DNA from: Candidatus Nitrotoga arctica
GTDB lineage: Bacteria > Pseudomonadota > Gammaproteobacteria > Burkholderiales > Gallionellaceae
Assembly (NCBI RefSeq): GCF_918378365.1
Contig: NZ_OU912926.1
Location: 1,674,001-1,738,000 of the forward strand
Length of the DNA: 64,000 bases
Reading direction: 5' to 3'
This document shows positions 1 to 64,000 of this stretch, in pieces. The first letter of the stretch is position 1. The number at the start of each line of letters is the position of its first letter. The translations under genes were made by a program, and so were the position numbers. Below the pieces are notes generated by a model, which searched no databases, was not told the DNA's origin, and saw only the letters and a program-made list of their open reading frames with translations.

Positions 1-222
1 ATAATAGAGGAGAAGCTGTCTGGATTTTGTGTAAACAGAATAGGTGGTACATGAACGACTGCATAAATAATTGAATCGGTGATAATTATATGGGGTTGCG
101 ACTACGACAAATTATCAGCTGATAGATGTCATCTGTTTAAGGGGTAAGCAGCTGTGTGGTGGGCCACCAAGTTCAAATTGGGTATTCGACAGGAAATTGA
201 CGGCCACACGGGAAAATAGATG

Positions 223-249
223 CAAATCGGCTTACGCAAGCCCCATTTG
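223..249 (-). terminator. weak hairpin after the 261-806 gene
   Basis: An imperfect inverted repeat (arms around CAAATCGGCTT and AAGCCCCATTTG, loop ACGC) lies about 12 bases past the stop codon of the minus-strand gene at 261-806. On the minus strand it is followed by an A/T-rich stretch rather than a clean run of T. It is a plausible but weak intrinsic terminator. Confidence 0.3.
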
Positions 250-260
250 AAAATTTACGC

Positions 261-806
261 TCAGTTGGAAATGTTTATAATACCTTCAACGAACCCTAGT
301 CCCGTACCAATATGAGACATTCCGTCCGCGTCGCCCAATCCGCTTACCCCCTTGAAGCGACCCGTTCCTCCTGTTATTGTGAGTTTAAAGTTCTGATACT
401 CAAAGATAAGTGGATCATCGTTTGGATCCTCGGTTTGACTAAAGTCAGTAGAATAAAGAGCAGTGATGGTGTTGTTTTTACCAGCAGAAAGCGTCAAATT
501 TCCTTTAGCCGTAAAATGTGAAGCATCCAACTGAGCAATGCAATCATTGGCTGTCAGAGAAAGCACACCTAAACGTTCCCTTTTTCCTTTCACAGTAATC
601 GAGCCAGTCCCTACCCCAGTAATCGTGCCACCGTAATAAGAAAAAGGAGCACACTCCGCTTTTGGACCTGGAACTTCGTACGTACCCAAGGCAAATTCTA
701 TGGTTGCCTGTTTTGAATTAGTTCCAGCAACTGCACTTAGAGGAGAAATAATCGCAGCAAATAGTAGTGCAAATACTTGCAGCTTAATAAAATTATGGGT
801 AGTCAT
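261..806 (-). CDS. secreted protein, allene-oxide-cyclase-barrel-like
   Basis: The 181-residue product starts with a clear Sec signal peptide (hydrophobic stretch about residues 10-27, cleavage likely after AVA). The body is rich in beta-strand pattern, Gly and Thr. Near residues 145-160 it carries the motif GGTGRFKGVSGLGDADG, which is common in bacterial secreted proteins annotated as having an allene oxide cyclase or dirigent-like barrel. The product is probably exported to the periplasm or outside the cell. No catalytic residues can be assigned and the substrate is unknown. The gene stands alone. A weak hairpin follows its stop. The barrel assignment rests on the motif only. Confidence 0.6.
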   Translation of the reverse strand: MTTHNFIKLQVFALLFAAIISPLSAVAGTNSKQATIEFALGTYEVPGPKAECAPFSYYGGTITGVGTGSITVKGKRERLGVLSLTANDCIAQLDASHFTAKGNLTLSAGKNNTITALYSTDFSQTEDPNDDPLIFEYQNFKLTITGGTGRFKGVSGLGDADGMSHIGTGLGFVEGIINISN

Positions 807-1054
807 GGATATTCCTTTATTTTATTGTTGATCAGAGGTTATCGTCTAGCTTGAGAAAAATATTGTTTGAATCGGCGGATCATTCATTAAGATTGGGTTT
901 TCATGAGAGGGATTGATATCGTATGCGGTGATTTTTTAATAAGTTGAGGTTTGGAAGAAGTCCTTAGATACGGGGCACTTAATCACTAATGTATTATCTT
1001 TCATATTATAGAGAAGAATCTGTGCGGTACCGAACTTACGAAGCAGGCTAAGCA

Positions 1055-1576
1055 TCAATAAGTTATTGCCTTCCACGCCCCTAATTTCTCATCAAAGGAA
1101 GTTGCAGCATTCGCTGGACTAGTTGAAGGCAGGCGAATATATTCGATATCTGAGGAGTTTTGAAGAAATGGTTGCACAAGTTTCATGTACAGACTTTCCG
1201 CTTTAGCTCCGTTAAAACACACCCTATGAATGTGCGGATGATTTTCAAAAAAGCTCGCAAAATCGTTTAGCATGATCGTGTCATGGTCTATATCAGAATC
1301 GAGACTGCTCTCCCGCCTGCATGACTTCAAAACGTCCCAGAGTGCAATTCTTGCCGCAATAATTGATGATGTTCTGGCTTCATAAGAATTTACGTCCTTG
1401 CCGCCAAGAATTTCCCTAATAATCTTCCAGAATACATTTCGTGGATGTGCATAATACTGCTGTGCGTGCAAGGAGGCCTTGCCTGGCATCGTGCCAAGGA
1501 TAAGGACGCTTGAATTATTTCTTTCGATTGGGGGAAAGCTATGAATGTGAGCTATTGGAGGATCTTCAATAATCAT
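1055..1576 (-). CDS. hypoxanthine-DNA (deoxyinosine) glycosylase
   Basis: The product resembles the small DNA-deoxyinosine glycosylases of the uracil-DNA glycosylase superfamily, which excise hypoxanthine left by adenine deamination. The visible family motifs are FPPI followed by LILGTMPGKASL near the N-terminus, then YYAHPRNVFWKI, and the C-terminal LPSTSPANAA that corresponds to the DNA-contacting loop. I place the start at the internal ATG at 1576 (173 residues), because family members begin only a short way before FPPI. The frame stays open upstream to an ATG at 1660 and a TTG at 1684, neither with a clear ribosome binding site. The gene stands alone and is more AT-rich than the core genes further along. 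Confidence 0.75.
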   Translation of the reverse strand: MIIEDPPIAHIHSFPPIERNNSSVLILGTMPGKASLHAQQYYAHPRNVFWKIIREILGGKDVNSYEARTSSIIAARIALWDVLKSCRRESSLDSDIDHDTIMLNDFASFFENHPHIHRVCFNGAKAESLYMKLVQPFLQNSSDIEYIRLPSTSPANAATSFDEKLGAWKAITY

Positions 1577-1893
1577 TTGGTCGTTTGAAGCTTTCTTATT
1601 CCTATCAAAATAACATGGAGTTACTGATTTCCAGAAGAAGTTGTGTTTATTACAAGCCATCAATCTAAAAATTAATTTAACCAATCCTGTGATGCATACA
1701 TGAGTGCTATGCAGTTAATTTTATTAGGAGAAAATCAAGAGGATTCCTTATATCTTTAAGATAGCTCTAACCGTTTTTCTGGTTTCAATATTGTAAATAT
1801 AATATAAATGAATTTTATATGTAAACATAGAACTTGATAAGCTATCGAAGAAAACAGCACGGCTTATAAATCAACAAACTTAAGGAGTATCAC
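1577..1893. other. AT-rich intergenic region
   Basis: No convincing gene is seen in this 317-base stretch between two divergent genes. It is strongly AT-rich around 1780-1860 and ends in a good ribosome binding site (AAGGAG) for the AIM24-type gene at 1894, so it probably carries that gene's promoter. Confidence 0.5.
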
Positions 1894-2709
1894 ATGGCAA
1901 TGGATGTTATCGACTACCAAATTTACGGATCAGAAATGCAATTCGTAGAGATCGAACTTGATCCTGAGGAATCCGCCGTAGGCGAAGCCAGTTCCATGAT
2001 GTACATGGAAGATGGCATTGATATGGACACGATATTCGGTGATGGCTCGGCGCAACAGTCTGGTATTTTTGGCAAGCTGCTAGGGGCTGGTAAACGCGTG
2101 CTCACCGGCGAATCCTTGTTCACCACTGTTTATACAAACAAAGGCTCCGGAAAAAAGAAAGTTGCGTTCGGCGCGCCCTATCCAGGGAAACTGTTGCCGA
2201 TGGATCTGTCCAAACTCGGTGGTTCTCTTATTTGTCAGAAAGACGCCTTTCTATGCGCTGCCAAAGGGGTTTCGCTGTCAATCGCATTTCAGAAAAAACT
2301 GGGTGCCGGATTTTTTGGCGGCGAAGGCTTCATTATGCAAAAACTGGAAGGTGATGGTTTAGCATTCATTCATGCCGGTGGCACCATGATGAAGCGCGAT
2401 TTAGCACCGGGTGAAACGCTACGCGTTGACACCGGTTGCCTAGTAGCAATGCAACCTACCGTAGACTACGATATTCAATATGTGGGCAAGATCAAGACCG
2501 CGTTATTTGGAGGCGAAGGTCTATTTTTCGCCGTATTACGTGGGCCAGGTATGGTCATCATCCAATCCTTACCATTCAATCGACTGGCCTCGCGCATTTT
2601 TGCCGCAGCACCAAAAAGTAGTGGTGTAGCTAGCGCATTTGGTTTGGGTAGTGGCGGTGGACGTGAGGAAGGCGGCATCTTGGGGGGTATATTTAATGGC
2701 GATAACTAA
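1894..2709 (+). CDS. AIM24/TIGR00266 family protein
   Basis: This 271-residue protein belongs to the AIM24 (formerly DUF124, TIGR00266) family. Its Gly-rich segments fit that family's beta-sandwich repeats: [27 protein letters not shown] in the middle (about residues 138-164) and a second [23 protein letters not shown] repeat (about 204-228). The C-terminal 30 residues are a Gly/Ser-rich tail. The biochemical role of the bacterial family is not established. AAGGAG lies 8-9 bases before the ATG. The M48 peptidase gene follows after 28 bases on the same strand, which suggests co-transcription and perhaps a joint envelope or protein-quality role (inference). Confidence 0.8.
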
Positions 2710-2737
2710 GCGGTAATTTCAACTATCTCAACTCGAC

Positions 2738-3847
2738 ATGGCTGAACTCAATAAAATCGTAGGGCTTGCTTGGGGGCCAGGATTCCAGAGTACCGGCAGC
2801 CCGGTTGAAGTCTCAATATCGAACTATGGACTGCAACTGACCACGCAGGATGACTACGACGGAACTCCTGCTTGGCGCGACATTTCTGTGCGTAAGGGGG
2901 GATTCAATGACAGTCAAGTGATGATCGAATGGCAGGGGCGTGCTGGGAGTTACATGCTGACAGTCTCGGACATATCATCGGTAGCCACACTTAGAGTACA
3001 ACTTAAGACTGCCCCTCAGAATAAAGAAAATATCAAAACGGCTGGGGCCAAAATACAGGATAGGGCGACTCGCATTTGGTCAAATGCATTCATCTGGGGC
3101 ATATTCGTGTTGCCGATGCTGGTGCTCGTTGCGATTGTATGGGAGCACGAGAGACTTACGACATGGGCCATTTCGCATGTGACTGTGACACAGGAACGCA
3201 AATGGGGCGAGCAAATATTCGCGCTCACCAAGCAGCACTTAACACTGGTCAAAGGCCCGGGCGCCACCATGGTGCGAGAGATAGGTACGCGGCTATCGCA
3301 GGGCTCGGCATATCAATATGAGTTTTACGTGGCGGACGATGCGTCAGTTAACGCCTTTGCGATGCCCGGGGGGTTCATCGTAATAAATACCGGGTTACTG
3401 GCACTTGCCGATAATGCTGAACAGGTAGCGGGGGTTATTGCGCATGAAATTCAGCACGTGGAAAAACGTCACAGTCTGAATGGCATGGTGAAATCAGCAG
3501 GTCTGATGGTAACTGCCAGCATGGTGTTCGGCGATCTCAGCGGTGTGGCTTCACTTGGCTCTGCTTTGATCAAGTATAAGTTTTCACGTCAACATGAAGC
3601 AGAAGCGGACATCGAAGGTCTCAAAGCCTTGGTTGTCTCTGGCATTTCACCCATAGGAATGCGTGATTTTTTTCGAAAAATGAGCCAAAAAGAGACGCTT
3701 AATCTGGAATGGTTCTCGTCTCATCCTGCAAGCAACGACCGCTTCATGTCGCTTGATACAGCCATTAAAGCGTTACTACCAGCAACTGTCGCGGCCAAGC
3801 CATTGCCTTATGATTACACAGTGATAAAAGCGGTACTTTTAAAATAG
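2738..3847 (+). CDS. membrane-anchored M48 family metallopeptidase
   Basis: The 369-residue protein has three parts: an N-terminal soluble domain of about 110 residues, one membrane segment at about 117-135 (IWGIFVLPMLVLVAIVW) and a C-terminal M48 peptidase domain. The zinc motif HEIQH is at about 236-240, inside the helix VIAHEIQHVEKRHS. A downstream EAEAD helix supplies the expected third ligand, and the motif NAFAMPGGFIVINTGLL precedes the helix as in Ste24/HtpX-type and BepA-like enzymes. The domain order fits Oma1-like bacterial M48 proteins that degrade or refold damaged envelope proteins. It follows the AIM24-type gene closely and is probably expressed with it. The substrate is unknown. 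Confidence 0.85.
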   Translation: MAELNKIVGLAWGPGFQSTGSPVEVSISNYGLQLTTQDDYDGTPAWRDISVRKGGFNDSQVMIEWQGRAGSYMLTVSDISSVATLRVQLKTAPQNKENIKTAGAKIQDRATRIWSNAFIWGIFVLPMLVLVAIVWEHERLTTWAISHVTVTQERKWGEQIFALTKQHLTLVKGPGATMVREIGTRLSQGSAYQYEFYVADDASVNAFAMPGGFIVINTGLLALADNAEQVAGVIAHEIQHVEKRHSLNGMVKSAGLMVTASMVFGDLSGVASLGSALIKYKFSRQHEAEADIEGLKALVVSGISPIGMRDFFRKMSQKETLNLEWFSSHPASNDRFMSLDTAIKALLPATVAAKPLPYDYTVIKAVLLK

Positions 3848-3942
3848 TACTCTCTGCACATTTCAAACCAAGTGAGAAAATTTGACAAATGAGTTCCTTG
3901 TTCTTGGGGACGCCATCTTGCATAGCATACTCAAGCAAATAT

Positions 3943-4848
3943 TCAAGGAATGCGTATTTCTGTTTTGTTAGCTGTACCAGTTGCTGTTTGTAGGGGCTGA
4001 TCTTTGTGCGATCCGAACGTATAGGAGTAGATCCGCGTAAATTCCGCGCCCATTAAAAAAATCTGAGCTGAGTAATATATCCATACCAATAAAACAACAA
4101 GCGAACCTGCCGCTCCAAATCCTGAAGCAACGCCACTTCTGCCAATGTAAAACCCGATCAAGAATTTGCCGATCGTAAACAGAAACGCGGTGACCACCGC
4201 ACCAATCCATACATCGCGCCAAGCAATCTTCATTCGTGGCATTAACTTGTAGATCATTGCGAATGCAAGGGTAATTATCAAAAAACTCAGTGTTATATCG
4301 ACTAAATTTGCGAGAAGCCTGAACCCGCCAAATACAGGCTCCCACCATTTTCCTAATGCTGCCAACGCAGCACTAAATATGAGCGAAACAATCAATAAAA
4401 AACCTATCCCCAAGATCATTCCAAAAGAAAGCACTCGCGTGCGGATTAACCCAAATATCCCCGCATCTTCGGTTCTTTTTGGTGCACGCCATATCCTATC
4501 CAGATCGTCCTGTAACTCGGAAAATACTGTAGTTGCACCAACAAGGAGCAAAACTACGCCGATAATAGCGGCAGTTACACTTTCTGCCGGTTTACTCACG
4601 CTTTCGAGCAAACCTTGCACTACCAATGCACCGGTTTTTCCCATTAAGCCCTGTAGCTGAACAAAAATTTCTCCCCTTGCCACATCAACGCCAAAAATAA
4701 GTCCCGCTATAGATATAACAATTAGTAGCAGTGGAGCAATCGAAAACACGGTGTAATAGGCAAGTGCTGCTCCCATGCTGGGTGCATTGTCGTCAATCCA
4801 CGCTGCAAAAGTGGCTTTGATAAGATTAAATATTTGTTTTGTTTTCAT
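3943..4848 (-). CDS. YihY/virulence factor BrkB family membrane protein
   Basis: This is an integral inner-membrane protein of the YihY/BrkB family (older databases wrongly call it ribonuclease BN). The family signatures [20 protein letters not shown] near the N-terminus and [35 protein letters not shown] text near the C-terminus are visible (here [18 protein letters not shown] followed by [14 protein letters not shown]). About six membrane segments can be counted. I chose the ATG at 4848 (301 residues) over the upstream ATG at 4923, because AAGAG lies 7 bases before it and the shorter form matches the family. The function is not established; a transporter role is inferred from topology only. 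The C-terminal tail after [10 protein letters not shown] is short and polar. Confidence 0.85.
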
Positions 4849-5190
4849 GAGATTGCTCTTAATTATTGCACATCTTTTAGATAACCGGATTTGATACTTA
4901 CGCATGCCAAATTTCCTTGGCATTAAAACTGAATTCCTTAATTTTGAGAAAATTATTTAATTTTTGCGGGTTTAATTTAACGCCTTTTGGGCAAAGGAGG
5001 CTGGTTGAAAGTCAGCGAATTATAAAAGTGCAGATACTATCTCAATATCTATGGATATTATGACAAGACACGCTTACGTGGAAAATTAAGTGGATTATGT
5101 GAGTTTTGTTAAGACAGTCAACGTTGTTATGGCGCTATGCGTTTCTGATTGAAGAGCGACTTCGTCGTTCATTTTTGCAAGAGGGCTATA
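4849..5190. other. intergenic region between divergent genes
   Basis: I see no gene here. The stretch separates the minus-strand YihY gene from the plus-strand ComEA-like gene and presumably holds both promoters. It is AT-rich with no strong hairpin. Confidence 0.4.
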
Positions 5191-5499
5191 ATGAAAAAAT
5201 TGCTACTGACGTTTATTTCACTAATTATTTCTACCAGCATGGCGATGGCTACTGTGAATTTGAATACGGCCACCAAGGATGATCTAGATGGAGTTAAGGG
5301 TATAGGCCCGGTGAAGGCTCAATCGATCATCGATTACCGTAAAAAGAATGGTTCATTCAAGAGCGTGGATGAATTAGAAAATGTTAAAGGTTTTGGTAGC
5401 AAGTCGGTAAAAAAACTACGTTCCGAGTTGACAGTGGCCGGTATTTCTCCTGCTAACAAGCCAGTGGCAGTTAAAGCAACCGACAAAAAAACAAAGTGA
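5191..5499 (+). CDS. ComEA-like helix-hairpin-helix DNA-binding protein
   Basis: The 102-residue product has a Sec signal peptide (residues 1-20, ending SMAMA). Two helix-hairpin-helix units follow: VNLNTATKDDLDGVKGIGP, typical of ComEA, and then VKGFGSKSVKKLRSEL. Exported proteins of this kind bind double-stranded DNA in the periplasm and are linked to DNA uptake, although small single copies are also widespread without a proven competence role. The start is the ATG at 5191, preceded by GAGGG. The frame extends to a TTG at 5149 but that would bury the signal peptide. The C-terminal 20 residues are Lys-rich. No other competence gene is adjacent. Confidence 0.85.
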   Translation: MKKLLLTFISLIISTSMAMATVNLNTATKDDLDGVKGIGPVKAQSIIDYRKKNGSFKSVDELENVKGFGSKSVKKLRSELTVAGISPANKPVAVKATDKKTK

Positions 5500-5650
5500 A
5501 AAATAATTTATAGTTGAGATTTTATTTACGCCTGCAACGATGATACCGGTAAGTATTGGGTTGTTTTGCTTTTCTCCATTATTAGGTCAGATAACATTGA
5601 CCCCGGTCACCTAAAGCTATACAAGATTTTATTTAAGTTTTAGATGTAGC

Positions 5651-5698
5651 ACAAATAACAACCCCGTCCCGCGTGAGCTTGACGGGGTTGTTATTTGT
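5651..5698. terminator. 18-bp perfect inverted repeat, bidirectional terminator candidate
   Basis: Bases 5651-5668 and 5681-5698 are exact reverse complements (arms ACAAATAACAACCCCGTC and its complement) around a 12-base loop. The inner part is GC-rich and the outer part AT-rich, so it looks like an intrinsic terminator readable from both strands. It sits 150 bases after the comEA-like stop and 48 bases before cysM. No equivalent repeat was noticed elsewhere in the window. Confidence 0.65.
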
Positions 5699-5745
5699 AC
5701 CTGTATGTAATGGTAAGATAATACCTTTGTTTCAGGAACATATAG

Positions 5746-6633
5746 ATGTACCACACTATTGAACATTTTGTTGGCAACACGCCGCTGGTCCGGCTAAAAC
5801 GTATTCCCGGTGTAACGAGTAATGTGCTGTTGGCTAAGCTGGAAGGCAACAATCCAGCGGGCTCGGTGAAAGATCGTCCGGCGCTCTCAATGATCATGCA
5901 GGCCGAAAAACGCGGTGACATTAAACCGGGTGACACGCTAATAGAAGCAACCAGTGGCAATACCGGCATTGCGCTTGCGATGGTAGCGGCCATGCGAGGC
6001 TATAAGATGATACTGGTGATGCCTGAAAACCAGAGTATCGAGCGTCGGCAGAGCATGCGCGCCTATGGCGCGGAATTGGTGCTGACATCCAAAGAGGGCA
6101 GCATGGAATTGGCGCGGGATATGGCAGAGAAGCTACGCGACGAAGGGCGCGGGGTCATCCTCGACCAATTCGCTAACGGGGACAATCCTCTGGCTCATTA
6201 TCAAGGCACCGCACCGGAAATTTGGCGAGACACGCAGGGCGGTATCACTCATTTTATTAGCAGTATGGGCACCACCGGCACAATCATGGGTTGTTCGCGC
6301 TATTTCAAGGAAAAAAATCCCCACATTCAAATCATCGGCGCACAACCGGAAGAAGGTGCGCAAATCCCCGGCATTCGCAAATGGCCTGAAGCTTACCTTC
6401 CAAAAATTTATGATACTAAGCGTGTAGATAAGTTAGAGAACGTTGGTCAACAAGAGGCGGAAGAAATGACACGTCGCTTGGCGAGCGAGGAAGGCATTTT
6501 TTGTGGCATCTCATCCGGCGGCGCACTGGCAGTGGCGCTACGCGTAGCACAGACGGTGGAGAACGCAACCATCGTGTTCATTGTGTGTGATCGAGGAGAT
6601 CGCTATTTGAGTACAGGTGTGTTTCCGGCGTGA
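5746..6633 (+). CDS. cysM: cysteine synthase B (O-acetylserine sulfhydrylase)
   Basis: The 295-residue PLP enzyme makes L-cysteine from O-acetylserine and sulfide (CysM-type enzymes also accept thiosulfate). The PLP-binding lysine is K42 in NPAGSVKDRPA. The substrate loop EATSGNTGIALA and the phosphate-binding loop SSMGTTGTIMG are present, as is the C-terminal GISSGGALA. The short N-terminus and the lack of the long CysK-type C-terminal region favour CysM. It is a single gene behind a strong inverted repeat, facing the convergent ABC-F gene. AGGAAC upstream of the ATG is an acceptable ribosome binding site. Confidence 0.92.
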   Translation: MYHTIEHFVGNTPLVRLKRIPGVTSNVLLAKLEGNNPAGSVKDRPALSMIMQAEKRGDIKPGDTLIEATSGNTGIALAMVAAMRGYKMILVMPENQSIERRQSMRAYGAELVLTSKEGSMELARDMAEKLRDEGRGVILDQFANGDNPLAHYQGTAPEIWRDTQGGITHFISSMGTTGTIMGCSRYFKEKNPHIQIIGAQPEEGAQIPGIRKWPEAYLPKIYDTKRVDKLENVGQQEAEEMTRRLASEEGIFCGISSGGALAVALRVAQTVENATIVFIVCDRGDRYLSTGVFPA

Positions 6634-6679
6634 TGTGCTTGCTTCTGTGGGATTGAAAAGGTTCTTGCGGTGATCGGAA

Positions 6680-8545
6680 CTAGATTCCTTCTTCCATAGC
6701 CATTTCAAGAGCCATTTCAAGTTCAAGCCAGCTTTCCTCCAATTCGGCCACTTTTTTTTCAAAGGTTGTATACAGGGTGTTCAGCTTGATGATTTCTTCA
6801 CGGTCAGGATTGACATAGGTAGCTGGATCGGCCAACTGGCGGTTGACTTCGGCCAGTTCCGCCTGAGCTTTTGACAGCGCAGCTTCGAGTTTGGATTGTT
6901 TCGATAGAAGTGCTTTCTTATTTGGCTTGGCTGCAGTTGACTGGCGCGATTTTTCTGTTTGAACTTGAGTGGTTTCGCGCGGGCGGCGTGTTTCTATCCA
7001 ATTTTTGTAGTCTTCCAAGTCACCATCAAACAGTTTGGCATTGCCATCCGCAACCAGCCATAACTCGTCGGCTACGGCGCGGATCAGGCTGCGATCGTGA
7101 GACACTAATACCACTGCGCCAGTGTATTCCTCCAGCGCCAGCGTGAGGGCATCGCGCATGTCCAGATCGAGATGATTGGTGGGTTCGTCGAGTAACAATA
7201 AATGCGGCTTCTGCCAAGCTAAAAGGGCCAGCGCCAAACGGCTTTTTTCGCCACCGGAAAAGCTTGATACCGGGCGATCTTCGCTGTCTCCAGCTAGACC
7301 GAAGCGACCGAGAAAGGTGCGCAGTACCAGTGTCGTGACTTTAGGCGCCAACTTTTCCATGTGTTGCAAAGGCGTAGCCGCACTGTCCAAGTTTTCCAGT
7401 TGATGCTGGGCGAAGTAACCGATGCGGATGTCCGGCGTGATTTCCAGCTGACCCAAGGTGGGCTTAAGCTCGCCCACTAACAGCTTGATCAAGGTGGATT
7501 TCCCGGCGCCGTTCGGCCCAAGCAGGGCGATGCGCGCGCCCGCTCGCAGTACCAAGTCGACGTTATGAAATAGGGCTTTGTCACCATAACTAAAGCCCAT
7601 TTTATCGGCACGCAGTAATAAGTCGGGGCTACGCTCCGGCGCCTCGATTTCCAGTTCGAAATGACCGTCGGTAATATGGGCCGGGGCGATGCGCGTGAGC
7701 CGTTCCAGCGCTTTAACGCGGCTCTGTGCTTGTTTGGCCTTGGTTGCTTTGGCACTAAAGCGGCGGACAAAATCTTCCAAGTGCGCGATTTTTTCCTGCT
7801 GCTGGTGAAAAGCTTGATTTTGCTGCGCTATGCGCTCGGCGCGGGCGCGCTCGAAGTCGTCGTAGTTTCCGGTGTAGCTATCAATCACTTGGTTGTGGAC
7901 ATGAGCGATGCGATTGACACAGGCATTAAGAAATTCGCGGTCATGCGAAACCAGAATAAGGCTGCCGGGGTAACGTGCAAGGTATTGTTCAAGCCAGAGG
8001 ATCGCTTCCAGATCGAGGTGGTTGGTGGGTTCGTCCAGCAACAGCAAATCGGCTCTATGCATTAGCGCGCGGGCTAGATTCAAACGCATGCGCCAACCTC
8101 CGGAAAAGCTGCTGACCGGACGCTCCAGCGTGTCGTTGGCAAAACCTAATCCGTTCAGCAGTTGAGCGGCACGGGCTTTGGCCACGTAGCCATTAATTGC
8201 TTCGTAGCGGTGCTGAGCCTCGAACCAGGTTGGATCATGCTGTTCTCGCGCCATATTTTTTTCAAGCTCACGCAACTCCACGTCACCGTCGAGCACGAAT
8301 TCCAAAGCGGGCTGATCCGAGTTGGCGATTTCCTGCTCGACAAAAGCGATTGTCTTGCCGGATTGCAGTGAGATTTCGCCGCTGTCCGGCAAAACTTCGC
8401 CGCGAATAAGACGAAATAGCGTGGATTTGCCGCAGCCATTTTTGCCTACCAACCCGATACGTTGACTGGCGTAAGCCTGAAAATTTACTTGCTGCAGTAG
8501 CGTAGTGCCGCCCTGCAGGTACGTCAGATTTTGAATGTTTAGCAT
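6680..8545 (-). CDS. ABC-F family ATPase (YheS-like)
   Basis: This soluble protein has two ABC domains in one chain and no membrane segment. The first Walker A is GKNGCGKST at about 34-42, with signature SGGWRMRLNLARAL and Walker B LLLLDEPTNHLDLEA. The second half carries GPNGAGKST, SGGEKSRLALALL and LLLLDEPTNHLDLDM. The linker rich in Gln, Lys and Glu and the C-terminal coiled coil (LSKQSKLEAALSKAQAELAE onward) match the YheS subgroup. ABC-F proteins act on ribosomes at the E site to relieve stalling or modulate translation. I chose the ATG at 8545 (621 residues), because MLNIQNLTYLQGG is the normal N-terminus; a further ATG lies 27 bases upstream. Confidence 0.9.
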   Translation of the reverse strand: MLNIQNLTYLQGGTTLLQQVNFQAYASQRIGLVGKNGCGKSTLFRLIRGEVLPDSGEISLQSGKTIAFVEQEIANSDQPALEFVLDGDVELRELEKNMAREQHDPTWFEAQHRYEAINGYVAKARAAQLLNGLGFANDTLERPVSSFSGGWRMRLNLARALMHRADLLLLDEPTNHLDLEAILWLEQYLARYPGSLILVSHDREFLNACVNRIAHVHNQVIDSYTGNYDDFERARAERIAQQNQAFHQQQEKIAHLEDFVRRFSAKATKAKQAQSRVKALERLTRIAPAHITDGHFELEIEAPERSPDLLLRADKMGFSYGDKALFHNVDLVLRAGARIALLGPNGAGKSTLIKLLVGELKPTLGQLEITPDIRIGYFAQHQLENLDSAATPLQHMEKLAPKVTTLVLRTFLGRFGLAGDSEDRPVSSFSGGEKSRLALALLAWQKPHLLLLDEPTNHLDLDMRDALTLALEEYTGAVVLVSHDRSLIRAVADELWLVADGNAKLFDGDLEDYKNWIETRRPRETTQVQTEKSRQSTAAKPNKKALLSKQSKLEAALSKAQAELAEVNRQLADPATYVNPDREEIIKLNTLYTTFEKKVAELEESWLELEMALEMAMEEGI

Positions 8546-8861
8546 GGTGTCATGATAACAGACGTGCCACACCTTAAATATTAGAGCGACAGCTGGGTTA
8601 GTCTGTCCGATTGCGGCTATTTATTACTGGCAGCAATGTGCCATTTTCAGATGGTCGATATGTCATGGGGACGGACCGCCTTCGGCCATTGTTGCCGGTG
8701 ACGTCCAGATGAAACTACGACCAGTAAGCAGCCTTCAGCGGTCATAGGCGCTGAAATCATTCAGAACGGCTGCTTTCTTGAAACCCGACTGCGTGTTTTC
8801 GACACACTGCTGTCCTTCACAGCTAACATCGCGAATGACTGCTTCGCGCTGTACAACAGAT
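8546..8861. other. non-coding flank of the attC site
   Basis: No gene is seen here. The stretch contains several short motifs built on AAGCAGNCNTTC-like words (for example around 8718-8735 and 8760-8775, both strands). I regard it as decayed or non-coding DNA bordering the island. Confidence 0.35.
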
Positions 8862-8929
8862 ATTCAACGTGGAGGTCACCGGCGCTGCGCGGCTTTATTG
8901 CGCAGCGTCGGGTGGCCGCAGGGTTAAAC
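8862..8929 (-). other. integron attC-like recombination site
   Basis: On the minus strand this 68-base element begins with GTTTAAC, which fits the R'' consensus RYYYAAC. It ends with GTTGAAT, which fits the R' consensus GTTRRRY. Between them are near-complementary L'' and L' arms (GGCCACC and GGTGACC), separated from the R boxes by unpaired five-base spacers (CCTGC and TCCAC). A central stem, GACGCTGCGC against GCGCAGCGC, carries a short loop. The order R''-L''-stem-L'-R', the imperfect pairing and the segment CCGGTGACCTCCACGTTGAAT-like end match attC sites of proteobacterial integron cassettes. It sits 36 bases after the metalloprotease stop codon, in the correct orientation. No integrase gene is present. 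Confidence 0.7.
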
Positions 8930-8964
8930 GCCTGAATCATTCAAAGTAAATACGGTTACCAGTT

Positions 8965-10197
8965 TCATTTTCGGCCAAAACTCCAGTCGCTGGGTGCCTG
9001 AAGTCCTGAGGCTTCGCGAAACTCTAGTTCACCTGGACTTGCGCCCGTAACAGAGCGCTCTAATGCCGAAACAAAGGCGTTTACATCCAATCGAGTCGGC
9101 ATCGTGGCATTCTCGGACAACACTGGGTTCATCAAAGCCCAACCGCTAGCGCTTGGGATGTGCTCAATCCCGAAAGCGTGGCCCAACTCGTGCGTGAATA
9201 CTGGTAGCAAATTGACGCAATTATCATCTCTAAGAGCGACCTGATCGTTGGTCATTTCCGGCATCGTTCTGAAGCAGGCCACATCCCGCATGTTGAGGGA
9301 AATGGTTCGGCCAACCAATCGGGACTTAGCAAGCGTGAGAAAGAGAGAGCTATTAGGGAAGGTCCCGTCACCCCCAAAATTCAACTCGACTATGAATGTT
9401 GCGGCATGAGGGCAATATAGTTGTACGACTTGCGGTGAAGTGAGCAACGTGTAGCCACCAGCAGTAGTCGACGTGCGCGAACGGATGAAAGTGCGAATTG
9501 TCGGCGTGAGCATGGCATTGTTGTCCTGAAGCCCTGAAGTCCAGATGGTCAAGGCTCGACCAAATGAAGATCGAATGTCCTCTCCAGCCCTCTCAATGTC
9601 AAAGCCATCGATTGGATGCCCCGCCACCCGGACATAAAACGAGAAACCGTTGATAAAGATCTTGTTATTTAGAGGGGCTCCGTAGTCAAACGCAACAGCG
9701 AATTGCCGTGGCTCCCGGCACGCGTCTGATGGGAGTTCAGGTCTTGAAGGAGAAGAAGCATTTGCTGTACACCACTCCACTCGTTTAATGGCCACAATAT
9801 CTTGCCTATCACCATGCGCATCCTCCATGGCGCCGAAAAGCCGCAAGTGAAAATGCTGTTTGGAAAGCACTACAGATTCAGCTAGCACCCAGTCCCGTCT
9901 ACCTTGAAAGAGGACGCCCAAAACTGGAAATGACCTTGCCGGACAAGTTGCCATCGGCTTATTGGAATTGCGCCATCTTGCAGGCTCACAAATGTCCGCT
10001 GCGTCAATAACTACTCCAGAGTTAACGGAAATGCTACCTATTTTCGGACATCCTGCCCCTAGTTTCGCCACCTCGGGCAATATGCTGATCTGACCCGACG
10101 GTGTTGCCACCGAGATCAGATGCTGCGCAAACGAAAATGAACTCCCGATGAAAAATACAATGATCGATGCCAATGCTATTGGCGCGCATTTATTCAT
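8965..10197 (-). CDS. secreted matrixin-like zinc metalloprotease candidate
   Basis: The 410-residue product has a signal peptide (residues 1-24, ending FSFA) and, late in the chain, the metzincin zinc motif HELGHAFGIEH at 336-346. ALMNP follows, giving a candidate Met-turn at about M356. The spacing of ten residues from the last His to the Met is compatible with matrixin-type metzincins. Residues 25-330 show no domain I recognise. They hold paired cysteines (for example near 50, 70, 85, 143, 160), which suggests disulfides in a periplasmic or secreted protein. The start overlaps the stop of the DUF1353 gene by four bases (ATGA), so the two are translationally coupled. An attC-like site follows the stop. 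The substrate is unknown. Confidence 0.65.
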   Translation of the reverse strand: MNKCAPIALASIIVFFIGSSFSFAQHLISVATPSGQISILPEVAKLGAGCPKIGSISVNSGVVIDAADICEPARWRNSNKPMATCPARSFPVLGVLFQGRRDWVLAESVVLSKQHFHLRLFGAMEDAHGDRQDIVAIKRVEWCTANASSPSRPELPSDACREPRQFAVAFDYGAPLNNKIFINGFSFYVRVAGHPIDGFDIERAGEDIRSSFGRALTIWTSGLQDNNAMLTPTIRTFIRSRTSTTAGGYTLLTSPQVVQLYCPHAATFIVELNFGGDGTFPNSSLFLTLAKSRLVGRTISLNMRDVACFRTMPEMTNDQVALRDDNCVNLLPVFTHELGHAFGIEHIPSASGWALMNPVLSENATMPTRLDVNAFVSALERSVTGASPGELEFREASGLQAPSDWSFGRK

Positions 10198-10868
10198 CTC
10201 AGGTTACCGGGAATATTTTTCCATTCCTCCCAGCCAATTGAGAGGTCGCTAGGAAACTTTGCGAGCATGCGACGTTCGCCGTTTGCCTTAACGCGCCTAT
10301 TTTTTTCCCAAGCACATTGCCCCAGTTTGTCTACCGCTTGGTAGATCGCCCATCGCTCAATTCCGTCCACCTTTGAGTCCGCTAGTGCATATTTAAGAAT
10401 TAAATCCGATTCCTCCCGTGATCGCACCTGAGACCAATAAAGGTAGTCATGCACAACGGCCGCGTAGGCATATCTCCCTTCAGGCCGCAACACCTGCCAG
10501 AATACTCTTGGAATACTTGTCAGATCAGTTACAAAACCCTCTGGCACCGAAACGGGCTTAAAAGACTGCCCGTAGTTGGGGCGCCATAAAATCGATCCTC
10601 CTTTGACGTAGTAGTAATCCCAATCGCCGAAGGGAATAAGTGTTGCTAAGCTCAAGGCAGCGGCAGCTCCTCGACTCTCCTGAGCCGCGCTTTCCTTCCC
10701 AGCTTCGTCCTGAAGAGCTAACATCGCATTTTCGATGAATGCCTTGCGCTCAGTGCTTTCCAATCGTCTCGGTCCTAGTTGGGCACACCCCATGAAGGGT
10801 GCTGCAAATAGGGCAACACAGCTATTGAGTACTTTGCGACGCACTGTATCCACAGTTGAGGTCTCCAT
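10194..10868 (-). CDS. DUF1353-containing putative lipoprotein
   Basis: The 224-residue product has an N-terminal RRKVL followed by a hydrophobic stretch and a lipobox-like AAPFMGC (Cys28), so it may be a lipoprotein. The twin Arg hints at, but does not prove, Tat export. Residues about 108-147 carry the DUF1353 core: VPEGFVTDLTSIPRVFW followed by RYAYAAVVHDYLYW. DUF1353 proteins are frequent in phage and accessory DNA and have no firmly known activity; the conserved Asp and His residues are suggestive of a small hydrolase, which is inference. It lies 31 bases after the 382-residue gene and overlaps the metalloprotease gene by four bases. Confidence 0.65.
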   Translation of the reverse strand: METSTVDTVRRKVLNSCVALFAAPFMGCAQLGPRRLESTERKAFIENAMLALQDEAGKESAAQESRGAAAALSLATLIPFGDWDYYYVKGGSILWRPNYGQSFKPVSVPEGFVTDLTSIPRVFWQVLRPEGRYAYAAVVHDYLYWSQVRSREESDLILKYALADSKVDGIERWAIYQAVDKLGQCAWEKNRRVKANGERRMLAKFPSDLSIGWEEWKNIPGNLR

Positions 10869-10899
10869 ACAATATAGCGATCAATGACCGCTTCATAGA

Positions 10900-12048
10900 C
10901 TAGATAAGGTCTTCTATCTCGATTACGCCGAAGCTCTTCGGATTCAAGAGTTCAGCGGCCTTTGGCTTGATGTGCACGTCTCCCTGCACCCGAACCAATT
11001 TTCCCTGGTCATGGGCGATAACTGCCAAGTGATAGTCATCACCTTTCAACTCGACTCGAACCTTGCGCTCTACATCACCAATAATGGAGTCCAGCGTGAT
11101 AGTGCCGGTAGTCTCATCCTTTGGTCGAACTAGCTTTGTGATGTGGCCGGTTAGGACTCGATCAGGCAAGACGTAGTCGTCCTTGTAGTAGCTGGAGACT
11201 TGCTCTAGTACCTCGACATGGTTTCCATCAAACTCGAACTTACGAGGCACGTTCTCGAACATCGGACCAGCCGCAGCTGTGACGGTAATCTCGAATGTTC
11301 GGTTGTGCTTCTCGCCACTGAAACCGAGCAACGCATCGCATAGATTCGCACTAACGCCTGAGAGTACAGCTTCATCAAACGCTTTGAGGTTCCGTGTCTT
11401 CTCATACGTCGTGCTCGCTTTCGCAAGAGCATCTAGCCCGGTTACAAGACTCCACATGATCGCCTGCGAGAGTGGTACGGCATCAGCGGTCTCTTGATCC
11501 GCAACAACTTGGTCGACAACAAAGTTCGTCTGGTTCGGCACAATCACACTGACAACGTAGCTGCCAATCTCTGTTTGCCCAAGCAGGAGCGTGTCGAGAC
11601 ATTCTCGGGCATCCTTCGGCGCGCGTCCGGAGAAATTCCTGCGCTTGGCGTAGATGGCCTGGGCGGCAGCTGACAGCATATCCTTTGCCTTTGAGATAAG
11701 TAAAACGCCATCGTTAATCGGGATAGTGCCGTCTTCCGTATCCGCGTGAATAACTCTGACGGTGATGGCGTTTAAGAAAAGTCTTTTGACGTCGCCAATA
11801 GCCTCAAAAACATCGCGCTTCTCAAACGATGCGAGGGCAATGAGCGCATCGCGAACTCGTTGCTGAAAGTCTTTGGCATTGGAGGTCGGCAGCACGACCT
11901 CTGCATCCTCATCTTGGTGCCGATGCCAGATCGTCGCGACATTCCGAATCATGCCATCTTCGAACCATTGCTTTGACTGCAGATAGGCCTGCAGCTGCTC
12001 AACGGACACCGGCGGAGTATGACGATTGTGGCGCTCGTTTTCGCTCAT
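10900..12048 (-). CDS. unrecognised 382-residue protein, partner of DUF4365-like gene
   Basis: I do not recognise this family. The protein is soluble, with no signal peptide or membrane segment. The first two thirds look alpha-helical, with a region around residues 150-210 (LDTLLLGQTEIGSYVVSVIV onward). The last 120 residues have a beta-rich pattern ending in VRVELKGDDYHLAVIAHDQG and a conserved-looking KLVRVQGDVH segment, reminiscent of an OB-like barrel. Its ATG overlaps the stop of the DUF4365-like gene by four bases, so the two are almost certainly translated together and may form one complex. The context (attC-terminated island, nuclease-like partner) makes a defence or DNA-processing role possible but unproven. 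Confidence 0.6.
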   Translation of the reverse strand: MSENERHNRHTPPVSVEQLQAYLQSKQWFEDGMIRNVATIWHRHQDEDAEVVLPTSNAKDFQQRVRDALIALASFEKRDVFEAIGDVKRLFLNAITVRVIHADTEDGTIPINDGVLLISKAKDMLSAAAQAIYAKRRNFSGRAPKDARECLDTLLLGQTEIGSYVVSVIVPNQTNFVVDQVVADQETADAVPLSQAIMWSLVTGLDALAKASTTYEKTRNLKAFDEAVLSGVSANLCDALLGFSGEKHNRTFEITVTAAAGPMFENVPRKFEFDGNHVEVLEQVSSYYKDDYVLPDRVLTGHITKLVRPKDETTGTITLDSIIGDVERKVRVELKGDDYHLAVIAHDQGKLVRVQGDVHIKPKAAELLNPKSFGVIEIEDLI

Positions 12049-12548
12049 AGCGACTCTCCCGCACTCGCACGGTCCATCATCTGAAAAAGTGTCGCGCTGG
12101 TCAGGCGTTGCATAAGGGGTACGCCAACGGTGACTGAAGCTTCGTTATCGGTCGGTCCATAGTGTCGGAGGGACAACCAATGGCACGACTTGAACAAGAC
12201 GATGTGGTCATCGTAGTTGGCGATCCACTGATCCAGATTATCTGGCACAAGCAACACTGCAAGGTAACGCGGCACGACTACGTCCTCGCCGCGAAGGTCA
12301 TTGTAGTTTTTTATCTTCAGCGGAAATTTGATGACGTCATCCGCAATTAGGTCTTGCGACGAGCACTTGAGTTGGATCTGAATCATTGGGCTGCGAATTC
12401 TGCCCATGCCGAAGTGCCCCTTCGCTTGAAAAGTGATATCGATGCTATCGTTATCAACCTGAAATTGGCCACGGTTCAGCCCTGCATGAGCCGCTAGCGC
12501 ACACACGTAAGCATACTGGAACTCCTCTTTTTGCCTTTGTGGATCCAT
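12045..12548 (-). CDS. DUF4365-like protein, candidate PD-(D/E)xK nuclease fold
   Basis: The 167-residue product starts with a helix containing Glu9, then has DNDSIDITF (Asp at 34 and 37) and, after a beta-hairpin, PMIQIQLKCSS with Gln59 and Lys61. A D followed about 20 residues later by QxK within beta-strands is the usual active-site layout of DUF4365 and related restriction-endonuclease-like folds. The C-terminal half (VPRYLAVLLVPDN and SCHWLSLRHYG) also resembles DUF4365 text. It is the first gene of the four-gene minus-strand unit and overlaps the next gene by four bases. The assignment rests on motifs read by eye. Confidence 0.6.
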   Translation of the reverse strand: MDPQRQKEEFQYAYVCALAAHAGLNRGQFQVDNDSIDITFQAKGHFGMGRIRSPMIQIQLKCSSQDLIADDVIKFPLKIKNYNDLRGEDVVVPRYLAVLLVPDNLDQWIANYDDHIVLFKSCHWLSLRHYGPTDNEASVTVGVPLMQRLTSATLFQMMDRASAGESL

Positions 12549-12956
12549 ACGTTCTCTAGCTCCCCTCCAGAGAGTCTAATGTTACACGAGGTTGTCCGGA
12601 GTTTCGCGCAAAGCAGTCGTTTTCATCATCTGTTGAATATGTCCGAAAAGGCCGAAAAGCAGTCATTCCTTTGGGTAGAGGTAGCCAAAAGCGGCACTTG
12701 ATAATGTCAACAACAGTACGGAATACTACCGATAACAACGCTTATCAATAGTAGGCATTTCAGTATTGAATCTGCCCCACCATTGGTTGCAGCTCAAAGG
12801 GATGCTAAGGCACGAAATACACTAGGTGAAATATATGCCAAAGAGATCGAGAAATAACCCAAGAAAACTAGCTACAAGCCCTGACAGTCGGACGAAGGTT
12901 TCTTGAAAATCATACTGCGAGTCGCTTCTGTTCGCACTCAAGCAGGCGATTGCGCT
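12549..12956. other. intergenic flank of the accessory island
   Basis: No intact gene is seen. On the minus strand TTAGAC occurs about 30 bases before the first island gene, which fits the first six bases expected of an integron cassette (TTRRRY), although the base before it is A rather than G. The stretch also contains AAGCAGTC-type words like those flanking the attC site. At 12842-12906 there is a short plus-strand reading with a helix-turn-helix-like look and an internal stop. Confidence 0.35.
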
Positions 12957-13340
12957 CTATGAAAATTTAGCGTGAAGTGCTTGTTGGTACTGTTTTCTAA
13001 ATTCTATAGGTGATTGGATATTGTTGAATGCCTCATTAGAGCCACCAGTACCAATTACTTCAATATTTCCGTAACCAAGAATTCTACCGAGAATGCTCTG
13101 GTCAACTTTAATTGATTCAATTTTGGGTAAGTTCATTTCAAGAGTTCTTCTGGAAATAAAACCGACTTTCGCGATAACCCGCCTATTTGTAACGGCATAT
13201 TCGCTTGTGTACATTTCAATTATAGGTGCAATGAAAAGCGAAAATAAACCACGCCAAGATAAGAAGATAATCCAGTGGGGTTTCGCTTCATAGATTACAT
13301 TCTCACCAGCAGTTAGATTATTTTGAACGTATTTACCCAT
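12957..13340 (-). CDS. bacterial PH-domain membrane protein
   Basis: The 127-residue product matches the bacterial PH-domain (bPH2, YdbS-like) family. A short N-terminus (LTAGENVIYEAKPHW) leads into a hydrophobic segment (about residues 26-43). Then comes the characteristic YAVTNRRVIAKVGFISRRTLEMNLPKIESI, given here only as its landmarks YAVTNRRV and LPKIESIKVDQS, followed by RILGYGNIEVIGTGGS. Such proteins sit in the membrane with the PH domain in the cytoplasm; the role is unknown. AGGTG precedes the ATG. It is just outside the attC-type island and on the same strand, but 400 bases separate it from the DUF4365-like gene, so co-transcription is doubtful. Confidence 0.8.
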   Translation of the reverse strand: MGKYVQNNLTAGENVIYEAKPHWIIFLSWRGLFSLFIAPIIEMYTSEYAVTNRRVIAKVGFISRRTLEMNLPKIESIKVDQSILGRILGYGNIEVIGTGGSNEAFNNIQSPIEFRKQYQQALHAKFS

Positions 13341-13818
13341 AGGTCACCTGTATTTTTTACTTTGATAATTAAGGTTTTGCTTTTACAGCTTTAATCCGAT
13401 GACCAAGTTGGCAATGTGGCAATTTTTCTAAATAAGAATTAGTGCGGTATGGCAGTTTATGCCATAACTGCCATACAACAAAAGGTGTCGGGCAGGCTGA
13501 GTCACAACTGAGATCGTCAACAAATTAAGCCTTCATCACTTTTAGCAGGTCATGCTCATCGGGAAAACCAGATATTCCAGCCTGATTTGCCGATGAGTTC
13601 CAGCAGTGTATCTCTTAAAAAAGTCGTTTGATAATATCTGCTTGATCTATACATGGGGTTTTGCTTCAATAGTTAGCGAGATTAAATTTGTTGAGAATAA
13701 TGTCTCTCCCGATTTAAGCTGCGCGCCATGAATTCTTAAGTCCTGCGAGGTCAGTGCAACGTGCGCGGCGAAAAGCCGCAAGCTATTATGATCTCCTAGT
13801 TTCTGATAAGGTAAATAA
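13341..13818. other. intergenic region between divergent genes
   Basis: No gene is supported in this 478-base stretch. It contains a perfect 11-base inverted repeat at 13447-13476 (listed separately) and the promoter region of egtB. Confidence 0.4.
13447..13476. repeat. perfect 11-bp inverted repeat, operator-like
   Basis: GTATGGCAGTT at 13447-13457 and its exact complement at 13466-13476 flank an eight-base centre that itself contains TATGCCAT, so ATGGCA/TGCCAT words occur four times in 30 bases. No run of T follows, so it looks more like a binding site for a dimeric regulator, or a relic of one, than a terminator. It lies about 107 bases upstream of the PH-domain gene start. Confidence 0.45.
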
Positions 13819-15102
13819 ATGAATATTAATTCCCTCAGAAATAATTTCGATAAGCTTGATCCGCATGGATTGGGCGAGCGACTAAGGTCGGTGCGCGCGC
13901 GCACGGAAGCTCTCTGCGCGCCTTTGGAAAAAGAGGATCACTGTATTCAAGGTATGCTGGATGTCAGTCCGCCCAAATGGCATTTGGCTCATACCACATG
14001 GTTTTTTGAAACCTTTGTTCTATTGCCTTTCGGACAAAACTATCAGGTTTTTCATCATGCCTACGGATATCTGTTTAACTCCTATTATGAAACGGTTGGT
14101 ACTTTCTTTCCCAGGTCACAACGTGGGCTCTTGTCTCGTCCAACCGTAGCAGAGGTTTATAACTATCGCTGCCACGTAAACGCCGCACTTGATCAAATAT
14201 TGGAGAATTACACCGGGCAGAATTGGCAGGAGATTGCTGAACGAATTCGTTTGGGCATTGAGCATGAGATTCAGCATCAAGAACTTTTACTGATGGATGC
14301 GAAATACAATTTCTTCATTAACCCCTTAAAGCCAGCCTATCATAGTCAGTCTCCAATTCGATGCCCAGAGCCACCACCATTGGCCTGGATGGAATACGAA
14401 GGCGGTATTGTCGAAATTGGGCATGATGATGATCAAGGTTTTTCTTTTGACAACGAAAGACCTCGTCATAAAACTTTTCTTAGAGACTTTCGCTTGGGCA
14501 CAAGGCTAATTACCAATGCAGAATATTTATCTTTCATCGCCGATAAAAGTTATCAACGGGCCGAACTCTGGCTTTCCGATGGCTGGCGCACTGTCAACGA
14601 GCAGGGATGGCAAGCCCCACTTTATTGGATAAAAGAAGAGAATAACTGGTTGCTATCGGGGCTGGCGGGTCAGCATCTTATTGACCTGAATGAACCAGTA
14701 GCTCACCTGAGCTATTATGAAGCCGATGCTTTCGCGCGATGGTCTGGCAAGCGGCTACCAACCGAAAGCGAATGGGAATACGTCGCCGCCAAATTGCCGA
14801 TAGAAGGAAATTTCCTTGATTCCGGGCGCTTCCATCCAGATGGCGCTCGATGTTCTGGTCTAACCCAGCTTTACGGTGATCTTTGGGAGTGGACTCAAAG
14901 TCCTTATCAACCCTATCCGGGTTTTCGTTCTCTTCCTGGCGCATTGGGTGAATATAACGGCAAATTCATGTGTAATCAGATGGTGCTGCGTGGCGGGTCA
15001 TGCGCAACAGCAAAGGATCATATCAGGGCGAGTTATCGAAATTTTTTTCCTCCAGGGAGTCGTTGGGTATTCTCAGGTTTACGTTTAGCGGAGGATTTGT
15101 AA
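13819..15102 (+). CDS. egtB: ergothioneine biosynthesis sulfoxide synthase-type protein EgtB
   Basis: The 427-residue protein has an N-terminal DinB-like domain and a C-terminal formylglycine-generating-enzyme-like domain, the EgtB order. EgtB joins oxygen, a thiol donor and trimethylhistidine (hercynine) at a non-haem iron. The likely iron ligands are His58 in SPPKWHLAHTTWFFETF and His149/His153 in EHEIQHQELLLMD. The C-terminal half has GLTQLYGDLWEWTQSPYQPY and LRGGSCATAKDHIRASYRN, both standard. Its stop codon overlaps the egtD start by one base (TAATG). No egtA or egtC is adjacent, so thiol donor and later steps cannot be judged from here. Confidence 0.9.
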   Translation: MNINSLRNNFDKLDPHGLGERLRSVRARTEALCAPLEKEDHCIQGMLDVSPPKWHLAHTTWFFETFVLLPFGQNYQVFHHAYGYLFNSYYETVGTFFPRSQRGLLSRPTVAEVYNYRCHVNAALDQILENYTGQNWQEIAERIRLGIEHEIQHQELLLMDAKYNFFINPLKPAYHSQSPIRCPEPPPLAWMEYEGGIVEIGHDDDQGFSFDNERPRHKTFLRDFRLGTRLITNAEYLSFIADKSYQRAELWLSDGWRTVNEQGWQAPLYWIKEENNWLLSGLAGQHLIDLNEPVAHLSYYEADAFARWSGKRLPTESEWEYVAAKLPIEGNFLDSGRFHPDGARCSGLTQLYGDLWEWTQSPYQPYPGFRSLPGALGEYNGKFMCNQMVLRGGSCATAKDHIRASYRNFFPPGSRWVFSGLRLAEDL

Positions 15103-16067
15103 TGAAAATGGAATACCCCAACGTTCCAGCAGATATTGTCGAGAGTGAGAGTTTTCGGTTAGATGTTTGCGCCGGTCTGCGCCAACAGCAGCGTTCAATT
15201 CCGCCGAAATATTTTTATGATGCGCAAGGATCAGCGCTGTTCGAGCAGATATGTGAAACTACAGAATATTACCCGACTCGTACTGAAACGGCCATTCTGG
15301 ATCAGTATAGTGTTGAGATGATGGGCCTCATCGGTCAATCTTGTGCCCTAGTCGAATTTGGTTGCGGTAGCGCAGTGAAGACGCCATTACTTATGCGTCA
15401 TTTGGATTCTTCAGCAGCCTGTGTACTCATAGATATTTGTAAACCGCAATTAGAACAAACTGAGGCACGTTTGGTCGCGCAGTTCCCTAATATTGAAATC
15501 TTAGCTGTGTGTGCGGATTACACTCAGCTAGAAGCTCTGCCGTTGCCAATATCCTGTGATTTACGTCCCGTAATTTTCTTTCCCGGTTCTACTATCGGCA
15601 ATTACACACCTGAAGAAGCGCAACATCTCTTGCGCAAAGCCGCCAAATTAATCGGGCCCAATGGCTCGATGCTGATAGGCGTAGATTGTAAAAAAGATCC
15701 GGCGGTTCTCAATGCCGCCTATAACGATAAGGCAGGTTTGACCAAGGCTTTTAACCTCAATTTACTTGCACGAATGGAGCGAGAACTTGGAGCCGAGATC
15801 GAACCGGATGGATTTACTCATTATGCCTTTTACAACCCTGTGCCAGGGCGCGTTGAAATGCACTTGGTTAGCCGCTTTGATCAAGTTATTCGTATATCAG
15901 GTGAGGAATTTTGGATAGGCGCGGGAGAAATTATTCATACAGAAAATTCCTATAAATATCGGCCTGATGAATTTCAGGATTTGGCGAAAAGCGCCGGCTG
16001 GCATTCGGAAATATTTTGGACAGATGCTAATAAATTTTTCAGTATTCACCTGCTTCGAGTTTCATGA
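15102..16067 (+). CDS. egtD: L-histidine N(alpha)-methyltransferase EgtD
   Basis: The 321-residue SAM-dependent enzyme methylates histidine three times to make hercynine, the substrate of EgtB. The N-terminal RSIPPKYFYDAQGSALFEQI followed by TEYYPTRTE is the family hallmark. The SAM loop is VEFGCGSAVKT at about 84-94, and FFPGSTIGNY lies further on. The ATG at 15102 overlaps the egtB stop (TAATG) and has GCGGAGGA upstream, so the pair is translationally coupled. The open frame runs further upstream inside egtB, but only as an overlap. Together the two genes supply the hercynine-to-sulfoxide part of ergothioneine synthesis. Confidence 0.92.
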   Translation: MKMEYPNVPADIVESESFRLDVCAGLRQQQRSIPPKYFYDAQGSALFEQICETTEYYPTRTETAILDQYSVEMMGLIGQSCALVEFGCGSAVKTPLLMRHLDSSAACVLIDICKPQLEQTEARLVAQFPNIEILAVCADYTQLEALPLPISCDLRPVIFFPGSTIGNYTPEEAQHLLRKAAKLIGPNGSMLIGVDCKKDPAVLNAAYNDKAGLTKAFNLNLLARMERELGAEIEPDGFTHYAFYNPVPGRVEMHLVSRFDQVIRISGEEFWIGAGEIIHTENSYKYRPDEFQDLAKSAGWHSEIFWTDANKFFSIHLLRVS

Positions 16068-16159
16068 ATGATTACTGACAGGTATCGGCTGGAATATTTT
16101 GGTTATATTCATTTTCGTTAAATTTTTTTATACGCGTATACAATATATTAGGAGGGGAA

Positions 16160-16417
16160 ATGCGAAAATTGAGTGAATATGTCGAGATGGCTGCAACGGA
16201 GTATTTGCAGGAAACTGGGAAAGCTGAATTGGATGCACATTGGATTGCCGAATTTTTCCAGGACAATGGCGTGCAGGATAATTATCCCCAGCAGGATTTG
16301 ATCGCTTTTTGCACAATGGTGCAAAAAGCATTGACCATAAAATCCGAAAGAATCAACAAACAAACGCGTTTGCAATTGGATAAAACGATCCGTCTAGTAA
16401 AGCATAAGCAAAAGTAA
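16160..16417 (+). CDS. small conserved-looking protein of unknown function
   Basis: An 85-residue, charged, mostly helical protein (N-terminal MRKLSEYVEMAATEYLQ, C-terminal basic tail ending KHKQK). It has no signal peptide or membrane segment. GGAGGGGAA directly precedes the ATG, which is strong support for translation. It lies between egtD and rdgC on the same strand, 92 bases after egtD. I do not recognise the family and infer no function. Confidence 0.65.
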   Translation: MRKLSEYVEMAATEYLQETGKAELDAHWIAEFFQDNGVQDNYPQQDLIAFCTMVQKALTIKSERINKQTRLQLDKTIRLVKHKQK

Positions 16418-16536
16418 TGTCAAAAATTGCACCTATCCATCCAAAAGATCTACTTTATTGAGAGCTCATAAAATCATCATGGCGCTTAAATTTGGGTGGT
16501 ATTTATTTAGTATAATTAAAAATTTGAGTGCAAAAT

Positions 16537-17433
16537 ATGTGGTTCAAAAACCTTCAGATATATCGCATTACCAACTGGAATGTCTCACCTGCTGAGCTTG
16601 AAACAGCACTTTCAAAACATACTCTACATAACTGTCTCAGCATGGAAATGCAAAGTCGTGGCTGGGTTTCTCCCAAAGCCGAAGATGAGCCTTTAGTGCA
16701 TATTCTGGGGCAGCAAATGCTAATCGCTCTGGGTGTGGAGAAAAAATTGCTCCCCATTTCTGTTATCAATCAATTTGCGAAATTGCGTGCTGCTGAAATT
16801 GAAGACCAGCAAGGATACAAGCCGGGCCGCAAGCAAATGAAGGAGCTTAAGGAACTCGTCACCGATGAACTTCTGCCACGGGCATTCGCACTCCGGCGCA
16901 AGACCTGTGCATGGATTGATCCAGTGGGCGGCTGGTTTGTCATCGATACTTCCAATGCCGCAAAGGCTGATGAGTTGATCGAGTTGTTGCATAAATCAAT
17001 TGAGGGATGTTCAATTGCACTGGTTAAAACCAAAAAATCACCCACTTCAGCCATGACAGAATGGCTTGCTGGAGATGATGTTCCAGCTTCATTTACCATC
17101 GACCGCGACTGCGAACTATGCGGCATGGGTGATGAAAAAGCGACAGTGCGTTATGTACGCCACGCTCTTGATTCAGCAGAAATTATCAGGCATGTTAAAG
17201 AAGGCAAAAAAGCAACACGGCTAGCCATGACATGGAGAGACAAAATTTCATTTACTTTAAATGAAAACATGCAACTTAAACGCATTGTTCCACTTGATTT
17301 TATTAAAGATCAAATTGATACCAGTGAAGCAGATGATGTATTTGACACCGATTTTGCCATTATGACTGGTGAGTTACCGCATTTGTTGGCTGATCTCATG
17401 GATACACTTGGCGGGGAATATGATTTACACTAA
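16537..17433 (+). CDS. rdgC: recombination-associated protein RdgC
   Basis: The 298-residue protein matches RdgC, a nucleoid-associated, ring-forming DNA-binding protein that limits RecA activity. Typical text is MWFKNLQIYRI at the N-terminus, followed by SRGWVSPKAEDEPLVH, then EKKLLPISVINQF, PRAFALRRKTCAWIDP and the C-terminal FDTDFAIMTGELPHLLADL. The length is close to the usual 300. I start at the ATG at 16537 because family members begin MWFKN; an in-frame GTG lies nine bases before it. The gene is transcribed alone or with the small gene upstream. Confidence 0.93.
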   Translation: MWFKNLQIYRITNWNVSPAELETALSKHTLHNCLSMEMQSRGWVSPKAEDEPLVHILGQQMLIALGVEKKLLPISVINQFAKLRAAEIEDQQGYKPGRKQMKELKELVTDELLPRAFALRRKTCAWIDPVGGWFVIDTSNAAKADELIELLHKSIEGCSIALVKTKKSPTSAMTEWLAGDDVPASFTIDRDCELCGMGDEKATVRYVRHALDSAEIIRHVKEGKKATRLAMTWRDKISFTLNENMQLKRIVPLDFIKDQIDTSEADDVFDTDFAIMTGELPHLLADLMDTLGGEYDLH

Positions 17434-17545
17434 ATCAGCAGAATTCATTGACCTTTGCCATTTCCAAGCTCTCTTGCGATAATTCAACAGTAACGGTGTG
17501 ATTTGCCGAGTATGCAGAAAATTAATCTACCGCATTATTTCCATT

Positions 17546-18622
17546 ATGAGTGAACTACAAATTAGCTTGCTCGGCATCGGCGTCGCCGTGGTGCTGATAA
17601 TATATATTTATAATTGGTGGCAGCAACGCCAGTATCGACACAAGTTCGGTGCGGCGTTCAAGCATAGGCATGAAGATATATTGTATCGTCCAGCTGAAGT
17701 AATCCCGACAGATGAATTGCTGGTCGAGAAGATGGAACAGGCCGTACCCATTGATATATTGCCCAAAGAATCGCAGCCCGGCTACACGATAGATGCAGTG
17801 TGTGTATTGTTGGATGAGAAGACCGATTACATTGCAATGATTTCGCCTAAAAGCCCGGTGGGTGCAGATGCGCTAAAATTGTTATGGCAGCAACGCTTTG
17901 ATTTTGGTAAAAACGTCCATGTGTGTGGCTTAAGTGCGGCGAGCGGCGAATGGGAGAAAGTGATTGCCGATAGTCCATTGGCCTACACTTCATTTAAATT
18001 GGCATTACAACTGGTTAATCGTTCCGGCGCAGTGAGTGAAGCTAGATTGATGGATTTTCGCGAGCTCGCACGAATGATTGCAGCACAATTGCATACCAGT
18101 GTGGTACTGCCGGATGTTGCAAAAACTGCCGCGCACGCGGTAGAGTTGGATACATTCTGCGCTGGCGTAGATCAAATGATCGGCCTTAATATTTTGCCTA
18201 GCGATAAACACATACTGTCTGGCAACGATATCGCGCGCGTGGCTGAGCAGTACGATTTACGTTTGCAAGCAGACGGTGCTTTCCATTTAGTTGATACGCA
18301 CGGACATACTCTGTTCAGCCTGTGCAATGAAGACAACACACCATTTCAACACCATACTTTGGGCCAATTGCATGTAGATGGCCTGACTTTATTGCTGGAC
18401 GTGCCGCGTGTGGAGCAGCCTTCTTTAGGTTTTGACCAAATGGTGATTTTGGCACGACAACTGGCTAGCGAACTGCGTGCAACCATAGTGGATGCGAACC
18501 ATGTGGCATTAAGCGAAGATAGCATTACGCTAATCCGTGAGCGCATTGCTGCTGTTGAGGCTGAAATGCGAGCCAACCACATTATTGCTGGCAGCGCCCA
18601 AGCGCGCAGGCTGTTTTCCTAG
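17546..18622 (+). CDS. zipA: ZipA-like cell division protein
   Basis: The 358-residue product has a single N-terminal membrane segment (ISLLGIGVAVVLIIYIYNWW, about residues 5-24) and a long linker. The C-terminal domain (GLNILPSDKHILSGNDIARV to the end) resembles the FtsZ-binding domain of ZipA. The expected topology is N-out with the domain in the cytoplasm, tethering FtsZ to the membrane. It lies directly upstream of ligA, 27 bases away, a gene order common in Beta- and Gammaproteobacteria. The start is the ATG at 17546, which places the membrane segment at the N-terminus. Conservation of the domain is weak by eye, so the ZipA call leans partly on context. Confidence 0.75.
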   Translation: MSELQISLLGIGVAVVLIIYIYNWWQQRQYRHKFGAAFKHRHEDILYRPAEVIPTDELLVEKMEQAVPIDILPKESQPGYTIDAVCVLLDEKTDYIAMISPKSPVGADALKLLWQQRFDFGKNVHVCGLSAASGEWEKVIADSPLAYTSFKLALQLVNRSGAVSEARLMDFRELARMIAAQLHTSVVLPDVAKTAAHAVELDTFCAGVDQMIGLNILPSDKHILSGNDIARVAEQYDLRLQADGAFHLVDTHGHTLFSLCNEDNTPFQHHTLGQLHVDGLTLLLDVPRVEQPSLGFDQMVILARQLASELRATIVDANHVALSEDSITLIRERIAAVEAEMRANHIIAGSAQARRLFS

Positions 18623-18640
18623 ATTTTTCTTTCAGATTAG

Positions 18641-20701
<2,061 letters not shown>

Positions 20702-20753
20702 ATCGTAATTGTTTGTTTGAAAATCTTTAACCGGAAAGTTATGGGGAAATATT

Positions 20754-21620
20754 ATGACTAAAATTACTAAAGCTGTATTTCCGGTAGCTGGATTGGGCAG
20801 CCGTTTTCTGCCTGCCACCAAGGCCAGTCCCAAGGAAATGATGCCGGTAGTCGACAAACCGTTAATCCAATATGCGGTGGAAGAGGCTGTAGCAGCGGGT
20901 ATTACTGACATGGTGTTCATTACTGGTCGCAACAAACGCGCTATTGAGGACCATTTCGACACGGCTTATGAGATTGAAGCTGAACTTTTCGCGCGCGGCA
21001 AGAGCGAGCTGTTACGCGCAGTTCAGGAAGTGATTCCCAAGCATGTGAATTGCATCTACATCCGCCAGTCAGAAACGCTTGGGCTCGGTCATGCAGTCCT
21101 GTGTGCGCAGCCGGTGGTACACAATGAACCGTTTGCGGTGATTTTGGCCGATGACTTGATCGCTGGGGAAATATCAGTCATTAAACAGATGACGGACGTA
21201 TACCAGCGCTATCAATGTTCCGTGCTCGGCGTGGAGGACGTGCCACCTTCACAGACAGGGCAGTATGGAATAGTCAGCAGTAGCAATGTGGAACAGAATG
21301 TGGAGCAGGTACATGCCATCGTTGAAAAGCCCAGCCCGTCAGATGCGCCTTCCACACTGGCGGTAGTGGGGCGCTATGTGTTGACGCCGCGTATTTTTCA
21401 TCACCTGGCGCAGTTGCAGGCGGGTGCGGGCGGCGAAATTCAGCTGACCGATGGTATTTCAGCGCTGATTAAGGAAGAAAAAGTGCTGGCATACCGGTTT
21501 AACGGTATTCGTTACGATTGCGGCTCCAAGCTTGGCTATCTCAAGGCAACGGTGGCATTCGGCCTTAAGCATCCAGAGCTGGGTGAAGAATTTGCTGCTT
21601 ATCTGGCAACGATCAAGTAA
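20754..21620 (+). CDS. galU: UTP--glucose-1-phosphate uridylyltransferase
   Basis: The 288-residue nucleotidyltransferase makes UDP-glucose for glycan and lipopolysaccharide synthesis. The N-terminal nucleotide-binding loop is [21 protein letters not shown], given by its landmarks [12 protein letters not shown] and the lysine in SPKEM. ADDLI, VEKPS and [10 protein letters not shown] also match the family. The stop codon overlaps the next start by one base (TAATG), so it is coupled to the phosphoribosyltransferase gene. GGGGAAAT lies upstream of the ATG. Confidence 0.95.
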
Positions 21621-22168
21621 TGCTCTCAAATCAGCAGGCGAGCGATATCCTGAATCAAGCCGAGTTAATTATTTCAGCTGAAGAAGTGCAGGCGGCAGTA
21701 ATGAATGTCGCACAGGAAATAAATACTGTATTGGCTGACATGCATCCACTATTGCTATCCGTGATGGGCGGTGCGGTGGTGTTTACCGGGCAGTTACTGC
21801 CGCTGCTTACTTTTCCGCTCGATTTTGATTATGTGCATGTATCGCGCTATGGCAGTAACCAGCAGGGCGGCACCTTACACTGGAAAGTCGAACCGCGCGA
21901 AAATGTAACCGGCCGCGTGGTATTAGTAGTGGATGACATTCTTGACGCGGGCGAAACATTAGCCGCGGTCAAACAGCGTGTGCTGAATTTGGGTGCCGCC
22001 AAGTTTTACAGTGCGGTATTTGCTGACAAACGGATCGGAAAGGCTAAACCGATACGTGCCGATTTTGTCGGGGTAGAATTGCCTGACCGCTTTGTATTCG
22101 GCTTCGGCATGGACATACATGGCGCGTGGCGTAATCTCCCTGCGGTTTACGCAACAAGGGGGAAATAG
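21620..22168 (+). CDS. hpt: hypoxanthine-guanine phosphoribosyltransferase
   Basis: The 182-residue protein is a type I phosphoribosyltransferase. The PRPP-binding motif is VVLVVDDILDAGETL (about residues 100-114), with the substrate-end segment FVGVELPDRFVFGFGMD typical of purine salvage enzymes. It converts hypoxanthine or guanine plus PRPP to the nucleotide. It overlaps galU by one base. The methylthioinosine phosphorylase gene 140 bases downstream makes hypoxanthine, so the two could be steps of one salvage route (inference from chemistry and proximity). Confidence 0.9.
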   Translation: MLSNQQASDILNQAELIISAEEVQAAVMNVAQEINTVLADMHPLLLSVMGGAVVFTGQLLPLLTFPLDFDYVHVSRYGSNQQGGTLHWKVEPRENVTGRVVLVVDDILDAGETLAAVKQRVLNLGAAKFYSAVFADKRIGKAKPIRADFVGVELPDRFVFGFGMDIHGAWRNLPAVYATRGK

Positions 22169-22309
22169 GTCCATTTATATTAAAGTAATACATTCTATTT
22201 ATAATATTATGTATTGATTAAATATAATAATTATTATTTATACTACCTGAATTAAATGCAGGTAATTCGGGAATTAGTGAGTCCTAGATTTTCCAAAAGG
22301 TAATAACAA

Positions 22310-23056
22310 ATGTTAGCGATTATTGGTGGCACGGGGCTGACGCAACTGACCAACCTGGAAATATCACATCGACAGGTAATGCGTACACCCTATGGTGAGC
22401 CTTCCGGAGCAATTACGTTTGGCCGCTTGCGCCAGCATGAGGTAATGTTTATTGCTCGTCATGGCTACGGCCATACGATCCCGCCGCATGAGGTAAATTA
22501 TCGTGCCAATCTCTGGGCGTTAAAAGAACAAGGAGCGCAACGCATCATTTCTGTCGCGGCAGTTGGGGGTATCCGTGCTGACCTGTTGCCCGGTGTTATT
22601 GTGTTGCCAGATCAGATTATTGATTACACCTATGGGCGCGAGTTCACCTACTTTGATGGGCGCGATTGCTCGGTAACGCATATTGATTTTACCCAGCCTT
22701 ATAGTCAGGAACTACGTCAACAAATTCTGGATGCTGGCAGATGTGCCGACATTCCTTGTCTGGATGGCGGAGTATATGCCGCTACGCAGGGGCCGCGTCT
22801 GGATACGGCAGCGGAAATCAATCGCTTGGAGCGCGACGGAGCTGATATGGTGGGTATGACTGGTATGCCTGAAGCTGGCTTGGCCAAAGAGCTCGGTTTA
22901 AATTACGCCGCGATCGCGGTGGTAGTGAATCATGCTGCCGGTCGCGGTAGCAGTCGCAATGGCGTGCATTTGGAAACCATCAGTGCAGTGGCACAACCTG
23001 CCATGGCGCGTGTGCGCAGCATCCTCGAATGTGTGGTGGATTCTGATGTCGATTAG
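22310..23056 (+). CDS. S-methyl-5'-thioinosine phosphorylase
   Basis: The 248-residue enzyme belongs to the MTA/MTI phosphorylase group of the purine nucleoside phosphorylase superfamily. It has an N-terminal [10 protein letters not shown] phosphate loop, the family motif [20 protein letters not shown], and [15 protein letters not shown] with [18 protein letters not shown]. The short length and the text TGMPEA favour methylthioinosine phosphorylase over methylthioadenosine phosphorylase. The products would be hypoxanthine and methylthioribose-1-phosphate. The upstream 140 bases are very AT-rich and likely hold a promoter. The stop codon lies inside the start of the peptide deformylase gene. 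Confidence 0.85.
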
Positions 23057-23645
23057 GGAAGTATTGCGTATGGGCGATGCGCGCCTGTTGCGTTGCGCGG
23101 AGGAAGTCGTTGTTTTCGATACGCCAGAGCTGCACGCCTTGCTGGTCGACATGCGCGACACCATGCAAGCGCTGAACGGCGCGGGGCTGGCAGCACCGCA
23201 GATAGGTGTGAATTTACGTGTCGTGATCTTCGGTGTGCAGTTCAACCCACGCTATCCCGATGCCGAAATAGTGCCAGAAACGGTATTGATCAACCCCATT
23301 ATCACTCCGCTAACAAAATCAGGTAATCCCTCAGGTAATTCATTAAGTACAGTAGATTCGCATGTGGGATCAACATTGAATCCGGATAAGATGGAGGGAT
23401 GGGAAGGCTGCTTGAGCGTACCGGGATTGCGTGGACTGGTACCGCGTTTTCAATCCATCCATTACCACGGACGGGATGAATATGGCGTATTAATAGACCG
23501 TGCGGTAAACGATTTTCATGCTCGCGTGGTACAGCATGAGTGCGATCATCTGGACGGAATTCTGTATCCCATGCGTATCCGCGACCTAAGCCAGTTTGGC
23601 TTTACCGATGTGCTGTATCCTGATCAGCATCTGGTAGACGAGTAG
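23046..23645 (+). CDS. def: peptide deformylase with an unusual insertion
   Basis: The 199-residue metalloenzyme removes formyl groups from nascent proteins. All three motifs are present: [10 protein letters not shown] (45-54), EGCLSVPG with metal ligand Cys122, and HECDH (164-168). Between ITPL and [13 protein letters not shown] there is an extra Ser/Asn/Gly-rich stretch at about 91-115, roughly 25 residues longer than in usual type I enzymes. The DNA there contains a short direct repeat (TCAGGTAAT). The ATG at 23046 overlaps the phosphorylase gene by 11 bases. The frame is open further upstream but within that gene. Confidence 0.9.
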
Positions 23646-23698
23646 GGAAAGTGGGAAATGTGAAATTGAACAATAGGCTTTAAGCTATTTTAGATAGA

Positions 23699-25081
23699 TT
23701 ACGTCATCTTCGCTGGCTGCACCCAGCAGTCGAATTCTTCTTCCGTAACATAGCCTAGCACTAATGCCGTCTGTTTTAGCGTGTCGCCATCCCGGTGTGC
23801 TTGCTTGGCGATTTCGGCGGCCCGATCGTAGCCGATATGCGGGGTCAAGGCGGTTACCAGCATTAGCGAACGTTCCAGCAATTCCGCAATACGCTCGTGG
23901 TTGGCCTGGATCCCGTAAACGCAGTGTTCCTCGAAGCTTGCCATTCCGTCAGCAAGGAGACGCACGCTTTGTTGGAAATTGTGAGCGATGAGCGGCTTGA
24001 AAACATTGAGTTCGAAATTCCCCGAAGCGCCACCTATATTGATTGCAACGTCATTGCCAAAGACTTGGCAACACAGCATGGTGAGTGCTTCGCACTGTGT
24101 GGGATTAACCTTGCCAGGCATGATCGAGCTGCCCGGTTCGTTCTCAGGAATACTGATTTCTCCAAGACCCGAGCGTGGTCCAGAAGCCATCCAGCGGATA
24201 TCGTTGGCAACTTTCATGAGGGCGGCAGCGAGTGTTTTGAGCATGCCATGTGCAGCTACTAGTGCGTCATGTGCGGCCAGAGCGGCAAATTTGTTGGCAG
24301 CACTTTTGAACGGCAATCGGGTGCTAAGGGCCAACTCCGCAGCAACGCGCTCACCGAATTCGACGTGTGTGTTAAGCCCGGTACCCACTGCAGTACCCCC
24401 GACCGCAAGTTCGCAAAGCGAGGGCAGGGTAGCTTTAATCATGGATTCTGCATTATCCATCTGCGCCACATAAGCAGAAAATTCCTGTCCAAGCGTTAGC
24501 GGAGTCGCATCTTGTAAGTGCGTGCGTCCAATCTTGACGATGTCGTTAAAGTTACGGGATTTCTCCTCCAATGTCGAGCGTAGTTTGCTTAGCGCAGGAA
24601 GCAGGGCTTGAGTAATGCTGAGGCTGGCAGCCACGTGCATTGCAGTGGGGAAAATGTCATTAGATGATTGACCGAGATTCACGTCATCATTGGGATGTAC
24701 CAACCGGTCTTTGCCCCATTTTCCACCGAGCAGTTCAGAAGCACGGTTCGCGAGCACCTCGTTCAGGTTCATATTGGTCTGGGTACCCGAACCCGTCTGC
24801 CAAACAGAAAGTGGAAACTCTTGCGTATGCTGACCGGCCAGTATTTCATCCGCCGCCTGCACAATAGCATCCGCCTTGGTAGCGCTTAACAGATTTAAAT
24901 CGCGATTGACCAGCGCGCAAGCGCGCTTGACCAAAGCAAGTGCAAGGATGAGTTCCTTAGGCATGCGCTCAGAGGAAATGTGGAAATGTTCAAGCGAACG
25001 TTGTGTTTGCGCGCCCCAAAGGCGGTCTGCTGCAACCTCTATGGGGCCGAATGTGTCGTGCTCAATTCTAGTTTGAGTCAT
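23699..25081 (-). CDS. fumC: class II fumarate hydratase
   Basis: The 460-residue iron-independent fumarase converts fumarate to malate in the TCA cycle. The family signature [11 protein letters not shown] is at 317-327. The active-site segments [15 protein letters not shown] (about 95-109), [13 protein letters not shown] (about 137-149) and [18 protein letters not shown] are intact. The length is normal. It faces the peptide deformylase gene convergently. The methyltransferase gene lies only 12 bases upstream on the same strand, so the two may be co-transcribed. Confidence 0.96.
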
Positions 25082-25093
25082 GCAATACGGCTT

Positions 25094-25879
25094 CTATTTG
25101 GTAATAATATAAGCCTGCTGAATGCCAAAGCCGCCGCCAGAAAAGTCTTTTTCTATATCATAAAAAATGCGATTAATTGGGTTGAAGCCTGGGTATGCCG
25201 CCGGGTCTGTTACCAACTCTCTTAAAAATCTTGATCCCAGGTAATAAATTGATGAAAATTCATTAATCTCAAACGTCAAACCCTTTTGAGTGAGAAATTC
25301 TTCTAATACAGCTTTTTTAAAGAATCGATTTGAATCATGCTCGATCAATGGGGGCATATCCTTAAGTTGCCTCAATGCATTAAGCAATGTAAATGGCTCT
25401 AAAAAAGGCTCGGAAAAAATCACCTTGCCGCCTGGTTTCACGACCCGTATACATTCATTGATAGCAATTTGTTGCTCTTCCCAAGTAGCCATAAGCGTAA
25501 CCACTCGTGTGGCATAAGCTACATCAAAAGTATCATCTGAAAATTGTAAGGAATTAATGTCACCTACTTCAAATTTTACGATATCTCCTACCCACTGAGC
25601 TTTTTTCAGGCTATTGGCCTGTTTAATCATGTTCTCAGCAAAATCAACGCCTGTAATCGAACCAACATCTTTGTGCCGTTCCAATTGTTGGAACGCGGAA
25701 TATCCATTAGCACAACCTACATCAAGAACATGATCCCCACTTGAAATATGTTCTCCTATAGCATCGATTTCAAGTTCAATCATAAAGTTATCGCTCCAAG
25801 ATGCTAGATGTGAGCCTTTATGGGTTTTAGCCTGATTTTCCCAATAGTCTTTCGCAACATCCTTTTCAATCTTTTCCAC
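25094..25879 (-). CDS. class I SAM-dependent methyltransferase
   Basis: The 261-residue protein has a Rossmann-type methyltransferase core: motif I HVLDVGCANGYSAF (about 50-63), then ITGVDFAENMIKQA, FEVGDINSLQFSDDTFDVAYATRVV in landmarks GDINSL and FDVAYATRV, and CIRVVKPGGKVIFSEP. This resembles UbiE/Coq5-like and small-molecule methyltransferases, but no substrate can be named. The start is a GTG at 25879 with AAGGAG placed correctly before it. No ATG fits as well. The gene is upstream of fumC with a 12-base gap. Confidence 0.8.
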   Translation of the reverse strand: MEKIEKDVAKDYWENQAKTHKGSHLASWSDNFMIELEIDAIGEHISSGDHVLDVGCANGYSAFQQLERHKDVGSITGVDFAENMIKQANSLKKAQWVGDIVKFEVGDINSLQFSDDTFDVAYATRVVTLMATWEEQQIAINECIRVVKPGGKVIFSEPFLEPFTLLNALRQLKDMPPLIEHDSNRFFKKAVLEEFLTQKGLTFEINEFSSIYYLGSRFLRELVTDPAAYPGFNPINRIFYDIEKDFSGGGFGIQQAYIITK

Positions 25880-26171
25880 GCTATCTCCTTATAGACTAAG
25901 TACTTTAAGTACTATTGCCTGCTTAATAATTTATGTTGCATTGCGCAAAAAATTTATTTCGTGCAATACGTACCAACTTGTCCTACACCATCTATTGGCT
26001 TTACTTATGTAAAGTGAGGGCAGTATTCTAAACAATTCAAAAAATAATTGCCAAACAATGCGCTAACTTGCGCATTGTTAAATTTGACTATTGTCACTGC
26101 TGATGAAGTTCAAACCAAGTAAACTTCACATCTGATTGATTACGGAAGAAGTAATGCTTCTAGAGATTTCC

Positions 26172-27749
26172 TTATGCAGATGGAGTGAGCACGGTCGATA
26201 CGGCCAGTGGCAGCATATCGGGGTAGTCTTTGCTGTAATGTAATCCACGGCTTTCGTGCCGAGACAATGCGCTTTGTACGATAAGATCGGCCGTTAACAC
26301 CAAATTACGTAATTCGAGCAAATCAGCTGTAACATGAAAATTGGCGTAATATTCGTTTATTTCCTCATGCAATAATCGGATGCGATGCTGTGCGCGTTGC
26401 AATCTTTTAGTGGTGCGCACAATTCCGACATAGTCCCACATGAATTGGCGTAATTCTGCCCAGTTGTGCGAGATAATAATTTCTTCATCGGCATCGGTCA
26501 CGCGGCTCTCATCCCACTGCGGCAGTGGAATTAACTGACTTTGCGGCGTGGCCAGTATGTCACGCGCAGCAGCCTCGGCAAATACCATACATTCCAGCAG
26601 TGAATTGCTCGCCAGGCGATTGGCCCCGTGCAGGCCGGTGTGAGCGGTTTCGCCCACAGCATAAAGATTGGCGACATCGGTGCGTCCATGCAGATCAGTA
26701 ACGATGCCACCGCAGGTATAGTGCGCTGCCGGCACCACTGGTATGGGCTGGCGCGCGATATCAATACCCAGTGACAGGCAGCGCGCGTAGATGGTAGGAA
26801 AATGCGCTTGCAGAAACTCTACCGATTTATGTGAGATATCAAGATATACGCAATCTAAACCACGCTTTTTCATTTCGAAATCGATGGCACGCGCGACGAT
26901 GTCGCGCGGCGCGAGTTCGGCACGCTCATCATGAGCAGGCATGAATCGTGTGCCGTCGGGCAGTTTCAGGATGCCACCCTCGCCACGAACCGCCTCAGAA
27001 ATTAGGAAAGACTTGGCGTGCGGATGATATAAGCAGGTCGGATGAAATTGAATGAATTCCATGTTAGCCACCCGGCAACCGGCACGCCAACCCATGGCAA
27101 TGCCGTCGCCAGTGGCAGTGTCTGGATTGGTGGTGTAAAGATATACCTTGCCAGCACCGCCGGTGGCCAGAATTGTGTCATGAGCAGCGATGGTGCTGAC
27201 TTCGTCGCTCAGGCTGTTGAGTGCGTAAGCGCCATAGCAATGATTATGTGTGTGGCCAAGTTTATTGCCAGTAATCAGATCGATGGCAATGTAATGTTCC
27301 AACAGCGTGATATTGGGATGTGCCAGAACTTTTGAGGCGAGAGTTTCCTGTACGGCATGGCCAGTGGCATCGGCGGCGTGGATGATACGTCGATGACTGT
27401 GACCGCCTTCGCGTGTCAGGTGATAGCCGGTATCAGTATTGGCATCACGTGTGAACGGCACACCTTGCCCAATTAGCCAGTCGATTGCCGGCTTGGCGTG
27501 TTCGATAACATAGCGCGCTGTAGCTGGGTCACAGAGACCAGCACCAGCAGTCAAAGTATCTTGTATGTGCTCGGCTAGAGAATCTTCTTGCGACAACACG
27601 GCTGCGATTCCGCCCTGTGCCCAAACACTTGCACCTTCCAATAAAGATTTCTTGGTGATGATGGCAATTTTTCGCTTATCGGCCAGTTTCAATGCCAATG
27701 AAAGTCCGGCCAGTCCGCTGCCTATAATTAAAATATCAAATTGCAGCAT
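26172..27749 (-). CDS. nadB: L-aspartate oxidase
   Basis: The 525-residue FAD enzyme oxidises L-aspartate to iminoaspartate, the first step of de novo NAD synthesis. It opens with the FAD-binding IIGSGLAGLSLALKLADK. It has VWAQGGIAAVL, the substrate loop YHLTREGGHSHRRIIHAAD, FHPTCLYHP, TCGGIVTDLHGRTDVANLYAVGE in landmarks CGGIVTD and LYAVGE, and NRLASNSLLECMVF. The C-terminal helical domain is complete. The gene stands alone. The upstream region up to 28287 holds no other gene. Confidence 0.96.
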   Translation of the reverse strand: MLQFDILIIGSGLAGLSLALKLADKRKIAIITKKSLLEGASVWAQGGIAAVLSQEDSLAEHIQDTLTAGAGLCDPATARYVIEHAKPAIDWLIGQGVPFTRDANTDTGYHLTREGGHSHRRIIHAADATGHAVQETLASKVLAHPNITLLEHYIAIDLITGNKLGHTHNHCYGAYALNSLSDEVSTIAAHDTILATGGAGKVYLYTTNPDTATGDGIAMGWRAGCRVANMEFIQFHPTCLYHPHAKSFLISEAVRGEGGILKLPDGTRFMPAHDERAELAPRDIVARAIDFEMKKRGLDCVYLDISHKSVEFLQAHFPTIYARCLSLGIDIARQPIPVVPAAHYTCGGIVTDLHGRTDVANLYAVGETAHTGLHGANRLASNSLLECMVFAEAAARDILATPQSQLIPLPQWDESRVTDADEEIIISHNWAELRQFMWDYVGIVRTTKRLQRAQHRIRLLHEEINEYYANFHVTADLLELRNLVLTADLIVQSALSRHESRGLHYSKDYPDMLPLAVSTVLTPSA

Positions 27750-28287
27750 ACTAGTTTAGTACTTCATTTATCTTCAACCAAGCTTACGATTGGCACGAAT
27801 GATTTTAAGGAAATTATCTTAATTACGCAGACTAAAATACATAAATTCATGTTTTTGTTAAATTTTAACTATAACAAATCTTGCTCGTTCAAAAATGACC
27901 ACTGCTATACCTTAAGCACGTTCCATGCGCTTCGAGTCTGGCTACTCGATAATCTTAATAATAAATTGTGATAAGTGATGTTTATTAGCCAGTCTCTCAT
28001 CGAAGGCAGGGATAGGTAGTTTATGTCATATTTGAGGGGCTTGAAGCGACTCGTGGAATGATATTAAACTTATTGTTTAATAAGGCGTGATTGTACCACT
28101 TCACAATTTCAATTAAATTTAAATTGATTTTTATAGATTTGTGAATTTCCGGCTTGTATTCCCAACTCTTGAGCAAAGGCTGACTGATAGCCAGCCATCG
28201 TAAGAGCGCAGATTAATGCTCAGATGCTTGCGGCGAGGTTGCTTAGTTAGTGTAAGCCAGATAGGTTGCTGGCGGTACCAAACAAGA
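27750..28287. other. AT-rich intergenic region
   Basis: Nothing convincing is seen in this 538-base stretch. It presumably contains the nadB promoter at its left end. A short imperfect hairpin around 28175-28195 (GGCTGACTGATAGCCAGCC) could serve the DUF1328 gene as a weak terminator on the minus strand. Confidence 0.35.
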
Positions 28288-28452
28288 TCATTTGCGGCGC
28301 ATCAGTCCCATTATAAGTGAGATGACAAACAAGATAAGAAAGATGAAGAACAGAATCTTGGCAATCTCACTCGCACCGGCTGCAATACCAGTAAAGCCGA
28401 GTAGAGCAGCGACCAGTGCTATAACTAAAAACACAACAGTATAGTGCAGCAT
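28288..28452 (-). CDS. DUF1328 small membrane protein (YtjA-like)
   Basis: The 54-residue product reads [20 protein letters not shown] at its start, then [18 protein letters not shown], and ends with a basic MRRK tail. Two membrane segments separated by a GAS turn are the DUF1328 pattern. Its function is unknown; relatives are small inner-membrane proteins often found with stress genes. AAAGGAAAA lies just before the ATG. It forms a same-strand cluster with the BON lipoprotein and DUF3309 genes. Confidence 0.85.
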
Positions 28453-28518
28453 GATATTTTCCTTTCTTTGTTGGTCGGTCGACCGGATATTGCCACGTTT
28501 GAAGACCGACCTTTATCC

Positions 28519-28830
28519 TTATTTGACCCGCATATCATTTTTTACCGATTTCACACCTTTGACGTCGCGTGCAACATCGGCCGCCTTGTTGATATCAGCT
28601 TGGGAATTCACGAAACCACTCAGTTGTACTACGCCCTTGAAGGTTTCAACGTTGATTTCAGTGGATTTCAGGGAGGGCTCATTGAAAACTGCCGCCTTGA
28701 CCTTGGTGGTCAGGACGCTATCGTCAATATATTCTCCTGTCCCTTCTTGTTTTGATGTAGCTGCGCAGCCCACAAAAAACACCAACAAAGCAGTCAGAAA
28801 AAAAGTGGAAAAACGTTTAAATTGTGTCAT
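28519..28830 (-). CDS. BON-domain lipoprotein
   Basis: The 103-residue product has a lipoprotein signal with lipobox VFFVGC (Cys22). A single BON domain covers about 35-103: DDSVLTTKVKAAVF, ETFKGVVQLSGFVNSQADINKAADVAR and GVKSVKNDMRV in order. It resembles the OsmY half-domain. Such proteins are periplasmic, membrane-attached and often induced by osmotic or envelope stress; a phospholipid-binding role is known for some BON proteins. It sits 66 bases upstream of the DUF1328 gene on the same strand. Confidence 0.88.
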   Translation of the reverse strand: MTQFKRFSTFFLTALLVFFVGCAATSKQEGTGEYIDDSVLTTKVKAAVFNEPSLKSTEINVETFKGVVQLSGFVNSQADINKAADVARDVKGVKSVKNDMRVK

Positions 28831-28992
28831 GGGAAGCCTTTTAAGTGAATGATGATACTAAATTGCCTCTCGATACTGGAACCAGAACAGAATCAAGAGG
28901 CCCGTGTTCGCAATCTTCGTTGCGTTGAAAATAGAAATTTCGATTTCATTGTCCATCGAATAGCGGACTAAAAATAAATTTAGAGCAACTCG

Positions 28993-29151
28993 CTATATTT
29001 TGCCCATCAGCAACAGAATGATCAGGATCAGCAACACCAATCCAAGACCACCGCTAGGTCCATAACCCCAACCTTGGCTGTGAGGCCAACTTGGGATCGC
29101 GCCGATCAGTAGCAGGATCACAATGATTAATAAAATTGTTCCGAATGTCAT
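28993..29151 (-). CDS. DUF3309 small membrane protein
   Basis: The 52-residue product starts MTFGTILLIIVILLLIGAIP, has the family's central SWPHSQGWGYGPSGGLG and ends in a second membrane segment LLILIILLLMGK. This is the DUF3309 pattern (two membrane helices around WPHS...WGYGPSG). AGGAG is correctly placed before the ATG. Function is unknown. The neighbouring DUF1328 and BON genes on the same strand suggest a shared stress response. Confidence 0.88.
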   Translation of the reverse strand: MTFGTILLIIVILLLIGAIPSWPHSQGWGYGPSGGLGLVLLILIILLLMGKI

Positions 29152-29733
29152 TTCATAATCTCCTAATAATAATCATGATAGCGTAACGCATGTAAAATCT
29201 ATCACAGCCCCACAATGTCGTTTTTATCGACACCTAGAAAGCAGCCTTCCAGCTGCGTCTCCGTCGAGACAAGCCAACAACCATCTGTTGATTTCCGCAG
29301 TCATCGCCATGCCCTTGATAAAAAGTATGATTTAAACGAAAGCGATCGTCTGTGCTCCACCGCACACAGAACACGATTTCTACTCGTCGTAGACAAAGGC
29401 ACTTATCCTGGAAGGATCTCGTTATCTCATGCTTTCGCAGATGCCATACCTAATGGTGCGCACAATATAGCCCATTGCAAGCACCAGACACATGTCCGCT
29501 CGCCCCTTTTATGAATCTGGCTTTCAAACACATCAGTAGCTAGCTTCTATTCGTGGAATTTGGAGAGGAGTACGTAATGGGCATACAATTAGTCGTTATT
29601 TCCCATTAGCATTAATCGCATGATTCATGCGGCTAGTCAAACATCTGGCTGTGCGATATCGCAGAATCAGCCACTATATCAACTTATTGTCTTCGTCTAG
29701 CGTATGCGGCTCGTGCTTCCAAACGATCTAAGC
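29152..29733. other. intergenic region without a supported gene
   Basis: The plus strand has a 99-codon open frame at 29215-29514, but it lacks a ribosome binding site and recognisable features. I see no hairpin strong enough to call. Confidence 0.4.
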
Positions 29734-30429
29734 TCATGCAATTGTTCCAAAGAGCGCGCCAACGCCGGCGGTCAATCCCATGGCTAGAGCACCCCAAAAT
29801 GTGACGCGTATTGCACCTATAGCCACTCGCGCTCCACCGGCCCACGCAGCCACACCACCCAGAAGTGCAAGGAACACAAGTGAAGTAACTGAGATGAGGG
29901 GAATCAAGCTTGCGTTCGGGGCCAATGCTGTGACTAAGAGAGGCATGGCTGCTCCAACAGCGAAGCTGACTGCTGAAGCAAAGGTAGCCTGAAGAGGACG
30001 CGCATTAAGCGTTTCAGATATCCCAAGTTCGTCGCGAGTGTGTGCGCCAAGCGCATCATGTGCCATGAGTTGATCGGCTACCTGCTTCGCAAGCGCAGGA
30101 TCAAGGCCACGGCCGATATAGATTGCAACCAGTTCTTTGCGCTCGCCAAGATCATCTGTCTCAAGTTCTTTTCTTTCACGCTCAATGTCAGCTTGTTCGG
30201 AATCTGCCTGTGAGTGGACGGACACGTACTCACCTGCAGCCATTGACATGGCTCCTGCGACAAGACCGGCAACTCCCGCGAGCAATATGCTGTCGTGGGT
30301 TGCATGTGCAGCTGCAACACCCAGTATCAAGCTGGCCGTGGAAACGATACCGTCGTTCGCCCCCAATACTGCGGGACGAAGCCAACCGATTTGTCCAGTG
30401 AGGTGTCTTTCCATATGGCGTGAGCGCAT
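29734..30429 (-). CDS. VIT1/CCC1 family membrane transporter
   Basis: The 231-residue protein matches the vacuolar iron/manganese transporter family. Membrane segment 1 contains RPAVLGANDGIVSTASLILGVA, here shown by its landmarks GANDGIVST. SMAAGEYVSVHSQADSE follows, with the conserved Glu and Ser. A cytoplasmic helical insert rich in Glu (EQADIERERKELETDD) precedes three C-terminal membrane segments. Known members export Fe2+ or Mn2+ from the cytosol. The second in-frame ATG at 30414 may be the true start. The gene is alone on the minus strand. Confidence 0.88.
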   Translation of the reverse strand: MRSRHMERHLTGQIGWLRPAVLGANDGIVSTASLILGVAAAHATHDSILLAGVAGLVAGAMSMAAGEYVSVHSQADSEQADIERERKELETDDLGERKELVAIYIGRGLDPALAKQVADQLMAHDALGAHTRDELGISETLNARPLQATFASAVSFAVGAAMPLLVTALAPNASLIPLISVTSLVFLALLGGVAAWAGGARVAIGAIRVTFWGALAMGLTAGVGALFGTIA

Positions 30430-30804
30430 TTTTTTAATGTTTCCGTGAAATGATGCGTGTTAATTAAAAAATTTGTGAGAGGCGGCAATTTTATTGCCGT
30501 CGTAATTATTTTTTCAGCAAAATTCACGATTTTAAAGATGGATCAAATATTATATGAAAAGGCATCACCCCGAGTACTGCATGGTCCTGATGGATGCCCA
30601 TATTATCGCAACGGCAGTAGTATCGAGAAATAACGATGCGATGCAGGGAATGATGATTTATACCTGAGTCAATTCAGGCGATAATAACAATTATACTGTT
30701 TTCGGTTCTAATACTTTAACGTGCACTTTACTCAAAAAAAAACGTTTATTAAAAAGCGTATTCACGGGTGCTAAGCCCATACAGAACAAAAGGATAGTAG
30801 CAAT
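30430..30804. other. divergent promoter region
   Basis: No gene is seen. This AT-rich stretch separates the VIT-family gene from surE and should hold both promoters. AAAGGATAG precedes the surE start at its right end. Confidence 0.4.
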
Positions 30805-31557
30805 ATGATGCTTATGCTTAGCAACGATGATGGTTATTTTTCACCTGGGCTGGCTTGTCTTGCGGAAACGTTATCTACTATTGCCGAAATAATAGTGGTA
30901 GCGCCAGAGCGCGACCGCAGCGGTGCAAGCAACTCACTGACGCTGGATCGCCCGCTCAATTTACGTCGTGCAGCCAACGGTTTTTATTACGTGAATGGGA
31001 CGCCGACCGACTGCGTGCATTTGGCAGTTACCGGCATGCTGGAGACTCAACCGGATATGGTTATCTCCGGTATTAATGCGGGTGCCAACATGGGTGACGA
31101 TACAATTTATTCAGGCACGGTGGCAGCCGCCACGGAAGGCTTTTTGCTGGGCATCCCGGCCATTGCCGTATCGCTCGCGAGCAGGACGTTGGCGCATTAC
31201 GATACTGCGGCACGTGTGGTGGCTGACTTGGTGCAGCAATTTGAAAAACGCACTCATTCTCTCCCATGGTTACTCAACGTGAATGTGCCAGACATTCCCT
31301 ACGAACAATTGCAAGGCCGCGAAGTGACCCGCTTGGGCAAGCGCCATAAGGCTGAGCCAGTGGTAAAGGGTACCAATCCGCACGGGGAGACTGTGTATTG
31401 GGTCGGTGCGGCTGGCAAGGCTCAGGATGCGGGTGCGGGCACGGATTTTTATGCCATTGCTCAGCGCCGTGTATCAATTACGCCATTACAGATGGATCTG
31501 ACACAATATAGCCAGCTCGATGCGGTGGGAACATGGCTGGCAGGTGACGCCGCATGA
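30805..31557 (+). CDS. surE: 5'/3'-nucleotidase SurE
   Basis: The 250-residue metal-dependent phosphatase acts on nucleoside monophosphates and is linked to stationary-phase survival. The metal-binding Asp8-Asp9 lie in [12 protein letters not shown]. Other family motifs are [30 protein letters not shown] and [22 protein letters not shown], here split into landmarks. AAAGGAT lies upstream. Its stop overlaps the pcm start by four bases (ATGA), the usual surE-pcm coupling. Confidence 0.96.
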
Positions 31558-32210
31558 GCGGACGCCATAGTGGCATTGGCATGACCTCGCAGCGCACACG
31601 CGGGCGGTTGATCGAGCGGTTGCGTGCGCAGGGGATTGAGGATGAGGTTGTACTGGCTGCAATGAATGCGGTGCCGCGCCACATTTTTATTGACGAAGCG
31701 CTGGCCAGCCGCGCTTATGACGATGTGTCGTTACCGTTGGGTTTTGGTCAGACCATTTCGCAACCTTATATTGTGGCGCGCATGGTCGAAATCCTGCGTA
31801 ATGGCATGGCACTAAACCGCGTATTGGAAGTGGGTACCGGTTGCGGTTATCAGGCAGCGGTGCTAGCTCAGGTGGCACATGAAGTATATTCAGTGGAACG
31901 CGTACAACCTTTGTATGAACGCGCGACAGGCTACATGAAAGAATTGAAGGTAAAAAATGTTATCTTGCGTTATGCGGACGGCAACATTGGTTTGCCGGCA
32001 GTCGCACCGTTTGATGGCATCATTATGGCGGCAGCCGCTACGCATATATCCCAGGCATTGCTGGAGCAGTTAGCAGTGGGTGGTAGAATGGTGCTGCCAT
32101 TGGGCGCGCAGGAACAGTTTTTATGCCTGATCGAGCGTGGGGCGCAGGGCTACCGTGAAACTCGCTTGGAAGCGGTGAAATTCGTGCCACTATTGATGGG
32201 GAAAGTATGA
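31554..32210 (+). CDS. pcm: protein-L-isoaspartate O-methyltransferase
   Basis: The 218-residue enzyme repairs isoaspartyl residues by SAM-dependent methylation. The region [23 protein letters not shown] (landmark GFGQTISQP) and motif [16 protein letters not shown] are characteristic. [13 protein letters not shown] and the glycine-rich C-terminal GGRMVLPLG complete the match. It overlaps both surE and nlpD by four bases, so all three are translated as one unit. Confidence 0.95.
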
Positions 32211-33166
32211 TACTGACAAAATTCACTTTTCGATTACGGTCCATCGTTATTGCCGCAGTGCTAGTGGCAGGTTGTTCTTCCAGCGGATCTCACGCGCCTG
32301 TAGTGGAACATGGCGCAGAACGCGAAATAGCACGCGGAGTCAAGTTGAAAAAACCGGTTGTACCGGTAGTTGCGCCAGCCATGAAAGCTGTGCCACGCGA
32401 TAAAGACGGACGTCCGCAGGTTTACGTGGTACAAAAAAGCGATACTTTGTACAGCATAGCCTTCAACTATGGTCTCGATTATCGCGAAATTGCCGAACTA
32501 AATAACATTCAGAATCATAGCATTATTCATGTGGGTAAGGAGTTACGTTTGCCCTCTGCCAGTACTTCGACCGTGGTTAAAACCATGGTTGAAAGTAAGC
32601 CTCTGGAAATTCCCGTCAAGAGTCAACCTAAGGTGGTCAAGCTGCCATATACCGAACAGGCTGTGGCACAAATTGAAAAAATGCAGGAAGATCCGCAAAA
32701 ATCCGAACCTCTGATGGTGACCAAAATTCCGTCTAAACCTGAAATCAAACTGGAGGCCAAGATTGATGGGATTACCGATGACAATGACAGTACGTTGGAG
32801 TGGGGTATACCAACGGTGGGAACATTAATAAGCGAATTTTCTGAAACCGCCAGCCGCAAGGGAATCGATATTGCAGGTAAGTTAGGCCAGGCGATAGTTG
32901 CCAGTTCGGCGGGCAAGGTCGTCTATAGCGGCAGTGGGCTGCGCGGATATGGCAAACTGGTCATCATCAAGCATAACAAGGCTTATCTTAGCGCTTACGC
33001 CCACAATGACCAGCTACTGGTAAAAGAAGGGCAGAATGTAAGCAAAGGACAGAAGATTGCAGAGATGGGCAATACTGACACCGATCAGGTCAGCCTGCAC
33101 TTCGAGATACGCCGCTTTGGCAAGCCAGTTGATCCGGCCAAATATCTACCACTCGTAAAATCTTGA
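32207..33166 (+). CDS. nlpD: NlpD-like murein hydrolase activator lipoprotein
   Basis: The 319-residue lipoprotein has a lipobox AVLVAGC. A LysM domain begins with [18 protein letters not shown] and ends with LRLPSAS (about residues 72-117). A Lys/Pro-rich linker leads to a C-terminal M23 (LytM) domain from about 200. In the LytM domain the segment [15 protein letters not shown] has Lys where active peptidases have the first zinc His. This is the usual state in NlpD, which activates amidases instead of cutting peptides itself. It is coupled to pcm and to the radical SAM gene by overlaps of four bases. Confidence 0.92.
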
Positions 33167-34017
33167 GTAACGCTGGTCTTGATGTAACCGACCACAGTCG
33201 CGACAGCGCGGGTTTACGCTATGTCTATCCCGTAGTATCGCGGCGGGCGGGCGGGGTGTCAGTTGGCATCAATCTCAATACCAATAATGCCTGCAACTGG
33301 CGCTGCATATATTGCCAGGTGCCGGAACTCAAGCGCGGCACAGCTCCGCCAGTTGATCTAGCATTACTGGAGCAGGAGTTGCGTGGTTTTCTTCATGAGT
33401 TATTGCACGGTGATTTCATGCTGCGCCGCGTGCCAGAAGGGGCGCGCCGCATTAATGATATTGCCTTATCCGGCAATGGTGAACCGACCAGCGCCAAAGA
33501 ATTTGAGCAAGTTATAATACTCATCGCCAAACTGCGCCAAGAATTGGCCCTGCCCCCATATATCAAACTGGTTCTCATCACTAATGGCAGCCTTATGCAC
33601 CGCAAAAATGTGCAGCAAGGACTACGCAAGATGGCACAACTCAATGGTGAAGTGTGGTTCAAGGTTGACCGTGTCAGCAAGGCGGGCACGCAACGAATCA
33701 ACAACACCCGCACAAGTCTGGTTAAGGTGCGCGAAAACCTCGCCACCGCCATCACGCTGTGCCCGACTTGGCTGCAAACCTGCTGGTTCATGCTGGATGG
33801 CGAGCCGCCGGGCAAGCAGGACGAGGACGATTATCTGAATTTTCTAGCCACATTACTGCATGACAATATCAAACCTGAAGGTGTGTTGCTTTACAGCCTG
33901 GCACGCCCCACATTGCAACCGGAAGCACCGAAACTGGCTGCGTTGTCAGAGCAACAATTGGAAGGGTTCGCTACGCGCATTCGAGCGTTAGGAGTAGAAA
34001 CGAAGGTGGCAACATGA
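33163..34017 (+). CDS. radical SAM protein
   Basis: The 284-residue protein has the 4Fe-4S motif CNWRCIYC (Cys44, Cys48, Cys51) in the context GINLNTNNACNWRCIYCQVPE, given by landmarks. Next come IALSGNGEPT, the SAM-binding GGE-like motif, and KLVLITNGSL. The protein resembles small stand-alone radical SAM proteins related to pyruvate formate-lyase activases, but the substrate cannot be assigned. The only reasonable start is the TTG at 33163, which overlaps the nlpD stop (TTGA), because no ATG precedes the cluster motif. The low-efficiency start suggests weak expression coupled to nlpD. Confidence 0.82.
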   Translation: MSNAGLDVTDHSRDSAGLRYVYPVVSRRAGGVSVGINLNTNNACNWRCIYCQVPELKRGTAPPVDLALLEQELRGFLHELLHGDFMLRRVPEGARRINDIALSGNGEPTSAKEFEQVIILIAKLRQELALPPYIKLVLITNGSLMHRKNVQQGLRKMAQLNGEVWFKVDRVSKAGTQRINNTRTSLVKVRENLATAITLCPTWLQTCWFMLDGEPPGKQDEDDYLNFLATLLHDNIKPEGVLLYSLARPTLQPEAPKLAALSEQQLEGFATRIRALGVETKVAT

Positions 34018-34402
34018 ATTAGGGAAAAACAGTCATCAAGCATGTAAGTTTTTTCGATGCTGAACCTGTACCCATGTCGTATATGAAGCGCGCGGTTTGG
34101 TGCAACGCTAGCCATGCCAACCCTGATCCTCCCGACGATTCAAATGAATGTTCGTGCCGGAGCATTTTCCGCCAGCGGAGAGCAATGAACCATTACCTGA
34201 AAATTTCGCTTAATGCTTCATAGTTCGAACGATAACTAGGCTATCCTGCATGACTCGGTGTGAGATAGATATGCAGATATCAAAGTCATACGGCTTTTCA
34301 GATTTTTTGAAAAATAAATCCGCTGCAATTAACCACGCACTTAGAGAATGGCTCGTCTGTCTTTAGGTATAATCCGCGCCTCATTTATTTCTTGAACACA
34401 CC
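34018..34402. other. intergenic region
   Basis: No convincing gene is present in this 385-base gap before the ZIP transporter. A short open frame of about 48 codons near 34075 has no ribosome binding site. The right end presumably carries the ZIP promoter. Confidence 0.35.
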
Positions 34403-35182
34403 ATGAGCATTTTGGTCTGGATTATTACCACCTGCATTGTAGGTGGGACGTTAAGCGTAGTATGTGCAGCATTATTCGCGTTTAATAACCGTACACAGAA
34501 TTATCTTGGTGGCATGGTGAGTTATGCAATAGGTGCGCTGCTTGGAGCAGTATTTCTCAATATTTTGCCCGAGGCAATCAACCTAACCCCCAATGTAGCT
34601 ATTTTGAGCGGTACGGTGTTGTTTGGCATCCTGCTGTTTTTCATTCTGGAAAAATTGGTGCTATGGAGGCATTGCCACCATGAGCATTGTGAAGCACATC
34701 TAACAATCCATGCAGAGCATGGATACGACCATGGACGCAGTGGCATGATGATTATAATAGGTGACACTTTCCATAATTTTGTGGATGGCATCATCATAGC
34801 AGCAGCTTTTCTTACTGACGTGCATCTGGGCGTCGTCACAGCACTGGCCATCATCGCACACGAAATTCCGCAAGAAGTGGGGGATTTCGCTATCCTACTC
34901 CACTCAGGTTATAGCAAACTGCGTGCCTTTCAATTGAATTTGATATCCAGCTTCGCCTCTGTGGCAGGCGGCATACTTGGATACTTCACCTTGCAGACCA
35001 TGCAGTCGTGGATTCCATCGCTGTTGGCACTGGCCGCTGCGAGCATGATTTATGTTGCGGTAGCAGACCTGATACCTGGTTTACACAAACGCGTGCAGCT
35101 ACGCGATACCTTGCAGCAAGTGGTGCTGATTGTATCGGGCGTAGGGACAGTGTGGTTGATGAGCGTGTTAATGGTAGAGTAA
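34403..35182 (+). CDS. ZIP family metal transporter
   Basis: The 259-residue membrane protein matches the ZIP (zinc/iron permease) family. About seven to eight membrane segments are visible. A His-rich loop between segments III and IV (HCHHEHCEAHLTIHAEHGYDH, about 90-110, landmarks HCHHEHC and HAEHGYDH) is typical of metal sensing or binding. Helix IV contains GDTFHNFVDGIIIAAAF and helix V AIIAHEIPQEVGDFAIL, where the metal-site His, Asn, Asp and Glu are conserved. It should move Zn2+ or other divalent metals into the cytoplasm. It is a single gene upstream of rimO. Confidence 0.9.
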   Translation: MSILVWIITTCIVGGTLSVVCAALFAFNNRTQNYLGGMVSYAIGALLGAVFLNILPEAINLTPNVAILSGTVLFGILLFFILEKLVLWRHCHHEHCEAHLTIHAEHGYDHGRSGMMIIIGDTFHNFVDGIIIAAAFLTDVHLGVVTALAIIAHEIPQEVGDFAILLHSGYSKLRAFQLNLISSFASVAGGILGYFTLQTMQSWIPSLLALAAASMIYVAVADLIPGLHKRVQLRDTLQQVVLIVSGVGTVWLMSVLMVE

Positions 35183-35292
35183 AAAACGTTTCCTCCTGCA
35201 TTACCACATACCACTTTTTGCGTAATTAGTGCAGTGTAGACAAAGCTGGCTGCGGGAAAGACAATGTTCAATCCAATATATAAAGTTAAAAC

Positions 35293-36615
35293 ATGAGCAA
35301 ACAAAACACAGCGCCACGCGTCGGCTTCGTATCTCTCGGTTGTCCTAAGGCGACGGTGGATTCCGAGCATATTCTTACTCGTTTACGCACCGAGGGTTAC
35401 ATTATTTCTCCCAACTATGCGGATTCCGATCTGGTAGTAGTTAACACTTGCGGTTTCATCGACAGCGCGGTGGCAGAATCGCTTGAAGCAATCGGCGAAG
35501 CGCTGGCCGAGAATGGAAAAGTTATTGTTACTGGCTGCTTGGGTGCCAAGGGCAATGTGGTGAAAGAAACGCATCCCAAAGTATTGGCAGTCACTGGTCC
35601 GCATGCGACCGATGAGGTAATGGAAGCTATCCATGCCCATTTGCCCAAGTTGCATGATCCATACAGCGATCTGGTCCCGCCGCAAGGCATACGGCTGACA
35701 CCCAAGCATTATGCTTATGTGAAAATTTCCGAGGGCTGCAACCATCGCTGTACCTTTTGTATCATCCCCAGCATGCGCGGCGATCTGGTGAGCCGTCCGG
35801 TGGGTGACGTGATGCAGGAAGCGCAGAATTTGGTGAACGCAGGCGTGAAAGAATTGTTGGTGATCTCGCAAGACACCAGTGCCTATGGCGTGGATGTAAA
35901 ATATCGCACGGGTTTCTGGGGCGGTCGGCCGATCAAGACGCGTATGACCGAGCTAGTGCAGGCGATGGGCGAACTGGGCGTATGGGTGCGATTGCATTAC
36001 GTTTACCCTTATCCACATGTAGATGAAGTCATCCCGCTGATGGCGCAAGGAAAAATTCTGCCCTATCTGGATATCCCTTTTCAGCACGCCAATGCACGCA
36101 TTCTTAAGTTAATGAAACGCCCCGCCAGCAGTGAAAACGTGCTGACGCGCATTCTGCAATGGCGCAAAATCTGTCCGGACATTACTTTACGCAGTACTTT
36201 CATCGTCGGTTTCCCCGGCGAAACAGAAGAAGAATTTAAAGAGCTGCTCGATTTTCTCGAAATGGCTCAACTGGATCGCGTCGGTGCATTTATGTATTCA
36301 CCTGTGGAAGGTGCAGTGGCCAATAATTTACCGGATCACATCCCACTTGAAATCCAGCAAGAACGTTTGGGCCGTTTGATGCAATTGCAGGAAGAAATCA
36401 GTGGCGAACGCCTTGCATGTAAAAAGGGCAAGACCATGCAGGTGTTGGTGGATGAAGTGGATGAGGAGGGTGCAATTGCACGTAGTTCAGCTGATGCACC
36501 AGAGATTGATGGTCTGGTTTATATCAGTAATGGCCAGACATTAAAGGTAGGTGATTTTGTGAATGTCCGAATAACTGCTTCGGATGTTCATGATCTGTGG
36601 GCGGAAACGGTTTAA
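35293..36615 (+). CDS. rimO: ribosomal protein S12 methylthiotransferase RimO
   Basis: The 440-residue enzyme methylthiolates an Asp of ribosomal protein S12. The N-terminal cluster cysteines lie in [24 protein letters not shown] and VTGCLGA. The radical SAM motif is CNHRCTFC in [20 protein letters not shown]-terminal TRAM domain follows ([20 protein letters not shown] onward). PKATVDSE at the N-terminus separates RimO from MiaB. The gene stands alone; the length is normal. Confidence 0.96.
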
Positions 36616-36779
36616 CCTATCAACCGCAGGTATAGCGAGTAAATGAAATGTTTCGACTTGAATACATGATTTGCCCGGGTAAATTCAGTTCTCACAGATG
36701 GAAGAGATGAATTGGACGAAATTTCTCCAAGAGATATGGAAATCCGATTTTATATCTTCAAATACGATTTTTTTCGTAT

Positions 36780-37046
36780 TTATCGACTGATCGGTACGCC
36801 TTGCTTTGCTTTAATTTGTTCGTCATTTATCAGATTTAGATCGAAAATTTCTTTAGCTACGGTAGGTGGAAAACCTTCACGTGGCACGGCACGCGTGTGC
36901 AACATTAGATCAATGAAATATTGATCTAATGGAGGCGACCCCCATAACTCTATGATCTTACTAATAATATGTGGAAAATTCTGTTCCAATGTGTGCGGAT
37001 ATTTGTCTTCAGCACCATCTAATAGCTCCAAAAGTTTTTTATTCAT
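36780..37046 (-). CDS. hypothetical 88-residue protein
   Basis: A soluble, mostly helical small protein with the text NFPHIISKIIELWGSPPLDQYF and then VPREGFPPTVAKEIF, which gives it the look of a conserved family that I cannot name. GGAG is correctly placed before the ATG at 37046, so I prefer this start to one 21 bases upstream. It faces rimO convergently. No function is inferred. Confidence 0.65.
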   Translation of the reverse strand: MNKKLLELLDGAEDKYPHTLEQNFPHIISKIIELWGSPPLDQYFIDLMLHTRAVPREGFPPTVAKEIFDLNLINDEQIKAKQGVPISR

Positions 37047-37397
37047 AAGTGACTCCAAAAATAACAACCAGCAGCATATTCTAATCTAAATCCCCATTCT
37101 TTTTATACGAAAGGTAATATTTCAGAACGTTAATTACCCCACTATTTTTCACTAGTCTGAATACTTTCTGGAACTACTAGAATGTTTTGAGAGCCGATTT
37201 AAATAGGTTGACTAGGGCCTGGATTTCAGACCTTCAAGAGAAGGACTAACCACACTATTTAATGGCTAGCCATCTATAGTACATCGTGTATTTGAAACTG
37301 TTATTCAAGCAATTTATATGTAAAAAAGTAAGGCCAGCATTGAGCTGGCCTTACTTTTAAACGAATTTTTTCATTCATTGCTACTAAACGTAGTTTA
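37047..37397. other. intergenic region with a strong terminator
   Basis: No gene is seen here. It contains the strong inverted repeat at 37324-37358, listed separately, and the promoter of the 88-residue gene at its left end. Confidence 0.45.
37324..37358 (-). terminator. intrinsic terminator after the 37398-37739 gene
   Basis: A perfect 15-base inverted repeat (AAAAGTAAGGCCAGC and its complement) around a five-base loop ATTGA. On the minus strand it ends in a run of T, and a shorter T run follows on the plus strand. It lies 40 bases past the stop of the minus-strand secreted protein gene. Confidence 0.8.
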
Positions 37398-37739
37398 CTA
37401 CCTTCCCATGGGATATCTCTCTTGGGAGTTCATTCCTGGATTTCCCAATTGATTGAATGGTCCATTAGGTCCGGACTGAACAATACTGGTTTGATTGGAA
37501 ACATGAGAGTAACGGTAAGTTTCAGTTGGTTGATTCTGAATCTCAAATTGGCTTCCGCTTGGCTGAACTCGACCATCTGCGCCCATAGGCTGGACTCTGC
37601 CACCAGATGGGCCATAGGACATCCCAGTGTTGGTAGATACACCAGAAGTAGTCACACCAACCATCGAATCAGCGTTTGCCAAAGAAACACCCAAAGCGAA
37701 ACAGGACATAAGTGTGATATTTATAAGACTCTTTTTCAT
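37398..37739 (-). CDS. small secreted protein of unknown function
   Basis: The 113-residue product has a Sec signal peptide (1-23, ending ANA). The mature part is low in charge and rich in Gly, Ser, Gln, Asn and Pro. It contains a near repeat GRVQPMGADGRVQPSGS and ends in GMNSQERYPMGR. It looks intrinsically disordered. AGGAG precedes the ATG and a strong terminator follows, so it is probably a genuinely expressed single gene. I do not recognise the family. Confidence 0.7.
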   Translation of the reverse strand: MKKSLINITLMSCFALGVSLANADSMVGVTTSGVSTNTGMSYGPSGGRVQPMGADGRVQPSGSQFEIQNQPTETYRYSHVSNQTSIVQSGPNGPFNQLGNPGMNSQERYPMGR

Positions 37740-38056
37740 GAAAAGCTCCTAAATATAAAGTTGGAAGGATAGTTGTATAGGATCAAGGTCGCCTTGACTT
37801 GCGTATAGTACCAGTTAACCAGAAGCTGTAAATAGTTTTGTATGTTCATTTGTAGCAATTGTTTGGTAATTATCAGTCACTCGAAAAAATGATAACCGAA
37901 TCAAAGCATATACGACATGCCAAGCTGATCTAAAATCATTCAAGCAGGCCGATGACCTATTGATCAACCACAATAAATATCAAGATATTATCTTTGAACA
38001 GCCTCTTAAAGTCTCAAATTAATGCATAAATTAAAAGCACAGTCTTTACAATTCCT
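37740..38056. other. intergenic region
   Basis: No gene or clear signal is seen in this 317-base AT-rich stretch between the small secreted gene and cbbX, apart from the expected promoter of the former. Confidence 0.35.
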
Positions 38057-39001
38057 TTATTGCTCTTCTGTCAGCTCATCTCCGTCCAGATCAACTTGAC
38101 CATCTTTAAACACACGACTGGCAAAGATTTCTTCGGCTTCAATGGTCATCAAATCAATTTTAGTGAGATTTTTCTTGGCGCCGGCGAATAGGCGGTTAGC
38201 TTGGCGCATACGTGCGCGGTCCAGTGCGTTGCGGATGGAACGGGCATTGGCAAAATGCTCCAGCTTCATCCGTAGCGGAATATATTCTGCAAATGCTTTT
38301 TCCGCTTCCGGGCTGAAACGATAATTTTGCGCTGCCAGCATTAGCTTTGCGATGATAAGCAATTCTTCTGCTGAGTAATCAGGAAAATCGATGTGATGCG
38401 CAATGCGCGAGCGCATGCCGGGATTGCTGTGGAAAAATTTATCCATCCGGTCTTTGTAACCGGCCAAAATAACGACCAGATCGTCCCGGTTGTTCTCCAT
38501 TATTTGCAATAGGATTTCAATAGATTCAGCACCATAATCCCGTTCGTTTTCAGGCTTGTATAGGTAATAGGCTTCATCTATAAATAACACGCCGCCCATT
38601 GCTTTTTTAATTACTTCTTTTGTCTTTGGTGCCGTGTGTCCAATGTATTGACCGACTAGATCATCGCGTGTGACTGATATCAAATGGCCTTCACGCACAT
38701 AACCCAGGCGATGCAGTATTTCAGCCATGCGTAATGCGACCGTGGTTTTTCCGGTGCCAGGATTACCCGTAAAGCTCATATGCAGCGTTGGGGAAACCGC
38801 TGACAAGTTGAGTTTCTTGCGAACGCGATCTACCAATAAGAGTGCTGCGGTTTCGCGGATGCGTGTCTTGACTGGCGACAGACCAATCAATTCTCGATCA
38901 AGTTTAGCCAGCACTTCCTGTATGTTAGAGTTGCGAAATTCGGCGTCCAGATCAACCGGAGTGTCGTCGGGAAGAATGAGATTTTTTGAGGGTTCGTCCA
39001 T
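38057..39001 (-). CDS. cbbX: red-type RuBisCO activase CbbX
   Basis: The 314-residue AAA+ ATPase remodels inhibited red-type RuBisCO by pulling on the large-subunit C-terminus. Walker A is GNPGTGKT at 79-86 and Walker B is [10 protein letters not shown] at 138-147. Further matches are [17 protein letters not shown], which holds the pore loop, the sensor segment [15 protein letters not shown] and the arginine-rich [13 protein letters not shown]. It lies downstream of cbbS on the same strand, separated by about 200 bases that contain a terminator. AAGGAT precedes the ATG. Its presence fits the form IC large subunit. Confidence 0.96.
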
Positions 39002-39173
39002 TTATTTATCCTTTTAAATCAATCGGCTGTTAAAATTTCCCGCATTATCATTCTGCGTATTTTTAAATAAGTATATATTTAATTTGGAACGGCAATTTTT
39101 AAAGAAGCAAATTCTTTATCGCCAAGTTCTGAAGAAGACTATTTACAGAGCATTTCAACAGCTGGTTAAAAAA

Positions 39174-39197
39174 CGGGTACGGCATATGCCGTACCCG
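39174..39197 (-). terminator. 24-bp perfect palindrome terminator after cbbS
   Basis: CGGGTACGGCATATGCCGTACCCG is shown here by its halves CGGGTACGGCAT and its exact complement. On the minus strand the hairpin starts seven bases after the cbbS stop codon and is followed by six T. It should end or attenuate the cbbLS transcript before cbbX. Confidence 0.8.
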
Positions 39198-39204
39198 CAA
39201 TTGC

Positions 39205-39639
39205 TTAGTACCGCTCGCCTTCAGGCTTTTCAGTTGCGTAGGAATGGACGGTGTAGCGTATGCTACGACTATCCACTTCCTGGCGCACGAGCTTGAAACC
39301 CGGCTCTTTTTTAGGACGGTTTACAATGTAAGACATGGTTGGACTTTCTATTCCGTGTGCTGAACTAAAAGCCACAACCCGGATGTAATGATTCGGGAAA
39401 GTCTTACGGCAATTGTTGACTTCCATCAAAATTCCTGCGGGATCTTTAAGGTCGAACATGGGGTTGCCGAACATTTCCCAATAGGTATTGCGCGGGTGCG
39501 GGTCGTCGGTGTATTCAACGGCTAGCGACCAGCCAGATTTCAGCGCATATTTAATTTGTGCTGTGATTTGTACATCAGTCAACGGGGGCAGAAAAGAAAA
39601 CTGCCCTTGCGTGATCTGATTTCCAGGATTGGTCATCAT
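39205..39639 (-). CDS. cbbS: RuBisCO small subunit, form IC
   Basis: The 144-residue small subunit opens with [18 protein letters not shown] and has [14 protein letters not shown] and the C-terminal extension of red-type enzymes ([20 protein letters not shown]). This extension forms the beta-hairpin in the central pore of form IC/ID enzymes. AAGGAG precedes a double ATG. The gene follows cbbL after 22 bases, so the two are co-transcribed. A strong palindrome follows its stop. Confidence 0.97.
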
Positions 39640-39661
39640 AATTGATTCTCCTTGATATTAA

Positions 39662-41315
<1,654 letters not shown>

Positions 41316-42248
41316 ATGTTACATTTAACTATCCGCCAACTTAAAATTTTCGATGCCGTAGCACGGCATTTGAGTCATTCTCGTGCGGCCAAAGAATTGT
41401 ATCTCAGCCAGCCTGCAGTCTCCATGCAAATCAAGCAAGTTGAACATAGTGTCGGCTTACCCCTATTTGACCGAGTGGGTAAGCAGATACACCTGACTGA
41501 AGCAGGACAGGAAATGCTGCATTACACTCGCAACATTGCGCAGCAACTTGAGGAAATGGACGCTATGTTTAGCGAAATGAAAGGGCTGGAACATGGCCGT
41601 TTGAATATCTCTGCAGTCAGCACTGCTAGTTATTTCATGCCTCAACTATTGGCTAAATTTATCCAGCAACATCCTAAGATCAGCGTAAGTCTGCATGTTG
41701 CCAATCGTGATGCGGTAATAAGATTGCTCGCTGATAATAGTGCCGACCTTGCTATCATGGGTCAGCCACCGGAAGGTACAGATATGTTATCGCAGCAGTT
41801 TATGCAAAACCCGCTGGTCGTTATCGCTGCACTCCATCACCCTTTGACCAAGGTGCGCAACATCAAGCCCAAGCAATTGGCACAAGAAGTTTTTTTGCTG
41901 CGCGAGCAAGGGTCTGGCACGCGCGGGGTTGTAGAACGATATTTCGCCAGTCACCATTTGAAATTGCCTACTCATATGGAAATGGACACTAATGAAGCAA
42001 TTAAGCAATCGGTGCAAGCCGGCATGGGATTAGGCATCATCTCCTTGCATGGCATCGAACTGGAATTGGAAATCAAACGTCTTCAAGTACTGAGTGTGGA
42101 TCATTTTCCTATCATGCGTCACTGGCATATCGTACAGCGCAAGAGTAAACGCCTTTCCACTGCTGCGCACGTATTCAATCAATTTTTGCTGAATGAAGCT
42201 GAGAGTTTGGCATCACAAATACCGAGCAAGCGAAGCAGCACTAAGTAA
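41316..42248 (+). CDS. cbbR: LysR-type regulator CbbR
   Basis: The 310-residue LysR-family regulator probably activates cbbLS. The N-terminal winged helix reads TIRQLKIFDAVARHLSHSRA (landmark) and AKELYLSQPAVSMQIKQVE, close to CbbR text. The C-terminal co-inducer domain contains the usual LREQGSGTRGVVERYF and AGMGLGIISLHGIELEL. I chose the ATG at 41316 (MLHLTIRQL), because CbbR proteins start this way; an in-frame ATG at 41283 and TTG at 41280 would translate through a palindromic operator. Divergence from cbbL is the classical arrangement. Confidence 0.9.
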   Translation: MLHLTIRQLKIFDAVARHLSHSRAAKELYLSQPAVSMQIKQVEHSVGLPLFDRVGKQIHLTEAGQEMLHYTRNIAQQLEEMDAMFSEMKGLEHGRLNISAVSTASYFMPQLLAKFIQQHPKISVSLHVANRDAVIRLLADNSADLAIMGQPPEGTDMLSQQFMQNPLVVIAALHHPLTKVRNIKPKQLAQEVFLLREQGSGTRGVVERYFASHHLKLPTHMEMDTNEAIKQSVQAGMGLGIISLHGIELELEIKRLQVLSVDHFPIMRHWHIVQRKSKRLSTAAHVFNQFLLNEAESLASQIPSKRSSTK

Positions 42249-42263
42249 ATAACAAATCTTGGT

Positions 42264-42294
42264 TGCCTGCCGACATTATTTTAGGCGGCAGGCA
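42264..42294 (+). terminator. hairpin after cbbR
   Basis: TGCCTGCCG and its complement CGGCAGGCA flank a 13-base loop that contains ATTATTTTAGG. It lies 16 bases after the cbbR stop. No clean run of T follows, so termination efficiency is uncertain. Confidence 0.4.
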
Positions 42295-42380
42295 TTGAGG
42301 CAGTATTTCCTAATGTCTCGCTCCCATTCTTTGCTCTCACGGTATAATCGCACTCCTTTTTTCTCGGCGATCCAGCCTGA

Positions 42381-43307
42381 ATGTTGATTTTTCGTGGACT
42401 TAACTCAACAGATAAAAAGCCAGTTGCATTAACTATCGGCAATTTTGATGGAGTACATCTGGGTCATCAGGCGCTACTCAAGCAATTAAGGATGGCAGCG
42501 CAATTGCTCGGACTTCCGACAGCAGTGCTGGTATTCGAGCCGCATCCGCGTGAATTTTTTACACCGCAAGAGGCTCCTGCGCGGCTGACCAGCATGCGCG
42601 AGAAGCTTGAGTTTTTCGCGACACTCGATATAGATCGGGTATATGTATGTCGCTTTAACAGCAGTTTTGCTCAGATGAGCGCAGTGGATTTCATTCATGC
42701 TCTGTCTGATAAGTTGGCGGCGAAGTTTGTGTTGATTGGCGATGATTTTCGTTTCGGTAACCGACGTAGCGGCGATTTTGCGTTGATGGAGAAGATAGGC
42801 GGCCAGCAAGGTTTTAAAGTGAAGGACATGCACAGTGTATCGCACAGTGGCGTACGCATATCCAGCACGGCGGTACGCGCTGCGCTAGTTGAAGGTGATC
42901 TGCGTGCGGCACAGCGTTATTTGGGGCGGCCTTATAGTATCAGCGGGCGTGTGGTTCATGGCGATGGTTTAGGCAAGCAGCTGGGGTTCCCGACCGCAAA
43001 TATCCAGTTGAAGCACAATCGGCCGCCGCTTACCGGTATTTTTGTAGTAAGGGTGCAAGGGGATGGTCTGCCATCAATGCAGGGCGTAGCGAGCCTAGGT
43101 GTACGTCCCACGGTGAAACAAAACGGCAAGCCAGTACTGGAAGTACATCTTTTCGATTTTTCGGGCGAAATTTATAACAAACATTTGCACGTAGATTTTC
43201 TGCACAAGCTACGCGATGAAGTGAAGTACCTCGACCTGCAAAGTTTGACACAGCAGATTGAGCTCGACGTGTGTAATGCAAAGCAATGGTTTATTCAACA
43301 TGATTGA
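42381..43307 (+). CDS. ribF: bifunctional riboflavin kinase/FAD synthetase
   Basis: The 308-residue enzyme makes FMN and FAD. The N-terminal adenylyltransferase domain has [16 protein letters not shown] (about 18-33) and FEPHPREFF, then [12 protein letters not shown] and the KISSTAVR-like [11 protein letters not shown]. The C-terminal kinase domain contains [16 protein letters not shown] and [19 protein letters not shown] in landmarks. It overlaps ileS by eight bases, in the widespread ribF-ileS-lspA order. Confidence 0.96.
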
Positions 43308-46125
43308 TTATAAAAAAACTCTTAATCTTCCCGACACGCCTTTCCCCATGCGCGGCGATTTGGCCAAGCGCGAACCGCAGATGCTCGCTCAATGGCAGGC
43401 ACAGCAACGCTATGAAAAAATACGCGCCACCAGCCTGGGGCGTCCCAAGTTCATCCTGCATGACGGCCCACCGTACGCTAATGGTGACATCCACATTGGC
43501 CATGCGGTGAACAAGGTGCTCAAGGATATCATTGTCAAAAGCAAGACTTTATCTGGCTTTGATGCGCCGTATGTGCCCGGCTGGGATTGTCATGGTCTGC
43601 CAATTGAATTGCAGGTGGAAAAAAAGCATGGCAAGGAGATGCCGCCTGCTCGCTTTCGCGAGCTGTGCCGCGAATACGCCACGGAGCAAATCGAGAGACA
43701 GAGAAAGGATTTTATTCGTCTGGGCGTGCTGGGTGATTGGAGCAATCCCTATCTCACCATGAACTACCAAACTGAGGCGGATATCATCCGCGCCTTGGGA
43801 GAAATATATAAGCGTGGCTATCTTTATCAGGGATACAAGCCAGTGAACTGGTGTCTGGATTGTCAGTCTGCGTTGGCCGAAGCTGAAGTTGAACATGAGG
43901 ATAAAACTTCATCCGCGATTGATGTGGGCTTTAAAGTCATAAATAACGATTCATTGGCTAAGGCTTTTGGCGTGACTTTGCCGGGTGATGAAAAAGCTTA
44001 TGCGGTAATTTGGACTACCACGCCATGGACGTTGCCCGCTAATCAGGCAGTAAGTGTACATCCTGATTTTGACTATGTACTGGTACGAACGTCACGCGGA
44101 TTGCTGATACTGGCTGCTGATCTGAAACAAGCATGCCTGGATCGCTATGATTTTGATGGAGAAACACTCGCCACTTGCAAGGGCGTTGCACTGGATGGCA
44201 TGCAATTACATCACCCATTCGATAAACGTTGGGTAAAAATTATTTGTGGTGACCATGTAACACTGGAGGCTGGTACGGGCTTGGTGCATACCGCACCCGC
44301 ACATGGCCTGGATGACTATTTTGTTGGCCAGAAATACGGGCTGCCAAATGACAGCCCGGTGGGCGACGATGGCAAGTTCCTCCCCAACACGCCGTTGGTC
44401 GGCGGTTTGTTCGTATGGAAAGCGAATGATGTCGTGGTTGAAACACTTCAGGCCAGCGGGCATCTGCTGCACCTGGAAAAAATTCAGCATAGCTATCCGC
44501 ACTGCTGGCGGCACAAGACCCCGATCATTTTCCGTTCCACCCCCCAGTGGTTTATCGCTATGGGCGGATGTGATGAATATGGAACGTTCCATTTCAATAA
44601 CATACCTGATAAGGAGATGTCTTTTAGTGTACGTGCCCTCGCTAACCAGGCCGTTGAAGCCACACAATTTTACCCGGCATGGGGCAAGGCGCGATTGAAA
44701 GCAATGATTGCAAACCGTCCGGACTGGTGTGTGTCGCGTCAGCGTAATTGGGGCGTGCCGATGCCGTTTTTCATCAACAAGGTAACCATGAAGTTGCACC
44801 CGCGCACGCCTGAGCTGATCGAACAGGTCGCACAGCGCTTCGAGCAGCAGGGTATCGAAGCGTGGTTTTCGTTGGACGCTAAAGAGTTGCTGGGTGAAGA
44901 TTCGGCGCAATACCGCAAACTTTCCGACACGCTGGACGTGTGGTTCGATTCCGGCACCACCCATGCGTCGGTGTTGCACCGACGCAAAGATTTGTCATTC
45001 CCGGCGGATTTGTATCTGGAAGGATCGGATCAACATCGCGGCTGGTTTCAGTCTTCACTGCTTACCTCCTGCGCCATGAATGACCGTGCACCATACAACG
45101 CACTACTCACCCATGGTTTTGTGGTGGATGGCCATGGACATAAGATGAGCAAATCCAAGGGCAATGTCATCGCACCGCAGAAAATTTTTGATACGCTGGG
45201 TGCGGACATTTTGCGTCTGTGGGCTGCGTCCACTGATTACTCCGGCGAGATGACCATCTCCGATGAGATTCTTAAGCGTGTGGTAGAAAGCTACCGCCGC
45301 ATCCGCAACACCTTACGTTTTTTATTGGCGAACACTGCCGATTTCGATGTGCAGCGAGATGCCTTGCCAGTGGATGAATGGCTGGAGATTGACCGCTATG
45401 CTCTGGCGCTGGTAAGCCGGCTGCAGGCAGAGGTTAAAGACGATTATGCGCGCTATGAGTTCCATTTGGTCGCACAGAAATTGCAGACTTTTTGTTCCGA
45501 GCAACTGGGGGGATTCTATCTGGATATCCTTAAAGATCGTCTCTACACTACGGCGCAAAATTCGCACGCACGACGCTCAGCGCAGAATGCACTACACCAT
45601 ATTAGTCATAGCCTGGTGAGATTAATGGCGCCGATACTCAGTTTCACCGCAGAAGAAGCATGGGAGATATTGAGTGCCCAGCAGGACGTGAGCGTGTTTC
45701 AGCAGACATGGCTTTCCCTACCAGATTTGCCGAACACAGACGATCAAGTTTTAGTGCAAAACTGGACGACAATTTGTAACTGGCGTGCCAGAATAAATAA
45801 GCACATCGAAGAGGTGCGCGCTGCCGGGCTGATTGGCCAGGCGCTGGCCGCCGAAGTGAAAATTTACGCAGCGGGTGAAAATTTCGATGTGCTTGCCCGT
45901 CTTGGTGATGACCTACGATTTGTGCTGATTACTTCGCGTGCTACCCTGCATCGCGTCACATCTGAAGCGGAAGAGCACATTGAAGTAACGCCGAGCGTGA
46001 ATATCAAGTGCGAACGTTGCTGGCATTACCGTGCCGATGTAGGCAGCGATCCTCAAAACGCTACTCTGTGTGGGCGTTGTGTCAGTAATTTATTGGGTGA
46101 CGGCGAGGTGCGGAAGTATGCTTAA
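43300..46125 (+). CDS. ileS: isoleucyl-tRNA synthetase
   Basis: The 941-residue class I synthetase has the HIGH motif at 65-68 ([16 protein letters not shown]) and KMSKS in [11 protein letters not shown] about two thirds along. The editing domain contains [16 protein letters not shown]-terminal zinc finger follows (CERCWHYR and then CGRCVSNL), the bacterial type 1 pattern. The start is the ATG at 43300, overlapping ribF, which gives [19 protein letters not shown] (landmark). The upstream open frame lies inside ribF. Confidence 0.97.
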
Positions 46126-46164
46126 GCAAAGACTTCATTCCCTTCTATCTCTTACGGGAAAAGA

Positions 46165-46650
46165 ATGACGAAGCCAGTTGGGAGAGGTGCAGGCTTGAAA
46201 CACTGGTTAAGCTTGGCAACAGTAATAATCATCCTCGATCAGATCACTAAGCTGTGGATAAGCCAGATTTTTGTCTATGGTGAGAGTGTGGCGGTGACAG
46301 ATTTTTTTAACTTGGTGCTTGTGCACAACAGTGGTGCGGCGTTCAGCTTTCTCAGCAATGCGGGAGGCTGGCAACGTTGGTTATTCAGCGCTGTCGCCGC
46401 GACTGCTTCGGTATGGATAATTTGGTTACTGCGCAAACATAAGCAGGAGAAACTGTTTTGTTTTGCTCTGACATTGATACTAGGTGGTGCACTGGGTAAC
46501 CTGATAGACCGTGTTGCTTACGGTTATGTGGTGGACTTCCTGGATTTTTACTGGAACACTTATCATTTTCCAGCATTCAACATTGCAGATTCAGCGGTTA
46601 CCTGTGGTGCGGGCTTGTTGCTATGGGAAAGTTTTACCAAAAAAACATAG
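46165..46650 (+). CDS. lspA: lipoprotein signal peptidase (signal peptidase II)
   Basis: The 161-residue, four-helix inner-membrane aspartyl protease removes signal peptides from prolipoproteins. The two catalytic Asp residues lie in GGALGNLIDRVAYGYVVDFL and FNIADSAVT. The text VLVHNSGAAFSFL is also conserved. It follows ileS by 39 bases. The window encodes several substrates, for example NlpD, the BON lipoprotein and the glycine-zipper lipoprotein. Confidence 0.96.
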   Translation: MTKPVGRGAGLKHWLSLATVIIILDQITKLWISQIFVYGESVAVTDFFNLVLVHNSGAAFSFLSNAGGWQRWLFSAVAATASVWIIWLLRKHKQEKLFCFALTLILGGALGNLIDRVAYGYVVDFLDFYWNTYHFPAFNIADSAVTCGAGLLLWESFTKKT

Positions 46651-46796
46651 GATATGTTCCTGCCTTCGCGAGTCTAAAAATTCAGAACTCTACAAAATGC
46701 AAGACGCTAAAGAAATTTGCAATGCTGCATATATCTGATATGCAAGCAATAGATCTGATTTCTTAGAGACATTTATTATTTATTGAAGAGATAAAA

Positions 46797-47717
46797 ATGG
46801 AATTATTACTCGCCAATCCCCGCGGTTTTTGTGCTGGCGTTGATCGCGCCATCGAAATGGTCGAGCGTGCATTGGCTCTGCATGGTGCCCCAATTTATGT
46901 GCGCCACGAAGTGGTACACAACGAGTTTGTGGTTGCTAACTTGCGCAAAAAAGGCGCAGTGTTCATTGATGATTTAGCCGATGTACCAGCGGGTAGTATC
47001 CTCATTTTCAGCGCACATGGCGTATCGCAAGCGGTACGAAACGAAGCGGCGGCACGTGGTTTCACGGTATTCGATGCAACTTGCCCGCTAGTAACCAAGG
47101 TGCATAGCGAAGTTGCGCGCCTGCGCGAGCGGGGCAAGGAAATTATAATGATAGGCCATGCTGGCCATCCCGAAGTGGAAGGCACGATGGGGCAGGGCGA
47201 CGGTAGCATGTATCTGGTGGAGTCGCCCGCAGACGCGCAGCTTCTGGACGTGAAAGACCCAACTAATGTCGCCTTTGTCACCCAAACTACCCTGTCCGTG
47301 GATGATACCGCTGCCATCATCTCGGTGCTCAAAACACGTTTCCCGGGCATTATAGGCCCCAGTAAGAATGACATTTGCTATGCAACGCAAAACCGTCAGG
47401 ATTCGGTCAAACATCTGGCTAGCCAGTGCGACGTAGTAATCGTGGTGGGGTCGCCCAGTAGTTCTAATTCCAACCGCTTGCGCGAAGTGGCGCACAACAT
47501 GAACGTTCCTGCCTACCTGATTGATAATGCGGGAGAATTGCAAGCAGAATGGTTGTCCGGAAAATTACATATCGGCATCTCAGCCGGAGCTTCCGCCCCA
47601 GAAGTGTTGGTGCAGGATGTGATTGCCCGGTTACAAGAACTGGGTGCCGAGAGTGTGCGTGAATTGGATGGCATTAGCGAAAATGTAGTATTCCCAATCC
47701 CCAAAGTGCTTGCCTGA
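46797..47717 (+). CDS. ispH: 4-hydroxy-3-methylbut-2-enyl diphosphate reductase
   Basis: The 306-residue iron-sulfur enzyme performs the last step of the MEP isoprenoid pathway, giving IPP and DMAPP. The cluster cysteines are Cys12 ([18 protein letters not shown], landmark), Cys96 ([11 protein letters not shown]) and Cys194 ([11 protein letters not shown]). TTLSVDDT and [15 protein letters not shown] also match. Many relatives have an FKBP-type isomerase gene between lspA and ispH; here 146 bases of non-coding sequence occupy that place. Confidence 0.96.
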
Positions 47718-47828
47718 GTATCTTGCGTAAAAATCTCAACCACTTTATGTGCCCATGACGCTAGTGGCATTTTGAGATCATTAAACCTAACTTTTACAAG
47801 TGCAGTGTCAGATCAAATTGAAGCTGCT

Positions 47829-50228
<2,400 letters not shown>

Positions 50229-50312
50229 CTTGCTGAATCCATTAATATATTTAAATATTTTTATTTCGATTATTGTGACATTGCAAAAGTAGGCTGCAAT
50301 TTGATGGGGTGG

Positions 50313-51368
50313 CTATGAGTAAGAAATCAAGGATGATAGATTGCTGGCTGAGTCGGCGTTGCGCAAAGCATCTTCCTTGGTGATCTCACCATTTTTATAC
50401 AGCTTGTACAAGGCCTGTTCAAAGGTCTGTGAACCAGACGATACACTTTGATCGATCGCATCACGAATTTTGTCGAGCTCATCATTTTTAATCAGCTCTG
50501 CGATCAGCGTTGTATTGAGTAACACTTCCACAGCAGGTACCAACGTGCCATGCACGTTGGGTACCAAACGTTGTGAAATCACTGCCCGTAAGCTCATTGC
50601 CATATCGGCGAGTACAGCTCGACGTGTATCTTGTGGGAAGAGATTAACGATACGGTTCAGCGTATGGTAGCTATTATTGGCGTGCAGCGTGGACAGGCAC
50701 AGATGGCCGCTCTGAGCAAAGACCAACGCATGTTTAAACGTTTCACGGTCGCGTATTTCACCAATCATTAGCACATCAGGTGTCTCACGCATGGCATTTT
50801 CCAGGGCATTGCCATAGGAAAGCGTGTCGGTACCGATTTCACGCTGATTAACAATAGATTTATTGTGTTGAAACAGGTATTCGACAGGGTCTTCAATGGT
50901 CAGGATATGGCCGGTGGCAGTGTTATTGCGATGCTCAATCATGGCCGCCATTGTGGTGGATTTGCCCGAACCAGTCGCACCCGCCACCAATATCAGGCCA
51001 CGCTTTTCCATAATGAGTTGGTTTAAAACCGGTGGCAGATTCAGTTCCTCGACGTTAAGAATATTGAACCGTATATAGCGAATGACAATGGAAATGGTGC
51101 CTCGTTGGCGGAAAATATTGACCCGATAATTTCCGGCATCCAACAGACGATAGGAAAAATTCATTTCCATGCTGGATTCGAACGTCGCAATTTGCTCCGG
51201 TGTCATTATTTCATAGGCGATGCGCTCAATCGTTTCGCTATCAAGTTTCTCTGTGTTCACTGGCATAACCACGCCATTGATCTTAATATTGATTGGTGCA
51301 CCAGCGGAGAAAAAAAGATCAGAAGCCAGTTTGTCAGCAGCTAACTGTAAAAAAGGTGTAATGATCAT
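50313..51368 (-). CDS. PilT/PilU-type retraction ATPase
   Basis: The 351-residue secretion-type ATPase has Walker A GATGSGKSTTMAAMIEH, HILTIEDPVEYLFQH (Asp box), Walker B and the His box in LVFAQSGHLCLSTLHANN. The N-terminal PAS-like part contains SDLFFSAGAPINIKINGV. The sequence NFSYRLLDAGNYRVNIFRQRG is closer to PilU than PilT, and the C-terminal extension after residue 300 also points to PilU. It would drive type IV pilus retraction or a related system, but no other pilus gene is present. The ribosome binding site GGGGGGAAAA precedes the ATG. It sits between dapD and the ArsC-like gene on the same strand. Confidence 0.88.
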   Translation of the reverse strand: MIITPFLQLAADKLASDLFFSAGAPINIKINGVVMPVNTEKLDSETIERIAYEIMTPEQIATFESSMEMNFSYRLLDAGNYRVNIFRQRGTISIVIRYIRFNILNVEELNLPPVLNQLIMEKRGLILVAGATGSGKSTTMAAMIEHRNNTATGHILTIEDPVEYLFQHNKSIVNQREIGTDTLSYGNALENAMRETPDVLMIGEIRDRETFKHALVFAQSGHLCLSTLHANNSYHTLNRIVNLFPQDTRRAVLADMAMSLRAVISQRLVPNVHGTLVPAVEVLLNTTLIAELIKNDELDKIRDAIDQSVSSGSQTFEQALYKLYKNGEITKEDALRNADSASNLSSLISYS

Positions 51369-51395
51369 AATTTTCCCCCCGGGTTAAATCAGGCT

Positions 51396-52217
51396 TTAAA
51401 TTCCCCGTAGTAGCTCATTTATGCCGACTTTTGCCCGGGTTTTGGCATCCACTTTTTTTACGATCACGGCGCAATACAGGCTGTAGCTGCCATCCTTAGA
51501 GGGCAGGTTGCCGGATACGACCACCGAGCCAGCAGGTACGCGACCATAGTGCACTTCGCCAGTTTCGCGATCAAAAATCTTGGTGCTTTGCCCGATGTAC
51601 ACACCCATCGAAATGACCGCGCCTTCTTCCACAATCACGCCTTCGACAATTTCCGAGCGCGCACCGATGAAACAGTTGTCCTCGATAATGGTCGGGTTGG
51701 CCTGCACCGGTTCCAGCACACCGCCGATGCCGACTCCGCCACTTAAGTGAACATTTTTGCCGATCTGCGCGCAAGAGCCGACCGTCGCCCAGGTATCCAC
51801 CATCGTGCCTTCATCCACATAAGCGCCAATGTTGATGTAAGAGGGCATCAAGACCACATTCTTAGCTATGAATGAACCCTTGCGCGCCGCAGCTGGCGGA
51901 ACTACGCGAAAACCGCCTTCGCGAAAATCGCGCGAGTTGTAGTCGGCAAACTTGGACGGTACCTTGTCGTAATAATTGGTAAAGCCGCCCTTGATGAAGG
52001 CATTGTCTTCCATGCGGAAAGACAATAGCACTGCTTTTTTCAGCCATTGATGGGTTACCCACTGACCCTCTATTTTTTCCGCCACTCGCAGCGTACCGTG
52101 GTCGAGGTGGCCGATAACAGTGTCCACCGCCTCTTTCAGTTTTGCATCTACGTTGCGTGGTGTAATTTCGGCACGACGTTCAAAAGCGGGTTCGATGATC
52201 TGTTGCAGTTGTTCCAT
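51396..52217 (-). CDS. dapD: tetrahydrodipicolinate N-succinyltransferase
   Basis: The 273-residue enzyme uses succinyl-CoA to acylate tetrahydrodipicolinate in the diaminopimelate pathway. The N-terminal helical domain ([20 protein letters not shown]) precedes a left-handed beta-helix of hexapeptide repeats around [20 protein letters not shown] (landmark) and [20 protein letters not shown]. The C-terminal tail [20 protein letters not shown] matches the family. AGGAAAA precedes the ATG at 52217; five upstream codons are less likely. It follows dapC by seven bases. Confidence 0.96.
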
Positions 52218-52224
52218 GATTTTC

Positions 52225-53415
52225 CTAGTCAAGTTTGCGGATAAATTCGGCGATACGTTGCGCGGCTTCTATAGTTTCACTCAGCTCTGCTACCAGGGCG
52301 ATGCGGATAAAATTTTCGCCTGGATTTACGCCATGTGCATCACGCGCCAGGAAACTACCGGGCAACACCGTGACATTATAGTCTCGATGCAGATATTGCG
52401 CGAAGCGGGTATCAACTATAGGCACGCGCAGCCACAAGTAAAAACTGGCATCCGGCAGCGCCACCGGCAGCACGGGTTTCAGGATGCTGATAACCTGTGA
52501 GAATTTCTCCGTATACAGGCGACGGTTTTCGGCGACATGTGCTTCATCCTGCCAGGCGACGGTGCTGGCGGCTTGCACTGCCGGGTTCATGGCGCAGCCG
52601 TGGTAAGTGCGATACAGCGTGAATTTCTCTATTACCTTTGCATCGCCCGCCACAAAGCCGGAACGCATGCCGGGTACGTTAGAGCGCTTGGACAGGCTGA
52701 AAAAAGACACTAGATTGCGGTAATCGCTGCGCCCCAGGTGTTGCGCTGCTTGTAACGCACCGAGCGGCGGCGTATCGAAATAGATTTCAGAATAGCATTC
52801 GTCTGCAGCGATGATAAAGCCGTAACGGTCGGCCAAATCGAATAGCGTCTTCCATTCTGCAAGTTCAATGACACGCCCGGTCGGATTACCAGGCGAGCAC
52901 ACATATATAAGTTGCGTGCGCTGCCAAACTTCTTGCGGCAATTGATCAAAATTCAACGCGTAGTTATCTTCCGACAGGGTGTTGAGGAAATAGGGCCTGG
53001 CACCAGCGATTAGAGCTGCGCCTTCATAAATCTGATAAAACGGATTAGGACAAATTACGGTAGGGTTGTCACACGTACGGTCAATCACCGCTTGGGCGAA
53101 AGCAAACAACGCTTCACGGCTGCCGTTCACCGGCAGGACTTGTGATTTTGCATCCAGCGCAGGAAGATCGTAACGTTGCGCAAGCCAGCTGGCAATGCTG
53201 CCACGCAGCGCGTCACTCCCTGCGGTTGTGGGATAATTCGAAAGTCCCGCCAGATTGGCACTTAATGCGTCACTAATGAAGCGCGGAGTGGCATGTTTGG
53301 GTTCCCCGATGTGCAGGCTAATAGGTCTCAAGGCTGGGTTAGGTGTAACTGAGCTAAATAAATTGGCGAGTTTCTGGAACGGGTAGGGCTGTAGACGATC
53401 AAGATCAGGATTCAT
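52225..53415 (-). CDS. dapC: succinyldiaminopimelate transaminase
   Basis: The 396-residue class I/II PLP aminotransferase makes N-succinyl-diaminopimelate. It begins [16 protein letters not shown], as DapC proteins do. The PLP-binding lysine lies in [19 protein letters not shown], with [11 protein letters not shown] and the Asp-containing [10 protein letters not shown] upstream. The ATG at 53415 lacks a good ribosome binding site; the frame is open to a GTG at 53442. It is the first gene of the dap cluster and diverges from the DMT transporter gene, so both promoters lie within roughly 46 bases. Confidence 0.93.
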
Positions 53416-53461
53416 AATTTTTTGTTTAAGCTGAATAGGCACAATTATAAAGGCGTAGCGA

Positions 53462-54346
53462 GTGGCATCAAAACAAAAAATTTTGTCGGTGATAGGCCTG
53501 TTAAGTGGGGCGCTGGTGTGGGGACTGATGTGGTATCCCTATCGCGCACTACACAATATGGGGATAGGCGGCGAATTATCTACGCTGCTCAGCTATTGTA
53601 TGGCAATGATATTAGGCTTGCTGTTCCTGGGGCCAATATGGCGCGAGTTACGAATTGCCGGATGGCTGAGTATTGTGTTGATGGCGAGTGCGGGCTGGAC
53701 CAATTTAGGCTATGTGCTGGCGGTGTTGGACGGCGAAGTAATGCGCGTGCTGCTGCTGTTCTATCTCGCGCCATTGTGGACGGTGATCTTTTCGCGCTGG
53801 CTGCTCGGTGAAAAATTAAATCGTTACGGCTACGCCATTATCGCGCTGTCATTGGGTGGTGCGTTCGTTATGCTGTGGGATAGGCAGCATGGTTTGCCAC
53901 TACCGCAAAATCAGGCGGAATGGATAGGTCTTTCAGCGGGGATTAGTTTTGCTTTAATGAATGTAATTGTGCGTCGTACGCAGCACCTGAGCGTGAATTT
54001 CAAAGTGGCCAGTGTGTGGTTTGGCACGATGCTGTTCACCACCGTGTTGCTGTTATACCAGGGTAATGTCATAGCACAATGGCAGAATATTCCATCGGAT
54101 GCGTGGTGGCTGCTATGGCTGATTGGATTGGTTGTATGCGTCATTAGTTTTGCTGTGCAGTACGGGCTGACTTATCTGCCAGCCAATCAGGCTATTGTTC
54201 TGTTGCTATCCGAGCTGGTGTTTGCTGCCGTATCCTCGTATTTATTGGCGGATGAGGAAATGGGACTGCGAGAAATTATCGGAGCAGCGCTGATTGTTTC
54301 GGCCAGCTTGCTGTCTGGAAAATGCACATCACACAACGGAAAATAA
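53462..54346 (+). CDS. DMT (EamA) family transporter
   Basis: The 294-residue membrane protein shows about ten membrane segments in two EamA halves. The first half ends with the typical LYLAPLWTVIFSRWLLGEKL, here FYLAPLWTVIFSRWLLGE. The second contains YLPANQAIVLLLSELVFAAVSSYLLADEEM in landmarks NQAIVLLLSELVFAAV. Substrates in this superfamily include amino acids and metabolites; none can be assigned. The GTG at 53462 is the only start that includes the first membrane segment. The gene is just upstream of tmk with 14 bases between them. Confidence 0.85.
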   Translation: MASKQKILSVIGLLSGALVWGLMWYPYRALHNMGIGGELSTLLSYCMAMILGLLFLGPIWRELRIAGWLSIVLMASAGWTNLGYVLAVLDGEVMRVLLLFYLAPLWTVIFSRWLLGEKLNRYGYAIIALSLGGAFVMLWDRQHGLPLPQNQAEWIGLSAGISFALMNVIVRRTQHLSVNFKVASVWFGTMLFTTVLLLYQGNVIAQWQNIPSDAWWLLWLIGLVVCVISFAVQYGLTYLPANQAIVLLLSELVFAAVSSYLLADEEMGLREIIGAALIVSASLLSGKCTSHNGK

Positions 54347-54360
54347 TTTTGGGGGAGTAA

Positions 54361-54969
54361 ATGAATAAGGCAAAATTTATTACCTTTGAAGGAGTAGACG
54401 GGGCAGGTAAGAGCACCCATTTGGCCTGGTTTGCCGAGGCCTTGCGCAAACGCGGCAAGGAGGTGCTTGTAACGCGTGAGCCGGGTGGTACACCCTTGGG
54501 TGAATGTCTGCGGGACATTCTACTAAACCAACCCATGCACGCAGAAACGGAGGCTCTGCTAATGTTTGCCGCTCGCTTTGAACATATCGAGCAGGTTATC
54601 AAGCCAGCCTTGCAAAGGGGAATCTGGGTAGTATCCGACCGTTTTAGCGATGCCAGTTTTGCCTATCAAGGTGGGGGCAGGGGGATGAACGTGGCAAAGC
54701 TGGAACAATTGGAATGCTGGGTACATAAAAATTTTCAGCCGGATTTGACATTGTTGTTTGACCTTCCGGTCGAGGTGGCACGCCAACGCCTATCGAAGAA
54801 TATAACCCTGGATCGCTTTGAACAGGAAAAAGACAACTTTTTCGAAAAGGTGCGGCAAGCTTACCTGGAGCGACGTAAGAAACATCCAGATCGCTTTGTG
54901 TTGATTGATGCTACCCAAACACCAGAGCAAGTTAAAGCAGATTTAGAGAAAGCAATCCTATTGGTCTGA
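54361..54969 (+). CDS. tmk: thymidylate kinase
   Basis: The 202-residue kinase phosphorylates dTMP to dTDP. The P-loop is [13 protein letters not shown] (about 9-21), the DRx motif lies in [20 protein letters not shown], and the [10 protein letters not shown] text is diagnostic. The lid region around [17 protein letters not shown] lacks extra arginines next to the P-loop. GGGGGAG precedes the ATG. It probably shares a transcript with the DMT gene. The usual holB partner is not adjacent. Confidence 0.95.
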
Positions 54970-55111
54970 TATAACTAATAATTTAAAATTAACTATCATT
55001 GTATTTAATAATATTTTGAGATATTGGTTGGCTCTATGTGCAATTGAGTGGGTAATCAATTTCCGTTCGCCCTGAACTTTCAAATAGTCTTTGGGTAAAT
55101 CAATGCCCAAT

Positions 55112-55576
55112 TTAATTGGCTACTTTAAGCTGCCAAGCTGAGTGGCAAGTGACACATTTTGTTAAGATGTTAGACAGCATCTTCAAAATTTCTGGTGCTG
55201 GTGCTTTACTCTCGGCCGCTTTGGCTATTACATCCATGTCGCGGTGAACACTCATGCCTAGCAATTTTAATTTTATCGGCAGTTTTGCCATCAGTGCCGG
55301 GCTTGCGTCAGAAGCGACAACCATGCCTGCAGCACTGGAAGCTTTGATAACGCGCTGCATGTCGCCCTGATTCACGCCTTCTAGAATTCCTTGTGTTGCA
55401 GATAGCAAGCCACGCATTTCGGATAAGATCAAGTCACGTTCGCTAACTTGCAACATAACTGCAGTTCTACCATCGGTTCCGGCAGTAGTATTTCCACGAA
55501 TAAAGAACCATGCGAATACGGCAATAGTGAGAACCCAAAGCAACAAGGCAATTGAAGCAAGTTTATTGGATTTCAT
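55112..55576 (-). CDS. membrane-anchored cytochrome c'-like protein
   Basis: The 154-residue product has an uncleaved-looking N-terminal membrane segment (ASIALLLWVLTIAVFAWFFI, about 7-26). A helical periplasmic domain follows, with one haem c site CVTCH at 141-145, close to the C-terminus. A single CXXCH at the end of a four-helix body is the layout of cytochrome c'. The text LSEMRGLLSATQGILEGVNQ and MDVIAKAAE is helical and compatible. Cytochromes c' bind NO and have been linked to nitrosative stress in nitrifiers; for this protein that is inference. I chose the ATG at 55576 over the longer frame from 55675. Confidence 0.75.
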   Translation of the reverse strand: MKSNKLASIALLLWVLTIAVFAWFFIRGNTTAGTDGRTAVMLQVSERDLILSEMRGLLSATQGILEGVNQGDMQRVIKASSAAGMVVASDASPALMAKLPIKLKLLGMSVHRDMDVIAKAAESKAPAPEILKMLSNILTKCVTCHSAWQLKVAN

Positions 55577-55919
55577 TTTTAGTTTTTTATGCGGTTTATG
55601 AAGGTGCGAAATATAGAGAAAACTCGCACCCCTGTCTGTGCTAAAAGTCACATATCCACGACCTGTTTTGCCCAAGTATGCCTGAGGTCAAGCCAGCGGA
55701 AGTTCTCGATGCCCATCTGTTTTAAAGGTTGAAGCCGTGCTCTGGTGTTTACCTTCATGGCTGGCTAGCCGTTGAAGGTGTTGCAGGCGTAAAGATTGAT
55801 GCAGTCTAGCCGATAGATGACAAGGAAAGTGGTCGTATGCTTTCCTTTGTTGTTTTGGCACCGCAAGGTGTGCGGTAGACGATGGATTTTCAGATGTACG
55901 TTTTACCGGGAATGTAGCT
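55577..55919. other. divergent intergenic region
   Basis: No gene is supported here. The stretch separates the cytochrome c'-like gene from the HDOD gene and contains GGGAATG near the HDOD start. Open frames on either strand lack ribosome binding sites and family features. Confidence 0.35.
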
Positions 55920-57458
55920 ATGTCTGTCGATATCAAACCACCATCTTGTAGTGACGAAATGCGTAACGTGCGCGATGCGCTTGTGCAGAAACTGAGTAGC
56001 GATGTCGGCTTGTTTGCGCTCGGTGCTGCTGTATCGCACGTTGTGCAACTCACTGCGTCCGATGACGAAGCGGCCCATAATCTCGCGTATTACGTGTTGT
56101 CGGATGTGGCGCTGACGCAAAAGATTTTGCGTCTGTCGAACTCGGTGACCTATCGTCGGGTGGTCAACACGCCCGTAACGACTATCTCCCGGGCGATTTT
56201 TATGCTTGGTTTTGATACCGTAAAAACTAGCGCGTTGGCCATGCTGCTGGTCGATAGCTTGTCTAACCATAAGCATGCACAGAGTATTCGCGCAGAGCTT
56301 GCCGACGCCTTGCGTGCCAGCCTGGTCGGCCGCGAGCTGGCGCGCCGCAGCCACTACCAGGACGCGGAAGAAGCGTCAATTGCGGCTTTGTTCAAAAACC
56401 TGGGCCGTTTGCTGGTGGCGTCGCACGAACCCGCCTGTCTAAGTCAAATTGAAGTGCTCGTCGCCGCAGGCGAGCACAGTCCGGCTCAAGCCTCAGCCCA
56501 CGTGCTTGGCTGCAGTTTTGAAGCTCTGGCCGAAGCGGTGCTGACTGAATGGAATATCCCGGCTACCATCATCCACGCGCTAAGTGCTGTGCCTGCCGGT
56601 AAGCAGCGGGTGGCGGGTAATCGTCAGGAATGGATGCGTCAGGTCGCCTCATTTAGTGTCGAGGCATCCAAACTACTCGCGCGCGCCGACATCGAAGTGG
56701 AGGCGGACGGTCATAAACTGCTGGCGCATTTTGGCGCAGCCTTAAACCTCGATACTAAAAAAATGCGCGAGTTGTTTGTCTCGGTTACCGAGGAAATGCG
56801 AGTACTGACCGAGAGCCTTAAGCTTGATGTGCCGGACATCAAGGCCGTCGACGCTGACAGCGGCATGCCAGACGTGTTGTTGATGGCGACTATGGGCGCG
56901 GACGCCAAGACTGAAGGTTGGCATCCCAGCGGCAAGCCGATCAATGCACGCGATTTATTGTTGGCCGGCGTGCAGGATGTGATACAGATGCGGGCGTTGG
57001 GCCGCAGTAAAGTCAATGAGCTGATCTTGCTGGTACTGGAAACGCTGTACCGCAGCATGGGCTTTCGTTTTGCAACCGTATGTTTAAAAGATACTAAATT
57101 GGGTCAATTCCGTGCCCGCGTTGCCCTTGGAGAAGGCCATGCCTCGCGCCAAGCGCGCTTTGTATTCCAGATGGTCCCGGAGCGGGATCTGTTCCATCTA
57201 TCTATGAAAAATAACACTGACCTGATGATAGCAGACGCTAGCAGCGAGAAAATACGCGATCTCTTGCCTGCATGGCATCGCGCTCTGTTACCGGACGCGC
57301 GCAGTTTTATCGTGCTGCCGCTGGTGGTGCAAAAAGTACAGATCGGATTGTTTTATGCAGACCGTGTTTTGCCAGCGCTTGAGGGCTTGCCACCCGATGA
57401 GATCGCGCTGATCAAGGCTTTAAAGAGCCAAATATTGGCTGCGCTTAGCGGCACTTGA
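55920..57458 (+). CDS. HDOD-GAF domain regulatory protein
   Basis: The 512-residue protein has an N-terminal HDOD domain (about 20-215): YVLSDVALTQKILRLSNSVTY, ISRAIFMLGFDTVKTSALAM and EEASIAALFKNLGRLLVA are the family text. The HD metal residues appear replaced, as expected of HDOD as opposed to HD-GYP. The C-terminal part (about 345-505) fits a GAF-like sensor domain (LLVLETLYRSMGFRFATVCL and SFIVLPLVVQKVQIGLFYAD). HDOD proteins act in signalling and often affect motility or stress responses. It is divergent from the cytochrome c'-like gene. The ligand is unknown. Confidence 0.85.
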   Translation: MSVDIKPPSCSDEMRNVRDALVQKLSSDVGLFALGAAVSHVVQLTASDDEAAHNLAYYVLSDVALTQKILRLSNSVTYRRVVNTPVTTISRAIFMLGFDTVKTSALAMLLVDSLSNHKHAQSIRAELADALRASLVGRELARRSHYQDAEEASIAALFKNLGRLLVASHEPACLSQIEVLVAAGEHSPAQASAHVLGCSFEALAEAVLTEWNIPATIIHALSAVPAGKQRVAGNRQEWMRQVASFSVEASKLLARADIEVEADGHKLLAHFGAALNLDTKKMRELFVSVTEEMRVLTESLKLDVPDIKAVDADSGMPDVLLMATMGADAKTEGWHPSGKPINARDLLLAGVQDVIQMRALGRSKVNELILLVLETLYRSMGFRFATVCLKDTKLGQFRARVALGEGHASRQARFVFQMVPERDLFHLSMKNNTDLMIADASSEKIRDLLPAWHRALLPDARSFIVLPLVVQKVQIGLFYADRVLPALEGLPPDEIALIKALKSQILAALSGT

Positions 57459-57621
57459 AGAGTGCTCGGTTCTTATCTTGCATAGCGCGTGAAACGTGAA
57501 TGGAATTTTCTTTGAACTGTTGCTCGTCAATCAGATTGATATTGAATACGTCAGCCCCTGGAAATCATTCAAGGAATGAGCACAACGCTCAAAACACTCA
57601 ACACCCTTTCGCAATGGTTTA

Positions 57622-58023
57622 TCAGATGTACACTCCTTTATGAGTAGGGATGATAATTGGATTGTCACCTGCCTGAAAAATGAATAATCCCACAAAGAAG
57701 CTGAGAACCGCAATGAAGATACTCGCAAAAAATGCGGTCCAAAATCCAGATACTTTGAAGCCCGGAACAAGAGATGACACCAGAAGCATCATCAGTGCAT
57801 TGATAACCAGCAGAAAAAAACCGAAAGTGATAAGTGTTAACGGTATGGTAAGCAATATGACGACAGGTCTAATGACCGCATTGGCGAAACCCAGCAACAG
57901 CGCCGATACAAACAAGGATTGTTTATTTGAAAAAGAAATACCGTGAAATATAAGGCCCGCAACCCATAGTGAAAGCGCAGTTATGCCCCAGTGAGCCAAA
58001 AATTCCATTATGTTATTCATCAT
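57622..58023 (-). CDS. YvlD/DUF360 (phage holin family 4-like) membrane protein
   Basis: The 133-residue protein has four membrane segments and the PF04020 pattern: an N-terminal helix with WGITALSLWVAGLIFHGISF, then ALLLGFANAVIRPVVILLTIPLTLITFGFFLL in landmarks NAVIRPVVILLTIPLT, and the loop ALMMLLVSSLVPGFKV. Despite the holin label the family is a common chromosomal membrane protein of unknown role. Two consecutive ATG codons (58023, 58014 region) make the start uncertain by a few residues. The C-terminal tail is short and hydrophilic. Confidence 0.85.
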   Translation of the reverse strand: MMNNIMEFLAHWGITALSLWVAGLIFHGISFSNKQSLFVSALLLGFANAVIRPVVILLTIPLTLITFGFFLLVINALMMLLVSSLVPGFKVSGFWTAFFASIFIAVLSFFVGLFIFQAGDNPIIIPTHKGVYI

Positions 58024-58227
58024 AATCGGGACACCAACTTCGCTCCATCATTCTTTGCATTGTTCACTTTGGCAGAAACCACATGCTATGCAAATCTTTC
58101 AGTGCTCAGCGGGCTTTGAGCCCGCGTATAGATTTCTTCGGCTGCCGAGCCACATCTAATCCATTGCTTTCCGGTTTCTGCGAATAGGATCAGCAGTTTT
58201 CTGCGAATACTCCCTGAGTGAAACAGA

Positions 58228-59424
58228 TCATTTTTCTTTCAACTGCCCCATCGTATTAAGCCAAGGTCGGGCATCTTTTTTCAACCATTCCAGCGACAAT
58301 TGATCTTTTTTGATATAGGCATTAAGAAAGGCTGTAGTTACCTGTTCAATGGCAACTCCCATAATGGCGCGCTGAGTCGGAGAATTAACGGCTTCGCGCT
58401 TGGAAGATAATTCAGAATCATTCCCGCTATTGGATGATTTTTTGCCACGACGATTGCCACGCCCTTTACTCGATCCTTCACTGGTACTGCCATGTCGAGT
58501 TTGTTGAGCGTTGTCATCTCCTTCATTATCTGATTTAGCTGAATTATCATTGCCAATGACGGAATGAGATGCTCCCACCAATAATAGTAAATACTTATTT
58601 CCCGGTGGCATATATTGAAATGGGACCTGGTGCAACGATGGCGCAACTTTTTCATGGGCATCGCTATCTGTCTCGCTGGTTATGGATAGCACCGGCATAT
58701 TAATATTGTGATAGCGCGCATTAAATTCCGAACCAGAAAAATCAGCATAAGGACTCAAGGCAATTGCCCCTGTTATGTGAACGGGCAATCGGGCAATGGA
58801 AGCGTTTGGAACGTTTTCACCAGCAACAATCATCGCTGAGCTGGCTCCGATATCAAAGCCAACCATCGCTATGCTAGACAAATCAATCTGTTGAAAAATA
58901 GAATCACCTGATTCGATACGTTGCTTCAGATATTGAATTGAATTCTTCAATACATTAAGGCGCTCGGATATCACCTCGGATGAATACCGTTCATGCCTGA
59001 TAAATGTAAAATCGCCGCGTCGCGCTGCCTTTGACGACCAGATGTTTACATCATCTTCCAATGGTTGAAGAGAAAGGACGACATATCCTGATTTTGCCCA
59101 TGCATTACGCATATCTGCTGCAGCGTCGCTGGATTCGCCGAGGCCTGGCATATATATAACTAATGGATATTTCCCTTCTCGACTGGGTTGAATAATGGTG
59201 ATTGGACAAAACCCATTTCCAGTATTCAATGATGATTTGGTGATTGAGGTTGCATACGCAATTCCGGAATCGTACCCGCGGCTAGCAAACTGCTTGATTT
59301 TTTCATGGTCAATCTCTGGTTGTTTTGGGGAAGTCGAGCATCCATTCATCAGGATGGTAGCAAGGCCCGCTCCTATAATGAGGTAGAGCCTCGATAAACT
59401 AAAAATATCTAAAATGAGATTCAT
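58228..59424 (-). CDS. lipoprotein alpha/beta hydrolase-like protein
   Basis: From the ATG at 59424 the product has 398 residues with a lipobox TILMNGC (Cys29). An alpha/beta-hydrolase-like core follows: LVIYMPGLGESSDAAADMRNAW (oxyanion region), nucleophile elbow VGFDIGASSA at about 188-197, and candidate His287 in VGASHSVIG. The elbow has Asp191 where Ser is usual. A low-complexity Asp/Ser/Gly/Lys/Arg-rich insert at about 292-345 separates the core from a C-terminal helical part. The frame continues 23 codons upstream to an ATG at 59493, which would place charged residues before the signal. The dienelactone-hydrolase/acetylhydrolase group is the closest resemblance; the substrate is unknown. 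Confidence 0.7.
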   Translation of the reverse strand: MNLILDIFSLSRLYLIIGAGLATILMNGCSTSPKQPEIDHEKIKQFASRGYDSGIAYATSITKSSLNTGNGFCPITIIQPSREGKYPLVIYMPGLGESSDAAADMRNAWAKSGYVVLSLQPLEDDVNIWSSKAARRGDFTFIRHERYSSEVISERLNVLKNSIQYLKQRIESGDSIFQQIDLSSIAMVGFDIGASSAMIVAGENVPNASIARLPVHITGAIALSPYADFSGSEFNARYHNINMPVLSITSETDSDAHEKVAPSLHQVPFQYMPPGNKYLLLLVGASHSVIGNDNSAKSDNEGDDNAQQTRHGSTSEGSSKGRGNRRGKKSSNSGNDSELSSKREAVNSPTQRAIMGVAIEQVTTAFLNAYIKKDQLSLEWLKKDARPWLNTMGQLKEK

Positions 59425-59706
59425 GGCAAGCCAAGTGTATTTGATGGGCGATTTTGCTGTTTCACCAATATCATGAGTTTTTGTCGCACTCATTGATACA
59501 TCGAGTGGGTTACTGGAAGAACTGTTAAAGGTGCGGAATTTTTATGTCTCTATTTGCTGAATATTATCCTTCTATAAGGCTGAAAGCTTCTTCACAAATC
59601 ACCCTATTTGAACATACTATCGTTGCCCATTGACTCGTTGTGTAAGCAAATGCAGCAAACACGAGCATCCTCATACTCCCCCCTGATAGGGAGTGTTAGA
59701 GTTTCC

Positions 59707-59925
59707 TCATCCATCAAAAAACCTAACTGGCAACATATGTCCACAAAAGTGGTTAAACATGTGATATTCAATCTCCTCATGCACGCTATCCCGATAGACG
59801 CTCATTTCTGATGCAACTGTTTGGAATCTCAATCGTGGCGACTCTTTCACTTCAGTATTAAGGATAACTGAGCTCAAGGCTTGCAAGTGACACGACTGTA
59901 TAGGTCGCTGAATCAGTTTAATCAT
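59707..59925 (-). CDS. small hypothetical protein
   Basis: A 72-residue frame starting MIKLIQRPIQSCHLQALSS. AGGAG lies six bases before the ATG at 59925, and another ATG immediately follows AGGAG and would be too close to it. The product has no signal peptide or membrane helix. It contains several His and Cys residues in the C-terminal half (HEEIEYHMFNHFCGHM), which could bind metal (inference). I do not recognise a family. The reading is supported mainly by the ribosome binding site. Confidence 0.45.
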   Translation of the reverse strand: MIKLIQRPIQSCHLQALSSVILNTEVKESPRLRFQTVASEMSVYRDSVHEEIEYHMFNHFCGHMLPVRFFDG

Positions 59926-59992
59926 TATCATCTCCTGTAAATATTTGGAGTTGGAATAGCGTACCTGTTTTTAAGAGAAGTTTCCTTATGAC

Positions 59993-60436
59993 TTATGAAT
60001 TGCGATGATGAGTTTGGAACTGTTTATCGAATATGCCCTTCTGATCTTGAGTTAATGTGTCGTAAAACGCACGTACCGCTGCTGCATGTTCAGTCATTTT
60101 GATTTCCTGAGCTTTCACATAGCTGAGCCTTCGGTCGAGACGATCAGGAGTGCTCAGATTTTTCCAATCTTGAGGAGCAGGCGCCTCCATTTTGACAGGC
60201 TTTATTTTATTCAAAAATTCTGTCCATGATGCTTCCTGAGCAGAGGTTAGCTGAAGGGCGGTATGCAATACTGACATTCGGTTATCAAAATGTGCAGCGT
60301 AGCCACCTTTCTTACCCCAAGAATGCCTGCATTGATCTTTCGAGCCCATCTTTTCGTTGGCTAACACACTGTTGCTCAGTAAGACAGAGAGGCTTATGCC
60401 AAGTATGGTGCTAAGAGTTGATTTACTAATGTTCAT
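59993..60436 (-). CDS. Spy/CpxP-like LTxxQ periplasmic protein
   Basis: The 147-residue product has a signal peptide (1-26, ending VLA). The mature part is helical with two LTxxQ-type motifs: LQLTSAQEASWTEFL and TLTQDQKGIFDKQF. This is the Spy/CpxP superfamily, known for periplasmic chaperone or envelope-stress sensing roles. AGGAG precedes the ATG. Upstream lies a conserved block with three TGTAA elements at fixed spacing (60464-60558), which may bind an OmpR/CpxR-type regulator. Confidence 0.82.
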   Translation of the reverse strand: MNISKSTLSTILGISLSVLLSNSVLANEKMGSKDQCRHSWGKKGGYAAHFDNRMSVLHTALQLTSAQEASWTEFLNKIKPVKMEAPAPQDWKNLSTPDRLDRRLSYVKAQEIKMTEHAAAVRAFYDTLTQDQKGIFDKQFQTHHRNS

Positions 60437-61036
60437 GGTTTATCTCCTGAAATGAATTTTTCGGTTAACGCAGTAATGTGCGTGTAGGGTATCTTGAGGG
60501 GAAACTGTAAGCAAAATGTTTGCAACAACGAAGAAAATGTAACAGTTTGTTTCTGTAAAGAGATTACAAATATGCGATCAATATTTAGCAAAGACCAAAC
60601 ATGGGGCGTTGTAGAATCAATTAATTTTCATCAATAATTGCTGGGCGGCTCAAATTCCGGCTCGACCATGATGTAAGGCATAGTAATCAACATGGAAGAG
60701 ACCCGGCTGCAACAGATCAAGGCATTTCTGGACGGGCATTGGATATCTTCCAGGTAAATTGCCGACGCGACTAATATCGTGGCGTAGATTTGGTTAACGA
60801 GCAGCTCGGCATCGATATGCCGAATAAAAATTCAGGTCGCTACACCAAAAAAGCTTAACAACAGGCCATAGACAACGGTTCCAGAAATGTGCATATTGCA
60901 ATTCTGACGGATGATCTGTTCTGTCGTGCATACGTAAACTAGATGCATACTAACTTTTGACAAATACAGCGTACATATTAAGCCGAGCTGATTGCTCGCA
61001 TCCAGGGATACCAACTCTTGTTAACCAAAGGAAGAT
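60437..61036. other. 600-base intergenic region
   Basis: No intact gene is seen. The left part (60464-60558) is the block repeated near 63.3 kb. Near 60690-60840 the plus strand shows two short fragments, MEETRLQQIKAFLDGHWISS followed by a stop, and VDLVNEQLGIDMPNKNSG, which may be debris of a lost gene or chance. Confidence 0.4.
60464..60558. promoter_or_regulatory. copy A of a conserved non-coding block with TGTAA elements
   Basis: This block begins GTTAACGCAGTA and carries TGTAA at 60506, 60538 and 60554 (spacing 32 and 16). A second copy at 63291-63385 has the same elements at the same distances without gaps. Here it lies 28 bases upstream of the Spy/CpxP-like start. Direct repeats of this sort fit a response-regulator dimer site. 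Confidence 0.5.
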
Positions 61037-61583
61037 ATGATGAAAAAAACTATTACTGGAATAATGGTTGGCGTTCTGTCGGTTATTTCATTGTCTATTT
61101 CTGCCCAGCACCAGGGAAGGACATTGGGAAGGCCGTGAAATTCACAGGTTTGCTGAGCGTGATCTAAGAATATGGAGGCAAGGCAATTGGTTTCATGGTC
61201 GTCACGACGGACGATTTGGATGGTGGTGGATTTCTGCTGGCGTATGGTATTATTTCTACCCTACCCCAGTTTATCCTTACCCAGATCCGTACACGCCTCC
61301 AGTCACAGTAATATACCAGCAACAACCCCCCGTGATAATGCCGCAAATGAATGCTCCGGCGCAGCCCCAGTCGCCGGGTTATCCTGATCCTTATACACCT
61401 CCGGGCACAGTAACAATGCAGCAGCCTCTCGTGCTCGCGCCTCAAACAAATGCTCCGGCTCAGTCATCAGCTCAGTTCTGGTACTACTGTGATTCGGCAA
61501 AAGGTTATTATCCCTATGTGTCTAGTTGCCCAGAGGCGTGGCGGTCAGTTCCAGCTCAATCTCCACAGACAGTACCGAATTAA
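61037..61583 (+). pseudogene. secreted Tyr/Pro-rich protein gene with a frameshift
   Basis: AAGGAAG and a double ATG at 61037 open a frame that encodes a good signal peptide (MMKKTITGIMVGVLSVIS then LSISAQ) but hits a stop at 61136. The frame one base off continues, without its own signal, from about 61105 to 61583. It encodes REGHWEGREIHRFAERD, WFHGRHDGRFGWWWISAG, Tyr/Pro/Gln-rich repeats (two copies of YPDPYTPPVTV/GTV type) and a Cys-containing end WYYCDSAKGYYPYVSSCPE. Removing one base in GGGAAGGAC near 61111-61118 would join both parts. So either the gene is broken or there is a base error. Its C-terminus matches that of the gene at 62435-62944. Confidence 0.7.
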
Positions 61584-61749
61584 GATTGTCTCGCATGTTG
61601 TTAAATGCTGCGTGAATTGTATTCCGCATCGACGTTCGAGATACAATTCGAGATGCAGTTCGCAATTATGCGTTGAAGGTCGTCGAATCTACGTGCTTAA
61701 ATAATTGCGATATAACCACGTGATCCAGTAACTGGGCAGACCAGGAAGA

Positions 61750-61770
61750 AACGCCGTCTTAGACGGCGTT
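61750..61770 (-). terminator. hairpin after the glycine-zipper lipoprotein gene
   Basis: AACGCCGTC and its exact complement flank a three-base loop. It lies six bases after the stop of the gene at 61776-62438 on the minus strand, and TTTC follows on that strand. It is a likely intrinsic terminator with a short T tail. Confidence 0.6.
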
Positions 61771-61775
61771 AATGT

Positions 61776-62438
61776 TTATTCACCGGGGGGCGGTGGGGGC
61801 GGTGTGCCACTTGGAGGTCTCGGCGGCTGAATGTATTCAGCATTCGGCGGCGGCATGTAAACATTTGGAGGAGGAGGTAGCGGTGAAATCCCACGAGGCG
61901 GTGGCGGTGGCACGGAAGAACCAACAGAAGGCGACGATAGCGTTCTACTCGGAGCCGGAGGAGATACATAATTGCTATTCCTGACAGACTGCCGCGGATA
62001 ATCCAAGCGTCCCGATACTGGGACACGATGGCCTTTCGAATACATACATTGTTGATAGGCGAAATCATAACGCTGCTGAAGGTTACGTCCTGAACTGTCA
62101 CCAGTACCAGCCCCCATCATAGAACCAATGAGCAATCCAGATCCGGCACCCACGCCAGCGCCATTGTGGCCGCCTAACAATGCGCCCGCAGTGGCACCAA
62201 TAACAGTTCCAACCACTGCGCTTTTTACACCACTATCGGCCGCTGCTTCATTCGCCGTGCGGCCACCGACCTGAGCGCTGGCATATTGCCTGCAATCGTC
62301 CTCATCAAATCGGAACTGGTCAAAGCTTTTTCCCGTACCCGGCAGCACGAGCATACCCGGACCAGTCGGTATCGACGTACATGCGCTCAGAGCCAGCACA
62401 GTCGTTGCTATTGATAATAGCCTAAATTTATTGATCAT
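61776..62438 (-). CDS. glycine-zipper lipoprotein with Pro-rich tail
   Basis: The 220-residue product has a lipobox ALSAC (Cys20). A conserved segment with QFRFDEDDCRQYASAQVGG follows, then a glycine-zipper stretch (AVVGTVIGATAGALLGGHNG onward, about 75-105). RYDFAYQQCMYSKGHRVP comes next, and the tail of about 55 residues is more than half Pro (about 165-220). The two Cys in the flanking segments may pair. Glycine-zipper lipoproteins of this group are outer-membrane or periplasmic and of unknown role. It overlaps the upstream gene by four bases (ATGA), so both are co-translated. Confidence 0.8.
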   Translation of the reverse strand: MINKFRLLSIATTVLALSACTSIPTGPGMLVLPGTGKSFDQFRFDEDDCRQYASAQVGGRTANEAAADSGVKSAVVGTVIGATAGALLGGHNGAGVGAGSGLLIGSMMGAGTGDSSGRNLQQRYDFAYQQCMYSKGHRVPVSGRLDYPRQSVRNSNYVSPPAPSRTLSSPSVGSSVPPPPPRGISPLPPPPNVYMPPPNAEYIQPPRPPSGTPPPPPPGE

Positions 62439-62944
62439 GGCATCGGTACCTTATCTAAAGCAGGTTGACCATCTGAGCCGGGCGCAGGTTGTGCTGCTAC
62501 TCTCAGCCAACCTCCTGGGCATTGATTGACATAGGGATAGTAGGCCTTAGCATCGACACAGTAATACCACCAGGATCCCTGAACATCTTGCGACGAATTT
62601 CTTGGTGCTACTTGTGGGCTTATCTGTGGCCCGTCGTTTTGCTCGGTATAAATCGGCGCGGACTGTACCGGCGGGTAATAAGCGGGCACCGGCGAATAGT
62701 AGGGTGACCCATAGTATGGCGACCCGTAGTATGAGTACGGATAATATCCATAGTTAAAACCAATCGGTGCACCGAGATAGATACCCACGCGAGCTCCGCC
62801 GTGCCATCCGCCTCCGCCGTGCCATCCTCCGCCTCCGCGCCCACCATGCCCGCCCCCTACAGCAAACGCCGCTCCGCTTGTCGACACTCCCACTAACAAG
62901 GCTATGATCAAGGTTAAAGACAGACCAATTTTCGATGTCTTCAT
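62435..62944 (-). CDS. secreted Gly/Tyr-rich protein
   Basis: The 169-residue product has a signal peptide (1-28). A Gly/His/Trp-rich stretch (GGHGGRGGGGWHGGGGWHGG) follows, then a Tyr/Pro-rich region with tandem YYGSPYYGSPYYSP-type repeats. The C-terminus, WWYYCVDAKAYYPYVNQCPGGW, resembles the end of the frameshifted gene at 61037. GGAGTACAGAG precedes the ATG. It overlaps the glycine-zipper lipoprotein gene and is probably the first gene of that pair. The function is unknown; a cell-surface location is inferred from composition. Confidence 0.75.
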   Translation of the reverse strand: MKTSKIGLSLTLIIALLVGVSTSGAAFAVGGGHGGRGGGGWHGGGGWHGGARVGIYLGAPIGFNYGYYPYSYYGSPYYGSPYYSPVPAYYPPVQSAPIYTEQNDGPQISPQVAPRNSSQDVQGSWWYYCVDAKAYYPYVNQCPGGWLRVAAQPAPGSDGQPALDKVPMP

Positions 62945-64000
62945 TATCTCTGTACTCCATAATTTAATATTCGCAACAATCCAATTTTCAGAATTGCTAT
63001 CCCATAAACTTGAGAAACGATTTCACTCAAGTCTCCATAAAGCACATTTACATATCAAATATTAAGACAAAAAATTAATACTTAATTCCAAGCCACACAC
63101 AGTGTTTCATGAAATGTTTCAACGGACATACTGGCAAAACGGGCACACAAAACCATAGCGTATTAACAGATGTTCGCAATAGTAATCAAAACTGTCATAG
63201 CCATTTTCTTCGCTGTCACAAATTGTGCTTATTAATTAAATAATGAATTTTCTCTATAATCCTGGCTGTTTTTAACAACCGATCTCATTAGTTAACGCAG
63301 TAGCGTCTATGAAGACCATCATGGAAGAGAATTGTAAATAAAGTGTTTGTACCAACACATAATATGTAACTGTTTGTTACTGTATGTAAGATATAAAAAA
63401 TAAATTATTGTTGTATTATTATTAATAAACATCATGTTATGCAAAAATTCCGCATAACATCATTATGCCGCGTTACGTTACGTGACTTGGCAATATTAAA
63501 TCTGATTACGGAAGATAAGGTGTTCCAATGGTGACCAATCATAACGAGAACTTGTGGTCGGATACAGGGATATTCTGATTACATTAGAGAAATAGTTAAG
63601 TTTAACTGCCTAGTCTAATTTCTGTTGTTACGGCAAACAGAATATCTATAATTCACGTACTCTCATCCAAAAATTAACCTCATCATTTTAGACTTCGGTA
63701 GTATTTCCAATGCGCACTGTTACTTAAACATATCCTGAGTAATTCAAGGAACTGGGTGATTTCGTGCTGGTTAATTCCGCCAGATCAAGTGACTATGGAA
63801 AAGCCGAATGGCAATAGGGAAAACCATGATGGTCTTGCTCGACGTATTGGGCGCAAACTGCACCTTGCAATCGATAAAAACAATAAGTTTTAAAGTACGA
63901 ACCTGCTACGCATGATGCAAGCACGAGCACTCTATTACTTTCAATGCGCTTGCGATATAGAGCTTATCTATGCTCACGGTCGAATTGCCTTTCGGCATCA
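62945..64000. other. gene-free region to the window end
   Basis: This 1056-base stretch is AT-rich and I find no supported gene. It holds copy B of the TGTAA block (63291-63385) and a perfect nine-base inverted repeat at 63434-63460 (ATGTTATGC and its complement). Near 63795-63893 there is a 32-codon plus-strand frame without a strong ribosome binding site. It may be the tail of a decayed gene. Confidence 0.4.
63291..63385. promoter_or_regulatory. copy B of the conserved TGTAA block
   Basis: It begins GTTAACGCAGTA and carries TGTAA at 63333 and 63365 and TGTA at 63381, the same spacing (42, 32, 16) as copy A at 60464. By my hand alignment about 67 of 94 positions are identical without gaps. 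It lies about 350 bases before the start of the Gly/Tyr-rich gene at 62944; which gene it serves is unclear. Confidence 0.5.

Follow-up and report, generated by a model that had tools for sequence, protein, structure and literature searches.

A solitary attC-type site beside a candidate defense module at a variable chromosomal spot of Candidatus Nitrotoga arctica

Four minus-strand genes of Candidatus Nitrotoga arctica, located between an ABC-F gene and an EgtB-like gene and followed by an element resembling an integron attC site, raise the question of whether they moved as one cassette or came from separate sources. They lie in the window, by which we mean the whole stretch of DNA analyzed (64,000 nt; contig NZ_OU912926.1, positions 1,674,001 to 1,738,000 of the forward strand); coordinates are those of the window unless another contig is named. 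The original prediction had proposed a single cassette of approximately 3.7 kb beginning at a TTAGAC motif, apparently with no integrase nearby.

Results

Gene layout

The genes are co-directional and follow one another in the order A, B, C, D:

12045..12548, minus strand: gene A, 167 aa, DUF4365/PDC-M02A, predicted PD-(D/E)XK-type nuclease (Pfam PF14280, 59.6 bits; PADLOC PDLC04297, 206.2 bits)
10900..12048, minus strand: gene B, 382 aa, PDC-M02B (PADLOC PDLC04330, 483.4 bits)
10194..10868, minus strand: gene C, 224 aa, DUF1353 protein (Pfam PF07087, 81.8 bits; alignment of 21 sequences)
8965..10197, minus strand: gene D, 410 aa, predicted secreted M10-family metalloprotease with the motif HELGHAFGIEH (Pfam PF00413; predicted model)

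An ATGA overlap was found at A/B and again at C/D, whereas a gap of 31 bases separates B from C. The four genes had been described as tightly packed and co-directional; the common direction was upheld, whereas tight packing holds only within the A/B and C/D pairs.

The attC-type site

8862..8929, minus strand: attC-type recombination site (boxes and fold, shuffles, alignment with relatives' attC sites, covariance model)

On the minus strand, this 68-base element has the ends GTTTAAC and GTTGAAT, which in cassette orientation correspond to the outer boxes RYYYAAC and GTTRRRY. As in attC sites, the predicted fold is a hairpin with a central stem and unpaired spacers between the inner and outer boxes, and crossover is predicted within the GTT box, between 8868 and 8867. 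The distance from the last base of the gene D stop (8965) to the element is 35 bases.

An untrained scan, with folding on the plus strand only, found three box pairs at attC spacing in the window, and 8862–8929 was the sole one of the three with an attC-like fold. One hundred dinucleotide shuffles of the window produced 467 box pairs and 57 loose structural hits, none as good; the lowest fold energy among the shuffles was −16.7 kcal/mol vs. −18.4 kcal/mol for the element. The covariance model R1 matched the site with 64.9 bits (E = 1.4e-16), a score that is not independent, because 14 of the 16 model rows were found by similarity to the window site. These 14 rows came from BLAST with that site and the other two from the untrained scan; the remaining 14 of the 28 BLAST hits were kept out of R1, two because they came from the own genome and the others because they were longer or broken. 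Sites of the attC type have two extrahelical bases on one arm, with a T and a G six apart being best (from the sections cited of PMC3053210). One bulge is predicted in the fold of 8862–8929, whereas, of 16 sites from relatives, at least 14 have two or more interruptions of that arm (counted by eye). Judged by its sequence, 8862–8929 is a genuine attC-like element: the description given in the original prediction was borne out by boxes, fold, and shuffles, and the element is akin to attC sites on contigs with an intact intI.

The PDC-M02 module and the proposed 5′ end

10878..12663, minus strand: PDC-M02 module as a moving unit (blastn, end alignments, reading of loci L098 and L099)
12574..12579, minus strand: TTAGAC, proposed cassette 5′ end, inside the PDC-M02 module (upstream alignment)

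Genes A and B match PDC-M02A and PDC-M02B, adjacent and in the order of the PADLOC candidate defense system PDC-M02. In gene A, a D and a Q.K were invariant across 21 aligned sequences, and no match was found among solved structures. Gene B matched no family in Pfam, and its predicted model showed weak OB-fold-like similarity. A literature search did not find the term PDC-M02, and we know of no experimental proof of the system.

The extent of the module is common to two other genomes (loci L098 and L099) at 95–97% identity in differing surroundings, with the 3′ match stopping a few bases sooner in L099. Gene A adjoins gene B in 74 of the 79 B loci fetched, and a C or D match at E ≤ 1e-4 was found in none of the 79. 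At least 2,100 bases follow B in 70 of these loci and fewer in nine; L098 says little on the DNA downstream of B, because it ends just 218 bases after the gene. A and B are likely an independently moving two-gene module, which by sequence is predicted to be anti-phage.

A single cassette of all four genes, from TTAGAC (12579) to the attC site (8868), is unlikely. It would account for four co-directional genes with an attC site at their end, and a canonical box would result if TTAGAC were joined to the final G of the site. However, no C or D match was found in the 79 B loci (nine of which have fewer than 2,100 bases after B), and homology of the module passes the proposed 5′ end: the stretch of approximately 80 bp upstream of TTAGAC accompanies A and B in both other genomes (77/79 identical positions in L098 and 74/78 in L099). 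Because this stretch is kept in two differing surroundings, TTAGAC is probably no cassette end. The motif is missing from one of the two genomes, which has ATCAGAC at its position, and in the window the preceding base is A, not G. TTAGAC was present before gene A as had been stated, but a role as a cassette end is unlikely given the continuous homology through the motif. The four-gene cassette was rejected as the leading reading on the blastn loci and end alignments.

A fused array, in which A+B and C+D were once neighboring cassettes and the intervening attC site was lost, is also quite unlikely. Fused cassettes moving as one are on record in class 1 integrons (in the portion cited of PMC4670013), and the gap between B and C is just 31 bp. 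Against this, R1 had no match at E ≤ 5 in L099 or in L098 (with its 218 bases after B), and A+B brings its own upstream region, which is untypical of a cassette.

Genes C and D as a proposed cassette

Gene D scored 25.0 bits with PF00413 (cut-off 24), and the H, E, H, and H of its motif were invariant in 23 aligned sequences; a Foldseek comparison showed its predicted model to be similar to MMP catalytic domains (best E = 2.4e-4). The N-terminus of gene C, read by eye, has a Tat/lipoprotein-like signal, and a search of solved structures with the gene C profile gave one match, which was insignificant. Neither A–D nor the PH-domain protein passed an NCBIfam cut-off. A literature search for DUF1353 together with integrons found nothing.

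C and D look like a second unit separate from A+B. Contigs of the same size, an indirect sign of a shared contig, were compared; the comparison left out the own genome and covered 46 rows for D, 119 for C, and 120 for B. A C cluster was found on same-sized contigs for 23 of the 46 D clusters (among the best 120 of 856 C matches) and a B cluster for two of the 46 (among the best 120 of 697 B matches). At one end, the unit has an attC site, as a cassette would. At the other, inspection by eye of the B–C interval ahead of gene C showed no canonical TTRRRY to be joined to the G, so no start of the proposed cassette was located; most of this interval is part of the A+B module.

When 369 class genomes and 158 family genomes were searched with D, the own genome was the only match, and another C+D unit bearing an attC site was not obtained from them as DNA. 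A distant D homolog occurs in one genome of the phylum, on a 5.6-kb contig with neither a C match nor an R1 match. Plasmids gave no D match, and C relatives were found there in 18 records, each at less than 60% identity. Viral contigs had no match to the single D protein and three distant matches to the D alignment. On one viral contig with a distant D match (L195), a weak R1 match of 18.2 bits was also observed.

The chromosomal spot

8681..8818, no strand assigned: dispersed repeat of the genus, approximately 130 bp, flanking the attC site toward ABC-F (matches in several relatives)
12679..12763, no strand assigned: short conserved block flanking the variable spot toward EgtB (several relatives)

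Gene contents between the ABC-F and EgtB-like genes varied among the relatives compared. A type I restriction-modification system with PrrC was found at the spot in G007, and PrlF-YhaV with a Dsr1-like protein in G015. Conserved synteny in relatives had been named as the observation that would count against mobility; no fixed synteny was found among the relatives compared, an outcome that favors it. In the search for an empty site, G009 showed a short joint linking the ABC-F flank to the conserved block, where repeats keep the exact ends from being named; in none of the relatives compared was an empty site delimited exactly at both ends.

Homologous recombination or transposition of a larger segment, with no integrase action at the spot, is a very unlikely source of the attC site and C+D. 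The dispersed repeats would suit such an arrival, since in loci L085 and L086 they stand inverted and flank other cargo. A comparison of both flanks of the own locus for an inverted pair gave short matches only. Against such an arrival, no Pfam transposase family was found in the five genes between ABC-F and EgtB-like (B being without any family), and the relatives' flank matches extend no further than 8818 and do not reach the predicted crossover at 8868/8867.

Other attC sites and intI

The window site resembles relatives' attC sites located on contigs that bear an intact intI. Among the closest matches were those on contig C213 of G014 (attC at 863–933 and 1632–1701, intI at 4061–5002) and contig C103 of G004 (attC at 775–844, intI at 3434–4372). 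A chance hairpin or ordinary terminator-like repeat, with which the lack of an Rfam family at gathering score anywhere in the window would agree, is scarcely credible given the box order and the near-identical stems of these sites, and was rejected on the fold and shuffle results.

A whole-genome profile search found no intI above the curated cut-off in the own genome, whereas 45 of 80 family genomes had an IntI that passed it. An intI fragment is located approximately 1.2 Mb from the attC site; its identity to the IntI of G014 is 66% across 50 aa and 71% across 14 aa. Three other tyrosine-recombinase genes of the genome showed 25–32% identity to the two IntI queries. By this search the genome has no complete integron, which would need an intI with attI and Pc close to it: intI is present as a fragment only. 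The earlier remark that no integrase is nearby holds.

At E ≤ 1e-5, R1 had at least eight matches in the own genome, in seven places; further attC-like sites are therefore scattered along it. The window has a single attC site by both scan and model, vs. the two or more clustered sites of the default CALIN definition. Within the genus, R1 had matches in at least 18 of the 19 genomes scanned (four of the 19 had supplied model rows), and outside the family in at least 4 of 20 hand-picked genomes. All these counts may be too low, because scoring was limited to 150 candidates per genome, in the own genome as in all the others.

Discussion

The answer that we consider reasonably probable is that C+D is a two-gene cassette ending in the attC site, which an integron integrase likely put beside an independently moving PDC-M02 module. 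The site at 8862–8929 would mark the 3′ end of this cassette, which would presumably consist of the DUF1353 gene and the gene for the predicted secreted M10-family metalloprotease. Entry would have been by recombination of its attC site with a secondary site, through an integrase active in the lineage or acting in trans. Loss of the integrase and drift of the site (one predicted bulge, vs. two or more in most relatives) would have left the cassette stranded. In two relatives, the spot is the place of restriction or toxin-antitoxin genes. A would be a nuclease effector, B might bind nucleic acid as a sensor, and C and D would work jointly at the cell envelope.

The locus ties a solitary attC site to a variable chromosomal spot that bears defense genes in relatives, and an integron lineage is seen decaying into scattered sites. 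A broader view, which we regard as tentative and rather doubtful, is that the integron of this genus might be a scatterer more than an array: single cassettes of one attC stem family would be dropped around the chromosome, including at a defense hotspot, and become permanent after integrase decay, with DUF1353 and the metalloprotease as a new envelope-acting two-gene cassette. If the reading is confirmed, one could ask whether integrases supply defense islands with genes outside arrays, and what the DUF1353–metalloprotease pair does for its host.

The kind of system is already known; its setting is unusual. According to the parts cited of the IntegronFinder 2.0 paper, CALINs are reported by default at two or more attC sites, and a CALIN with a single attC can be true (PMC9024848). 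The present locus resembles a CALIN in having an attC site without an integrase nearby, but differs in its single site and in the adjoining defense module, which is unlike a cassette. The consensus of genomic attG sites is GWT. Insertion of integron cassettes at such sites was reportedly described by Loot et al. in 2024. Cassettes at scattered chromosomal places are common to both cases, whereas here only a fragment of the host genome's intI is left. The E. coli result on attG is mentioned in the sections cited of PMC12444791, which also describe integrons of Xanthomonas in which intI is inactivated and CALINs lie outside the home locus. In Xanthomonas, as these sections present it, the integrase is likewise lost and attC sites persist elsewhere in the genome, but its CALINs were counted from two attC sites and stand at recurrent places. 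The adjoining module is like PADLOC PDC-M02, both parts being matched side by side and in the same order.

Organization of the four genes

Genes A (12045..12548), B (10900..12048), C (10194..10868) and D (8965..10197) on the minus strand had been proposed to form one cassette of approximately 3.7 kb, from TTAGAC (12574-12579) to an attC-like site 3′ of gene D. The evidence favours two units instead. Gene A adjoined gene B in 74 of the 79 fetched B loci, and none of the 79 contained a C or D match (E ≤ 1e-4); sequence 3′ of B extended at least 2,100 bases in 70 of them and only 218 bases in L098. In loci L098 and L099, the window match spanned 12663 to approximately 10879 (96.9% and 95.3% identity, respectively), with no match to window 8500-13100 outside these limits. 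The A+B unit therefore brings a 5′ region of its own, and this region includes TTAGAC. TTAGAC is thus unlikely to be a cassette 5′ end: the stretch up to it was common to both loci (identical bases, 77/79 in L098 and 74/78 in L099), and L099 has ATCAGAC there.

Genes A and B overlap by ATGA, as do C and D, and the B-C gap is 31 bases. Gene A (DUF4365) and gene B matched PADLOC PDC-M02A (206 bits) and PDC-M02B (483 bits), components of a candidate defence system. Among named records, the best B matches were MAGs labelled Nitrosomonas and Nitrosovibrio. Gene A keeps a D...QLK motif, whose Q and K may, by our own matching, correspond to the candidate active-site residues of a DUF4365-APAZ nuclease (PMC10810196). 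The predicted model of B (mean pLDDT 83.1) had no structural match at E ≤ 1e-3; OB-fold proteins ranked first (E = 2.8e-3). Gene C carries DUF1353, and gene D a matrixin-like domain (25.0 bits, just above the cut-off of 24); the D model (mean pLDDT 82.0) matched MMP catalytic domains (E = 2.4e-4). For 23 of 46 D clusters among the matches listed, the longest contig was exactly equal in size to that of a listed C cluster (2 of 46 in the same comparison with B). C and D therefore seem to travel together, judging from equal contig sizes rather than contig sequence.

The attC-like element

8929-8862, minus strand: attC-like element, GTTTAAC ... GTTGAAT with a stem in between

A plain scan of the window (RYYYAAC ... 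GTTRRRY plus enclosing hairpin) returned three box pairs, one of which folds: this element. Its -18.4 kcal/mol was equalled in none of 100 dinucleotide shuffles (best shuffled hit, -16.7 kcal/mol). With the cassette read in its own direction, the window plus strand is the bottom strand; it folded better (-20.7 kcal/mol, z = -2.64) than the minus strand (-16.5 kcal/mol, z = -2.03), the pattern expected of attC. A DNA search of 61 genomes (own plus 60 relatives) matched the element in many, and two matches share a contig with intact intI (G014 C213 and G004 C103); in G014 C213, attC sites and intI lie within one stretch. Scan, fold, shuffles and this linkage together uphold the attC-like element of the original prediction.

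A covariance model, R1, was built from an alignment of 16 sites. The window site scored 64.9 bits, which alone proves little, since similarity to that site had brought in 14 of the 16 rows; the attC call rests mainly on the untrained scan and on linkage to intI. Of the 19 genomes of the genus, 18 had R1 matches at E ≤ 1e-5 and 4 had supplied model rows; outside the family, 4 of 20 genomes matched, one of these with five sites within approximately 4 kb. Across the own chromosome, R1 gave eight matches at E ≤ 1e-5, at seven places, the window site included.

A short GAATGACTGCTT-type motif recurs on both flanks (window 8690-8860 and 12595-12670); by eye, similar sequence adjoins some relatives' attC sites.

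Probable integrase loss

TIGR02249 passed its cut-off in 45 of the 80 genomes of the family; no gene of the own genome (3.30 Mb, one contig) reached it. The predicted lack of a nearby integrase thus held, and genome-wide only a fragment was found. This IntI remnant (~C1:2871121-2871313, own contig) consists of two pieces, 64 residues in total, 66% and 71% identical to G014 IntI; three other tyrosine-recombinase genes in this genome reached 25-32%. Since the fragment remains and an R1 match (C1:2872527) lies approximately 1.2 kb away, the lineage most likely once had an integron, since lost.

Locus L048 1135-3314 (own genome, ~C1:2869134-2871313) contains an attC-like site, the intI fragment and a small gene pair that, by eye, resembles a HigBA-type toxin-antitoxin; it is likely a remnant of the home integron.

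The chromosomal spot

Cargo between the ABC-F and EgtB-like genes varied among the relatives compared. The comparison with related genomes suggested originally revealed differing contents, with type I restriction or toxin-antitoxin cargo in two genomes:

L078 3266-10286: G007 cargo, type I restriction system and PrrC
L080 1893-6611: G015 cargo, PrlF-YhaV pair and Dsr1-like 968-aa protein

In other relatives (L081, L086 and L085), the cargo proteins that were screened matched no defence family (L085 by Pfam only). The spot is possibly a defence hotspot of the genus; the PDC-M02 module of the window fits a defence spot, with three genomes behind it.

A dispersed repeat of the genus (~130 bp; window 8681-8818; L086 1442-1571 and 6960-7092; L085 6204-6279 and 10380-10506) flanks other cargo, inverted, in the latter two relatives and resembles the ends of non-autonomous mobile elements. 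A further, incomplete match to the ABC-F gene start occurs in G009 (L079 5516-5835), adjoining the conserved block beside a near-empty version of the spot. At window 13819-16067, the EgtB-like gene (DinB_2 and FGE-sulfatase) adjoins an EgtD-like gene (Methyltransf_33), in what looks like an ergothioneine-type pair.

Proposed history and known systems

We consider it reasonably probable that C and D are a two-gene cassette whose end is a genuine attC with slight drift, and that an integrase placed it beside PDC-M02, where intI loss left it stranded; the little sequence that L098 holds 3′ of B slightly weakened this reading. The integron integrase would have set the cassette down at a variable spot, an insertion step that we infer, as we do the cassette 5′ end and the functions of genes A-D; loss of intI would then have stranded it. 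CALINs without integrase, single sites included, are on record (PMC9024848), as are fused cassettes moving as one (PMC4670013) and, in Xanthomonas, loss of the integrase together with CALINs elsewhere in the genome (PMC12444791). Judged by the literature searched, the setting seems new and the kind already known.
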